Assembly (NCBI GenBank): GCA_017560825.1
Contig: JAFZED010000041.1
Coordinates: 1 to 46,106 of the forward strand
DNA from: Bacteroidales bacterium
GTDB taxonomy: Bacteria; Bacteroidota; Bacteroidia; Bacteroidales; UBA932
Length of the DNA stretch: 46,106 nucleotides
Direction: 5' to 3'
Shown: in pieces, positions 1-46,106 of the stretch
How the letters are laid out: the number at the start of each line of letters is the position of its first letter
Position numbering within the stretch: the first letter of the stretch is position 1
The notes under the pieces: model-generated
Seen by the model: only the letters and a program-made list of their open reading frames with translations
What the model was told of the DNA's origin: nothing
The model's database searches: none
Position numbers and translations under genes: made by a program

Positions 1-2370
1 AACTCCTGGAACGATAAAACCAATTGGGACATATTTTCTTTTTTCAGAAGATACTGATGGAATTAGCAAGCATGGCACACCTTCTGGCTGAGTTACCTGA
101 GCAAAAGAATGTGGAACTTTTGCATATCCAATAGTGGTCTTTGCAGAAGAGGATAATCTAAATTCGCGTACAGCATTTACGCGTTCGTACAGTATCTTAT
201 TCTGCTTTATATCCATCGGAGTAGCATCTCTAAGCCAGAGACACCAACGCAATTTGCGTTTGATAAACTCTTCTGCACCGACATATTGACGAATCCATCT
301 TGTTAAAGCTGGGTATTGAGCGATAAGCTCATTCTTCTCTTCATCTGAAAGAATAAAATGGCCTCCGTCTCGTGGTTGATTTCCAAAATTCATCTGCGGA
401 ACATCACATAATGGCGTCTTGCGGCTAATAGCAAATGTTGATTCCCCTTCAAATAGATAAGGACTGATATTGCGTACTTCATTTACATTGCCATCTGAGC
501 CAAAAAGATATTTCTTCTTTGATCCAGCAACACTGATGCCTACAATAATGCAATGTACAGCAGCATTGTCGCTTGCTTCGCTGCTCCATTTGAATGTTTG
601 ATATGCAAAATCTATTACGACATGATATTCGTTGAATAAAACATTCCACAAGATAGGAACCTGTGCTCCTTGACATATGGAGTTTGTAGAAACGAATGCG
701 ACTTTTACTGATGTGTTCTGAATCATTTCTGCTGCCTTTTTATACCAACAGCAAACATAATCCAGATCCTGAACATCTTTTATTTTTCCGAAAATGTTTT
801 CTACATCACGCTTCTGCTCCCCGCCTTGCTCCATCATTCTCGCCCCCACAAACGGTGGATTACCCATAATATAACTAAGCTCCTCCGCCGGTACAACTTC
901 ATTCCAATCCATTCTCAGAGCATTGCCCTCGACGATATTAGTGTATGACTTGAGCGGGAAGAAATCCATCTCCTGATGGATGATATTCTCCGTCTCCTTC
1001 ATCATCTGTGCCTCAGCAATCCACAGCGCAGTCGTAGCAGTGGCCACAGCAAAATCATTGATCTCGATACCATAGAACTGATGGATGCCGACTCTGATCC
1101 AAGAATTATCGTCCTCGAATCCGATGATCATATTATCTTGAGAAAGAATCCTGATAACCTCATTCTCTAATCTTCTGAGCGAAAGGAAAGTCTCAGTCAA
1201 GAAGTTTCCTGAACCGCAAGCTGGATCCAGGAACTTCAACGATGCCAGCTTCTCCTGGAACGCCTTTGCCTTACGCATCTTATCCTTTGGCTGAGCGATA
1301 GCTCTGATCTCCTGCAGTTCCTCCTTCAAACCATCAAGAAACAACGGATCGATCACCTTATGGATATTCTCGATACTGGTATAATGCATACCGCCGCTTC
1401 TTCTGGTCTGCGGATTAAGCGTACTCTCGAACACTGCACCGAAGATTGTCGGACTGATCTGACTCCAATTAAAATCATCACTCGCATGCTTGAGCAGCAA
1501 AGTTGCAATCTCATCATTCAGCCTCGGAATCTCGATTCCTCGGTCAGCAAACAGACCACCATTAACGTATGGGAAAGCCAACAACGCATCATCAAGATAC
1601 GGGTCACGCTCCGCAACTGGAGTATTCAGAATATCGAAAAGATCAATAAGTGCCCTACGCATGTCTCCAGAACCAGGCTTGAACCGCACAAGATAATCAT
1701 GAAAAGCCGAATGGCTGCTGCCACCGAACAACCCCGAATCCTCAGCATATAAACAGAATACCAAACGCACGCAAAGCACATTCAAACTCTTGAGAGTCTG
1801 AGGATCATCCGGATTACGATACTCCTTAAGCAAAGCATCATATATCTCACCGATAATCTCACCGGCCCTCAAAGATACCTCCATCTCCTTCTTTATATGC
1901 TCATTAGCCGAGTCCACCAGGAACTGCAGACGATAATACTCCTTCTCAAGATCCTGCAGCAGAATAACCTCAGGCTCCTCGAGAGGCTTGGTCATGTCGT
2001 GTATCTCGAATCTCTGGAAGTTGCAGCAGATGATCCATCGGGCTTTTTCGGCCAATGGGAGATTGTTGTCGTATCTTCGTGCCTGGTTGTATGGGGTGAG
2101 GCTGGCTCCTCCTGATTGGAGCTCCGGTTTTGATAGGTCGATATGTTTGCCTTTTTGTTCGATGAGTACTTTGGTCTCGGGGATATAGGCGTCAATGAAA
2201 CGGGTTGAGTCTTCAAGTTTGACGCGTTTCTCAAATTGAAGGTGTTTTGCCGGATATTCTACACCTAGTACTTTCTGGAACAGGTCCATCCAGAATCTTT
2301 GTGTGTCCTGTTTTTCGTCTCCTTTGCCAATCCAAGACTCCACAAAGTCTGAAATATTTATCATTGCCAT
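1..2370 (-). CDS. MmeI-like single-chain restriction/DNA adenine methyltransferase (3' end outside window)
   Basis: Open frame of 790 codons from ATG at 2370 to the window edge, so the C-terminus is missing. The N-terminus has a PD-(D/E)xK-type nuclease signature, D60 followed by E71-Q-K73 in the segment IDAYIPETKVLIEQKG. The SAM-binding motif I DPACGSGNFL begins at D382 and the catalytic motif IV NPPF at N504, as in N6-adenine methylases. Near the edge the protein reads SSEKRKYVPIGF, typical of the segment leading into the target-recognition region. This order matches the MmeI/type IIL (YeeA-like) family, which usually has about 900-1000 residues and both cuts and methylates DNA. An AAGGGA sequence lies about 7 nt before the start. 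It is the leftmost gene of a defence-type region. Family assignment is firm; active cutting is inferred from the intact nuclease residues. Confidence 0.88.
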   Translation of the reverse strand, partial: MAMINISDFVESWIGKGDEKQDTQRFWMDLFQKVLGVEYPAKHLQFEKRVKLEDSTRFIDAYIPETKVLIEQKGKHIDLSKPELQSGGASLTPYNQARRYDNNLPLAEKARWIICCNFQRFEIHDMTKPLEEPEVILLQDLEKEYYRLQFLVDSANEHIKKEMEVSLRAGEIIGEIYDALLKEYRNPDDPQTLKSLNVLCVRLVFCLYAEDSGLFGGSSHSAFHDYLVRFKPGSGDMRRALIDLFDILNTPVAERDPYLDDALLAFPYVNGGLFADRGIEIPRLNDEIATLLLKHASDDFNWSQISPTIFGAVFESTLNPQTRRSGGMHYTSIENIHKVIDPLFLDGLKEELQEIRAIAQPKDKMRKAKAFQEKLASLKFLDPACGSGNFLTETFLSLRRLENEVIRILSQDNMIIGFEDDNSWIRVGIHQFYGIEINDFAVATATTALWIAEAQMMKETENIIHQEMDFFPLKSYTNIVEGNALRMDWNEVVPAEELSYIMGNPPFVGARMMEQGGEQKRDVENIFGKIKDVQDLDYVCCWYKKAAEMIQNTSVKVAFVSTNSICQGAQVPILWNVLFNEYHVVIDFAYQTFKWSSEASDNAAVHCIIVGISVAGSKKKYLFGSDGNVNEVRNISPYLFEGESTFAISRKTPLCDVPQMNFGNQPRDGGHFILSDEEKNELIAQYPALTRWIRQYVGAEEFIKRKLRWCLWLRDATPMDIKQNKILYERVNAVREFRLSSSAKTTIGYAKVPHSFAQVTQPEGVPCLLIPSVSSEKRKYVPIGFIVPGV

Positions 2371-2383
2371 AGCGATTCCCTTT

Positions 2384-2399
2384 TAACTTTGCGAAGTTA
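2384..2399. repeat. Inverted repeat upstream of the methyltransferase gene
   Basis: TAACTT-TGCG-AAGTTA, a perfect 6-bp inverted repeat with a 4-nt spacer, 14 nt before the start codon of the restriction-methylation gene. It could be an operator or part of a promoter: one strand reads TAACTTTG, which matches the phylum's -7 consensus but points away from the gene. Function is unproven. Confidence 0.4.
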
Positions 2400-2408
2400 G
2401 CGAAATTT

Positions 2409-2741
2409 TCAATGAGAACATAGGGTTTGCTTTTTTGACCATTGGGTGATTCCTTCGACGTGGGTGTTGATGATGGCTTGTTTGCCTGTGTGGCTCTGGA
2501 GGTAGGTGAGGTCAGTCTGATTGTCCATGAAGAAGTCTTCTGTGAGGACGGCGGGGCAGCGGGTGCCGTCGCCGGCGGCGTTGACGTGGATGGAGATGAG
2601 GAGGACGTTGGTTTTGCCGTGGGTGGTGCAGTGGGCGTTGGTGCGGCGGACGCGTTCTTGCAGGGGGATGTTGTCTTCAGGAAACAGGAGCTCGGAGTCG
2701 TAGCCTTTGTTTTTCAGCTCAGTGACTACCTGCCTTGCGAT
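2409..2741 (-). pseudogene. N-acetylmuramoyl-L-alanine amidase (Amidase_3) remnant
   Basis: On the minus strand, an open frame ending in TGA at 2411-2409 reads IARQVVTELKNKGYDSELL, then LQERVRRTNAHC, then NVLLISIHVNAAG, and jumps directly to CPAVLTEDFFMDNQ and GKQAIINTHVEGI. These are central and C-terminal blocks of the Amidase_3 enzymes carried by Bacteroidales prophages and conjugative elements. The N-terminal block with the first zinc ligands (usually DNGHG) is absent. The stretch normally lying between the NAAG and CPAVLTE blocks, some 60 residues, is also missing. No start codon with a plausible context is present. I read this as a decayed gene with two deletions, and as a scar of a mobile element beside the defence genes. 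The plus-strand ORF over the same bases is a shadow. Confidence 0.72.
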
Positions 2742-2776
2742 AAATAAAAAAAGTCGCCGAGATTACTCTCGACGAC
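2742..2776 (-). terminator. Intrinsic terminator of the AbiF-associated small RNA
   Basis: On the minus strand the arms GTCGTCGAGA (2776-2767) and TCTCGGCGAC (2762-2753) form a 10-bp stem with one G-U pair and loop GTAA. Seven T follow immediately, then ATTT. This is a textbook rho-independent terminator that ends transcription from abiF and from the small RNA inside it. Confidence 0.85.
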
Positions 2777-2834
2777 CAAATTCTCCTTTTTATAGTGCAG
2801 CGTGAAGCGATAGTAGACATCACGGGCACTTTGC
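2742..2834 (-). ncRNA. Candidate small RNA partner of AbiF
   Basis: This unannotated unit of about 90 nt has its own -7 box (2847-2840) directly after the abiF stop codon and ends at the terminator above. Near the expected 5' end, AGTGC (2830-2826) pairs with GCACT (2798-2794), and CGTGA (2824-2820) pairs with TCACG (2805-2801). This gives a two-helix hairpin with a small asymmetric internal loop and a 14-nt apical loop (2819-2806). An A/G-rich linker (2793-2777, containing AAAAAGGAGAA) leads to the terminator helix. No convincing reading frame is present. From memory, a structured RNA motif has been described next to genes of the Abi_2/AbiF family, and AbiF-RNA pairs have been proposed as RNA toxin-antitoxin systems related to the ancestry of Cas13. 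The layout here fits that idea; identity with that motif is not shown. Confidence 0.65.
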
Positions 2835-2839
2835 GAGTG

Positions 2840-2847
2840 CAAAGGTA
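2840..2847 (-). promoter_or_regulatory. -7 element for the AbiF-linked small RNA
   Basis: TACCTTTG on the minus strand matches the Bacteroidota consensus TAnnTTTG. A TTG lies 23 nt upstream, slightly farther than the usual 19-21. Transcription would start near 2835-2832, just before the first helix of the small RNA. Confidence 0.6.
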
Positions 2848-2881
2848 GAAATTATTTTCCAATAATTATACAATAATCATG

Positions 2882-3778
2882 TTAAAATGTTTCAAATCCA
2901 GAAACTTTTTCCAAGATTTCTCTAACTTTTTCGTTCTCCACTTTCTTGAGAAGATCTTTGAGTTCATCGCACATCTCCTGATATCTGTGTACGGATATCT
3001 GCTTGATGAAGTACTGGATTACTACGATGATACCTATGATGTTAGAGTTATTCGGTTGCGCCAGATTGCCGGCTGGTCCATGTGGTAATCTCTGAGGCAG
3101 TTTTGTATCGAATAGCACATTGCCATGAGCGCACATGTTTCTTGCTTTACGGATGGTTTCAAAATAACTTTGGAAGATACCGATTTTAGCAACGCCGTAA
3201 TGAAGGGCTATGTCTGCTTGTACATCTGGCTTCTTGAGGTTGTTGTAAAGCGCCTGAATGTTTCCGATTGTCATCAGCTCAACGGTTTTCCATGCTGGAG
3301 CATATCTGTCCATTGGATATTTCTTGTGATGCTCTATGATAGTCGGATTGTCTTGAAATGCTTTAGTTCCGTACACAGTTGTATAGAAACTATTTACATA
3401 ACTTGGTTTCATTACAGAGTGAGTGATGAACCAGCATGGCTTTGTCTTGTATAGGTTTGACACATGATATGTGATATATGTCCTGATGTTTACCTCTATG
3501 CGGGTGAGGTATTTCATCAGCAGCCTTCTGAGGTCACAGTCGAAATAGTATAAATCCAGCGCGTCAAGGAAGTTTGTGCCATCCTTGTAAATATGATCTC
3601 TGTTCTTTTTGCTCGGATATTTCTTTTCATATGGGAACAGATATGCTCCAAATCGATAATATCCTATGTCAAGAAGCACTTCTTTAGCCTTCTCCTCATC
3701 ATTGATGACCAGTCCTCTGTTCTTCAATTTCTCAACCTGCTCATCTAAAGTCGTTGCATATTTCATAGATGTCGTCAT
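2882..3778 (-). CDS. abiF: Abi_2/AbiF-family HEPN protein (abortive infection)
   Basis: A 298-residue protein of the AbiD/AbiF (Abi_2) family. The N-terminal block LLDIGYYRFGAYLFPY (about 35-50), the central helices DLRRLLMKYLTRIEVNIR (82-99) and the C-terminal RNMCAH signature (R213 to H218, an RxxxxH HEPN ribonuclease motif) followed by GNVLFD are all characteristic. Family members act as RNA-cleaving toxins or phage-exclusion proteins. Length is normal and the frame is intact. A TATATTTG box ends only 10 nt before the ATG, so either the leader is very short or Met5 (3766) is the true start; there is no clear Shine-Dalgarno to decide. A structured small RNA follows 35-50 nt downstream on the same strand. 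Neighbours are a restriction-methylation gene and decayed mobile-element genes, consistent with a defence island. Confidence 0.9.
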   Translation of the reverse strand: MTTSMKYATTLDEQVEKLKNRGLVINDEEKAKEVLLDIGYYRFGAYLFPYEKKYPSKKNRDHIYKDGTNFLDALDLYYFDCDLRRLLMKYLTRIEVNIRTYITYHVSNLYKTKPCWFITHSVMKPSYVNSFYTTVYGTKAFQDNPTIIEHHKKYPMDRYAPAWKTVELMTIGNIQALYNNLKKPDVQADIALHYGVAKIGIFQSYFETIRKARNMCAHGNVLFDTKLPQRLPHGPAGNLAQPNNSNIIGIIVVIQYFIKQISVHRYQEMCDELKDLLKKVENEKVREILEKVSGFETF

Positions 3779-3788
3779 CTTGTTTGAG

Positions 3789-3796
3789 CAAATATA
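3789..3796 (-). promoter_or_regulatory. -7 element of abiF
   Basis: TATATTTG on the minus strand, matching TAnnTTTG, 10 nt before the first ATG of abiF. No good TTG lies at the expected -33 distance. Confidence 0.5.
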
Positions 3797-3812
3797 GTGG
3801 TTTTGTGGTAAT

Positions 3813-3905
3813 TCAGTTGTTATTATCTTTCAAAAATTCTATGAGCCAATCGGCAAGGTCGATGTGGGCTGCTTTTTCTTCTGGGGTGGTGTTGTCTTCG
3901 AGGAG
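3813..3905 (-). pseudogene. C-terminal tail of an unidentified lost gene
   Basis: The minus-strand frame ending in TGA at 3815-3813 reads ISRLLEDNTTPEEKAAHIDL and then ADWLIEFLKDNNN. This has the composition of a real acidic, helical protein C-terminus. Upstream the frame passes into repetitive non-coding sequence with no start codon. I do not recognise the parent family. It looks like the 3' stub of a gene whose body was replaced by the repeat block. Confidence 0.4.
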
Positions 3906-4235
3906 GCGGGAGATGCCAGATCGGGGCGGGCATGACGATATCGATTTCTTTCGCTGGAGCTCAAGCGACTTCGTCGATGACTCGACTCGTTGCGCTTGCT
4001 CGAAATGACAGATAGGCGCTCAGGGTGACAGTGGAAGCTGTCAGGATGGCGGCGGTTTCGTTCTGGATGATCGTGGAAGTATTGGCGTGGGGTACGGTGG
4101 TAGCCGCAGGAGGATTCGTGGTCGCAACTGACCTTGGGCCACACGAATGTGCCATATAAGCTCTGTGAGCACGATTGGCGTGGCTTAAGGTTTGGCTATA
4201 GGTATGAGATCCCCGGTCAAGCCGGGGATGATGGT
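3900..4235. repeat. Block of degenerate intergenic repeats with a REP-like palindrome
   Basis: This stretch of about 340 bases has no supportable gene. It is a patchwork of short units recurring in slightly altered form: TCGAAATGACAG, CAGGGTGACAG, TGTCAGGATGG, TCTGGATGATCG and GGGGATGATGG. Translated on the minus strand they give the familiar spurious CHPERLSVISSKRNESS type of peptide. At 4209-4229 ATCCCCGG-TCAAG-CCGGGGAT forms a perfect 8-bp hairpin. Units like this are dispersed between genes in many environmental and gut genomes. They explain the short antisense ORFs here. Confidence 0.6.
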
Positions 4236-4252
4236 AGTCCCGATTTATCTGC

Positions 4253-5545
4253 TTAGATCAAGATGTATTTCAAGATAAACAGAACTGCGAGTATGTATAT
4301 TGCTGGGGATAATTTCTTGAATTTTCCGCAGATCATATTCATAAGCACGTATGTGATCATTCCTATGAGGATTCCGTTGGAGATAGAGTAGGTCAACGGC
4401 ATCATAATCATACATACGAAGGCAGGTATTGATTCGGAGAAGTCATCGTAAGGGATGTTCTTTGCCTGTTCCATCATAAGCAATCCTACGATAATCAGGG
4501 CAGGAGCAGTCGCTGCTGATGGAATGGAAAGGAACAGCGGAGAAAAGAACAATGCCACAACAAAGCAGCCTCCTACGATCAGAGCTGTCAATCCGGAACG
4601 TCCTCCCTGAGCTACTCCTGCTGCACTTTCTACATAGGTAGTAGTTGTGGAGGTGCCGAGTATGGCTCCTACTGTCGTAGCTATGGAATCTGCCATAAAG
4701 GCCTGCTTTACTCTGTGGATGTTTCCCTTTTCATCAAGCATTTTTGCTTTTGTACACACTCCCACAAGGGTTCCCACAGTGTCGAACATATCGATAAAGA
4801 AGAATGTGAACACTACCACCAGCATATCCACAGAGAATATCTTGTCGAACTCAAACTGACAGAAGATAGGTCCTATGGACTCCGGTACAGACACGACACC
4901 TTTGAATTCGGTAACACCTAACGGAATGCCGATAAGCATTGTGATGATGATTCCAAGAAGAATCGCTCCCGGTACATTGCGGGCATATAGGAAACCTGTA
5001 ATGATGAGTCCAATGAAGGCGAGGAGGGCAGATCCGGATGTGATGTCACCAAGGGCTACAAGGGTTGCACCATCTGCCACTACCACTCCGGCACTTTTCA
5101 AACCTATAAATGCAATGAAAAGTCCGATACCGGCACCGATGGCATTTCTCAGGCTCATAGGAATAGCATCTACAATAGCCTCTCTCACATTAGTGAGAGT
5201 CAGAACTATGAATATGAGACCTTCAATAAGTACTGCAGTAAGGGCAAACTGCCAGGAGTAGCCCATTCCCATACATACACTATAAACGAAGAATGCATTC
5301 AAGCCCATTCCTGGAGCAAGGCCAAACGGAAGTTTGCCTATAAAGGCCATCGCAAGACATCCTACTATTGCAGCCAGTGCGGTAGATGTAAACACAGAAC
5401 CTATAGGCATACCGTCGAGCTCGCCGAACATAGTAGGGTTGACGGCCAGGATGTACGACATAGTCAGGAACGTAGTGATACCTGCAACGATTTCCGTGCG
5501 GACCGTTGTCTTTGCTGGATCAAATCCGAATAGTTTCTTTAGCAT
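4253..5545 (-). CDS. NCS2/AzgA-type purine (adenine/guanine/hypoxanthine) permease
   Basis: A 430-residue polytopic inner-membrane protein. The N-terminus LFGFDPAKTTVRTEIVAGIT followed by FLTMSYILAVNP is the hallmark of the AzgA/PbuG branch of NCS2 transporters. Further family blocks are GLAPGMGLNAFF (about 76-87), MSLRNAIGAGIGLFIAFIGL and GTSTTTTYVESAAGVAQGGRSGLT. It should import purine bases by proton symport. It lies 11 nt after a Tsx-like outer-membrane channel gene on the same strand, so the two probably form an operon for purine or nucleoside uptake across both membranes. Length is normal for the family and nothing is missing. The exact base preferred cannot be read from sequence. Confidence 0.92.
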   Translation of the reverse strand: MLKKLFGFDPAKTTVRTEIVAGITTFLTMSYILAVNPTMFGELDGMPIGSVFTSTALAAIVGCLAMAFIGKLPFGLAPGMGLNAFFVYSVCMGMGYSWQFALTAVLIEGLIFIVLTLTNVREAIVDAIPMSLRNAIGAGIGLFIAFIGLKSAGVVVADGATLVALGDITSGSALLAFIGLIITGFLYARNVPGAILLGIIITMLIGIPLGVTEFKGVVSVPESIGPIFCQFEFDKIFSVDMLVVVFTFFFIDMFDTVGTLVGVCTKAKMLDEKGNIHRVKQAFMADSIATTVGAILGTSTTTTYVESAAGVAQGGRSGLTALIVGGCFVVALFFSPLFLSIPSAATAPALIIVGLLMMEQAKNIPYDDFSESIPAFVCMIMMPLTYSISNGILIGMITYVLMNMICGKFKKLSPAIYILAVLFILKYILI

Positions 5546-5556
5546 ATCGTTTCAAT

Positions 5557-6261
5557 TTAGAATGTCCATTTTGCACCGAAAGCAGGCATTGCGTCGAATC
5601 CTTTCGCAACAAAGTTTGCTGAAAGCTCAAGCTCTCCGCCTACACTTAGATTTACGTCTTCCCAGCCTTTGACCTTGTTGAGGTTAACCCAGAACTGAGG
5701 CTCTGTCATAAATATGAATTCTGTTCCTTGCCAAGGTCGCAGTTCTCTCCAGAAATCAGCAAAGCCGCTGAATGTGCACCAGCCACCTGCAAACTCGATT
5801 CCCCATACGCCGGTGATCTGGAAATTGTGCATCTGACATCTTCCCAGTGCGTCCAATGTGCCGGGAATCGCCTTGTACATAGCGGAGATTGACCACGTCT
5901 TTGTGAAATCGTCTGAGTGTCCGGAATATGTCAGACCGCCGAGGAAAGAATTGTTGAATGAGGTTCCGACGCTTAGTCCGCCGTTGTATTCCAGGTGGAC
6001 TGACAGCCAGTTCACATCTGAATCCTGCCAGAAATTCAGTTCGCGGGAGATTTCCCAATATGCTCCGCTGGCTTTCGGCGAATAGTCAAAGTCGATGAAG
6101 AAGAATGTGTTTCCTCCTGCATCAGGACGGAACATTTCCACTGTTGATGTGGTACATCCTCGGCCGGCATCATAGAATAACTGCAGGTTCTGGGCCTGTG
6201 CTTCATTGATTCCCAAGCAGGAAGCACAGAAGAGTACTAAGGCTGTAATGAATCGTCTCAT
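5557..6261 (-). CDS. Tsx-like outer-membrane nucleoside channel (DUF5020 family)
   Basis: A 234-residue protein with a signal peptide (MRRFITALVLFCASCLGINEAQAQ, cleavage near residue 23). The mature part is rich in alternating aromatic/polar strands and ends in a terminal Phe (AFGAKWTF), as expected for a barrel recognised by the BAM machinery. Segments such as NTFFFIDFDYSP, YWEISRELNFW, VHLEYNGG and the tail resemble the DUF5020/Tsx-like group. These form 12-strand channels for nucleosides in the outer membrane. The purine permease follows 11 nt downstream, which supports a role in nucleoside or nucleobase uptake. Family assignment is from pattern recognition. Confidence 0.8.
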   Translation of the reverse strand: MRRFITALVLFCASCLGINEAQAQNLQLFYDAGRGCTTSTVEMFRPDAGGNTFFFIDFDYSPKASGAYWEISRELNFWQDSDVNWLSVHLEYNGGLSVGTSFNNSFLGGLTYSGHSDDFTKTWSISAMYKAIPGTLDALGRCQMHNFQITGVWGIEFAGGWCTFSGFADFWRELRPWQGTEFIFMTEPQFWVNLNKVKGWEDVNLSVGGELELSANFVAKGFDAMPAFGAKWTF

Positions 6262-6373
6262 AACTTTTGGTTTATGCGTGTGAAGTTAATAATAAAACTT
6301 GATAAACTTTTCTATACAGAAGTTTTTTTATAAATTAGTCGCTCAAGTCGCCAATTACCTAATCAGCAGCCCT

Positions 6374-6499
6374 ATGAATGAAATCAAGACGTTTTATGAA
6401 CCTCCTTTTGTTGAGGTTATTGAGATTGAGGTTGAGCAGATCTTAGCCTCATCTGGAGCAGGAAACACTCCGGATTTTGATCTGGGAGATGACTTTTAA
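6374..6499 (+). CDS. Small peptide gene (41 residues) preceding the M64 peptidase
   Basis: From ATG at 6374 the product is 41 residues. It starts MNEIKTFYEPPFVEVIEIEV and ends EQILASSGAGNTPDFDLGDDF. A longer frame starts at 6299, but its first 25 residues look non-coding. Short Bacteroidales peptides of this form (a YxxPxxEVxExExEQxLAxSG core, then a Gly/Asn/Asp tail) often stand first in operons for secreted or surface proteins. The stop is 10 nt before the start of the M64 lipoprotein, so the two are co-transcribed. There is no signal peptide. Function is unknown. Confidence 0.65.
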   Translation: MNEIKTFYEPPFVEVIEIEVEQILASSGAGNTPDFDLGDDF

Positions 6500-6509
6500 T
6501 TGTGTGTTT

Positions 6510-8666
6510 ATGAAAGCTGTCCATAAGTTCTCGTTGCTGTTTGCGGTGATGGCATCAGCAATGTTTTTCAGTTGCTCGAAGAGTGTTTCAGACCATATCG
6601 TCGCAGATCCGGTTGCAGATCCGGAAGCTGCAGTGTCATCTGGTGATCTGTATTTCAGAATAGGATTGAATGATTCTGAGGTGGCTACCAGATTGACTTA
6701 TAATGACAGTCGGTCTATGATAAAGACAAAATGGGAAGAAGACGATGTCATCTATCTTAACGGCCAGCCTTCGACTTCAGATTATTCATATCCCTTGGTA
6801 CTTGATTCTGGTGCAGGTACAAATGTGGGTACTTTCAGGCTGTCCGGTACATACTCGATCAACAGTTATGTGTGGGCGTTGTATTTTCCCGGCGACCGCA
6901 TAAGGGAGGAATCGGATTTTCTTAAATTCTCATATAAGGGTCAGGTTCAGAATGGCAATTCGGATTTGAGCCATCTGAAGGAATATCATTCCGTAAGATA
7001 TCTCCGGTCCGAAGATGTGGCGCCTGTAAATATAAATGAGATGACAGCTGTCGATTTCTCTGGAGGCAATGTCCAGCAGTCGGGATGTATGAAATTCAAT
7101 CTGAGCGGACTGGACCCGATGGTACCTGCTGCCATTTACCTGGAATATATCAATCCTGATGGCCAGATTGAAGATTGTTTCTACACCTATAATATCCTAA
7201 ACTATTATTATGGAGCCTTCGCTCCGGTTCAGGAGCAGAATTCCAGTGTCTGTCTTAAGTTGGAGGGTTTCGAGAGGACTACAGAGATTACTGCTTATAT
7301 GATGATGTCAAATGCAGATGTGAAGGTGAAGGAGGGAGGAAAGTTCAGGGTTACCGTTGTGGAGGATGATGGAGGCAGATGCTATTGTGATAAGCTTATC
7401 AATGCTGATGCGACCCTTTCCGGTGGAGAACTGAATACGATTACCTGTACATCCTGGACAAAGGTCAGTGATAAGGACGGAATGGTCGATCCGGCGAATG
7501 GCGTGACTGTACTTCAAGAAAAGACCTTAGGCAACGGAACGGATATAATTATTATGGGTGACGGATACAGCGAGGGATCTGTCGGCAAGGGAAGTGTGTA
7601 TGAGATGGTTATGAAGCAGGCCTATGCCGATTTCTTCAGCGTAGAGCCGTTTGCAAGCCTCAAGGATTATTTCAATGTATATTATATCAATGCCGTATCG
7701 CCTGAAGAACACGATGCCCAGCCGCATTTCAGTGGAAACGGTGCTGTGCAGGGTGATGCTGTGACTGTGTTCAACACACAGTTCGCTGAGAATTCCACAC
7801 ATATATCTGGCAATGATGAAGCTGCCGTTCTGTATGCAATGCAGGCTATCAGATCAAAAGGAGGTCCTGGCGGAGCGTCTTGCACCGATGAGGCCGAGAT
7901 CTACAATAGAGCTCATAAGGCTCTGATTATCGTTATGGTAAATGTGCCTTGTCACGCAGGTACCTGCTATCTCAGAAGTACCTACACGGAGGATTATGGA
8001 AACTCCTATTCTGTGGCATATTCTGCTGTCAACTCTTCAGACGATATGAGGAAATGGACTATGATTCACGAGGCAGGAGGACACGGATTTGGTAAGCTTC
8101 TGGATGAATATGTCGTCTATCAGTTTGTTACGTTTGATACGGGATTGTGGGATAATTTCATCCAGACAAGAAATCTGGGTGTAGGAAGAAATATAGATAA
8201 ATATTGGGGAAGCACTTATCCGGGGCCAAGCAATATGGTGTGGGGAGGTACTATAAAGGAAAATGCCGTCGAGGTTACGACGGCCTCAAATGTGTATTGG
8301 GAGAGTCTGATTGATATATATCCTTCTGAAGAGACAGGTGTATATGAAGGTGCAAACACCTACAGCAATTTCTATTGCCGCTCTACACCGAACAGCATAA
8401 TGAACGACCAGTTCAGTGATAAAGGACAATTCTTCAATGCAATCTCCCGTTGGGCTATATGGTACAGACTTATGCGACTGACCGGGATGAATGTAGGTAA
8501 TACATTCGAGAGTTCTCTTGCTGGATTCCTAAGCTTCGATTCGGGCTTGACGGCAGTCCGGTCTTCAGGAGATTTTGTCTCCACCAGATCCCTGGTGGAG
8601 ATCGAGCCTTCAGCCCCGCCGGTAGTCATTCTCGGCAGCTGGGAAAATGGCACCTTTATAGAATAG
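6510..8666 (+). CDS. M64-family (IgA-type) metallopeptidase lipoprotein
   Basis: Start chosen at ATG 6510 (718 residues), because this gives a clean lipoprotein signal (MKAVHKFSLLFAVMASAMFFSC, lipidated Cys20); the frame is open 11 codons further upstream. The N-terminal third is a beta-rich domain. The peptidase domain runs from about residue 340, with DIIIMGDGYSEG as its entry block. The zinc site is IHEAGGHGFGKLLDEY with H520, E521 and H525. The Glu-to-His gap is one residue longer than in HExxH, which agrees with my recollection of Bacteroidetes M64 proteins. M64 enzymes cleave secreted host or dietary proteins; the prototype cleaves IgA, but most gut homologues have unknown substrates. 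It is probably displayed on the outer membrane. A 41-residue peptide gene precedes it. Confidence 0.88.
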   Translation: MKAVHKFSLLFAVMASAMFFSCSKSVSDHIVADPVADPEAAVSSGDLYFRIGLNDSEVATRLTYNDSRSMIKTKWEEDDVIYLNGQPSTSDYSYPLVLDSGAGTNVGTFRLSGTYSINSYVWALYFPGDRIREESDFLKFSYKGQVQNGNSDLSHLKEYHSVRYLRSEDVAPVNINEMTAVDFSGGNVQQSGCMKFNLSGLDPMVPAAIYLEYINPDGQIEDCFYTYNILNYYYGAFAPVQEQNSSVCLKLEGFERTTEITAYMMMSNADVKVKEGGKFRVTVVEDDGGRCYCDKLINADATLSGGELNTITCTSWTKVSDKDGMVDPANGVTVLQEKTLGNGTDIIIMGDGYSEGSVGKGSVYEMVMKQAYADFFSVEPFASLKDYFNVYYINAVSPEEHDAQPHFSGNGAVQGDAVTVFNTQFAENSTHISGNDEAAVLYAMQAIRSKGGPGGASCTDEAEIYNRAHKALIIVMVNVPCHAGTCYLRSTYTEDYGNSYSVAYSAVNSSDDMRKWTMIHEAGGHGFGKLLDEYVVYQFVTFDTGLWDNFIQTRNLGVGRNIDKYWGSTYPGPSNMVWGGTIKENAVEVTTASNVYWESLIDIYPSEETGVYEGANTYSNFYCRSTPNSIMNDQFSDKGQFFNAISRWAIWYRLMRLTGMNVGNTFESSLAGFLSFDSGLTAVRSSGDFVSTRSLVEIEPSAPPVVILGSWENGTFIE

Positions 8667-8693
8667 ACCGGCGGGGCGAGTACAGGATGAAGC

Positions 8694-9089
8694 CTATTTC
8701 TGGTTGAGTATTTCTTTTTTGGCTTCTTCGAAGGCTTCGGCGATGTTTATCATTTTGCCTACTTCGGTTTTCTTCAGGTCCTTGATGACCTTGTTGTTGG
8801 TGTGGTAGTTGAACTGGATGACGTCGTAGCAGATTGCTGGTAAGCCTTGCTTGACGAAGTAGTCACGGTCCACAGTCAGACGCATTTCATTGTTCTTTAC
8901 AACTGTGTTAGTAAAGGCAATCTGGATTGTATTCTGCCTGATTCCCAACTGCTCCGGAGTCATCAGTGAATCCGGCTGATCCCAGCCGAGCTCTTTTATC
9001 AGGTCGTTGTATTCTGCCTCAGAGATAACCTTCTGCTGATTGCAGGAGCAAAGGGCTAATAGCGCCAATAGAATGTAAAGCTGTTTCAT
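8694..9089 (-). CDS. Small lipoprotein of unknown function
   Basis: A 131-residue protein with a lipoprotein signal MKQLYILLALLALCSC (lipobox LCSC, Cys16). The rest is soluble, mixed alpha/beta and charged, with no motif I recognise. It is convergent with the M64 peptidase gene (27 nt apart) and lies 48 nt after the methyltransferase gene on the same strand, so it could be the last member of that operon. Codon use resembles the neighbours. Periplasmic or outer-membrane anchored; role unknown. Confidence 0.75.
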   Translation of the reverse strand: MKQLYILLALLALCSCNQQKVISEAEYNDLIKELGWDQPDSLMTPEQLGIRQNTIQIAFTNTVVKNNEMRLTVDRDYFVKQGLPAICYDVIQFNYHTNNKVIKDLKKTEVGKMINIAEAFEEAKKEILNQK

Positions 9090-9137
9090 ACTGCTGGTGT
9101 TTAGATGGATTGATATATATGGTTACTGGTGTGTCCG

Positions 9138-9878
9138 CTACTTTGTGAGACGGGCCAGGAAGTCGTAGGAGTTGCCTTTGTAGAGGATTTCTGTCTTGTA
9201 GCCGCAGCCGGCTGCGTACATTGTGAGGGTTTCGGGGTCGATGTAGAGCCAGTCGAAGGTTTCGCCTTTGATGTTTCTGTACTGCATCCTGTAGTCGACT
9301 TCTCCGTAATATGCGCCTGCCAGGTCTATGCTTACGCTGCCGTCTTCCTCTTCATATAGATATATAAGGTCACTTGAGTCCATAAGGATCTGTCCGCCTT
9401 CTGCCAGAAGGGAATCCATTCTGCGGAAGAAGGCCGGGAGGTTCTCGACCTTGCCGATGATGCCCGAGCCGTTCATCAGCATAAGGATGGTATCAAACTT
9501 CCTGTCGAGCATAGGGGAGAAGAGGTTGACTTCTGCAACGTCCTTTACTCCGCGTGCCTTCATTGTCTCGACCGAGAGAGGGGAGATGTCGATGGCGCAT
9601 ACTTCCTTGCCCATATCCTGAAGGGCAAGCGAGTGGCAGCCGCTGCCGGCTCCGACATCCAGAATGCTGCCCTGAGCCTTATCCAAGGCCAGTTTCTCCA
9701 GCTTGGACATCTGGGCATAGGTCCTGAAGAGGGTCTTTACAGGGATCTCGTCCTCGTCAAACATCTCTGACATCACTCTTAGCTTTGCGGCTTTTCCTGT
9801 CTTGAAGTATTCCGCTATCGCTGCTCCCATCGGGTCTGCAGACGGAGCAAGGGTCTTGAATGAGAATCCGTTTTCCAT
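9138..9878 (-). CDS. Class I SAM-dependent methyltransferase
   Basis: A 246-residue cytoplasmic enzyme. Motif I is SILDVGAGSGCHSLAL (about 71-86), followed by the acidic motif II strand EVCAIDISPLSVETMKARG and a motif IV-like segment KFDTILMLMNGSGII. The Rossmann core is preceded by about 65 residues of helical cap. The substrate cannot be told; the family includes small-molecule, lipid and protein methylases. It begins 5 nt after the prmA stop codon on the same strand and so is probably translated from the same mRNA. Confidence 0.82.
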   Translation of the reverse strand: MENGFSFKTLAPSADPMGAAIAEYFKTGKAAKLRVMSEMFDEDEIPVKTLFRTYAQMSKLEKLALDKAQGSILDVGAGSGCHSLALQDMGKEVCAIDISPLSVETMKARGVKDVAEVNLFSPMLDRKFDTILMLMNGSGIIGKVENLPAFFRRMDSLLAEGGQILMDSSDLIYLYEEEDGSVSIDLAGAYYGEVDYRMQYRNIKGETFDWLYIDPETLTMYAAGCGYKTEILYKGNSYDFLARLTK

Positions 9879-9883
9879 AACAG

Positions 9884-10744
9884 TTACGCCTTTTTAGAGA
9901 ACTTGATGCAGCACCAGCCGTCAATGCTGTCGTGGCTTACATAGTCCAGGCCTGCAGCTGTGGCTGTGCCGATGAGCATAGGCATATCCTCTACATAGAA
10001 TCCGCTGACAAACAGAAGGCCTCCTCTGTGGAGTGAGAGGGCATATGTCGGGATGTCCTGGAGGAGGATGTTGCGGTTGATGTTGGCCAGGAGTACGTCG
10101 TAGGTGTTTCTCTGGAGGAGCGAAGCGTCTCCGCAATATGTCTCCATTACCTTGCCGACTCTGTTGAGGCGTGCGTTGTCATATGCCGAGATGGCTGCGA
10201 CTGCGTCGATGTCGATGCCATATACCCTCGCTGCCTTCATCTTTGCCGCGAGAATTGCGAGCACCGCTGTGCCGCATCCCATATCCATCACCACCTTGCC
10301 GCGTACTGCCTCTTCGTTTTCGAGCAACGCACGGCACATCATATATGTGGTCTGGTGGTGTCCTGTTCCGAACGCCATCTTAGGGTCGATTGTGATGTTG
10401 AAACGTGTGCGTTTGAGGCCTTCGTGGAATGATGCCTTGATGGTGCACTTGCCGTCTACTACGATAGGAGGGAACTGGCTTTCCCAGACTGCGTTCCAGT
10501 TTACTGCAGGCATAAGGTTGGCGGAGAACTCCACGTCGAATCCCATACCTTCGAACCCGCTCAGAAGCACTTTGAGGGCCTGGGCATCGTAGAGGTCCTT
10601 CTGTATGTAGCATCTGAGGAAAGGATCCTCCATAGAGAATGATTCGTATGGAAGCTCGCTTACTTCCGCTGTCACGATCTCAGCATTTTCCTCGCTGTAA
10701 GGGGCGATCTTGATCGCTACCTCGATATATTCCTGACTATTCAT
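9884..10744 (-). CDS. prmA: Ribosomal protein L11 methyltransferase
   Basis: A 286-residue enzyme matching PrmA. The N-terminal domain recognises L11. The catalytic domain has DPKMAFGTGHHQTT, then VVMDMGCGTAVLAILAAKM (SAM motif I) and LLANINRNILLQDI (the PrmA active-site block corresponding to N-I-N). PrmA trimethylates ribosomal protein uL11. Its start overlaps the end of the AsmA-like gene by 8 nt, which suggests translational coupling, and a second methyltransferase follows 5 nt downstream. Length and motifs are normal. Confidence 0.94.
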   Translation of the reverse strand: MNSQEYIEVAIKIAPYSEENAEIVTAEVSELPYESFSMEDPFLRCYIQKDLYDAQALKVLLSGFEGMGFDVEFSANLMPAVNWNAVWESQFPPIVVDGKCTIKASFHEGLKRTRFNITIDPKMAFGTGHHQTTYMMCRALLENEEAVRGKVVMDMGCGTAVLAILAAKMKAARVYGIDIDAVAAISAYDNARLNRVGKVMETYCGDASLLQRNTYDVLLANINRNILLQDIPTYALSLHRGGLLFVSGFYVEDMPMLIGTATAAGLDYVSHDSIDGWCCIKFSKKA

Positions 10745-13700
10745 TTTTCAGTGTATCTGTTGGTTCTACTTTTATTTCTTCTGTTGGGGCAGGGGCGGTG
10801 TTGCCTTCTATGTCACCTTCGGCGCTGCCTTCTTCAAGCTGTTTCTGCTCTTCGGCTGACAGATCTTCCATTGTCTGTTCTGCCGCATTGACATAGCCGA
10901 TCTCCTTCTTGAGGTTTTCGATGGCTTCCTGTTCCTGGTTCTCCTTTATTGCTATGTCCACTCCTCTTTCGTAGATGTTCCTGATGGATTCGACAAGGTT
11001 TATCTTGGTCTGGTCTATCACTGCGGTGAAGACCGGGAGCTTCTTGTTCTTGTACTTTGCCTTTCCGATCTTGAACTTCATACTGTCGAAGTCCGGACCA
11101 TAGAGGTCTACGCCGACTTTGAATACCATAGGGGAGCGTATGATGGAAGCGTGGTATCTGTAGGACATATCAAAGTTGTGCAGGCCGGTCAGTGCCAGTG
11201 TGTAGCGGTCTACTTCCACAATGAACGGGAAGACCTCTATCCTGCTGTCCTTGATTACTCCTTCCACTGTCATCTTGCTGATCTTTGCCTCTTTGCTGTC
11301 CTTGAACTTGAGCTTCCTTGCAAGATCGCTGAACATCTTGTTCTCGGAGATGGTCAGATTGTTTCCGCCGATTCTTGCTACGCCGTTCAAGGTAGGCATT
11401 ATGATGTTCATACAGGTGTCAAGGTTGGCGGTGGCCGCAATCTCGCAGTTTATCAGGCCTTTGAATGACTTCAGAAGCGGCATTATCGTGTCTATTGCAG
11501 GAAGCATATCGATCACCTTTTCCGAGGTAACATCCAAAAGATTGAAACTGAATCCTGTGCTGATGTCCTTCTTTGTCCTGGTAGAGTAGAATGCTTCAAG
11601 CTCCGCCCTACCCATATTGGTGGAAGCCTTGGTGTCAAGGATCTGTACGCACCTTTCCTTCATCGTAAGCTTCGAGGTGAGCCTGTCTATGGTCAGATCA
11701 GAGTACTTGATGTTCTTTCCGTCAATTCTGATGTCAGCCCTGAGGTTGGCCGGAACGATGAGCAGAGACTCTGAATCAGATGTGCTCAAAGTGTCAGCTA
11801 CAACCATCTCAAGGTACTCTTCGTCGCTCACTTCGCTCATATCCACTCCTTCGCTTTCCGGATTGAACCTGCTTCCGGCATCGAATGCTGCCAGCAGTGC
11901 GTCTGCCTCCATCTTGTCAGTCGTGATCTCCATATCGAGATTATAGGTGCCGGCTCCGAGAAGTGCACGTCTTAGTCCGGAGAGGGAACCTTTGAAGGTC
12001 AGGTCGGAATTTCCGGATGTAATCTTAAGGCTGTCGACGGCAATCTCGTTGTTGGTTATGTGCATATACGCTCCGCGGAGTGAGTTCCTTGCTGGGAAAT
12101 ATGGGGTGATGAGCATACCGGAACGTATGCCGAGACTTCCGTCCACATCCCACTCTCTGAAGTATTTTGCTGCGGTCTGGTCAAGGCTGACCTTGATGTC
12201 CTTTGCGCGGAAGTCCTCTTCCTGCATCCATTCGGGAATCTCCCGCGATCGCAATGTACGTCTCCAATGTGACATCAGCGAATCGTAAGGCACATCCGGA
12301 TACACATTTGCCAGTGAATCAAGAATGTGCTTTCTACGTGCGCGGCGGTCTGCAGTGTTCATCGCGGCCTTGCCCGAGAATGTGGCATCTGTCAGAGTGA
12401 TTCTGTTGTGGAGGTCTCTGTAGAGGATGTTCTTGTTTTCGCTTGAAACCGTTATCACCGGAATCTCCGGCTGCCCTTTCTTAGGGAACATACGGAAGGT
12501 GTTGGCAGTGCTGCTGAGTACGATGTTGGTACCCTCGCTGTCTTTAAGAGAGAGGGATCCAGCCTGGAACTTTCCTGACAGAGGGTGAACGCGTGTGGTG
12601 TCCTGGTCAAGGAATGCGTCGATTGAGTTCATCGCAGAGACCTGTAGTCCTCTGCCGCTGAATGACAGGGCGTCCTGCAGATTTACAGAAGCGTTTACGA
12701 GTACTCCCTTGATTCCCAACACCTTGAAGCTCCTGCCTGTTCCCCTTGTGGAGGTGATGGTCTCAGGAGCAATCCTTATGTTCAGTTTGTCCAGAGCTAT
12801 GTCTATGCTGTCAGCTGGTGAGCTGAAAAGAATCTTGTCGCTGACAATGCTGCCGTTCAGGTCGGCCTTGGCGAAGTTGTATATGTCCGCCTGCGACATC
12901 TTTACCTTGCCCTTGAGGTTGGCTGACAATGTGCCTTCGGCAGTCATACCCTTGGTGTCAGGCAGGAAGGTGGCAAGGGAGTCGACAGCTGCCCTCAGGA
13001 TTGCCTCGACGTCGAATATGGGGTCTTCTCCCAGGAGGTCCTCAGCTGCTGCACTTGCTTTGAATGAAAGGCCATAGGTGCTTATGTCCGCTTTTGACAG
13101 GTTTGCATTCAATCTGCCTTTGTCGTCGGTCTGGGCAGTCGCGTCAAGGGCTATTCTTATGTCGTGGGCGATGGCCTTGTGGCTTGTCTTTGAACGAGGG
13201 ATGCTGAGGGAAGCCTTTATTGCCGGCAGGGTGTCGCCTCCCAACGCTCCGTCGATCTCGCCCTTGAGCGAGAGCGATGCGTCTGTCTTTATATCCCTGG
13301 CTTCAGGAATTATATTTACTGCAAAGTCGCTGATGAAGTCTTTTACCTTCCATCCGTTGATTCCGAAGTTTCCTCTGATGTACGGAGTGTCTCCGCCCAG
13401 GGAGAGGTCGGCGTTCAATGTGATAGGGATATGGGCAATGTCTGCCTCGAACTTGTGCAGCTCGAATGTCTGTGTGGAGTCTTTAGGAAGACCTACTGTG
13501 CCGGACAGCTCGATAGGAACCAGCATCCTTCCGAAGGACCTTGTCGCCAGTCGCGCCATAGCTGCTGCGCTGACGTCCATATGGTCTTCGTGCTCGTCCA
13601 TCTTCAGGCTGTTGAGCCTCAGGCTGAGAGTGTCGGAGCCGATACGTCCTGCTACAAGCATACTGTCGACAGAGAGCGAGACCTTGTTGTTCTCGATGTC

Positions 13701-14375
13701 ATTGAGTTTGTACTTGCCGTCGAAGGACATTCTTTTGATGTTCGCCATCGCAAAGATGCTGTCCTGGCTGTCGGTGTAGACGAAATGAGGACGTCTGAGA
13801 AGTCTTACCCTTCCGATCGAAATGTCGGGGATGGATGTTTCAACACTGTCCTCTTCTGCCTCCATCTTGAATATGTTCCAGTTGGCATTGAGAGAATCGT
13901 AGGAGTGTGCGAACACACGAGGCTGCGAAACGATGACGTGAGGTATGTCGATCTTGCCCAGTAGCAGTGCGCCGACATTGATACCTGCAGAAAATCGCCT
14001 TACTGAGATGAGGGTGTCCGCAATCTCTCCGGTTCCCTGGAATACCAGTCTGGCCTGAGGCCCTGCTGCCTCAAGAGAATCGAACCGTTCCGCCGGATAG
14101 GTCAGGGCACAGTCTTCAATGGAAATACCGACGTTGGGGAAATGGCGGAACATCCTCAGACGCACTTTGCTGAACGAAAGGTCGCCGTCAATATATTCAG
14201 ATGCGACCTTGTCCACAATGCCTGAGAGCACCTTCGGGGTGACCAGGATCTGCAGCGCCATAAGTATTGCCAGCCATATGCCCGCAATCCACATCAGGAC
14301 CTTGAGAACCTTCATTAACGGTCTGGTCTTCTTCTGGTTTGACGCCTCTGCGTCCTTGTTGATATCTTCTGTCAT
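10737..14375 (-). CDS. AsmA-family envelope protein
   Basis: A 1212-residue protein with one N-terminal membrane segment (about residues 21-47, LKVLMWIAGIWLAILMALQI) followed at once by the AsmA/chorein-like block VTPKVLSGIVDKVASEY and LSFSKVRLRMFRHFPNVGIS. A very long beta-rich periplasmic region follows, as in bridge-like lipid-transfer proteins. The last 100 residues become helical and acidic (KENQEQEAIENLKKEIG and a Glu-rich tail), unlike the rest. Bacterial AsmA proteins such as YhdP and TamB move phospholipids to the outer membrane or assist its assembly; that role is inferred here. It leads an operon with prmA, overlapping it by 8 nt, and has a TATATTTG box 32 nt upstream. Several long antisense ORFs within it are shadows. 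Confidence 0.88.
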   Translation of the reverse strand: MTEDINKDAEASNQKKTRPLMKVLKVLMWIAGIWLAILMALQILVTPKVLSGIVDKVASEYIDGDLSFSKVRLRMFRHFPNVGISIEDCALTYPAERFDSLEAAGPQARLVFQGTGEIADTLISVRRFSAGINVGALLLGKIDIPHVIVSQPRVFAHSYDSLNANWNIFKMEAEEDSVETSIPDISIGRVRLLRRPHFVYTDSQDSIFAMANIKRMSFDGKYKLNDIENNKVSLSVDSMLVAGRIGSDTLSLRLNSLKMDEHEDHMDVSAAAMARLATRSFGRMLVPIELSGTVGLPKDSTQTFELHKFEADIAHIPITLNADLSLGGDTPYIRGNFGINGWKVKDFISDFAVNIIPEARDIKTDASLSLKGEIDGALGGDTLPAIKASLSIPRSKTSHKAIAHDIRIALDATAQTDDKGRLNANLSKADISTYGLSFKASAAAEDLLGEDPIFDVEAILRAAVDSLATFLPDTKGMTAEGTLSANLKGKVKMSQADIYNFAKADLNGSIVSDKILFSSPADSIDIALDKLNIRIAPETITSTRGTGRSFKVLGIKGVLVNASVNLQDALSFSGRGLQVSAMNSIDAFLDQDTTRVHPLSGKFQAGSLSLKDSEGTNIVLSSTANTFRMFPKKGQPEIPVITVSSENKNILYRDLHNRITLTDATFSGKAAMNTADRRARRKHILDSLANVYPDVPYDSLMSHWRRTLRSREIPEWMQEEDFRAKDIKVSLDQTAAKYFREWDVDGSLGIRSGMLITPYFPARNSLRGAYMHITNNEIAVDSLKITSGNSDLTFKGSLSGLRRALLGAGTYNLDMEITTDKMEADALLAAFDAGSRFNPESEGVDMSEVSDEEYLEMVVADTLSTSDSESLLIVPANLRADIRIDGKNIKYSDLTIDRLTSKLTMKERCVQILDTKASTNMGRAELEAFYSTRTKKDISTGFSFNLLDVTSEKVIDMLPAIDTIMPLLKSFKGLINCEIAATANLDTCMNIIMPTLNGVARIGGNNLTISENKMFSDLARKLKFKDSKEAKISKMTVEGVIKDSRIEVFPFIVEVDRYTLALTGLHNFDMSYRYHASIIRSPMVFKVGVDLYGPDFDSMKFKIGKAKYKNKKLPVFTAVIDQTKINLVESIRNIYERGVDIAIKENQEQEAIENLKKEIGYVNAAEQTMEDLSAEEQKQLEEGSAEGDIEGNTAPAPTEEIKVEPTDTLKNE

Positions 14376-14406
14376 ACTATAATCTTTACCTCAAAGTCTA
14401 AACATA

Positions 14407-14414
14407 CAAATATA
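14407..14414 (-). promoter_or_regulatory. -7 element of the AsmA-prmA operon
   Basis: TATATTTG on the minus strand, 32 nt before the AsmA start. The corresponding TTG is closer (15 nt) than usual, so the -33 element is uncertain. Confidence 0.5.
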
Positions 14415-14462
14415 GCGATTTTTTATTAACAACTGTGTGTTAATATCAATATAACATTTTTG

Positions 14463-14493
14463 TTGCACGGGACTTCCTTTACCCGTAAATTTG
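14463..14493 (+). promoter_or_regulatory. Promoter of the ATPase-sirtuin operon
   Basis: TTG (14463-14465), 20 nt, then TAAATTTG (14486-14493). This is an ideal Bacteroidota -33/-7 pair, 25 nt before the ATPase start and back to back with the AsmA promoter. Confidence 0.7.
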
Positions 14494-14518
14494 CACGTTT
14501 TTTAATACAAGGTAATAT

Positions 14519-15670
14519 ATGGAAACACCGTTTGTATATGACAAATATATAACAGGCAAGTATTTCCTCGGCCGCAAGAAGGAGTGCTCGGTGATGGCGA
14601 ATCTGCTCGCTGCCCGCGAGCACGTCTCGCTGTACGAGCCGCCGAAGACTGGTAAGATGTCCCTTATCCGCCAGACCCTGATCAATATGAGAAGCAATGG
14701 AGTGCAGTTTGTCGCCCCATTCGTGGATATGCTAAGTGTCAGGACCTTGAGTGACTTCCTCCTGGCTTTCGGAACTTCTGTACTTAAGGCATCTGCCTCC
14801 ACTCCTGAGGAGTTTTCGAGGATCGTGAAGAACCATCTTGCGGACACCCACTTTGTGTTCGACCATATGCGCTACTCGATGGATGAGGAACTGGTTTCCC
14901 TGAACTGGGCTCCGGACCTGAATGACGTGGAGAAGATGATGAGACTTCCGGTGGAGATGGCAAAGGAGAAGAAGGTTCCGTACATTGTGATACTCAATGA
15001 GTTCCATAATATACTCAATGCTGCGGAAGGCGAGAAGGTGCTGAAGATCCTTGAAGCTCAGTTTGCTCTCAGGGAAGAGCCTTACACTGCGACATTTGTG
15101 ATGTCCGGCGGAATGGTGAATGCGATGAAGTACATCTTCGAGGAGAAGCGCTTCTTCTATCGTCAGGCCAACCATATAGCCCTGTCGAATGTCGATGAGA
15201 GGGAGATTGTCGAGCACGTGGTCAAAGGTTTCCTGAATATGACGGGAAAGTCCTTCGACCGTAACCTTGCTATGGGTGCGTGCGAGCTTTTCCGCTCGAA
15301 CCTCTGGTATGTGAACCACCTTGCTGCCATCTGTGATGCCTTGTCAAGGGGATTTGTGACAGAGGCTATGATGACAGAAGCCCTGAATTCAATGATATCT
15401 GTACACGAGCCTCGCTTCATCTCGATAGTGAACGACCTGACTGACCATCAGCTGAGTCTGCTCAGGGCGGTTCTTGACGGAGTGGTGAAGTTCAGTGCTT
15501 CGGATGTAATCGAAAAATATCATCTCAACTCTTCAGCAAATGTGCGCAGGGTTAAGGATGCGCTCAAGAAGAAGGAGGTCCTCACTTTCAATGAGAAGGA
15601 CGAGCCTGTGATTCTTGATCCACTGTTCGAGTATTGGGTAAGTACATTCTATTTCAAGATCAAACGATGA
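14519..15670 (+). CDS. AAA/STAND-like ATPase with degenerate Walker motifs
   Basis: A 383-residue protein of the archaeal-ATPase-like type common in Bacteroidales. It opens PFVYDKYITGKYFLGRKKE, the usual entry to this family. The P-loop reads YEPPKTGKMSLI (about 39-50): Lys46 is kept, but the first Gly and the Ser/Thr after Lys are replaced by Glu and Met. The Walker B strand PYIVILNEFHNI has Asn where Asp is usual. The C-terminal part is a winged-helix domain (SASDVIEKYHLNSSANVRRV) and a PVILDPLFEYWV block typical of the family. I recall similar YEPPKTGKMSLI sequences in other Bacteroidales, which argues against sequencing error. Nucleotide binding may persist with weak or no hydrolysis. It overlaps the sirtuin gene by 4 nt. 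Confidence 0.78.
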   Translation: METPFVYDKYITGKYFLGRKKECSVMANLLAAREHVSLYEPPKTGKMSLIRQTLINMRSNGVQFVAPFVDMLSVRTLSDFLLAFGTSVLKASASTPEEFSRIVKNHLADTHFVFDHMRYSMDEELVSLNWAPDLNDVEKMMRLPVEMAKEKKVPYIVILNEFHNILNAAEGEKVLKILEAQFALREEPYTATFVMSGGMVNAMKYIFEEKRFFYRQANHIALSNVDEREIVEHVVKGFLNMTGKSFDRNLAMGACELFRSNLWYVNHLAAICDALSRGFVTEAMMTEALNSMISVHEPRFISIVNDLTDHQLSLLRAVLDGVVKFSASDVIEKYHLNSSANVRRVKDALKKKEVLTFNEKDEPVILDPLFEYWVSTFYFKIKR

Positions 15671-16380
15671 AGAAGACCAAGATTGTCGTGCTGACAGGAG
15701 CCGGTGTCAGCGCAGAAAGCGGAGTGAGCACATTCCGTGACAGCAACGGCCTGTGGGAGAACTACAAGGTGGAAGATGTGGCTTCGATTGAGGGCTGGTA
15801 CAGGAATCCGGCGTTAGTGCTGGAGTTCTACAATGCCCGTAGGGCACAGCTCGCGGAGGTGAAGCCGAACGCCGCGCACATCGCGATAGCGTCACTTGAA
15901 CAGGACTACGATGTGACAGTGGTGACCCAGAATGTGGACAACCTTCACGAAAGGGCAGGCAGCACAAAGATCATCCATCTTCACGGTGAGCTGACCAAGG
16001 TGCGTCCGGAGAACTGCTGCAACGACAGGGATGGCTACTCGGAAGAGACGGTCTTTGACATAGGTACAGACAGTATAAATATAGGTGATATGGCTCCTAA
16101 CGGAGCTCAGCTCAGACCGCACATCGTCTGGTTCGGGGAGGCGGTGCCTAAGATCGAGAAGGCAATCGACGCCGTTGAGGCGGCGGATATGCTTCTGATC
16201 GTAGGAACATCCCTCCAGGTCTATCCGGCAGCCGGCCTGTACAGATATGCAAAATCTTCTACACCTATATATATAATAGACCCCAAGGATGTGCCTGTGC
16301 GCGACGGCCGCGTGACACACATTAAGGATGTGGCTACCAATGGTATGGAAGTGTTTAAAAATATTTTGAAATCAAAATAA
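15667..16380 (+). CDS. Sir2-family NAD-dependent protein deacylase lacking the zinc cysteines
   Basis: Start at ATG 15667, inside the ATGA overlap with the upstream stop, gives 237 residues beginning MKKTKIVVLTGAGVSAESGV; an ORF from 15634 is also open but less likely. NAD-binding blocks are GAGVSAESGVSTFRD and TQNVDNLHERAG, and the catalytic His is H106 in IIHLHGEL. After it, where class III sirtuins carry two CxxC zinc pairs, only an adjacent Cys117-Cys118 is present. The core resumes at QLRPHIVWFGEAVP and LLIVGTSLQVYPAAGL. Zinc-free sirtuins of this type recur in Bacteroidetes. It should remove acyl groups from lysines, regulating metabolism; the substrate is unknown. Tight coupling to the ATPase suggests a shared role. 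Confidence 0.88.
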   Translation: MKKTKIVVLTGAGVSAESGVSTFRDSNGLWENYKVEDVASIEGWYRNPALVLEFYNARRAQLAEVKPNAAHIAIASLEQDYDVTVVTQNVDNLHERAGSTKIIHLHGELTKVRPENCCNDRDGYSEETVFDIGTDSINIGDMAPNGAQLRPHIVWFGEAVPKIEKAIDAVEAADMLLIVGTSLQVYPAAGLYRYAKSSTPIYIIDPKDVPVRDGRVTHIKDVATNGMEVFKNILKSK

Positions 16381-16394
16381 TATGCTTATCTTTG
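16366..16394 (+). promoter_or_regulatory. rpsU promoter
   Basis: TTG (16366-16368), 18 nt, TATCTTTG (16387-16394). The -33 part lies inside the end of the sirtuin gene. Transcription would start near 16400. Confidence 0.65.
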
Positions 16395-16408
16395 CAGCCC
16401 TATAATGA

Positions 16409-16420
16409 AAAGGAGGTGAT
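16409..16420 (+). promoter_or_regulatory. Extended Shine-Dalgarno of rpsU
   Basis: AAAGGAGGTGAT, 12 bases complementary to the 3' end of 16S rRNA, with 6 nt between it and the ATG. Almost no other gene in the window has such a site. In Bacteroidota the anti-Shine-Dalgarno is masked on the ribosome by proteins that include bS21, the product of this very gene, so the site is expected to serve autoregulation. Confidence 0.85.
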
Positions 16421-16426
16421 TTTAGT

Positions 16427-16621
16427 ATGATTATAGTTCCAGTTAAGGATGGAGAGAGCATCGAGAAGGCTCTTAAGAAGTTCAAGAGAAAATTCGAGAA
16501 GACAGGCGCAATCCGCGAGCTTCGCGCAAGAAAGAACTTCGTTAAGCCGTCAGTAAAGAAGAGAATGCAGATGCAGAAGGCTATCTACGTTCAGCAGATG
16601 CAGCTCCAGGACGAGCAGTAA
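16427..16621 (+). CDS. rpsU: 30S ribosomal protein bS21
   Basis: A 64-residue basic protein, MIIVPVKDGESIEKALKKFK and onward, matching bS21 (the block IEKALKKFKRKFEKTGAIREL is diagnostic). bS21 sits on the small-subunit platform near the 16S 3' end. In Bacteroidota ribosomes it helps sequester the anti-Shine-Dalgarno. The gene has its own promoter and an unusually strong Shine-Dalgarno. Ribosomes lacking bS21 would favour this mRNA, restoring the protein (established for the phylum; inferred here). Confidence 0.96.
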   Translation: MIIVPVKDGESIEKALKKFKRKFEKTGAIRELRARKNFVKPSVKKRMQMQKAIYVQQMQLQDEQ

Positions 16622-16664
16622 TTTTATTACAGAAGATAATTTAGTAGAGATTGTCAAGCTATAT

Positions 16665-16700
16665 GGTTTAAGAGTCGCACAGCGACCGCTTGCAGTCTAA
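16665..16700 (+). promoter_or_regulatory. Possible leader hairpin of rplU-rpmA
   Basis: GTCGC-ACA-GCGAC (16674-16686) is a perfect 5-bp hairpin, flanked by TTTAAGA and TCTAAAA segments that can pair imperfectly around it. It lies 40 nt before rplU. Ribosomal-protein leaders often fold this way, but I cannot show that it binds uL21 or any ligand. Confidence 0.3.
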
Positions 16701-16725
16701 AACTTTTAATAATTTTTAAGTTTTT

Positions 16726-17058
16726 ATGTACGCAATCGTAGAAATTGCAGGCCAGCAGTTCAAAGTAGAGGCTGGTATGGAGATCTTCGTAAACCGCCTT
16801 GCGGATGAGAAGGGTGCTTCAGTAGAATTCGACAAGGTTCTCCTTATCGACGCAGACGGTGCAGTGAAAGTAGGTGCACCTTACGTAGAGGGAGCAAAGG
16901 TAACAGCAACTGTTCTTGGTAGAGCAGAGAGAGGTGTTAACGACGGAATGAAGGGTGACAAGGTCCTCGTATTCAAGAAGAAACGTCGTAAAGGCTATCA
17001 GAAGCTTAACGGACACCGTCAGTATTTTACAAAACTTCAGATCAATGCGATCGCTTAA
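16726..17058 (+). CDS. rplU: 50S ribosomal protein bL21
   Basis: A 110-residue protein starting [20 protein letters not shown], with the family block [20 protein letters not shown] and RQYFTKLQI near the C-terminus. It binds 23S rRNA domain V. It is followed 21 nt later by rpmA, the near-universal bL21-bL27 pair. Length and sequence are normal. Confidence 0.97.
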
Positions 17059-17079
17059 TTAATTGAGGAGGAATAGATT

Positions 17080-17340
17080 ATGGCACATAAAAAAGGCGTC
17101 GGTAGTTCCAAGAACGGTCGTGAGTCACATAGCAAACGACTCGGTATCAAGAAATTTGGTGATCAGGCAGTAAAGGCTGGTAACATCCTCGTTCGTCAGA
17201 GAGGTACAGTTCACAACCCAGGTCTCAATGTAGGTATGGGTAAGGACCACACTCTTTACGCTTTGATCGACGGTAAGGTTAGCTTCCGCAAGAAGGCTGA
17301 CAACAAGTCATACGTTTCAGTACTTCCATTCGAGAACTAA
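17080..17340 (+). CDS. rpmA: 50S ribosomal protein bL27
   Basis: An 86-residue protein, [20 protein letters not shown] then [16 protein letters not shown]. bL27 sits next to the peptidyl-transferase centre, and its N-terminus approaches the P-site tRNA. No N-terminal extension needing proteolytic trimming (as in Firmicutes) is present. A GAGGAGG sequence lies 10 nt before the start, another relatively strong ribosome-binding site. The operon ends in a terminator 26 nt after the stop. Confidence 0.97.
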
Positions 17341-17365
17341 TTCTCCGGAAGACAGAAAAGTTAAG

Positions 17366-17403
17366 GAAGGCAGTAATCCGATGGATTATTGCCTTCTTAT
17401 TTT
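17366..17403 (+). terminator. Terminator of rplU-rpmA
   Basis: GAAGGCAGTAATCC pairs with GGATTATTGCCTTC (one G-U) around a 3-nt loop, followed by TTATTTT. A clear intrinsic terminator. Confidence 0.88.
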
Positions 17404-17434
17404 GTGTTATATTGGGGAAATTATTGTAACTTTG
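17401..17434 (+). promoter_or_regulatory. serS promoter
   Basis: TTTG (17401-17404), 22 nt, TAACTTTG (17427-17434). It begins in the T-tract of the preceding terminator and lies 45 nt before serS. Confidence 0.6.
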
Positions 17435-17479
17435 CGTGATGTATCCTATTGGATTTAAGATTTTAAAATATATAAGGTT

Positions 17480-18751
17480 ATGCTTACTTTAAAATTGCTT
17501 CGTGAGAATCCGGAATTCGTGATTGAGAAGCTCGCAAAAAAGAATTTTGACGCAAAGGAGATCGTTGAGAAGATCAACCTCCTGGACCAGAATAGAAGAG
17601 CTCTGCAGGTAGAGCTCGACTCGTGTCTGGCTGAGCAGAAGAAAAAGGCTGCACAGATCGGTGGCCTTATGAAAGAAGGCAAGAGAGAAGAGGCTGACGC
17701 TGTAAAGGCTGAGGTGGCTGCTCTCAAGGTGCGCTCAAGCGAGATCGAGAAGAAATCAGAGGAGAACAACACAGAGCTCAACTCTCTGTTGGTGCTTCTC
17801 CCTAACCTTCCTTGCGACCAGGTTCCTTTCGGAAAGGGTGCAGAGGACAACGTTGTTGTGAAGACAGGAAACGAGATTCCTGAACTTGGCGAAAACAGCC
17901 TTCCTCACTGGGAGCTTGCTAAGAAGTATGACATCATCGACTTCGATCTTGGTGTGAAGCTTACAGGAGCCGGATTCCCTGTCTACAAGGGCAAGGGCGC
18001 AAGACTTCAGAGAGCCCTCATCAACTATTTCCTCGATATGAACACTGAGGTGGGTTACCTCGAAGTAGAGCCACCTGTAATGGTAAACGAGGCTTCAGGA
18101 TTCGGTACAGGTCAGCTTCCTGACAAGGAAGGACAGATGTATCACGCAACCGCTGATAACTTCTACCTTGTACCTACAGCAGAGGTCCCTGTGACAAACA
18201 TCTACCGTGATGTTATTCTTGGAAACAACGATTTCCCTGTAAAGATGACAGCTTACACTCCTTGCTTCCGTCGCGAGGCAGGTTCATATGGCAAGGACGT
18301 TCGTGGTCTCAACAGACTTCATCAGTTTGACAAGGTGGAGATCGTGCGTATCGAGAAACCAGAGGATTCATATGCTGCCCTGGATGATATGATCGCTCAC
18401 GTAGAGAAGCTCGTTTCAAGCCTCGGTCTTCCTTACAGAATCCTCCGCCTCTGCGGTGGTGATATGAGCTTTACATCAGCAATCACCTACGACTTCGAGG
18501 TGTACTCGGCAGCGCAGGGACGCTGGCTCGAGATCTCGTCAGTTTCAAACTTCGAGGCATACCAGGCTAACCGTCTGAAACTCAGATATAAGGATGCCGA
18601 TGGCAAGATCCAGCTCGCTCACACTCTCAACGGTAGCTCGCTCGCTCTTCCACGTGTGGTTGCTGCCCTCCTCGAGAACAACCAGAAGGGTGACAGAATC
18701 GAGATTCCTGAGGCACTCCGTCCTTACACCGGTTTCGATTACATCGACTAG
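17480..18751 (+). CDS. serS: Seryl-tRNA synthetase
   Basis: A 423-residue class II synthetase. The N-terminal long antiparallel coiled coil (about 30-105) grips the long variable arm of tRNA-Ser. Class II motif 2 is CFRREAGSYGKDVRGLNRLH and motif 3 is NGSSLALPRVVAALLENNQ. The block TAEVPVTNIYRDVIL that contacts serine is intact. Full length for the family. ruvC starts 5 nt after its stop, so they share an mRNA. Confidence 0.97.
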   Translation: MLTLKLLRENPEFVIEKLAKKNFDAKEIVEKINLLDQNRRALQVELDSCLAEQKKKAAQIGGLMKEGKREEADAVKAEVAALKVRSSEIEKKSEENNTELNSLLVLLPNLPCDQVPFGKGAEDNVVVKTGNEIPELGENSLPHWELAKKYDIIDFDLGVKLTGAGFPVYKGKGARLQRALINYFLDMNTEVGYLEVEPPVMVNEASGFGTGQLPDKEGQMYHATADNFYLVPTAEVPVTNIYRDVILGNNDFPVKMTAYTPCFRREAGSYGKDVRGLNRLHQFDKVEIVRIEKPEDSYAALDDMIAHVEKLVSSLGLPYRILRLCGGDMSFTSAITYDFEVYSAAQGRWLEISSVSNFEAYQANRLKLRYKDADGKIQLAHTLNGSSLALPRVVAALLENNQKGDRIEIPEALRPYTGFDYID

Positions 18752-18756
18752 TCCGG

Positions 18757-19314
18757 ATGGCGGGAGCCAAGACCATATTAGGCATTGACCCAGGAACCAA
18801 TATTCTTGGTTACGGCATTATAAGTGTGGACTCTAAGGGTCCACACTATGTCGATATGGGAGTTTTCGACCTGAGGAAGATAAAGGAACCTTTCGAGAAA
18901 CTCGCAAATATATTTTCGGGTGTTAATGAACTCGTTGAGACCTACCATCCCGATGAACTTGCTGTAGAGTCCCCGTTCTACGGAAAGAACGTCCAGGTGG
19001 TGCTCAAGCTCGGCAGGGCCCAGGGAGCTGCGATAACAGCGGCCATAATGCACGGAATTCCTGTTACCGAGTACGCTCCGAGAAAAGCGAAGATTGCAAT
19101 ATGCGGCAATGGTGCAGCCTCTAAAGAGCAGGTGGCGATGATGCTGCAGAAGACCCTTAAGGTGGATCTGGATTCGAAGTTCCTGGATGCGACTGACGCT
19201 TTGGCAATAGCCTTGTGTCATCATTATCAGATGTCAAATCCCCTTGCTGCCGTGGGTGGCAAGTCGGATTGGAAAAAATTTCTGGAAAATAACCCTGACA
19301 GGATAAAAAAATAG
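18757..19314 (+). CDS. ruvC: Crossover junction endodeoxyribonuclease RuvC
   Basis: A 185-residue Holliday-junction resolvase. The four catalytic acids are D11 (GIDPGT), E71 (VESPFYG), D144 and D147 (DATDALAIALCHH), the same pattern as D7/E66/D138/D141 in E. coli. It cuts four-way junctions made by RuvAB and RecA. It is co-transcribed with serS and ends before a strong terminator. Confidence 0.96.
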   Translation: MAGAKTILGIDPGTNILGYGIISVDSKGPHYVDMGVFDLRKIKEPFEKLANIFSGVNELVETYHPDELAVESPFYGKNVQVVLKLGRAQGAAITAAIMHGIPVTEYAPRKAKIAICGNGAASKEQVAMMLQKTLKVDLDSKFLDATDALAIALCHHYQMSNPLAAVGGKSDWKKFLENNPDRIKK

Positions 19315-19363
19315 CTCCCTCCGTTTAAACTTTTCACGAAACAATGTGTCTAAAAGTGCGATA

Positions 19364-19395
19364 AAAGGTTGGATTGTGTATCCAGCCTTTCTTTA
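19364..19395 (+). terminator. Terminator after ruvC
   Basis: AAAGGTTGGAT (19364-19374) pairs with ATCCAGCCTTT (19380-19390), 11 bp with one G-U and a 5-nt loop, then CTTTAT. It lies just 30-60 nt before the next gene, which therefore needs its own promoter; I see no clear TAnnTTTG there. Confidence 0.75.
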
Positions 19396-19423
19396 TGACG
19401 ATAAATTACATCAAATACGAACT

Positions 19424-22378
19424 ATGACAAAACACGTGTCTTTATTTTTAAAGTCTATTCTTTCTCTTGCAGCGTTTATGATCGCCTCTGTCGCTTTTGC
19501 ACAGGGCAACTTTACTGTCAAGCTGAAGCTGGTTGATGAGAAGACTTCAGAGCCTGTCTCATTTGCAACAGCATCGCTTACTGTGAAGGGGGAGACAACA
19601 GCAGCAAAGTACGTCCTCACCAATGATGAGGGAGCTGCTGAAATCACAAAAGTGAAGAAGGGAACCTACAAGTTCAAGGCTGAACTTATGGGTTACACGA
19701 CATATGAAAAGGAAATTGTAGTCGAAAAGAATATTGATCTCGGAACCATCAAGATGGCAGAGGATGTCAAGGTCCTTGATGCAGCAAGCGTTTCGGCTGT
19801 AGGTAATCCGATCATCGTGAAGAAGGACACGATCGAGTACACTGCCTCTTCTTTCAAGACATCAGATAACGATATGCTGGAACAGCTCCTGAAGAAACTT
19901 CCTGGTGTGGAGGTCGGATCAGACGGTTCCATAACAGCCAACGGTGAGACTATCAAGAAGATCACCATCGACGGTAAGACCTTCTTCCTTGATGACCCTC
20001 AGCTTGCTTCAAAGAACATCCCCGCAAAGCTCGTCGAGAAGGTTAAGGTGGTAGAGAAGAAGTCAGACCAGGCGAAATTCACCGGTATCGATGACGGTGA
20101 GGAAGAGACCATCATCGACCTCTCGCTTCGTCAGGGTATGATGCAGGGATGGTTCGGTAACACTATGGCAGGTGGCGGAGCGGACATTCCTGGTGCAGGT
20201 TCAGATATGACCGATCCTCGTTTCCAGACTGCGGCTATGGTCGGAAGATTTACTGACAAGAGCCAGATCAGTGTGATTATGAATGCCAACAACACCAACA
20301 ACCGCGGTTTCAATGATATGGCCGGCAGTATGATGCAGGGTATGCGCGGTGGCGGTGGCGGAATGGGCCGCGGAATGGGCGGCTGGGGCGGCGGCAACGG
20401 CATCACCACATCCTGGATGGGAGGTCTCAACGGAGCCTTCACCCTTTTTGATGACAGGATGGAACTTGGAAGCAACTATCTCTATAACGGGTCCATCAGG
20501 GATGTGCTGGAGGAAAGTTCAAAGATTACCTATCTTGAAAATGGTACACGCCTGATCAACGACGAGCAGGGTATCAACACTACAAGGACTCAGGGCCATC
20601 GTTTCGGTATGCGACTTGAGCACGAGTTCTCTGACAACACATCCATCATCTTCGAGCCTCAGGTGAACTTCGGCGCAGGTTCATTCAATCAGTATTCTGA
20701 TTTCCAGACATATACAGAAGTGGGTGAGGCGCGTGACTCTACCAATCGTGGTTACAACAGCAACCTCGGAGACAACAACAACTGGTCTGCAAGCGGTTTC
20801 CTCGTGTTCAGGCACCGTCTCGGCAAGCCGGGAAGAACAATATCTGCAAACGTGCGCTTCAGCTTCAGCGACAACGAACTTCTTGGCTTCAACCAGTCTC
20901 TTACACAGGTAAAGGATGCGACAACGTCTGTATGGTCGGATGAGATCATCAACCAGAGATTCGACCAGAACTCAAAGAGCTCGTCTCTTAACGGAAGATT
21001 CGTCTACACGGAGCCTCTCTCTGAGGTGCTCTTCCTTGAGGTAAACTATCAGTATGGCTGGAGCAGAAACATCACAGGCAAGAAGACTTTCAACAGCGGA
21101 TCTGACCTCATTGAAGACGGAATGCTCATCTTCAATCCGGTAGGAGAGTACGAGGATACAAGGTACACCAACAACATCCTCAACCGTTCAATAACCCAGC
21201 GTGGAGGACTTACTTTCAGCTATCAGAAAGAGAAGATACGTGCCCAGATCGGTGCTTCTGCCAACCCGACAGACACCTACAATGAGACAACAGGACACGA
21301 CACCTACAGGAGCAAGGTCGTGAACTGGTCACCTCAGGCTATGTTCAACTATGAATTCTCAGATTATTCAAATATAAGATTGTTCTATTTCGGACGTTCT
21401 GCGCAGCCTTCAACATCGCAGCTCCTTCCGGTGCCGGACAACTCTAACCCGTTGAATATCTCGCTTGGTAATCCTAACCTCGATCCGTACTTCACGCACA
21501 GTATGAGATTGATGTACGGCTACACCAACAGAGAGACATTTACATCTGTTCACGCGCGCCTGAACGGAAGCCTCGTGGACAATGCCATCACAAATGCGCA
21601 GTGGTATGACCCTGCCGGAGTACAGTACTCTATCCCTGTAAACGGCCCTGGAACAGGATCTCTTGACGGCCGTCTGATGGTGAACTCACCGATCGGAAAC
21701 TCAGGTTTCTCGATTTTCTCAATGACAAATGCCCGCTACAATCAGTCTACATCATTTATTGGAAAGGGTTCTTTGAACTCTGACAATTACTATGATTCAG
21801 AGGCTGCAACTTTCAACTATGGACTCTTCAACAAGGACTTCCCTGATTTGGGCGAGAGCGACCTCTTCATTACCAACAAGACCGAGACATTGAGCCTCAC
21901 ACAGAGACTCCGTCTCACTTACAGGAATGATTTTGTCGAACTTACAGTCGGTGGAAGGACGAGGATGTCGAAGTCGTGGTACACAATGGAAAACAGTCAG
22001 CTTGATGCGACCTGGAACAATCAGGTGGAGAGCTCTATGAACTGGACAGTTCCTGGAGGATTCAACCTGATTGCGGACCTCGACTACAACTGGTACAACG
22101 GTTACACGACTCCTCAGGAAGACGAATTCATTCTTAACGCGGAGATTACCAAACTTCTTTTCGACAACAAGTTCACGCTTGCCCTCAAGGCCTATGACCT
22201 TCTCGGACAGTCAAAGAACCTTTCTGTGACTGATTCGGCGAACTACCATATGGAGGCGAGGAACAACACGCTCGGACGTTACGTGATCGTGTCGCTTACC
22301 TACCGCTTCGGCACATTCGGAGGCGGACGTGGAGGATACGGTGGCCGCGGCCCTATGGGCGGACCAAGACGTTTCTAG
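19424..22378 (+). CDS. TonB-dependent-receptor-like outer-membrane barrel with Gly/Met-rich loop
   Basis: Start chosen at ATG 19424 (984 residues): it gives a signal peptide (LKSILSLAAFMIASVAFAQG), while the frame upstream to 19346 covers the terminator. Order: signal, carboxypeptidase-regulatory-like beta domain (about 25-105), plug-like block (DNDMLEQLLKKLPGVEVGSD, then ITIDGKTFFLDDP), then a large barrel of the OMP_b-brl_3 kind. A loop encoded at 20324-20402 is almost only Gly, Met, Arg and Trp (GMRGGGGGMGRGMGGWGGGN), and the C-terminus repeats the theme (FGGGRGGYGGRGPMGGPRRF). No SusD gene is adjacent, so it is not a typical SusCD pair. The substrate is unknown. Confidence 0.85.
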   Translation: MTKHVSLFLKSILSLAAFMIASVAFAQGNFTVKLKLVDEKTSEPVSFATASLTVKGETTAAKYVLTNDEGAAEITKVKKGTYKFKAELMGYTTYEKEIVVEKNIDLGTIKMAEDVKVLDAASVSAVGNPIIVKKDTIEYTASSFKTSDNDMLEQLLKKLPGVEVGSDGSITANGETIKKITIDGKTFFLDDPQLASKNIPAKLVEKVKVVEKKSDQAKFTGIDDGEEETIIDLSLRQGMMQGWFGNTMAGGGADIPGAGSDMTDPRFQTAAMVGRFTDKSQISVIMNANNTNNRGFNDMAGSMMQGMRGGGGGMGRGMGGWGGGNGITTSWMGGLNGAFTLFDDRMELGSNYLYNGSIRDVLEESSKITYLENGTRLINDEQGINTTRTQGHRFGMRLEHEFSDNTSIIFEPQVNFGAGSFNQYSDFQTYTEVGEARDSTNRGYNSNLGDNNNWSASGFLVFRHRLGKPGRTISANVRFSFSDNELLGFNQSLTQVKDATTSVWSDEIINQRFDQNSKSSSLNGRFVYTEPLSEVLFLEVNYQYGWSRNITGKKTFNSGSDLIEDGMLIFNPVGEYEDTRYTNNILNRSITQRGGLTFSYQKEKIRAQIGASANPTDTYNETTGHDTYRSKVVNWSPQAMFNYEFSDYSNIRLFYFGRSAQPSTSQLLPVPDNSNPLNISLGNPNLDPYFTHSMRLMYGYTNRETFTSVHARLNGSLVDNAITNAQWYDPAGVQYSIPVNGPGTGSLDGRLMVNSPIGNSGFSIFSMTNARYNQSTSFIGKGSLNSDNYYDSEAATFNYGLFNKDFPDLGESDLFITNKTETLSLTQRLRLTYRNDFVELTVGGRTRMSKSWYTMENSQLDATWNNQVESSMNWTVPGGFNLIADLDYNWYNGYTTPQEDEFILNAEITKLLFDNKFTLALKAYDLLGQSKNLSVTDSANYHMEARNNTLGRYVIVSLTYRFGTFGGGRGGYGGRGPMGGPRRF

Positions 22379-22384
22379 CGGAAC

Positions 22385-24013
22385 TTATTTCCTTGTGATC
22401 AGCTGCACTCCGAGTGCAGCCAGAAGAAGGAGGAAAAGAAAAGTGCAGATGCGTCCTGTTATGTCTCCGTGGGCGACATAGAAAGTGACGTCATCTCGAA
22501 GAGGAATATTTCCTTTTATTACAGCCGGCTCCCACCAGGGGGTCGGCTGATTTATTTCTCCGGACGGAGAAATGATGGCGGAAATTCCGGTGTTTGCGCA
22601 TCGTGCGATGGCACGTCGTGTCTCGATGGCTCTGAGTGAAGAGTAGCTAAGGTGCTGTCTGTAGCCCGGAGTGTTGCCCCACCAGGCGTCGTTGGTGATG
22701 ACTGCAAGGGCGCGTGCGCCTTTTCTGATGTAGTCTGTGCAGTACTCGCCATAGACTGACTCATAGCACACTGCGCAACCTATTGGAACTGTCTGTCCGT
22801 CAGTACCTTTTACATTGAGAAGGGAGATTTCATCCTGGCCTACGCAGCGACCCATCACTCCTCCGAGCATATCGTCTATCTTGCAGAATATTGCCGGATA
22901 CGGAGTCTTTTCGACCGCTACGACCAGCTTGCTCTTGTGGAAGATCTCTGTGCGGGCTGTACCGTCAACTATCAGTGCCGAGTTGTGTGACTCGAGCCAG
23001 ACATTGTCTCCGAGGTCTCTTGCTGTGTGTGACGGAGCCTTTTCCGACTGGATGTAATCATAAGTGGAAGCGCCGAAAAGCAGGTTCACGCCCGGATAGT
23101 CCTTAAGGAATGATGTGAGTCTTCTCCAGGTGCGGCTGCGTTCGTATTGACCGGGGATTACAGGACTTGTGAAGGTTTCAGGGCCGAGAAGGAGAAGTGG
23201 CCCGGCTGTGGAGTCAGCCTTCCTGTCTGCCAGAGCCTTTGACGCCTGAGCCAGAAGGATGGCATCCTGCTGCTCCTGGGTCATAGCCTGGAACTTGTTG
23301 TATGGGTCGATGTTCGGCTGGAGAATTATTACGGGAAGCGTCTCCTTGGCTTCCATTGCGTCCTTATATTCCTTGCCTATTGACGACGAGATAATGAATG
23401 GGGCAATGAGGATCGCTGCATATCCGGTCAGTGCAGCTGTCTTGGCCTTCCAGTTGAATGTGAACCAGCTGCCGTCCGAGAGGGCGGTCATCAGGCCGAA
23501 CAGGCCGAGGTTGCAGAGCCAGATCCAGAGCGAGCCACCCGGCGAGCCGGTGAACTCGTACCACTGGATGGCCCAGGTGGTGCGTGCAAATGAGTTTCCC
23601 AGCACGAGCCAAGGCCAGGATATTTCAGCGTCAAAATAGAACCTTTCCCAAGCTATCCAGCTGACCATCAGGAATATATATGGAAGGACTCCGCTGAATT
23701 TCTTTTTGCTCAGGCGGAAGAGACCGAAAACCAGGGACATCTGAAGGGCGTTCGCAAATATGGCGAAAAGGCCGCCTCCTACGGTGGCGTTGCACACCCA
23801 GAAGGTGGTTATGGCGTTCCAGAGGACAAAGGCGGTGTAGTGATATATCCATATGCGTTTCTTGCCATAGGCGTCAGCTATTCTTTCCATACACAGGAGA
23901 GGCACAAGGCCGAAAAGGGCAAGGATACCTGTGTGCGGGATGAGAAACGGAATGGACATCAGCGCTGCGAAAAGTGCGACGAGTCCCCAGATGAGTATAT
24001 TTTCCTTTTTCAT
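22385..24013 (-). CDS. lnt: Apolipoprotein N-acyltransferase
   Basis: Start at ATG 24013 (542 residues, MKKENILIWGLVALFAALMS), preferred over the open frame to 24169 because a TATCTTTG promoter box lies between. About seven membrane segments precede a nitrilase-like periplasmic domain. Its catalytic triad is visible: E279 (LLLGPETFTSP), K362 (IFHKSKLVV) and C416 (IGCAVCYESVYG). Lnt adds the third acyl chain to the N-terminal Cys of lipoproteins. It is convergent with the upstream barrel gene (6 nt apart) and divergent from the LysE gene. Confidence 0.93.
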   Translation of the reverse strand: MKKENILIWGLVALFAALMSIPFLIPHTGILALFGLVPLLCMERIADAYGKKRIWIYHYTAFVLWNAITTFWVCNATVGGGLFAIFANALQMSLVFGLFRLSKKKFSGVLPYIFLMVSWIAWERFYFDAEISWPWLVLGNSFARTTWAIQWYEFTGSPGGSLWIWLCNLGLFGLMTALSDGSWFTFNWKAKTAALTGYAAILIAPFIISSSIGKEYKDAMEAKETLPVIILQPNIDPYNKFQAMTQEQQDAILLAQASKALADRKADSTAGPLLLLGPETFTSPVIPGQYERSRTWRRLTSFLKDYPGVNLLFGASTYDYIQSEKAPSHTARDLGDNVWLESHNSALIVDGTARTEIFHKSKLVVAVEKTPYPAIFCKIDDMLGGVMGRCVGQDEISLLNVKGTDGQTVPIGCAVCYESVYGEYCTDYIRKGARALAVITNDAWWGNTPGYRQHLSYSSLRAIETRRAIARCANTGISAIISPSGEINQPTPWWEPAVIKGNIPLRDDVTFYVAHGDITGRICTFLFLLLLAALGVQLITRK

Positions 24014-24036
24014 TTGATGCGTGTCTAAAACAAAAG

Positions 24037-24044
24037 CAAAGATA
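24037..24044 (-). promoter_or_regulatory. -7 element of lnt
   Basis: TATCTTTG on the minus strand, 23 nt before the lnt start. It sits 13 nt from the -7 box of the divergent lysE-like gene, so the two promoters overlap. Confidence 0.6.
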
Positions 24045-24057
24045 TAAAAATAATTGC

Positions 24058-24065
24058 TACCTTTG
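24058..24065 (+). promoter_or_regulatory. -7 element of the LysE-family gene
   Basis: TACCTTTG on the plus strand, 6 nt before ATG 24072. Transcription would start at or next to that ATG, so either the message is nearly leaderless or translation begins at Met 24084. Confidence 0.55.
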
Positions 24066-24071
24066 TGTGTT

Positions 24072-24719
24072 ATGGTGATTGATATGCTCAAAGGATTCCT
24101 TGTGGGAATGTGTGCGTCAGCCCCTATCGGGCCGATAGCCATTCTTGTGGTCCAGAAGTCTCTGAGCAAAGGTCATATGGCGGGTTTCGTCTCCGGTCTT
24201 GGAGCAAGTGTAGTCGATACTCTGTATGCCTTCATTGCCATATTCGCTCTTGCTTTTGCGCAGAAGCTGATAGAAGCGCACCAGAATCTCATATTGCTGG
24301 TCGGTGGCGCGGTCCTTGCGCTCTTGGGTGTAATTATGGCCTTCTCAAATCCTTTCAGGAAGATGAAGGATGATGAGGATTCGGGAGTCTCTCCGACCGA
24401 CTTCGGCCAGGCGGTGGCGATGGGCCTGTCAAACCCTATGGCAGTATTCGTGATGTTCACTCTCTTTGCGTTCTTCGGACTTGCAGACAGTGCGCCTCAC
24501 AACTGGAGGGTCACTCCTATAATCCTTTCAGTAAGTGCTGGTTCGGTCACTTATTGGTTCCTGCTGTCCTGGATGCTAAGCCGTTTCCGCAAGAACTTCA
24601 AGATGAACACAATACTCTGGATCAGCAGAATAACAGGAGCAATTATAGTAATAATCGGTATAGCCTTGCTCGGACAGGGACTTGTAAATGTCTTCTTCAA
24701 GGGTATGCCAATAATGTGA
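24072..24719 (+). CDS. LysE/RhtB-family exporter
   Basis: 215 residues from ATG 24072 (MVIDMLKGFLVGMCASAPIG); a second Met lies four codons on at 24084. The family signature GMCASAPIGPIAILVVQKSL is at the N-terminus, followed by GHMAGFVSGLGASVVDTLYA and about six hydrophobic segments. LysE-type proteins export amino acids or related small molecules across the inner membrane. The substrate is not predictable. The DUF362 gene follows after 8 nt. An earlier TTG-initiated frame would begin inside the promoter and is not used. Confidence 0.85.
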   Translation: MVIDMLKGFLVGMCASAPIGPIAILVVQKSLSKGHMAGFVSGLGASVVDTLYAFIAIFALAFAQKLIEAHQNLILLVGGAVLALLGVIMAFSNPFRKMKDDEDSGVSPTDFGQAVAMGLSNPMAVFVMFTLFAFFGLADSAPHNWRVTPIILSVSAGSVTYWFLLSWMLSRFRKNFKMNTILWISRITGAIIVIIGIALLGQGLVNVFFKGMPIM

Positions 24720-24727
24720 TTTAAATT

Positions 24728-25873
24728 ATGGAAAAGTCCAAAGTCTACTTTACGGATCTCAGAACAGTTCCGGGAAACGATCTTCTTACAAAGCTTGAAA
24801 GACTCATCAGAAGAGCCGGTATCGGTGATATCGACTTCGCAGGAAAATTCACAGCCATCAAGATCCACTTCGGAGAGCCTGGCAATATGGCGTACATCCG
24901 TCCTAACTATGCAGGCCGTGTAGTCGATGTGATCCGTTCGCTTGGTGGAAAGCCTTTCCTTACAGACAGCAACACATTGTACACAGGAGGACGTTCAAAC
25001 GCGGTCGATCACCTCAATGCGGCAATGGAGAACGGATTCAACAGAATCACAGCCCACGCAGATGTGATCATTGCAGACGGCCTCAAGGGTACTGACTATA
25101 AAGAGGTACCTTCAGGCGGCAAGTACTGTCCGTCACCTAAGATCGGTGCTGCTATTGCTGATGCTGACATCGTGATCTCGATGAACCATTTCAAGGGACA
25201 CGAGCAGAGCGGTTTCGGCGGAGCGCTCAAGAACCTGGGAATGGGTTCCGCAAGTGTGGGCGGCAAGCTTGAGCTTCACTCTTCATCGCAGCCGATGATC
25301 GATCTTGAGAACTGTATCGGCTGCCGTATCTGTGAGAAGTACTGCCGTCACGATGCTGTGAAGGTTGTGGACAGAAAGGCTGTCATTGACTATGACAAGT
25401 GCGTAGGCTGCGGACAGTGCGTTGCAGTGTGCCAGAAATCGGCAGCTGTAATCAAGGACTATGACACATCTGATGTCCTGAACAGCAAGATCGCTGAGTA
25501 TGCTTATGCTGTGGTGAACGGAAAACCGTCATTCCACATATCCTTTATTATGAATGTCTCTCCGAACTGCGACTGCTGGGGTCACAATGACGCAGCCATC
25601 GTACCGGATCTTGGAATCCTTGCTTCAACTGACCCTGTGGCTCTTGATTGCGCTTGTGCTGACCTTGTGAAGGCAGCCCCTACACTTTATGCAAACGCGA
25701 TCTCAGACAAGGATCACGCTCACGGTGAGGGTTGCGACTGCGGTCATCATCACCATCACAAGGGTGAGGACAAGTTCCGTCTTGTTCATCCGGACACCAA
25801 CTGGGAGGCAGGTGTTGAATACGGCGAGAAGATCGGTCTCGGATGCCGTGAATATGAATTGATTAAAGTCTGA
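24728..25873 (+). CDS. DUF362 protein with 2x[4Fe-4S] ferredoxin domain and His/Cys-rich insert
   Basis: A 381-residue protein. The DUF362 part (1-190, with INHFKGHEQSGFGGALKNLG-like SMNHFKGHEQSGFGGALKNL) is followed by two ferredoxin motifs starting at C196 (CIGCRICEKYC) and C225 (CVGCGQCVAVC). A second DUF362 segment has NCDCWGHNDAAIVPDLGILA and STDPVALDCACADL. Near the C-terminus residues 330-344 read HAHGEGCDCGHHHHH, a likely metal-binding insert. DUF362 proteins are electron-transfer proteins of poorly known role. The gene overlaps the PASTA gene by 1 nt (TGATG), so it is translationally coupled to envelope/ribosome genes of quite different function. Confidence 0.87.
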   Translation: MEKSKVYFTDLRTVPGNDLLTKLERLIRRAGIGDIDFAGKFTAIKIHFGEPGNMAYIRPNYAGRVVDVIRSLGGKPFLTDSNTLYTGGRSNAVDHLNAAMENGFNRITAHADVIIADGLKGTDYKEVPSGGKYCPSPKIGAAIADADIVISMNHFKGHEQSGFGGALKNLGMGSASVGGKLELHSSSQPMIDLENCIGCRICEKYCRHDAVKVVDRKAVIDYDKCVGCGQCVAVCQKSAAVIKDYDTSDVLNSKIAEYAYAVVNGKPSFHISFIMNVSPNCDCWGHNDAAIVPDLGILASTDPVALDCACADLVKAAPTLYANAISDKDHAHGEGCDCGHHHHHKGEDKFRLVHPDTNWEAGVEYGEKIGLGCREYELIKV

Positions 25874-26688
25874 TGCAGATGTCTGAAAGTAAAAAGACAA
25901 AAAAGAGTTTTCTCCAGAATTGGATCGTACGCAACCTTCTGATTGCTGCGGCTGTTGCTGTGGTGCTCCTTGTTGGTGCCATAGTGTTCCTTAATGTGGT
26001 AACCCTCCACAACAAGACGATAAGTGTCCCTGATTTCACAAATATGACCGTGGAAGAAGCGAGGGATGTCGCCTCCCAGGCAGGTATGCGTGTGGAAGTG
26101 ACAGACTCGGTGTTTGCCAAGAGAATGAAGAGGGGTGCTATACGCGACCAGAATCCTTCTCCGGGTTCTGAAGTGAAGAAGGGAAGGCGTATATCTCTGA
26201 CCATCAATGCTGTAAATGCTAAGAAGGTCACTATGCCTAACCTCGTGAGCCTTTCCCTCCGCCAGGCTATTGCTGAGCTTCAGTCCCGTGGCCTTGCTGT
26301 CGGTAAGTTGATATATGTTAAGGATATAGCTACGAACAATGTCATCAGGCAGCTATCTCGCAACCGCGAGATAGAGCCAGGTACATTGGTTGAGACCGAG
26401 ACTGTGATAGACCTTGTCGTGGGACTGAATCCTGACACAGACAATGTGACATATGTGCCGGATGTCGTGGGCAGACGCTATATCAATGCAGTTGATGCCG
26501 TAAGGAAGCAGTCGCTCAACATCAAGTCCCTTAAATTTGATGAGACAGTCAAGACCTATGACGACAGCCTTTCTGCAGTAGTCTACAGACAGATTCCGGC
26601 TGTAGAGGATTCAGTGACAGTGCGTATGGGCGACGAAGTCACTTTGTATTTTACTTTAGACCAAACCCGCATTCCAGCTAAGAAATAA
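25873..26688 (+). CDS. PASTA-domain membrane protein
   Basis: A 271-residue protein with a basic N-terminus, one membrane segment (about 20-42, NLLIAAAVAVVLLVGAIVFL) and three PASTA repeats outside the cytoplasm. The first two begin ISVPDFTNMTVEEARDVASQ and VTMPNLVSLSLRQAIAELQ; the third begins YVPDVVGRRYINAVDAVRKQ. PASTA repeats bind peptidoglycan fragments; here there is no kinase or transpeptidase domain attached. The stop overlaps the RluD start (TAATG). The PASTA-RluD pairing recurs in Bacteroidales. Confidence 0.88.
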   Translation: MQMSESKKTKKSFLQNWIVRNLLIAAAVAVVLLVGAIVFLNVVTLHNKTISVPDFTNMTVEEARDVASQAGMRVEVTDSVFAKRMKRGAIRDQNPSPGSEVKKGRRISLTINAVNAKKVTMPNLVSLSLRQAIAELQSRGLAVGKLIYVKDIATNNVIRQLSRNREIEPGTLVETETVIDLVVGLNPDTDNVTYVPDVVGRRYINAVDAVRKQSLNIKSLKFDETVKTYDDSLSAVVYRQIPAVEDSVTVRMGDEVTLYFTLDQTRIPAKK

Positions 26689-27749
26689 TGATAGATCAGA
26701 ACAACGATATATTCGAACTTGAGGACGAGCAGCAGGAGATGTTCGAGCACTACCGCTTTGACATCGACAAGGGGCAGGCACCTATGCGTGTGGACAAGTA
26801 TCTTTCCACCCATATGGAGTACACCTCTCGTCACAGAATCCAGCTTGCGATCAAGGCTGACTACATTCGTGTGAACGATAAAATAGTCAAGGCCAATTAT
26901 ATAGTGCGTCCTGGTGATGTCGTCACATTTGTGATGCCGTACCAGAGAAGGGGATTGGAAATCCTTCCTGAGGACATCCCGCTCAACATTGTTCACGAGG
27001 ATGATGATGTGCTGGTGCTTAATAAAGAGCCGGGTATGGTGGTGCATCCTGGTCACGGCCATTTCAGCGGCACGCTGGTCAATGCTCTTGCGCATCACCT
27101 GGGCATATCTCAGGGACCTGATGCCGAAGATGAGAGAATGGGTGTCCTGGTGCATAGAATTGACAAGGACACGTCAGGACTTCTCGTTGTCGCCAAGAAC
27201 GATGAGGCCCAGCTGAATCTTGCCAAGCAGTTCTTCGTTCACTCCATCGAGCGTCGCTATGTGGCGATTGTATGGGGAAACCTGAAAGAAGACGAGGGTA
27301 CTATCACAGGTAATATCGGGCGTGACCCTAATGACCGAATGAGGTTCAAGGTGTTCCCTGACGGAGATTATGGCAAGCACGCTGTGACGCACTACAGGGT
27401 TCTGGAGCGTTTCGGTTATGTCACCGTGGTCGAGTGCCGCCTTGAGACAGGAAGAACACACCAGATCCGCGTGCATTTCAACTGGATAGGTCATCCACTC
27501 TTCAATGACGAGCGCTACGACGGTGCGGAGATCAGAAAGGGAACAATCTACGCGAAATACCGCCAGTTCATCGAGAACTGCTTCAAGCTCCTGCCACGTC
27601 AGGCTCTTCACGCCAAGACCCTCGGTTTCGTGCATCCGCGTACAGGACAGATGGTGAGGTTTGATTCCCAGCTCCCGTCGGATATGCAGGCGCTGATCGA
27701 CAAATGGAGAAAATATTCAGAGAATATGTCAGAGTTTCTCGAAGCATAG
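26688..27749 (+). CDS. RluD-family 23S rRNA pseudouridine synthase
   Basis: A 353-residue enzyme with an N-terminal S4 RNA-binding domain (MRVDKYLSTHMEYTSRHRIQ) and a catalytic domain. The catalytic Asp is D159 in HRIDKDTSGLLVVAK; ETGRTHQIRVHFNWIGHPL is also diagnostic. RluD-type enzymes modify uridines of 23S rRNA helix 69. The N-terminus has an acidic extension of about 30 residues before the S4 domain. It is coupled to the PASTA gene and ends at a 16-bp bidirectional hairpin. Confidence 0.93.
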   Translation: MIDQNNDIFELEDEQQEMFEHYRFDIDKGQAPMRVDKYLSTHMEYTSRHRIQLAIKADYIRVNDKIVKANYIVRPGDVVTFVMPYQRRGLEILPEDIPLNIVHEDDDVLVLNKEPGMVVHPGHGHFSGTLVNALAHHLGISQGPDAEDERMGVLVHRIDKDTSGLLVVAKNDEAQLNLAKQFFVHSIERRYVAIVWGNLKEDEGTITGNIGRDPNDRMRFKVFPDGDYGKHAVTHYRVLERFGYVTVVECRLETGRTHQIRVHFNWIGHPLFNDERYDGAEIRKGTIYAKYRQFIENCFKLLPRQALHAKTLGFVHPRTGQMVRFDSQLPSDMQALIDKWRKYSENMSEFLEA

Positions 27750-27750
27750 A

Positions 27751-27787
27751 AAAAAGGAAGGAAGCTACTCCAGCTTCCTTCCTTTTT
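27751..27787. terminator. Bidirectional terminator shared by rluD-like gene and rng
   Basis: A perfect 16-bp stem (27751-27766 with 27772-27787) and 5-nt loop, with A/T tracts at both ends. It ends the rluD transcript on the plus strand. On the minus strand it also contains the last codons and the stop codon (27767-27765) of rng. Confidence 0.85.
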
Positions 27788-29321
27788 CATCATAAAATTC
27801 ATTCTGCAGAACAGAGAAGTCTGTGGTCTCCACGACCTCTATCTTGCATTTGTACTTCTTCTTCCATCTTCCTACTATTGAGGAGAACAGGCCTCTGGTG
27901 AGGTAGGCGCCCAGTATCGGGTTTACCTTGAGGATGAAGTTTGTCATCTTCTTGTCTGTCACATAGTAGGACAGCCTTCTTTCGATCGCTTCATCGATTA
28001 CGACACTTGATGCTATCTTTCCTGTTCCGTTGCACACAGGACACACCTCCTGGGTGTTGATCTCTGTTGCCGGACGGACTCTCTGCCTTGTGATCTGCAT
28101 AAGTCCGAACTTGGTCAGAGGCAGCACGTTGTGCTTTGCCCTGTCGGACTCCATCAGCTCCTGCATCTTCTTGTAGAGGGCATTTCTGTGTTCGTTCGAC
28201 TCCATATCGATGAAGTCCACAATGACGATTCCACCCATATCCCTCAGCCTGAGCTGTCTTGCGATCTCTTCGGCTGCGTAGCAGTTCACGTCGAATGTGT
28301 TCTGTTCCTGTTCCTTGTTCTTGGAACGTGTTCCGCTGTTCACATCGATAACGTGCAACGCTTCTGTGTGCTCGATCACCAGGTATGCTCCCTGCTTGAT
28401 AGGTACCACCTTTCCGAAAGAACTCTTGATCTGTCTCGTTACTTCGAAGTGGTCAAAGATCGGCGCCTTGTCTTTGTAGAGCTTCACGATCTTTTCCTGC
28501 TCCGGTGAAATCAGAGAGATGTACTTTCTGGTCTCTTCGTAGACCGTCTCGTTGTTCACATATATGTTTGTGAACGATTCGTTGAGAAGGTCTCTGAGGA
28601 TTGTGGTAGTCTTGCTGTACTCTGTAAACAGCAGCTGCACTCCTTTTGATTGAGCCAGTTTCTTCCAGGAACCTTCCCATTTGTCTATGAGTGACATAAG
28701 CTCCGCGTCAAGTACGGCGGCGTTCTTGCCTTCTGCCGCTGTGCGGATGATCGCTCCGTAATTCTTAGGGAGAATGCTCCTTACAAGTGTCTCCAGTCTT
28801 CTTTTCTCTTCCTTTGAGGAAATCTTCTGGGATACGCTCACCTTCTCTGCGAAGGGAAGCAGTACAATGTTTCGTCCTGCCAATGAAATTTCTGCAGTCA
28901 GTCGTGATCCTTTTGTCGAAATCGGTTCCTTAACGATCTGGACGATGATCATCTGTCCGGGTGTCAGCACATTCTCTATGCGGCCCTCCTTTTCAAGGAT
29001 CGGTCCCGGCTTGATGTGCTTGTAGATTCCGTGATTGTCTGAGTTGGGATTCACTCTCTTGACGAATTCGTCGAATGCGTTGAAGTAAAGTCCCAAATCG
29101 AGGTAGTGGACAAATGCCTCCTTTTCGTCTCCGATGTCTACAAAAGCAGCGTTGAGGGATGGAAGAATCTTCTTCACTTTTCCGAGATATACATCTCCTA
29201 CGGAAAAGCTGTGCCCCAGGCTGGACTCTTTGTTCAGCTCGATGAGCCTGTGGTTATCCATCAGTGCTATCGAGACTTCCGTTGAATTCACATCAACGAT
29301 AAGATCTTTTACAGACTCCAT
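27765..29321 (-). CDS. rng: Ribonuclease E/G family endoribonuclease
   Basis: A 518-residue protein. The N-terminal S1 domain starts SLGHSFSVGDVYLGKVKKIL and is followed by SLNAAFVDIGDEKEAFVHYLD. The RNase E/G catalytic core includes IDVNSGTRSKNKEQ and MGGIVIVDFIDMES, with the Mg-binding acids (D in IDVNSG and VDFIDM). The zinc-link CPVCNGTGK follows at about 432. It processes 16S rRNA and initiates mRNA decay. Length fits the shorter RNase G class, without the RNase E degradosome scaffold. Its stop codon lies in the loop region of the terminator hairpin. Confidence 0.93.
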   Translation of the reverse strand: MESVKDLIVDVNSTEVSIALMDNHRLIELNKESSLGHSFSVGDVYLGKVKKILPSLNAAFVDIGDEKEAFVHYLDLGLYFNAFDEFVKRVNPNSDNHGIYKHIKPGPILEKEGRIENVLTPGQMIIVQIVKEPISTKGSRLTAEISLAGRNIVLLPFAEKVSVSQKISSKEEKRRLETLVRSILPKNYGAIIRTAAEGKNAAVLDAELMSLIDKWEGSWKKLAQSKGVQLLFTEYSKTTTILRDLLNESFTNIYVNNETVYEETRKYISLISPEQEKIVKLYKDKAPIFDHFEVTRQIKSSFGKVVPIKQGAYLVIEHTEALHVIDVNSGTRSKNKEQEQNTFDVNCYAAEEIARQLRLRDMGGIVIVDFIDMESNEHRNALYKKMQELMESDRAKHNVLPLTKFGLMQITRQRVRPATEINTQEVCPVCNGTGKIASSVVIDEAIERRLSYYVTDKKMTNFILKVNPILGAYLTRGLFSSIVGRWKKKYKCKIEVVETTDFSVLQNEFYDEKGRKLE

Positions 29322-29339
29322 CAGGAATTTCAGTGATAA

Positions 29340-29383
29340 GATTTAGAAAATGAAAGAGGCCGACCCTCCTGGCCAGCCTCTTT
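29340..29383 (-). terminator. Terminator of the HU/COX24-like operon
   Basis: On the minus strand AAAGAGGCTGGCC pairs with GGTCGGCCTCTTT (13 bp with two G-U) around loop AGGAG, followed by a T-rich tract (TCATTTTC). It separates the HU operon from rng, only 19 nt before the rng start codon. Confidence 0.75.
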
Positions 29384-29417
29384 AGCGGACTGCTAAAATG
29401 GCAGACACTGGTGAGAA

Positions 29418-29510
29418 TTACTTTCTCTTCTTGTGTCTGTTCTTACGCAGGCGTTTCTTACGCTTGTGCGTAGCCATCTTGTGCCTTTTATGCTTCTTTC
29501 CGTTTGGCAT
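29418..29510 (-). CDS. AURKAIP1/COX24-domain small ribosomal-type protein (30 residues)
   Basis: A 30-codon gene encoding MPNGKKHKRHKMATHKRKKR and LRKNRHKKRK. It is extremely basic, with no acidic residues. Near-identical peptides occur across Bacteroidota, annotated with the COX24_C/AURKAIP1 domain. That is the domain of mitochondrial small-subunit protein mS38. I infer a ribosome-bound protein near the 16S rRNA. It lies 37 nt after the HU gene on the same strand and ends at its own terminator. It is easily missed by gene callers because of its size. Confidence 0.85.
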   Translation of the reverse strand: MPNGKKHKRHKMATHKRKKRLRKNRHKKRK

Positions 29511-29547
29511 AATTAAAGGGGTTTAAATTAATATATTGTTTGTTTTG

Positions 29548-29820
29548 TTATTTTACCTCGTTAACGAACACTTTAGCTGGCTTGAAAGCAGGGATGTTGT
29601 GTGCTGGGATAGTCATTGTTGTGTTCTTTGTGATGTTTCTTGCAGCCTTCTCAGCTCTGTGCTTGATGATGAAGCTACCGAAACCACGGAGATATACTGG
29701 GTTTCCCTTAGCGAGTGAGCCCTTTACGGTCTCCATAAAAGATTCAACAATAGTTGAAACTGTGTCTTTCTGAATGCCGGTCTCTTTGGCAATTTCATTT
29801 ACGATTTCTGCCTTTGTCAT
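29548..29820 (-). CDS. HU-family DNA-binding protein
   Basis: A 90-residue protein starting MTKAEIVNEIAKETGIQKDT. The flexible beta-arm block is FGSFIIKHRAEKAARNITKNTTMTIPAHNIPAFKPAKVF, split here over 59-85, with the HU/IHF signature GFGSF and PAFKPAK. It bends and coats DNA as a homodimer. A near-ideal promoter lies upstream, and the COX24-like gene follows on the same transcript. Standard length. Confidence 0.95.
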   Translation of the reverse strand: MTKAEIVNEIAKETGIQKDTVSTIVESFMETVKGSLAKGNPVYLRGFGSFIIKHRAEKAARNITKNTTMTIPAHNIPAFKPAKVFVNEVK

Positions 29821-29866
29821 AACTTATAATAAATTTTAATTCAAAACTAATTGTCGATATAGCTCG

Positions 29867-29898
29867 CAAAGATAGCGTGAATTTTTTTAATTGGCAAA
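29867..29898 (-). promoter_or_regulatory. HU promoter
   Basis: TTTG (29898-29895), exactly 20 nt, TATCTTTG (29874-29867) on the minus strand. This is one of the best matches to the Bacteroidota consensus in the window. Confidence 0.8.
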
Positions 29899-29994
29899 TT
29901 TAACCGCTTAAATTTCAACGAAAAACTATCTTTAAAATTATGGTCATATTGAAAAAATGTCATATGGCACAATGCTTTAATATTGGCATAATGA

Positions 29995-30024
29995 TTGACC
30001 ATATATATAAAAGAATTATATTTG
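29995..30024 (+). promoter_or_regulatory. lon promoter
   Basis: TTG (29995-29997), 19 nt, TATATTTG (30017-30024). Expected start of transcription is near 30030, immediately before the palindrome. Confidence 0.78.
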
Positions 30025-30031
30025 TAAGAAT

Positions 30032-30050
30032 GACTGACAATTTGTCAGTC
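30032..30050 (+). promoter_or_regulatory. Palindrome in the lon leader (candidate stress operator)
   Basis: GACTGACAA-T-TTGTCAGTC, a perfect 9+9 inverted repeat with a single central base, 17 nt before the lon start codon and at about +2 to +20 of the message. Its position fits a repressor-binding operator for heat-shock control. It is not the CIRCE element. It has no T-tract, so it is not a terminator. Confidence 0.6.
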
Positions 30051-30067
30051 TGTAGAGACGTTTTTAT

Positions 30068-32467
30068 ATGAAAGACATAATTACAGACATCTTTGCGGCG
30101 CCAGGCGCGGAAGTAAGCATCATTCCGGTGATGCAGGGTGAGGGAGTTGCTAAGCTGGATGAGTCCCAGTTGCCTGATTCATTGCCAATTCTGGCACTAA
30201 GAAATGCAGTTCTTTTTCCGGGAACGGTTTTCCCTATAACAATAGGACGTGAAAAATCCATACGTCTTATAGAAGACGCTGAAAGAAACAACACTTTCAT
30301 CGGAGCTGTACCGCAGAATGACCTTGCGGTGGAAGATCCGCGTGAACAGGATCTTTATCCATACGGTACTGTAGCCAAGATCATCAAGACCCTTGAGATG
30401 CCGGACGGTACCATCACTGCCATCCTTCAGGGATATAAACGCTTTGAACTTCAGTCGATTGTAGAGTATGAGCCATATATGCTCGGAAGAGTAAGGTACC
30501 AGGATGATTTTGTCCCTGAGATCGACAATCAGATGAAGATGATCGCTGAGTCCCTCAAAGAGAAGGCAGCAACCGTCATACGTTCATCTGCGATGGTTCC
30601 TCGTGAAGCGGTAAGCGCTCTCAAGGGTATCGATAATTTCGAGTTCCTTGTGAACTTCATCGCGACTACAGTCGAGGTGGAGAACTATATGGACAAGGTC
30701 GAGCTTCTTCAGTATTCTGACCTTCGTGCGCGTGCGATGGGCCTGCTTTCTGTCCTTGACACCCAGGTGGAGTTCCATAAGATCAAGCAGGAGATCCAGC
30801 AGAAGGTGAAGACAGAAATCGACCAGCAGCAGAGGGAGTACTACCTGAATAATCAGCTCAAGACTATTCAGGAAGAGCTGGGAATGGATGACGTCGAGGA
30901 GTTTGCTCAGCTTCGCGCCCGTGCGGAAGAGAAGCTGTGGCCGGCTGCAGTGCAGGCTATCTTTGACAAGGAGATGATGAAGCTGGAGAGGTACAATCCG
31001 AGCTCTCCGGACTACAGCATACAGTACAACTACATCCAGTTTATGCTGGATCTTCCTTGGGGCGTGATGTCGAATGACAACCTCGACCTGAAGAATGCCC
31101 AGAAGGTGCTGGATGAGGACCATTACGGTCTGGACAAGGTCAAGGAGAGAATCATTGAGTATCTTGCAGTACTTAAGCTAAAGGGGGATATGAAGTCTCC
31201 TATCCTCTGCCTTTACGGCCCTCCGGGCGTGGGTAAGACAAGTCTGGGCAAGTCTGTTGCAAGAGCTCTCGGACGCAAGTACATCCGTATTGCATTGGGC
31301 GGACTTCACGACGAGTCAGAGATAAGAGGTCACAGAAAGACCTATGTGGGAGCTTTGCCGGGACGTATTCTCAACGGAATCAACCGTGCCGGAACATCCA
31401 ACCCTGTAATCGTGCTGGATGAGGTGGACAAACTCACAAAGGACATCAAGGGAGACCCGTCATCAGCATTGCTTGAGGCACTTGATCCGGAGCAGAACAC
31501 AGCATTCCACGACAACTATCTCGACATAGACTATGATCTGTCTAATGTGCTGTTCATCACGACAGCAAACAACATTGACACCATCCAGCCGGCCCTGAAA
31601 GACCGTATGGAGATGATCAATGTAAGCGGTTATCTTGCGGAGGAGAAGCTTGAGATTGCTAAGAGACATCTCGTACCTAAACAGCTTGAGGAGCACGGAC
31701 TTCAGAAGTCCCAGCTCAAGTTCGACAAGACCGCTCTCGAGACTATCATCGATGAATATACTCACGAATCAGGAGTCCGTGGTCTTGAAAAGCAGATTGC
31801 AAAGGTAGCACGTGTGACAGCCAAGAAGATAGCCCTGGATGAAAAACATCCGGTCACCATAAAGAAGGCTCATCTGAAGGAGTATCTCGGCATCCCTACC
31901 AATTCTCACGACAAGCAGAAGGGAAATGAGGCTCCGGGAGTAGTCACTGGCCTTGCCTGGACAGCGATGGGAGGAGAAATCCTCTTCATCGAAAGCTCGG
32001 TGAGCAAGGGTAAGGGTGTGCTGACTATGACAGGTAACCTTGGAGATGTGATGAAGGAATCGGCTCAGATTGCCTTCCAGTACCTCAAGGCTCATCCTGA
32101 ACTCACAGGCCTTACTTATGAGGAGTTTATGGAGAAGGACATCCACGTGCACGTGCCTGAAGGTGCTGTGCCGAAGGACGGACCTTCAGCCGGTATCACT
32201 ATGGTCAGCTCTATGGTGTCTGCCTACAGGCAGGAGAAGGTCAGGAGCGGAATAGCTATGACCGGTGAGATGACCCTTCGTGGCAAAGTGCTTCCGGTCG
32301 GTGGAATCAAGGAGAAGATCCTGGCTGCCAAAAGGTCGGGAATCACAACCATTCTCATCTCGGAAGAGAACAGAAAAGATGTTGAGGACATCAAGGAAAT
32401 CTACATAAAAGGTCTTACCTTTGTGTATGTCAACAATATTCAGGACGTAATTAAGCAGATATTCTGA
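30068..32467 (+). CDS. lon: ATP-dependent protease Lon
   Basis: A 799-residue protein. The N-terminal substrate domain ([20 protein letters not shown]) is followed by a coiled coil, the AAA+ module with Walker [13 protein letters not shown] and Walker [10 protein letters not shown], and the protease domain. The catalytic dyad is S707 (PKDGPSAGI) and K750 ([14 protein letters not shown]), 43 residues apart as in E. coli (S679/K722). It degrades misfolded and regulatory proteins. A strong promoter and a palindromic leader precede it. The stop overlaps the ung start by 1 nt. Confidence 0.97.
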
Positions 32468-33135
32468 TGGACGTACGCATAGAACAAAGCTGGAAGAACG
32501 CACTGGCAGCGGAATTCGGGAAACCTTATTTCGAAGCGCTCGTGCGTTTTCTTCGTGAAGAAAAGGCTGCCGGAAAGAGCATATATCCTCCCGGAAGCCA
32601 GATCTTCAGGGCATTCGACCTTACCCCGGTGCAGGATGTGAAGGTGGTGGTCCTGGGTCAGGATCCGTATCACGGACAGGGCCAGGCGCACGGCCTCTCC
32701 TTTTCTGTGCCGGCAAATATTCCTGCCCCTCCTTCGCTCAAGAATATATTCAAGGAGATAGAGTCGGACCTTGGCATCCGTATGAGCGGTTATCCTGATC
32801 TGGAAAAATGGGCCAGACAGGGAGTCCTTCTTCTCAATGCTGTACTGACCGTACGCAGCGGAGAGGCGGCCTCGCACAGCAAGATAGGCTGGGAACAGTT
32901 TACTGATGCGGTAATCAGATATATATCAGATAATTGCGAAGGCGTGGTGTTCCTTCTTTGGGGTAACTTCGCGCGCAGCAAGCGTGACCTTATCGACCAT
33001 AACCGTCACTTCGTTTTGGAGGCTGCGCATCCGTCACCTCTTGCAAGGGGTGCATTCTTCGGATGCAGACATTTTTCAAGAACCAATCAGATCCTGTCGT
33101 CTCAGGGCAAGGCCCCTATAGACTGGCAGTTATAA
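32467..33135 (+). CDS. ung: Uracil-DNA glycosylase (family 1)
   Basis: A 222-residue protein. The water-activating motif is GQDPYHGQGQAHGLSFSVP; the second active-site motif is HPSPLARGAFFGCRHF. It removes uracil from DNA in base-excision repair. Start ATG overlaps the lon stop (TGATG). The coaD gene follows after 4 nt, so lon-ung-coaD are probably co-transcribed. Full length. Confidence 0.96.
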   Translation: MDVRIEQSWKNALAAEFGKPYFEALVRFLREEKAAGKSIYPPGSQIFRAFDLTPVQDVKVVVLGQDPYHGQGQAHGLSFSVPANIPAPPSLKNIFKEIESDLGIRMSGYPDLEKWARQGVLLLNAVLTVRSGEAASHSKIGWEQFTDAVIRYISDNCEGVVFLLWGNFARSKRDLIDHNRHFVLEAAHPSPLARGAFFGCRHFSRTNQILSSQGKAPIDWQL

Positions 33136-33139
33136 GCAT

Positions 33140-33598
33140 ATGACAAGAAAAGCATTATTCCCCGGATCCTTCGATCCTTTTACTGCAGGCCATCTCAACA
33201 TCCTCAAGAGGGCTCTGACTATGTTTGATGAAGTCGTTGTCGCAATCGGAGTGAACATCGACAAGAGAGGCTTCTTCCCTAACGAGAAGAGAATGGACAT
33301 CATCCGTCAGGCTACAGCAGGTCTGAAGGGTGTCAGCATTATCCAGTATGACAACCTCACCATCGACACCTGCCGCGAGCTGGGCATAAACCACATTGTC
33401 AGAGGTGTAAGGAATATGATTGATTTCGAGACAGAGAGGTCGATTGCGGATGCAAACCGCAAGCTGGCACCGGACATCGAGACCATCATCATTCCGACTG
33501 CGCAGGAGTTCGCCCACATATCATCGACTGCAGTACGTGACCTTCTCAAGCACGGTGGCGACACATCTCTTTTTGTGCCGGAAGGAGTAGAGTTGTAG
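33140..33598 (+). CDS. coaD: Phosphopantetheine adenylyltransferase
   Basis: A 152-residue nucleotidyltransferase. FPGSFDPFTAGHLNILKRA contains the T/HxGH motif, and ISSTAVRDLLKHGGD is the ISSTxxR-type motif. It transfers AMP to 4'-phosphopantetheine in coenzyme A synthesis. It lies between ung and the thioredoxin-like gene with 4- and 3-nt gaps. Length is slightly shorter than E. coli CoaD, within normal range. Confidence 0.96.
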   Translation: MTRKALFPGSFDPFTAGHLNILKRALTMFDEVVVAIGVNIDKRGFFPNEKRMDIIRQATAGLKGVSIIQYDNLTIDTCRELGINHIVRGVRNMIDFETERSIADANRKLAPDIETIIIPTAQEFAHISSTAVRDLLKHGGDTSLFVPEGVEL

Positions 33599-33601
33599 AA
33601 A

Positions 33602-35083
33602 ATGAAGAAGGTATTGTTCATATTTTTCCTGTTCTTTGCTCTCTCAGTGCAGGGACAGGGCCTTGATTCGCTCAGGCGTGAGGCCCTGGCCGGCAAGCTT
33701 GGAGAATATTTCGGGGCAATTGTGCAGGAGCCTCTTGCTGTACAGGCAGCTGAAGCTGACTTTATGATAGAGGCGGCCTCTGACTCCCTTGTGCGTCAGT
33801 TCGTGGCCCAGTGGTTATATGAACATTATCTTGAGTCCTCTCTGATGGGGGCGGAAGGAGTTGCAATCCACATTCTTGATCAATGGTTTCTTCCCGGAAA
33901 GGTGAAGATGACCAGTGATATGGATTTCCTGAATGCCCGTATTCACGCGGAATTCAACAGGATGTCTCTCGTCGGTGAGAAGGCTCCGGGACTGGCAATG
34001 GAGACGAATGACGGGCAGTTTGTGGAATTGTACACAGGGCCGGACAAGGGTGGCGCCTATCGTGTACTCTACTTCTATGATACAGATTGTGCAAAGTGCA
34101 GGATAGAGAGCATACTGCTGAGAAATATGCTCAATACGGAGTCTTTCCCTATCGAATTCTATGCAGTCTATGCGGGAGATGACCGCACCTCTTGGGATAC
34201 ATATATAAAAGAAAAGCTGGTAGTAGACTCACCGGGTGTCAAGGTGACCCACCTTTGGGATCCGACGCTTGAATCAGACTTCCAGCGCAAATATGGAGTC
34301 ATTCAGACGCCGCGTCTCTTCCTTATAGCTCCGGACGGAACCATTTTAGGCAGGGGACTGGACACCAAGGGACTTTATGCAATGCTTCACGGCATCTTCG
34401 ACCAGGTGGAGCTGACATATGGCAGCAAGGAGTCCGAAGAACTCTTTGACAATGTCTTTGCCCTCGAGGAAAGACCGTCAAAGGACGATGTAATGTATAT
34501 ATCAGAATATATAAACGCAAATACCCTTGAAAGAGGGGACACTGTGATGTTCCGCCAGCTCACAGGCGATCTGATGTACTACCTGGCGTCAAAGACTGGC
34601 GAGGGATATAAGGAAGGCCTTTCGGATCTGCTTGAAAATCAGATTTTTTCCCGTGGTGATGTGTGGAAGTCGCAGGATGACAGTCTGAAAGTGACAGGAT
34701 ATGCCGAGATTCTTTCTGATCTTCTTTCTAAGGCTGTACCTGGAACTGTGGTTCCCGACCTGAAGCTGCCGGGCGTATTGATGACGAGTAAAAAATCAAA
34801 GGAGGGCACCTTCAGATTGAAGAAACTTCGCGGAGGTGAAAACGTCGTCATATTCTACACAGTCGGCTGTCCTGTATGCGATGCTGAGAAGGCAGCTGCC
34901 AGAAGCCTTGTGCAGGAAGATCCTACGGCTAAGGTACTTATGGTAAATGTTGACAGTATCGTGGAGAATGATCCGGCCCTTGCCGATCAGCTCTTCAAGT
35001 CCTTTGACCTGACTTCTCTACCTTTCATACTGCAGACAGACAAGAAGGGCCGTATTCTCCGTAGATATATTTCATTACAATAA
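33602..35083 (+). CDS. Secreted double-thioredoxin-fold protein (DUF5106-like)
   Basis: A 493-residue protein with a signal peptide (MKKVLFIFFLFFALSVQGQG). An N-terminal helical region of about 120 residues resembles DUF5106. A first thioredoxin-like domain has CAKC in YFYDTDCAKCRIESI and the cis-Pro loop TPRLFLIAPDG. A second thioredoxin-like domain at the C-terminus has CPVC in IFYTVGCPVCDAEK and SLPFILQTDKKGRIL. It probably acts in periplasmic disulfide or haem-linked redox chemistry. Two CxxC domains in one chain is unusual for this family; most carry one. It is the last gene of the lon-ung-coaD run. Confidence 0.82.
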   Translation: MKKVLFIFFLFFALSVQGQGLDSLRREALAGKLGEYFGAIVQEPLAVQAAEADFMIEAASDSLVRQFVAQWLYEHYLESSLMGAEGVAIHILDQWFLPGKVKMTSDMDFLNARIHAEFNRMSLVGEKAPGLAMETNDGQFVELYTGPDKGGAYRVLYFYDTDCAKCRIESILLRNMLNTESFPIEFYAVYAGDDRTSWDTYIKEKLVVDSPGVKVTHLWDPTLESDFQRKYGVIQTPRLFLIAPDGTILGRGLDTKGLYAMLHGIFDQVELTYGSKESEELFDNVFALEERPSKDDVMYISEYINANTLERGDTVMFRQLTGDLMYYLASKTGEGYKEGLSDLLENQIFSRGDVWKSQDDSLKVTGYAEILSDLLSKAVPGTVVPDLKLPGVLMTSKKSKEGTFRLKKLRGGENVVIFYTVGCPVCDAEKAAARSLVQEDPTAKVLMVNVDSIVENDPALADQLFKSFDLTSLPFILQTDKKGRILRRYISLQ

Positions 35084-35111
35084 TTGTAATAATTTTACAA
35101 AAATATTACAA
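35075..35111. repeat. TTACAA-type palindrome and direct repeats after the thioredoxin gene
   Basis: TTACAAT-A-ATTGTAA (35075-35089) is a perfect 7+7 palindrome overlapping the stop codon of the preceding gene. TTACAA recurs at 35095-35100 and 35106-35111. This AT-rich cluster lies 75-110 nt upstream of the small ORF. It may be a regulator-binding site. Confidence 0.35.
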
Positions 35112-35186
35112 ATACGATGTAGTTTGGTCCACCATTTGATTCCGGCAAGCTGAAAGATTGTTTAACCCTTCTAATCAGCAACTGCA

Positions 35187-35351
35187 ATGTACAACTTCAT
35201 CGAAGATTATCTGAAAGATCCTTCAGCGGCTATTCTTAATGCCCGTAAGCACATCAATTCGTGCAATTGCACACCTGCATCCGAGGAAGATCAGATATAT
35301 GCAGCAATAGATGCTCCGGAATTTCGCCTTTACAGTGAGATAATATTCTAA
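35187..35351 (+). CDS. Small ORF, 54 residues, unknown function
   Basis: The ORF runs from ATG 35187 to TAA 35351. The product begins MYNFIEDYLKDPSAAILNAR and continues KHINSCNCTPASEEDQIYAA, ending in IIF. Composition is protein-like and codon choice matches the neighbours, with a CNC motif that could bind metal or be redox active. There is no signal peptide and no Shine-Dalgarno. It fills an otherwise empty gap of 305 nt between the thioredoxin-like and barrel genes. I do not recognise it. Confidence 0.5.
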   Translation: MYNFIEDYLKDPSAAILNARKHINSCNCTPASEEDQIYAAIDAPEFRLYSEIIF

Positions 35352-35358
35352 ATATTCA

Positions 35359-35366
35359 TAACTTTG
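35359..35366 (+). promoter_or_regulatory. -7 element of the barrel gene
   Basis: TAACTTTG, matching TAnnTTTG, 22 nt before the start codon. It begins 7 nt after the stop of the small ORF. No clear TTG at -33. Confidence 0.55.
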
Positions 35367-35388
35367 CTGAGTGTAAATCAGTTAAGTT

Positions 35389-36285
35389 ATGAAGAAATTA
35401 TTCTGTATTATATTCGCTTTAGTGAGTGTGTCTCTGGCTTCAGCTCAAGAGATGTCTGATTCGCTTTACCGGGCAGGTGAGCAGATGGCATATCGTAAGT
35501 ATGCCAAGTCAAGGACAAGGCTTGACAGCATAGCCAATGGTATGGAGTATGTCAACACCTATGTTATCAGAAGCGAAAGGCGCAGAGAAGTCTCGGACCG
35601 TATTGCCTATCTGATGGCGTCTACACCGGAGTACCTTGCCGGTACGTCTCTCGAGGTCCTGCTCAGTTATGTATATAACGAAGATACGAGGGAATATGTA
35701 ATCAGACAGAAGACAAAGGAAGAGCGTGAGGTTGTCCATATGGAAAAAATCAGAAGTCTGGGATTCAATGCCGGAATCGGAGCCGCAGTGGAAACCTGTG
35801 AATATATAAATGAAGACCTTGCAGATACCGAGTATATATACGGAGGTCACCTCCTCTTCAGTATCGGTGACAACAGGAATTTCTTCAATTTTGAGATCGG
35901 AGCCAGGTACAGGTACTGGGTCTTCAGGATGAACCATTGGATCGGCGATCCGAATGCCAAGTACGACTATGACTTCCATCAGCTCAGACTGGTGCTGGCC
36001 CCTAAATTCAATCTGATAAGACAGCAAAGGAGTCCTTTCTATCTCTATGTCGCTCCTGAGTTCGGCTATAACTATCCTATTGATATGCACGCAACCGGCT
36101 ATTATGAAGGCGAGAACATCACTCTCGGCGCAAGGGCCGGCTTGGGAATAGGAAGGTTCGAAGTCTCTGCATCTTATACCCACGATGTTACTCCTATGAT
36201 GAAATATGTCTATACAAACGCCTACCGTCCGCAGCAGGTGGGAGTCGCAATGACGATATATTTCTCAAACAGCGGCAGAAAATAA
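35389..36285 (+). CDS. Outer-membrane beta-barrel protein of unknown function
   Basis: A 298-residue protein with a signal peptide (MKKLFCIIFALVSVSLASAQ). Residues 20-120 are charged and helical. From about 125 it becomes alternating beta-strand (GFNAGIGAAVETCEY, NFFNFEIGARYRYWVFRM, SPFYLYVAPEFGYNY, ARAGLGIGRFEVSASYTHDV), as in small porin-like barrels with an N-terminal periplasmic part. No family is recognised with certainty. It has its own -7 box and ends in a bidirectional hairpin that overlaps its stop codon. Confidence 0.75.
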   Translation: MKKLFCIIFALVSVSLASAQEMSDSLYRAGEQMAYRKYAKSRTRLDSIANGMEYVNTYVIRSERRREVSDRIAYLMASTPEYLAGTSLEVLLSYVYNEDTREYVIRQKTKEEREVVHMEKIRSLGFNAGIGAAVETCEYINEDLADTEYIYGGHLLFSIGDNRNFFNFEIGARYRYWVFRMNHWIGDPNAKYDYDFHQLRLVLAPKFNLIRQQRSPFYLYVAPEFGYNYPIDMHATGYYEGENITLGARAGLGIGRFEVSASYTHDVTPMMKYVYTNAYRPQQVGVAMTIYFSNSGRK

Positions 36286-36321
36286 AATATGTCGGCTCAT
36301 AAGGGCCGACATATTTTATTT
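36280..36321. terminator. Bidirectional terminator between the barrel and esterase genes
   Basis: AAATAAAATATGTCGGC (36280-36296) pairs perfectly with 36305-36321, 17 bp with an 8-nt loop, and both flanks are A/T rich. It serves the two convergent genes, and the stop codon of the barrel gene lies in its left arm. Confidence 0.88.
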
Positions 36322-36325
36322 CCTG

Positions 36326-37441
36326 TTACTTGAAGAGCCTCTGTGCGAGATCGTAGAGGTTCTGCCTCCAGGCAGTCCAGCTGTGGCCGCCCGGAACCTC
36401 GTGGTACTCGTATTTGATGCCGGCAGCCTTGAAGAGTTCAAGCGTCTCCTTGCAATTGTTGTATGCTATGTCTGAAGGTCCGCCTTGAGTGAATACAAGT
36501 TCCTTGAAGTTCTTGTTGTAGCGTGCTGCTTCTCTTTTGAGGCGGCCGCGTTCGAACTCATATACTTCCTTATTGCCCGGTGCGAAGCTTGAGCTGAGTA
36601 CCCACACGTAGCTGAACATCTCCGGATGGTTCAATGTCACTTCCAATGTCTCCATTCCACCCATTGACAGGCCTGCCATTGCGCGATGGCTCTGGTCTGT
36701 ATATACCTTATAATTGTCTTCGATGAACGGGATGATGCTTGTTATCATATCCTTTGCGAAGATCGGCACTTCTCCCTGGAAGTTACCGTCCGGCATCTCG
36801 ATGGTGCCGTTCGGCATTACCACTACCATCGGTTCCATCTTTCCTTCAGCCATAAGGTTGTCGAGGATCAGGCCTGCTGCGCCGACTCCCGGCCACGAAT
36901 TGTCAGTGTCACCACCACCGTGTACAAGATAAAGCACAGGGAGCTTTTTGGAAGATTTCTCGTAGCCTGCCGGTGTCCACACGTGGAGGCGTCTCATAGA
37001 ACCGAGGGTCTCAGACCAGTAGTATCTTTCTGCAACAGCACCGTGAGGCACATTCTTCATTGCAAAGAAACTGTCAGAATCCTTGTCCACGGTAAGCAGT
37101 GCTGAAGTTTCGCCAGCGTTCGGAGCCTTCGGGTCATAGACGCTCATACCGTCAACGGAGAACTTGTAGCGGAAGACTCCCTCATCCATCTTTGCGATTC
37201 TTCCTTTCCACACTCCGTTTTCTTCTTTTGTGAAAATGGCAGGTCTGTCCCAAGGGAGGTCTCCTGACACGGAAACTCTCTGTGCATTAGGAGCATAGAT
37301 CTGGAATACAACGGAGTTGTCAGGGAGAACAACTACAGAACGAAGAGTGTCGTTTGGGGTAGGCTGACGGAACCAGCCCTGAGCTTGAAGTGCTGTCATT
37401 GAAAGAACTGCGACAGCGATTGTCAAAATCAGTCGTTTCAT
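36326..37441 (-). CDS. Secreted CE1-type esterase (enterochelin-esterase fold)
   Basis: A 371-residue protein with a signal peptide (MKRLILTIAVAVLSMTALQA). Residues 30-125 form an E-set/CBM48-like beta domain (VVFQIYAPNAQRVSVSGD). The alpha/beta-hydrolase domain has the nucleophile S259 in AGLSMGGMET and catalytic H353 in VPGGHSW; LYLVHGGGDTDNSW is the oxyanion block. Close relatives are acetyl-xylan or feruloyl esterases in polysaccharide loci. It lies downstream of a GH3 gene on the same strand, separated by a terminator hairpin, so it is probably expressed less than the GH3. The natural ester is unknown. Confidence 0.87.
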   Translation of the reverse strand: MKRLILTIAVAVLSMTALQAQGWFRQPTPNDTLRSVVVLPDNSVVFQIYAPNAQRVSVSGDLPWDRPAIFTKEENGVWKGRIAKMDEGVFRYKFSVDGMSVYDPKAPNAGETSALLTVDKDSDSFFAMKNVPHGAVAERYYWSETLGSMRRLHVWTPAGYEKSSKKLPVLYLVHGGGDTDNSWPGVGAAGLILDNLMAEGKMEPMVVVMPNGTIEMPDGNFQGEVPIFAKDMITSIIPFIEDNYKVYTDQSHRAMAGLSMGGMETLEVTLNHPEMFSYVWVLSSSFAPGNKEVYEFERGRLKREAARYNKNFKELVFTQGGPSDIAYNNCKETLELFKAAGIKYEYHEVPGGHSWTAWRQNLYDLAQRLFK

Positions 37442-37449
37442 ATCCTGAT

Positions 37450-37490
37450 GATTTTAAAAAGGCGCCGGAAGGTAGAACTTCTGGCGCCTT
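37450..37490 (-). terminator. Terminator between the GH3 and esterase genes
   Basis: On the minus strand a 13-bp stem (37490-37478 with 37471-37459, one G-U; core GGCGCC) and a 6-nt loop are followed by TTTTTAAAAT. It ends at, or attenuates, transcription from the upstream GH3 gene. Confidence 0.78.
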
Positions 37491-37507
37491 CTATAGTTTA
37501 AGATGTT

Positions 37508-39778
37508 TTAGATTTCAGTAGCGATGCTCTGGCGGATGTCGTCAGAAGATGAACCTACGAGGATCTCGATCTTGCCGTGCTCGAGTACCCACTCGTTTTT
37601 CTCGTTGTCCCAGTGTGCGAGCTCGCTTACAGGGAACTCGAGGGTAACTTCCTTGGTCTCGCCACCCTTGAGAGTCACTCTGTCGAATGCCTCAAGCTCC
37701 TTGAGAGGACGCTCAACTGCTGAGTCGATTCTCTTCACATAGAGCTGAGTCACTTCGTCAGCCTCCATATCACCGAGGTTCTTCACTGTGAAGCTTACCT
37801 TGATGTTCTTCTTTGACTTCTTGCACTTGAGTGCGCCATACTCGAAGTCAACATATGAAAGACCGTGTCCGAATGCGTACATTACAGGGACTTCCTTGGT
37901 CTCAAACCATCTGTAACCTACGAAGATGCCTTCTTTGTATTCAGAAACAGGCTTAGGAAGGTTTTCGATGTATTCGCGGATCTGCTCAGGAGTGTAACCT
38001 GTTGCATCGAGGCGGTAGCGGAGTGTGAAGAGGTCCTCACCTGCGCTCTTGCCAGGGAATACGCCGAGTGCATATGCAGGTGAATCCTCGAGCTTGACAG
38101 GGAATGTGAAAGGAAGCTTTCCTGAAGGTGCGATGTCTCCGAAGAGAACCTCAGCAAGTGCTGTACCGCCCTCAAGACCGTTCCACCAGCCCTGAACGAT
38201 TGCAGGTGAGTATGGCTCAAGGAAACGAAGGTCTGTAGGACCACCGGAGATGAGGACTGTAGCTACGTTAGGGTTTGCCTCGTAGAGAGCTTTGATCACC
38301 TCGTTCTGGCCGTTAGGAAGGTCGATGTTCTTTCTGTCGCTTCCCTCAGTCTCGATAGATTTGTTTGTACCGCCGAAGAAGATTACCATATCTGCCTCCT
38401 TTGCAAGTGCTACAGCCTCGGCAAGGAGAGCTGGGTCTGCAGGCTCGTCGGTAGAATTAGCAACAAGCGGATCGGCAGCTGCTGGTCCACGGCCCCACAT
38501 TCTCATCTGATAGTTCTTGTAACCAGGTGCGTAAACAACCTCAACACCTGCCTCGGCAGCTCTTGCCTGGATACCCTCGAGAGGTGAGATCTCATAAAGA
38601 GTCTTTACACCTGCACCGATACCGCCGGCCGCTGTTGTGAGGACTGCGTTCTGGCCGATTACTGCAATCTTCTTCACGTCCTTTGCGATAGGAAGGTTTC
38701 CTGTCTCGTTCTTGAGGAGTACGATAGACTTCTGAGCGATCTCGTAAGCGATTTTCTGAGTCTCTGGCTGTGATGTCATAACTGTATTTGCAACATCTTC
38801 CGGAACCGGCTCGATAGCGAAGCGCAGGCGGAGGATCTCGCGAACCTTCGCGTCAACAACAGCCTCGTCGAGAGCACCGTTTCTTACTGAGTCGATGAGT
38901 GCCTGTCCGAAGTAGTTGTCACCTGTCATCTGTACGCAGAGTCCGCCAAGTGCAGCTCCCATTGTGCTGTGTGTGCCACCCCAGTCAGAAACTGTCATAC
39001 CCTTGAAGCCCCACTCTCCGCGGAGGATCTCGTTGTTCAGGTGTGCGTTCTCAGAGCAGTAGAAGCCGTTTACCTTGTTGTAGGCAGGCATAACGCACAT
39101 TGCGCCAGCCTCCTTTACAGCAGCCTCGAAAGGCTTGAGGTAGATCTCGCGCATTGTTCTCTCGTCAGCGATCACGTCTACGCTTCCGCGGTTGGTCTCC
39201 TGGTTGTTGAGTGCGTAGTGCTTGAGGCAGACAGCTGTACCGGCGTCCTGTGAACCCTTGGTGTACTCAACAGAAAGTCTTGCTGCGAGAACAGGGTCCT
39301 CAGAGAGGTACTCATAAGTACGTCCGCCTACAGGGAGACGCTGGATGTTGATTGCAGGTCCGAGGATGATGTCCTTACCTCTGAGACGGCCTTCCTTACC
39401 CATAGCCCAACCGTTCTTATATGCCATTTCCTTTGACCAGGTTGCTGCAAGAGCAGATCCTGTAGGGAAGTAAGTGGCTGAGTCGAGTTTCCATCCGAGC
39501 GGGCGGAAACCGTCACCGTTCTCCTCGCGGATACCGAAAGGACCGTCGGTGTACTTGATGTCCTGGATACCGAGGCGTGGAACACCCTCGGATGACATAT
39601 TGGTCTTGCTGTGGAGCATCTCCACCTTTTCCTCAAGAGTCATCTGAGCGATGATCTTGTTGATCTTTTTGTCATTTACGGTAAGCTTGTCCTGGGGAGT
39701 CATACCGCAGTTGCATCCGGCAGCGATGAGCAGTGTGGCAACCGCTGAAAGGATGGTCAGTGTAGTTGAATGTTTCAT
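37508..39778 (-). CDS. GH3 beta-glucosidase-like lipoprotein
   Basis: Start at ATG 39778 gives 756 residues and a clean lipoprotein signal (MKHSTTLTILSAVATLLIAAGC, Cys22). The frame is open 97 codons further upstream, but that part covers AT-rich regulatory DNA. Domains: GH3 catalytic barrel with KYTDGPFGI, CLKHYALNNQETNR and nucleophile D265 (MTVSDWGGTHS); GH3 C-terminal sandwich domain; fibronectin-III-like domain near residues 660-740 (VKNLGDMEADEVTQLYVKR). GH3 enzymes of this layout release beta-linked glucose or xylose from oligosaccharides. It is probably on the periplasmic or surface side of the outer membrane. Divergent from the GH2 gene. Confidence 0.92.
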   Translation of the reverse strand: MKHSTTLTILSAVATLLIAAGCNCGMTPQDKLTVNDKKINKIIAQMTLEEKVEMLHSKTNMSSEGVPRLGIQDIKYTDGPFGIREENGDGFRPLGWKLDSATYFPTGSALAATWSKEMAYKNGWAMGKEGRLRGKDIILGPAINIQRLPVGGRTYEYLSEDPVLAARLSVEYTKGSQDAGTAVCLKHYALNNQETNRGSVDVIADERTMREIYLKPFEAAVKEAGAMCVMPAYNKVNGFYCSENAHLNNEILRGEWGFKGMTVSDWGGTHSTMGAALGGLCVQMTGDNYFGQALIDSVRNGALDEAVVDAKVREILRLRFAIEPVPEDVANTVMTSQPETQKIAYEIAQKSIVLLKNETGNLPIAKDVKKIAVIGQNAVLTTAAGGIGAGVKTLYEISPLEGIQARAAEAGVEVVYAPGYKNYQMRMWGRGPAAADPLVANSTDEPADPALLAEAVALAKEADMVIFFGGTNKSIETEGSDRKNIDLPNGQNEVIKALYEANPNVATVLISGGPTDLRFLEPYSPAIVQGWWNGLEGGTALAEVLFGDIAPSGKLPFTFPVKLEDSPAYALGVFPGKSAGEDLFTLRYRLDATGYTPEQIREYIENLPKPVSEYKEGIFVGYRWFETKEVPVMYAFGHGLSYVDFEYGALKCKKSKKNIKVSFTVKNLGDMEADEVTQLYVKRIDSAVERPLKELEAFDRVTLKGGETKEVTLEFPVSELAHWDNEKNEWVLEHGKIEILVGSSSDDIRQSIATEI

Positions 39779-39875
39779 AGATGCGTTATGTAATTTATCG
39801 GTTGTTTCGATTTTATCAGTGTAAATATAAGCAGAATTTAATATATATGAGTATGTGGGTATATTATTTAAACAT

Positions 39876-39945
39876 ATACGAAATATTATGATGGAATAAG
39901 CAAATAGATACGATGAAAAATGCTTAAATTCGCGATAGATACGAT
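39876..39945. promoter_or_regulatory. Three spaced ATACGA repeats in the GH3/GH2 divergent promoter region
   Basis: ATAGATACGAT occurs twice as an exact 11-nt direct repeat (39904-39914 and 39935-39945), and a shorter ATACGA lies at 39876-39881. The ATACGA cores are 32 and 31 nt apart, about three helical turns each, so all three would face the same side of the DNA. This suits an AraC-type activator with two DNA-binding helices per monomer. The intervening region 39779-39959 otherwise holds no gene. Confidence 0.5.
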
Positions 39946-39959
39946 AACCCTGTGAAATT

Positions 39960-42900
39960 ATGAACACTAAACTTTTTTCTTCTTTGATCATCGCTCTCGG
40001 GCTTTGCGGATGTGCAGGAAACACATCTTCTGAATACACAAGAGGCATCGGAGAGTATCCTGGACACACTGATGACTTTGCCGGTCCCGAGGTGGTGGCA
40101 GGAGGAACCTACCGCAATCTTGCACTTCATCGTGCAGCCTGGCATTCTTCAAGCCACGACTACAATCTTACCGGACATCTTGTCACAGACGGAATTGTTC
40201 TGGAGGAAATGCCCTCTTACATAGACCTGTCTACCCACAAAGGTCCTGTTGCAAAGCGCGACAGGGAAAGATTGTTCGATGACAACACTACTAACATAAG
40301 TGTCGAAGGAGGAAGTGACGCCTGGCTCCTTCTGCAGCTTGGTGGCAGTGGGACTGAGGCCGAGGTGCTCGAATTGAAAGGTACAGCCATCTGTGATGTT
40401 GACGGCCCTAAGGGCTGGAAGGTGAATGTTCTGGCTTCTGCCGATGGTGCCTCTTGGGACGTGATCGGTTCATTCAAGGGAAGCAACCTTCCTGGCGAGG
40501 TCCGTTCGATAGCGAATATGGGCGGAGGATCGCAGAATGTCGCAGTCGCTTCAGGACTGAAGAACATCAAGATGACTCCGGAGATAATGGAATATATACG
40601 TATGATGGAAAGAAACAGGAACTTTACCTATAAGGTGGAGATCCCTGCAGGAAAGGACTACCGTCAGTTCCGTTTCGAGCTTGATGCACCGGCTGTCCAG
40701 ACCTGGAATGTGTCCGAGATGGATTTCTATAGGAATGACACAGAGGTCAGCATCCTGCCTTCATATGCATTCAGCAGTGCCTGGATGAGCCAGGGAGCGG
40801 GTGAGGAATGGATATACGTGGACTTGGGAGCCCAGGCAAAGTTCGATAAGGTGAAGCTTCATTGGATATGTCCACCTTCCGGTGGTTCGATCCTTACCTC
40901 GGATGATGCGAAAGCCTGGAAAAAGATCGCGGATCTGACTGCCGTTACAGAGGAAATCTCTGTCAAGGGCAAAGGAAGATATGTGCGTCTTGACCTGAGC
41001 GGAGCGGAAGATGGAAAACACATCGTCCTGAGCGAGATGGAGGTCTATGGAACAGGTGGCGTGACTCTCAAGGCGCAGCCACAGGTTCCGGCCAAAGACG
41101 GAAAGATGTACCTCACAAGAGGAGGATGGAAGATCCAGCGCGCTCCTCAGGCAGAATCTGATGGAGTGGAGCTGTCGACAGTGGGCTATGACGATGAGGC
41201 TTGGCTTCCGGCAACGGTTCCAGGTACAGTGGCTATGTCGTACTTCAATGCGGGTGCCATTGCTGACATCCGTTATGATGACGATCAGCTTCAGATCTCG
41301 GAGTCGTGGTTCAATTCGGATTTCTGGTATCGCAACGAGTTCGAGGTTCCGCAGGACTTTGCCGGCAGGACCATAATGCTCAACTTCGACGGAATCAACT
41401 GGAAGGCAGATGTGTTCGTCAACGGAAAGCAGGCCGGCAGAATAGAGGGATCATATATAAGGGGAGAATTCGACATCACCTCGCTTGTAAAGGCAGGTGA
41501 AACCAATGCCCTCGCCGTAAGAATATACAGAAATGACAACCCTGGCATCATAAAGGAACAGACAAGGCAGAGCGCTGATGTGAACGGAGGAGAAATCGGA
41601 GGAGACAATCCTACATTCCACGCAACTATCGGATGGGACTGGATCCCTACCGTAAGAGGTCGTAACATCGGTATCTGGAATGATGTCTACCTCAGCTCTC
41701 ACGATGGTGGAGTGACAGTGGATGACGTGTTCTTCGACACTGATCTTCCTCTTCCTGAGACTTCATATGCCGACATCAAGCCGACAATCACCCTGACAAA
41801 TCACAATGAGTCTGAGACCACAGGTTCAATACAGGTGAAGTACGGCCCTCTTGCTTTCAGCAGTGATGTGATACTGGCTGCCGGTCAGACAAAGGATGTG
41901 GAAATGACTCCTGTAAGACTTGACAATCCGCAGCTGTGGTGGCCTAAGGGCTATGGAGAGCCTCATCTTTATGATGTGGAAGTGGCTTTTGTTGCTGATG
42001 GAAAGATGTCGGATGTGAAGAAGGTCAAGAGCGGTGTCCGTGAGATGACATATACGATGGAAGACGGCATTCTTGATATTTTCATAAATGGCAGAAGACT
42101 CATCGCCAACGGCGGTAACTGGGGCTTCCCTGAGATCAACCTCAACTATCGCGCACGTGAATACGACATAGCTGTTGCTTACCACGCAGATATGAACTTC
42201 ACTATGATCCGTAACTGGGTGGGTATGACAGGCGATGAGGAGTTCTACGAGGCTTGTGATCGACACGGAGTGATGATATGGCAGGACTTCTGGCTTGCAA
42301 ACCCTTATGACGGACCGGATCCTTTCAATGAAAGTATGTTTGCCGCCAATGCAGTGGATTACGTCAGGAAGATCCGTAATCACCCTTCCATCGGTCTTTA
42401 CTGTGGACGTAACGAAGGAAACCCACCGCAGACATTGGATGATGAGCTGAGACGACTTGTTGCCGAACTGCATCCGGGACTTCATTATATTTCTAATTCT
42501 GCCTCAGGTCCTGTCAGCGGCCACGGTCCTTACAGGGCACTTCCGGTCAATGAGTATTTTGCTGCCGAGCGTGGCAAGGACCGTCTGCACAGTGAGAGAG
42601 GTATGCCGAACGTTATGACATATGAAAGTATGAGCAGGATGCTTTCGGATGAGCACCAGTGGCCTCAGAACAGTGTGTGGGGCGTTCACGACTACACACT
42701 TGAGAACGCACAGAGCTGTGCGACTTTCAACCAGATGCTCCAGACCGCATTCGGTGAGGCGTCAGATCTTAAGGAGTTTACAGAATGGGCGCAGTGGATC
42801 AATTATAACGGCTACCGCGCTATGTACGAGTCAAGAAGCTGGAACAGAAAGGGTCTGATCATATGGATGAGCCACTCTTGTTGGCCGTCTATGGTATGGC

Positions 42901-43550
42901 AGACATATGACTACTATTTCGAGCCTACTGCCGCCTACTTCGGAGCGAAGAAGGCTTCTGCCCCTATCCGCATTCAGTGGAATCCGGTTTCGGGACAGGT
43001 GGAGGTCGTGAATAACAATGCGATGGATCAGAACGGTCTCAGTGCTGAGGCTATGGTAGTCAATTACGATGGAAAAGTCGTGTACCGGACAAGTGCAGAC
43101 CTTGACAGCAAGGAGGATACAACTGTTCCGGTCTTCGGACTTGCCTTTGATTCGCCGGAACTGTCGGATGTGTATTACATAAAGCTCAGGCTCACCCAGG
43201 GAGACAGGCTGCTTGCCGACAACTTCTATTGCCTTGGCAAGGAGGACGGCAATCTCCATCAGCTGCACTCTCTCCCATTGACAAGTGTTGAGGCAGACAC
43301 GTCAATCAGGAAGGATGGTGACAGATGGACAGCGACAGTACATCTTAAGAACAGCTCAGACATTCCTGCATTGATGATCCGTCTGAAGCTTTACGGCAAG
43401 AAGACAGGTGAGCGTATCCTTCCGGCATTCTATTCTGACAATTACATTGCGCTGATGCCTGGAGAAGAGAAGGAAATCACCATCTCGTTCAAGGATGAGG
43501 ACACAAGGGGAGAGCGTCCTGCTGTGGAAATAAGTGGATTTAATCTTTAA
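39960..43550 (+). CDS. GH2-family exo-glycosidase lipoprotein (exo-beta-glucosaminidase/mannosidase-like) with discoidin domains
   Basis: A 1196-residue protein with a lipoprotein signal (LIIALGLCGC, Cys19 region). Residues 40-365 contain two F5/8-type-C (discoidin-like) segments, e.g. WLLLQLGG and WIYVDLGAQAKFDKVKLHWI then RYVRLDLSG. The GH2 part follows from about 380: sugar-binding domain, immunoglobulin-like domain (LDNPQLWWPKGYGEPHLYDV) and TIM barrel. The acid/base is E819 in CGRNEGNPP and the nucleophile is E879 in HSERGMPN. The GRNEGNPP motif and layout recall CsxA-type exo-beta-D-glucosaminidases more than beta-galactosidases. The C-terminus has an additional beta domain. The GH3 gene follows after 12 nt. 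Confidence 0.88.
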   Translation: MNTKLFSSLIIALGLCGCAGNTSSEYTRGIGEYPGHTDDFAGPEVVAGGTYRNLALHRAAWHSSSHDYNLTGHLVTDGIVLEEMPSYIDLSTHKGPVAKRDRERLFDDNTTNISVEGGSDAWLLLQLGGSGTEAEVLELKGTAICDVDGPKGWKVNVLASADGASWDVIGSFKGSNLPGEVRSIANMGGGSQNVAVASGLKNIKMTPEIMEYIRMMERNRNFTYKVEIPAGKDYRQFRFELDAPAVQTWNVSEMDFYRNDTEVSILPSYAFSSAWMSQGAGEEWIYVDLGAQAKFDKVKLHWICPPSGGSILTSDDAKAWKKIADLTAVTEEISVKGKGRYVRLDLSGAEDGKHIVLSEMEVYGTGGVTLKAQPQVPAKDGKMYLTRGGWKIQRAPQAESDGVELSTVGYDDEAWLPATVPGTVAMSYFNAGAIADIRYDDDQLQISESWFNSDFWYRNEFEVPQDFAGRTIMLNFDGINWKADVFVNGKQAGRIEGSYIRGEFDITSLVKAGETNALAVRIYRNDNPGIIKEQTRQSADVNGGEIGGDNPTFHATIGWDWIPTVRGRNIGIWNDVYLSSHDGGVTVDDVFFDTDLPLPETSYADIKPTITLTNHNESETTGSIQVKYGPLAFSSDVILAAGQTKDVEMTPVRLDNPQLWWPKGYGEPHLYDVEVAFVADGKMSDVKKVKSGVREMTYTMEDGILDIFINGRRLIANGGNWGFPEINLNYRAREYDIAVAYHADMNFTMIRNWVGMTGDEEFYEACDRHGVMIWQDFWLANPYDGPDPFNESMFAANAVDYVRKIRNHPSIGLYCGRNEGNPPQTLDDELRRLVAELHPGLHYISNSASGPVSGHGPYRALPVNEYFAAERGKDRLHSERGMPNVMTYESMSRMLSDEHQWPQNSVWGVHDYTLENAQSCATFNQMLQTAFGEASDLKEFTEWAQWINYNGYRAMYESRSWNRKGLIIWMSHSCWPSMVWQTYDYYFEPTAAYFGAKKASAPIRIQWNPVSGQVEVVNNNAMDQNGLSAEAMVVNYDGKVVYRTSADLDSKEDTTVPVFGLAFDSPELSDVYYIKLRLTQGDRLLADNFYCLGKEDGNLHQLHSLPLTSVEADTSIRKDGDRWTATVHLKNSSDIPALMIRLKLYGKKTGERILPAFYSDNYIALMPGEEKEITISFKDEDTRGERPAVEISGFNL

Positions 43551-43562
43551 ATAAACCAATAT

Positions 43563-45878
43563 ATGAAGAATAAGTTTGCATTTGCATTATCCATAATGAT
43601 GCTTGCTTCTTGCGGAGGACCGCGCTGGAGTGAAGTCAAGACTGAGAACGGCTTCAACCTTGTGACTCAGAAAAAGGGGCAGACGCTTGCTTATACACCT
43701 GGATCGGGTGTGACTCTGCTTTCTGTTGACGGCTATGCCTTCAAGGACCTGAACCGCAACGGAACCCTCGAACCTTATGAGGACTGGAGACTTTCTGCAG
43801 AGGAAAGAGCTGAAGATCTCGCTTCGCGTCTTCCTGTAGAGGAGATTGCCGGAATGATGCTTTACAGTTCCCATCAGTCAGTTCCTTCTGGAGGTATGTT
43901 CGGAGGCGCGACTTATAATGGCAAGCCTTACCGTGAGAGCGGTGCGAAGGCTTCTGACCTGTCAGATGCACAGAAGAAGTTCCTCACAGAAGATAACCTC
44001 AGGGCTGTGCTTGTGACCACGGTAGAGTCTCCTGCAGTAGCTGCCGAGTGGAATAACAATATGCAGGCTCTCGTGGAAGGCATCGGACACGGAGTCCCTG
44101 TCAATACGTCTTCAGATCCGCGTCACGAGACATCGGCAACTGCCGAGTACAACTATGGCGCAGGTGGAGAAATCTCTCATTGGCCTACATCGCTCGGACT
44201 TGCAGCCACTTTCGATCCGGCTCTTGTAGAAGAGTTCGGACGCATTGCGGCAGACGAGTACAGGGCCCTGGGCATCGCTACGGCTCTTTCACCACAGATA
44301 GACCTCGCGACAGAGCCTCGTTGGACACGTTTCTACGGCACTTTCGGTGAGAGCCCTGAGCTCGATACAGATATGGCACGTGCCTACGTTGACGGCTTCC
44401 AGACAAGTGCCGGCAAGGATGAGATCGCTGACGGTTGGGGATATAAGAGTGTCAACGCAATGGTGAAGCACTGGCCAAGCGGCGGTCCTGAAGAGGGCGG
44501 ACGCGACGCACATTATAATTATGGTAAATATGCTGTCTACCCAGGCGGTGCCTTCGAGACTCACCTCAAGCCATTCACCGAGGGTGCATTCAAGCTCAAC
44601 GGCAAGACTCAAAAGGCGTCAGCAGTTATGCCATATTACACCATCTCAACAGGTGTTGACCCTTCAGGAAAGAACGTCGGCAACAGCTACAGCAAGTATA
44701 TAATCACTGATCTTCTCCGTGAGAAGTACGGATATGACGGAGTTGTCTGCACAGACTGGAACATCACCTATGATAATATGGGTATCGACAAGTTCGACGG
44801 AAAGTGCTGGGGTGTTGAGGAGCTTACAGTAGCTCAGAGACATTATGAGTGCCTTAAGGCTGGAATCGACCAGTTCGGAGGCAACAATGACAAGGGCCCG
44901 GTACTCGAGGCTTATCAGATGTGGGTGGATGAGTTCGGCAAGGAATCAGCAGACCAGCGTTTCAAGGAGTCTGCAAAGCGTCTCCTTATGAATTCATTCC
45001 GTACAGGTCTATTCGAGAATCCTTACCTTGATCCGGCAGCTTCAGCAGAGACTGTAGGCAAGCCTGAATATATGGAAAAGGGCTATCAGGCACAGCTCAA
45101 GTCAGTTGTAATGATCAAGAACTCTGACAATGTACTTCCAATGAAGGCGGCTGAGGCTAAACCTAAGGTCTATGTACCACAGCGATATTTCCCTCAGCTT
45201 GTGAACTTCTTCGGTATGGTGACTCCTGAAAGATGGGAGGACACTTTCGCTCCAGAACTGCTTTCGAAGTACTATGAGATAGTTTCAGACCCTTCCGAGG
45301 CAGACTTTGCCATAGTCGTGATCGAAGCTCCGACATCAGGTACAGGCTATAGTGCGGATGATGTGAAAAATGGTGGCAATGGCTACATCCCAATCAGCCT
45401 TCAGTACAATGACTACACTGCAGAGTATGCCCGCGAGGTCTCTCTCGCCGGAGGCGACCGCCTTGAGAAGTCTGCAAACAGATCTTATAAAGGCAAGTCT
45501 GTAAAGACAGCCAACAAGTCAGATCTCCAGACTGTGATAGACACCAAGGCTGCAATGGGTGACAAGCCGGTGGTTACTGTCATCAGCACAGGCAAGCCGT
45601 TTGTTCCGGAGTTTGAACCTTACTCGGATGCAATCCTCGTAAGCTTCGGCTGCCAGAACCAGGCTCTCCTTGAACTTATAAGCGGAGCGGTGGAGCCTTC
45701 GGCCCTCCTTCCAATGCAGCTTCCTGCGGATATGAAGACAGTGGAACTCCAGATGGAAGACGTGCCGTTCGATATGGAATGCTACGTTGACGCTGACGGC
45801 AACGTCTACGACTTTGCTTACGGCCTCAACTGGTCCGGCCGCATCAATGACGCTCGTGTGAAGAAATACGCGCGCTGA
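43563..45878 (+). CDS. GH3-family glycosidase lipoprotein
   Basis: A 771-residue protein with a lipoprotein signal (MKNKFAFALSIMMLASC, Cys17). The sequence FKDLNRNGTLEPYEDWRLSA resembles a dockerin-like EF-hand loop and is typical of this GH3 subgroup. The catalytic barrel has DLATEPRWTRFYGTFGESPE, MVKHWPSGGPEEGGRDAHYN and nucleophile D398 (VVCTDWNITYD). A C-terminal sandwich domain follows; there is no fibronectin-III-like domain, unlike the first GH3 here. This subgroup is annotated as beta-glucosidase/xylosidase-like in gut Bacteroidetes. It is co-transcribed with the GH2 gene (12-nt gap). Confidence 0.9.
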   Translation: MKNKFAFALSIMMLASCGGPRWSEVKTENGFNLVTQKKGQTLAYTPGSGVTLLSVDGYAFKDLNRNGTLEPYEDWRLSAEERAEDLASRLPVEEIAGMMLYSSHQSVPSGGMFGGATYNGKPYRESGAKASDLSDAQKKFLTEDNLRAVLVTTVESPAVAAEWNNNMQALVEGIGHGVPVNTSSDPRHETSATAEYNYGAGGEISHWPTSLGLAATFDPALVEEFGRIAADEYRALGIATALSPQIDLATEPRWTRFYGTFGESPELDTDMARAYVDGFQTSAGKDEIADGWGYKSVNAMVKHWPSGGPEEGGRDAHYNYGKYAVYPGGAFETHLKPFTEGAFKLNGKTQKASAVMPYYTISTGVDPSGKNVGNSYSKYIITDLLREKYGYDGVVCTDWNITYDNMGIDKFDGKCWGVEELTVAQRHYECLKAGIDQFGGNNDKGPVLEAYQMWVDEFGKESADQRFKESAKRLLMNSFRTGLFENPYLDPAASAETVGKPEYMEKGYQAQLKSVVMIKNSDNVLPMKAAEAKPKVYVPQRYFPQLVNFFGMVTPERWEDTFAPELLSKYYEIVSDPSEADFAIVVIEAPTSGTGYSADDVKNGGNGYIPISLQYNDYTAEYAREVSLAGGDRLEKSANRSYKGKSVKTANKSDLQTVIDTKAAMGDKPVVTVISTGKPFVPEFEPYSDAILVSFGCQNQALLELISGAVEPSALLPMQLPADMKTVELQMEDVPFDMECYVDADGNVYDFAYGLNWSGRINDARVKKYAR

Positions 45879-45880
45879 TT

Positions 45881-46106
45881 TTATCCTCTGTACTCGGAAG
45901 GTGATTGGCCTAGATGACGGCAGACGTACCTTGAGAAATACGACAGCGAAGTGAAGTTGAAGCTCTCGGCGATGTCTGTGATGCTCTGGGATTTGTCACG
46001 AAGCTGTCTGGATATATCAAGGCTGGTGAATCTGTTGATCCACCAGCCTGCTGAGAAGCCGGTGACCTCTCTGCTGATCTGGGAAAGATGCTTAGGGGTG
46101 ACACAT
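45881..46106 (-). CDS. AraC-family transcriptional regulator, C-terminal part (5' end outside window)
   Basis: The minus-strand frame reads in from the window edge and stops at TAA 45883-45881. It carries the AraC DNA-binding domain: VTPKHLSQISREVTGFSAGW (first helix-turn-helix), RQLRDKSQSITDIAESFNF and YFSRYVCRHLGQSPSEYRG (second). This is the Bacteroidales cupin-AraC type, not the hybrid two-component type. It is convergent with the GH genes, 2 nt from the GH3 stop. It may regulate the cluster and bind the spaced repeats, which is inference. Confidence 0.85.
   Translation of the reverse strand, partial: CVTPKHLSQISREVTGFSAGWWINRFTSLDISRQLRDKSQSITDIAESFNFTSLSYFSRYVCRHLGQSPSEYRG

Follow-up and report, generated by a model that had tools for sequence, protein, structure and literature searches.

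AbiF is a proposed ancestor of Cas13, and its fold is unrelated to that of the ToxIN toxin. PbAbiF with its ncRNA was reportedly described by Zilberzwige-Tal et al. in Cell in 2025 (PDB 8vz6). Each PbAbiF monomer binds one RNA, as stated in the accessible part of PMC12737573. In Clostridioides difficile, the hairpin RNA RCd22 binds and neutralizes the HEPN toxin AbiFCd (motif RNQCAH); it is located upstream, in the abiF leader, includes two RF03085 motifs and attenuates abiF transcription (PMC12373285, in the sections available). The pairing of an RNA antitoxin with a ribonuclease toxin is a logic presumably shared with ToxIN and the other type III systems (same sections of PMC12373285). Wherever the accessible literature assigns the AbiF RNA to a class, that class is RF03085. 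The lytic cyanophage S-CREM1 also carries an AbiF-type RNA of this class, the abiF sRNA, for which the available portion of PMC9964418 mentions neither an AbiF protein gene nor a decoy role.

The locus analyzed here lies in a 46,106-nt stretch of DNA (the window) from a gut Bacteroidales bacterium. It resembles AbiFCd/RCd22 in combining a putative HEPN toxin with a hairpin RNA, and RF03085, a 37-position model, in that the hairpin adjoins abiF. It differs from RCd22 in that its RNA is downstream of the toxin gene, consists of one motif, has a promoter box of its own and does not match RF03085. The downstream location and the lack of tandem RNA repeats in the window also set it apart from type III systems. 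PbAbiF is about 26% identical to the window AbiF and groups with a sister set of AbiF proteins rather than with the clade of the window. The features of the locus are as follows.

2739..3884, no strand: extent of the abiF-RNA cassette, from homology to the relatives L002 (2747-3884) and L003 (2739-3767), with differing flanks
3789..3796, minus strand: candidate -7 box of an abiF promoter, TATATTTG, from its sequence and the TAnnTTTG consensus, in the window only
2882..3778, minus strand: abiF, encoding a 298-aa Abi_2/AbiF HEPN protein with an RNxCAH motif (R213/N214/H218)
2840..2847, minus strand: -7 box of the RNA's own predicted promoter, TACCTTTG, 9 nt ahead of the hairpin
2745..2836, minus strand: RNA gene of about 90 nt, with a probable 5' end at about 2836-2833
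2826..2830, minus strand: outer helix, 5' side, AGUGC, nearly invariant in the alignment of relatives
2820..2824, minus strand: inner helix, 5' side, CGUGA, covarying by pair counts
2806..2819, minus strand: 14-nt hairpin loop, the last 13 nt of which are GUCUACUAUCGCU (type I core alignment)
2801..2805, minus strand: inner helix, 3' side, UCACG, covarying by pair counts
2794..2798, minus strand: outer helix, 3' side, GCACU, nearly invariant in the alignment of relatives
2778..2793, minus strand: NUAAAA tail and purine-rich linker, AUAAAAAGGAGAAUUU, between hairpin and terminator (alignment)
2752..2777, minus strand: predicted intrinsic terminator of the RNA, 11 pairs followed by a U-run (terminator scan)

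The window AbiF matched the Abi_2 profile (PF07751) with 145.5 bits against a cut-off of 25.6, and it shares the fold of the solved AbiF, its residues 1-298 aligning with 8vz6; a search of NCBIfam with the same protein produced no match. The first-pass annotation had described an intact RxxxxH motif (R213/H218), and both residues, together with N214, show no variation among 35 aligned AbiF sequences. The protein is probably a HEPN ribonuclease that works as a dimer. TAnnTTTG is the Bacteroidetes promoter consensus, and the presence of TATATTTG ahead of abiF (3796-3789, minus strand) suggests that this gene may have its own promoter. The start of the protein may be Met5 (3766), since homology to the 93%-identical relative L003 stops at 3767.

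Read on the minus strand from 2830 to 2794, the hairpin has the order AGUGC-C-CGUGA-loop of 14-UCACG-CU-GCACU, so that a single C on the 5' side and CU on the 3' side separate the two helices. The promoter, two-helix hairpin, 14-nt loop, linker and terminator were all found at the minus-strand coordinates given by the first-pass annotation. The predicted fold of a 94-nt RNA has an energy of -32.4 kcal/mol (z -3.9, none of 200 shuffles being equally stable), and that of the 37-nt core reaches -12.4 kcal/mol (z -3.5), a value matched by 1 of 200 shuffles. The R1 model of the RNA matched the window at 2775-2833 with 60.4 bits, the window sequence being among the model's own training rows. The terminator scan taken alone was not beyond chance (1 found, 0.8 expected), and the terminator is supported because it recurs among the relatives described below.

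A covariance search against Rfam had been suggested, and in it the RNA did not match the registered abiF motif. RF03085 had no match above its cut-off of 37 bits in the window or in 13 loci of its clade, nor any match at E<=10 in the genome of the window. The best weak Rfam match over the RNA, an alphaproteobacterial sRNA model with 22.7 bits against a cut-off of 50, was rejected as chance. RF03085 was found above cut-off upstream of AbiF genes of about 30% identity in four genomes, and wherever it was seen beside abiF it was upstream, on the opposite side from the RNA of the window. These genes belong with the sister group, where RF03085 or a look-alike hairpin precedes 19 of 22 abiF genes (12 identified by pattern, 7 by eye); pattern and eye found no upstream hairpin in the other three (L026, L028, L030). 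Some of the sister hairpins miss RF03085 at E 10 in a search that scored at most 150 candidates per genome, and for these the term look-alike rests on position and skeleton. PbAbiF was placed with the sister group because L035, which has RF03085 upstream, matches 8vz6 far better than the window AbiF does (3.2e-78 and 3.6e-24, respectively). Since RF03085 does not match here and RF03085 or a look-alike precedes most sister genes, the RNA of the window looks like a second, unregistered class of AbiF RNA tied to a separate AbiF clade. An AbiF RNA that is downstream and outside RF03085 was not described in the accessible parts of the literature searched; the Cell 2025 paper on PbAbiF, outside that search, may cover some of the loci. 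Two loci coding for an identical protein (L057, L058) have a sister-type hairpin upstream and the new RNA downstream. In the genus of the window, 10 of 13 RF03085 matches had no AbiF in flanks of up to 1.5 kb, one of them (L184) being too near a contig end to tell. These RF03085 RNAs without recognizable AbiF (L180-L189) parallel the behavior of the new RNA.

Relatives of the window AbiF were collected from a scan of genome contigs (4 loci), from 200 related genomes (29 with a match), from 300 genomes of the genus (45, at E<=1e-20) and from 295 of the order (7, at 1e-35). They split into two groups, one sharing about 38-100% identity with the window AbiF and the other mostly 24-35%. The clade was defined as 31 full-length loci, several of them near-copies, that comprise 24 places from the genus scan plus L002, L004, L011 and L119-L122; L046, which is the contig of L003, was counted once, and the abiF fragments of L093 and L106 were excluded even though both have the RNA. 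The RNA adjoins abiF in all 31 loci, downstream in 30 and upstream in one (L121). The first-pass annotation had placed a TAnnTTTG promoter ahead of the hairpin; a TAnnTT[TC]G box 6-12 nt ahead of it is present in 31/31 loci, compared with 3% of 32-nt stretches from the same loci. The terminator that it had located after the linker was detected in 30 of the 31. The residue after H218 also differs between the groups, the motif reading mostly CAHG in the clade and mostly CAHH in the sister group.

In a tree of 53 AbiF proteins, a branch with 100/99 support separates all 31 clade members from the rest; the sequences of L031 (fragment), L032 (24% identity), L036 (same gene as L023), L046 and the L093 and L106 fragments were not included. 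When the RNA subtypes I-V and the single RNA of L121 were mapped on this tree, 5 label changes were needed, which is the minimum, against 17.8 for shuffled labels; subtypes II and III have modest branch support. This agreement between RNA and protein groups fits cognate partners, and linked inheritance alone could give the same pattern. Loci L011 and L122, from genomes of two families (G144 and G587), code for an almost identical AbiF, downstream of which two distinct RNAs, of types IV and III, stand in tandem.

The alignment of the hairpins adjoining abiF had been suggested as a way to look for compensatory changes, and such changes were found. For types I and II (ten distinct cores), 92.5% of cells agree with the 12 proposed pairs, a figure that leans towards the proposed structures because these were read off the same cores. 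Both sides were changed in 10 cells, compared with a shuffled mean of 3.4 and with none of 500 shuffles as high, and pairing fell to 57% or less when the partner was slid along; the number of further pair types did not exceed that of the shuffles (7 and 6.5). The trend was the same, with less power, in type III (5 cores) and type IV (13 cores), where 11 and 9 of 500 shuffles, respectively, reached the count of both-side changes. Within type I, the helix around the loop varies in paired sequence and GUCUACUAUCGCU is constant apart from one substitution in L047. In an alignment of 18 rows the outer pairs AGUG/CACU are invariant; L048, outside this alignment, breaks one of them. When all subtypes were pooled the inner helix was weaker (61.5% of cells paired), probably as a result of misalignment by MAFFT, and RNAalifold retained the outer helix alone. 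Beyond the outer helix, the subtypes diverge strongly in sequence. According to these alignments, the outer helix and the NUAAAA tail are conserved by sequence, the inner helix by pairing and most of the loop within subtype I.

Taken together, the profile match, the 31/31 linkage, the covariation and the co-inheritance support the proposal of the first-pass annotation that an AbiF HEPN protein and a conserved structured RNA form an RNA toxin-antitoxin and defence module. We put at roughly 80% the probability that the two genes form a phage-defence cassette of the RNA toxin-antitoxin kind, in which AbiF is a HEPN ribonuclease and a separate RNA of about 90 nt binds and blocks it. The basis for this reading is in the sequence (conservation, structure, promoter box, terminator, AbiF fold, catalytic motif and matched RNA/protein grouping), from which we infer transcription, binding, inhibition and activation by phage. 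By analogy with RCd22 and PbAbiF, the small hairpin RNA probably keeps AbiF switched off: the downstream gene would be expressed as a separate RNA whose 37-nt hairpin would bind AbiF and block the HEPN active site. Because both genes seem to have their own promoters, the RNA would act in trans and in excess, and control would result from the balance of the two promoters and from RNA turnover. As the RNA looks like a gene of its own, the locus would lack the leader attenuation seen with RCd22. A phage that stops host transcription or destroys this RNA would leave AbiF to outlive it, cut RNA and arrest the cell, and RNA copies carried by phages would be decoys for AbiF. Weighing against this reading are the divergence of the subtypes beyond the outer helix, the weaker covariation of types III and IV, the unremarkable number of pair types in types I and II, the many copies away from AbiF, the CAHG/CAHH difference and the possibility that linked inheritance by itself produced the matched groups.

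Three other explanations of the RNA were weighed. The hairpin and terminator follow the abiF stop codon directly and on the same strand, and 5 of 13 copies found away from abiF have no close promoter box, as would be the case if they were a mere 3' UTR of the abiF mRNA that serves stability and termination without any separate RNA. We consider this very unlikely, for the promoter box precedes the hairpin in every clade locus and is kept in 8 of the 13 away copies, the whole unit is upstream of abiF in L121, and a UTR has no need of a near-invariant AGUGC/GCACU. Some toxin genes are under the control of small antisense RNAs, and the hairpin loop is single-stranded; the RNA could pair with the abiF mRNA, in a type I-like manner, instead of binding the protein. 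In 23 loci, however, the predicted pairing with the RNA's own abiF start region averaged -21.0 compared with -20.5 for the others (sd 4.8), the mean rank of the own target was 10.3 (possible range 0-22, chance 11), and the most conserved part is a helix rather than an accessible complement, which makes this mechanism highly improbable.

An RNA guide that steers AbiF to a target RNA, as a forerunner of Cas13, is the least probable of these explanations, and we give it hardly any credence. Within subtypes the linker and the loop are alike, with no conspicuously variable stretch, and the 298-aa window AbiF has a single RNxxxH motif compared with the two HEPN domains of Cas13. No repeat-spacer array was found, the R1 model having one match at E<=0.1, downstream of abiF, in the genome of the window, which is 77% complete. 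The first-pass annotation had given the RNA of this family the roles of both antitoxin and guide: the antitoxin part agrees with the available text of PMC12373285 and PMC12737573, and no support was found for the guide part, RNA-guided ability predating Cas13 being raised as a mere possibility in the accessible text of PMC12165695.

The cassette seems to be mobile, since homology between the window (1401-5600 was compared) and L002 and L003, whose AbiF is 93% identical, is confined to 2739/2747-3767/3884. R1 matches were found in 43 of 300 genus genomes (E<=0.1) and in 6 of 295 order genomes including that of the window (E<=0.01), and among 247 genomes drawn from the phylum that of the window was the only one (E<=0.01); these runs used stricter filters, by which weak matches were lost. 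The association of the hairpin with abiF is more than chance because it recurs in 31/31 loci and the phylum-wide matches are limited to the window's own genome. The model missed the clade RNAs of L052 (E<=1) and L121 (genome G471, E<=0.01), which were found by pattern and eye.

The genus scan produced 54 places, and the 43 with E<1e-3 were classified. A clade AbiF adjoins 23 of them (one being the fragment at a contig end, L106), and a sister-group AbiF that has a 5' hairpin of its own adjoins 2 (L057 and L058); another 5 are no more than about 255 nt from a contig end, and the remaining 13 are away from abiF. With so many copies separate from AbiF, the RNA may serve a different partner or function. 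The terminator is present in 12 of the 13 away copies, that of L093 being weak. A profile search of flanks of about 4 kb, or up to the contig end, found no abiF remnants at these copies except a separate AbiF fragment about 1.5 kb off and with its own RNA on the L093 contig, and a distant Abi_2 at L105. In the latter (L105:3182-4045), the distant Abi_2 (RNRIAHH) precedes what appears by eye to be a further hairpin, after which comes the new RNA, with no promoter box close to it. Ten neighbor proteins of the away copies were compared with Pfam: they included GmrSD/HNH, NYN, nucleotidyltransferase, PD-(D/E)XK, KilA-N, RhuM and distant Abi_2 proteins, two metabolic enzymes and one protein without a Pfam match. 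The order scan added one copy (G506) with no AbiF in its 1.5-kb flanks.

Copies of the RNA also seem to be present in a small number of phage sequences, as judged from an identity in L129, the complete motif in L178 and the way the cores fold. On the 101.8-kb contig L129, which encodes a helicase, a DNA polymerase and a terminase small subunit, a core right after a gene is identical over all 35 nt to the AbiF-linked RNA of G471 (L121) and is followed by a long hairpin. In L178, a 183-kb contig in which tail sheath and neck proteins were matched at 2e-6 and 6e-6, a type IV RNA with a terminator is located 4 nt after a tRNA-Asp gene and scored 39.9 bits with R1; other viral scores were 31.5 bits (L131) and 31.7 (L126/L130/L133, one family). 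These last three contigs share one hairpin with a UUCG loop and a UUAAAAAAGA tail. The number of viral matches to a general pattern was not above chance, since a stem-swapped control gave 22 contigs against 19. Nor did position distinguish the two sets: stop-to-stop frames of 72, 86, 65 and 115 codons enclose L129, L131, L178 and the L133 family, respectively, and the control matches are in frames of 61 codons or more. Folding did separate the cores, with -11 kcal/mol or lower in 7 of 13 distinct test cores (one of which, L127, is inside a 584-codon frame) and in 0 of 8 control cores (best -9.6). The type IV pattern occurred at 12 places in viral contigs, the full motif continuing in L178 alone; two further type patterns produced chance places only, a fourth recovered L129 and nothing else, and the type V pattern had no match in these contigs. 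Long-stemmed, bulge-free hairpins of the form AGTGC...GCACTATAAAAA were seen at L111:4042-4104, L137 and L141, and perhaps represent a related RNA; L137 and L141 have promoter box, stem and terminator but, without a bulge, scored 17 bits and were rejected, as were the weak viral candidates L128, L136 and L142. No Abi_2 was found at E<=1 in 11 viral records with R1 matches, which may be fragments, and peptide patterns found no AbiF in viral contigs. Blastn searches with the RNA produced only short matches in named phages (1 record) and plasmids (3), with E values of 0.9 or worse, and the AbiF relatives in named phages (64 records) and plasmids (350) were all below 60% identity.

Phage-encoded antitoxins or mimics have been proposed as a simple answer to toxin-antitoxin defence (available portion of PMC9964418). 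We tentatively suggest, at somewhat less than even odds, that the new RNA class and its AbiF clade are a shared currency in phage-host conflict, where solitary bacterial copies sit in defence and mobile regions and the promoterless or tRNA-linked copies of large phages act as decoys that keep AbiF off during infection. That the away copies, chromosomal and phage, are instead remnants after abiF loss, or passengers, has nearly an even chance. The promoter box is missing in 5 of the 13 chromosomal copies, the terminator is missing in one and weak in L093, and some copies adjoin mobile-element or defence-type genes. Against remnants or passengers stand the copies that keep box (8/13) and terminator (12/13), the lack of abiF remnants beyond those at L105 and on the L093 contig, and the 11 viral records without an Abi_2 match. 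If the phage copies neutralize AbiF, they would be RNA-only anti-defence elements, invisible to protein searches. A separate AbiF clade with a different, downstream and apparently independently transcribed RNA is a comparison set for the RNA features that AbiF needs, and it bears on how the RNA partnership of AbiF changed. The covarying inner helix and the RNA subtypes make the comparison of cognate and non-cognate pairs straightforward.

The abiF cassette is near another defence gene, an MmeI-like restriction-modification gene (MmeI_N, helicase spacer, methyltransferase and target recognition domains) at positions 1-2370 of the window, minus strand, that runs off the left end. Directly downstream of the RNA terminator, a frame at 2409-2762 (minus strand) has the look of a gene fragment, its match to Amidase_3 (N-acetylmuramoyl-L-alanine amidase) being confined to the last 40 positions of that profile.
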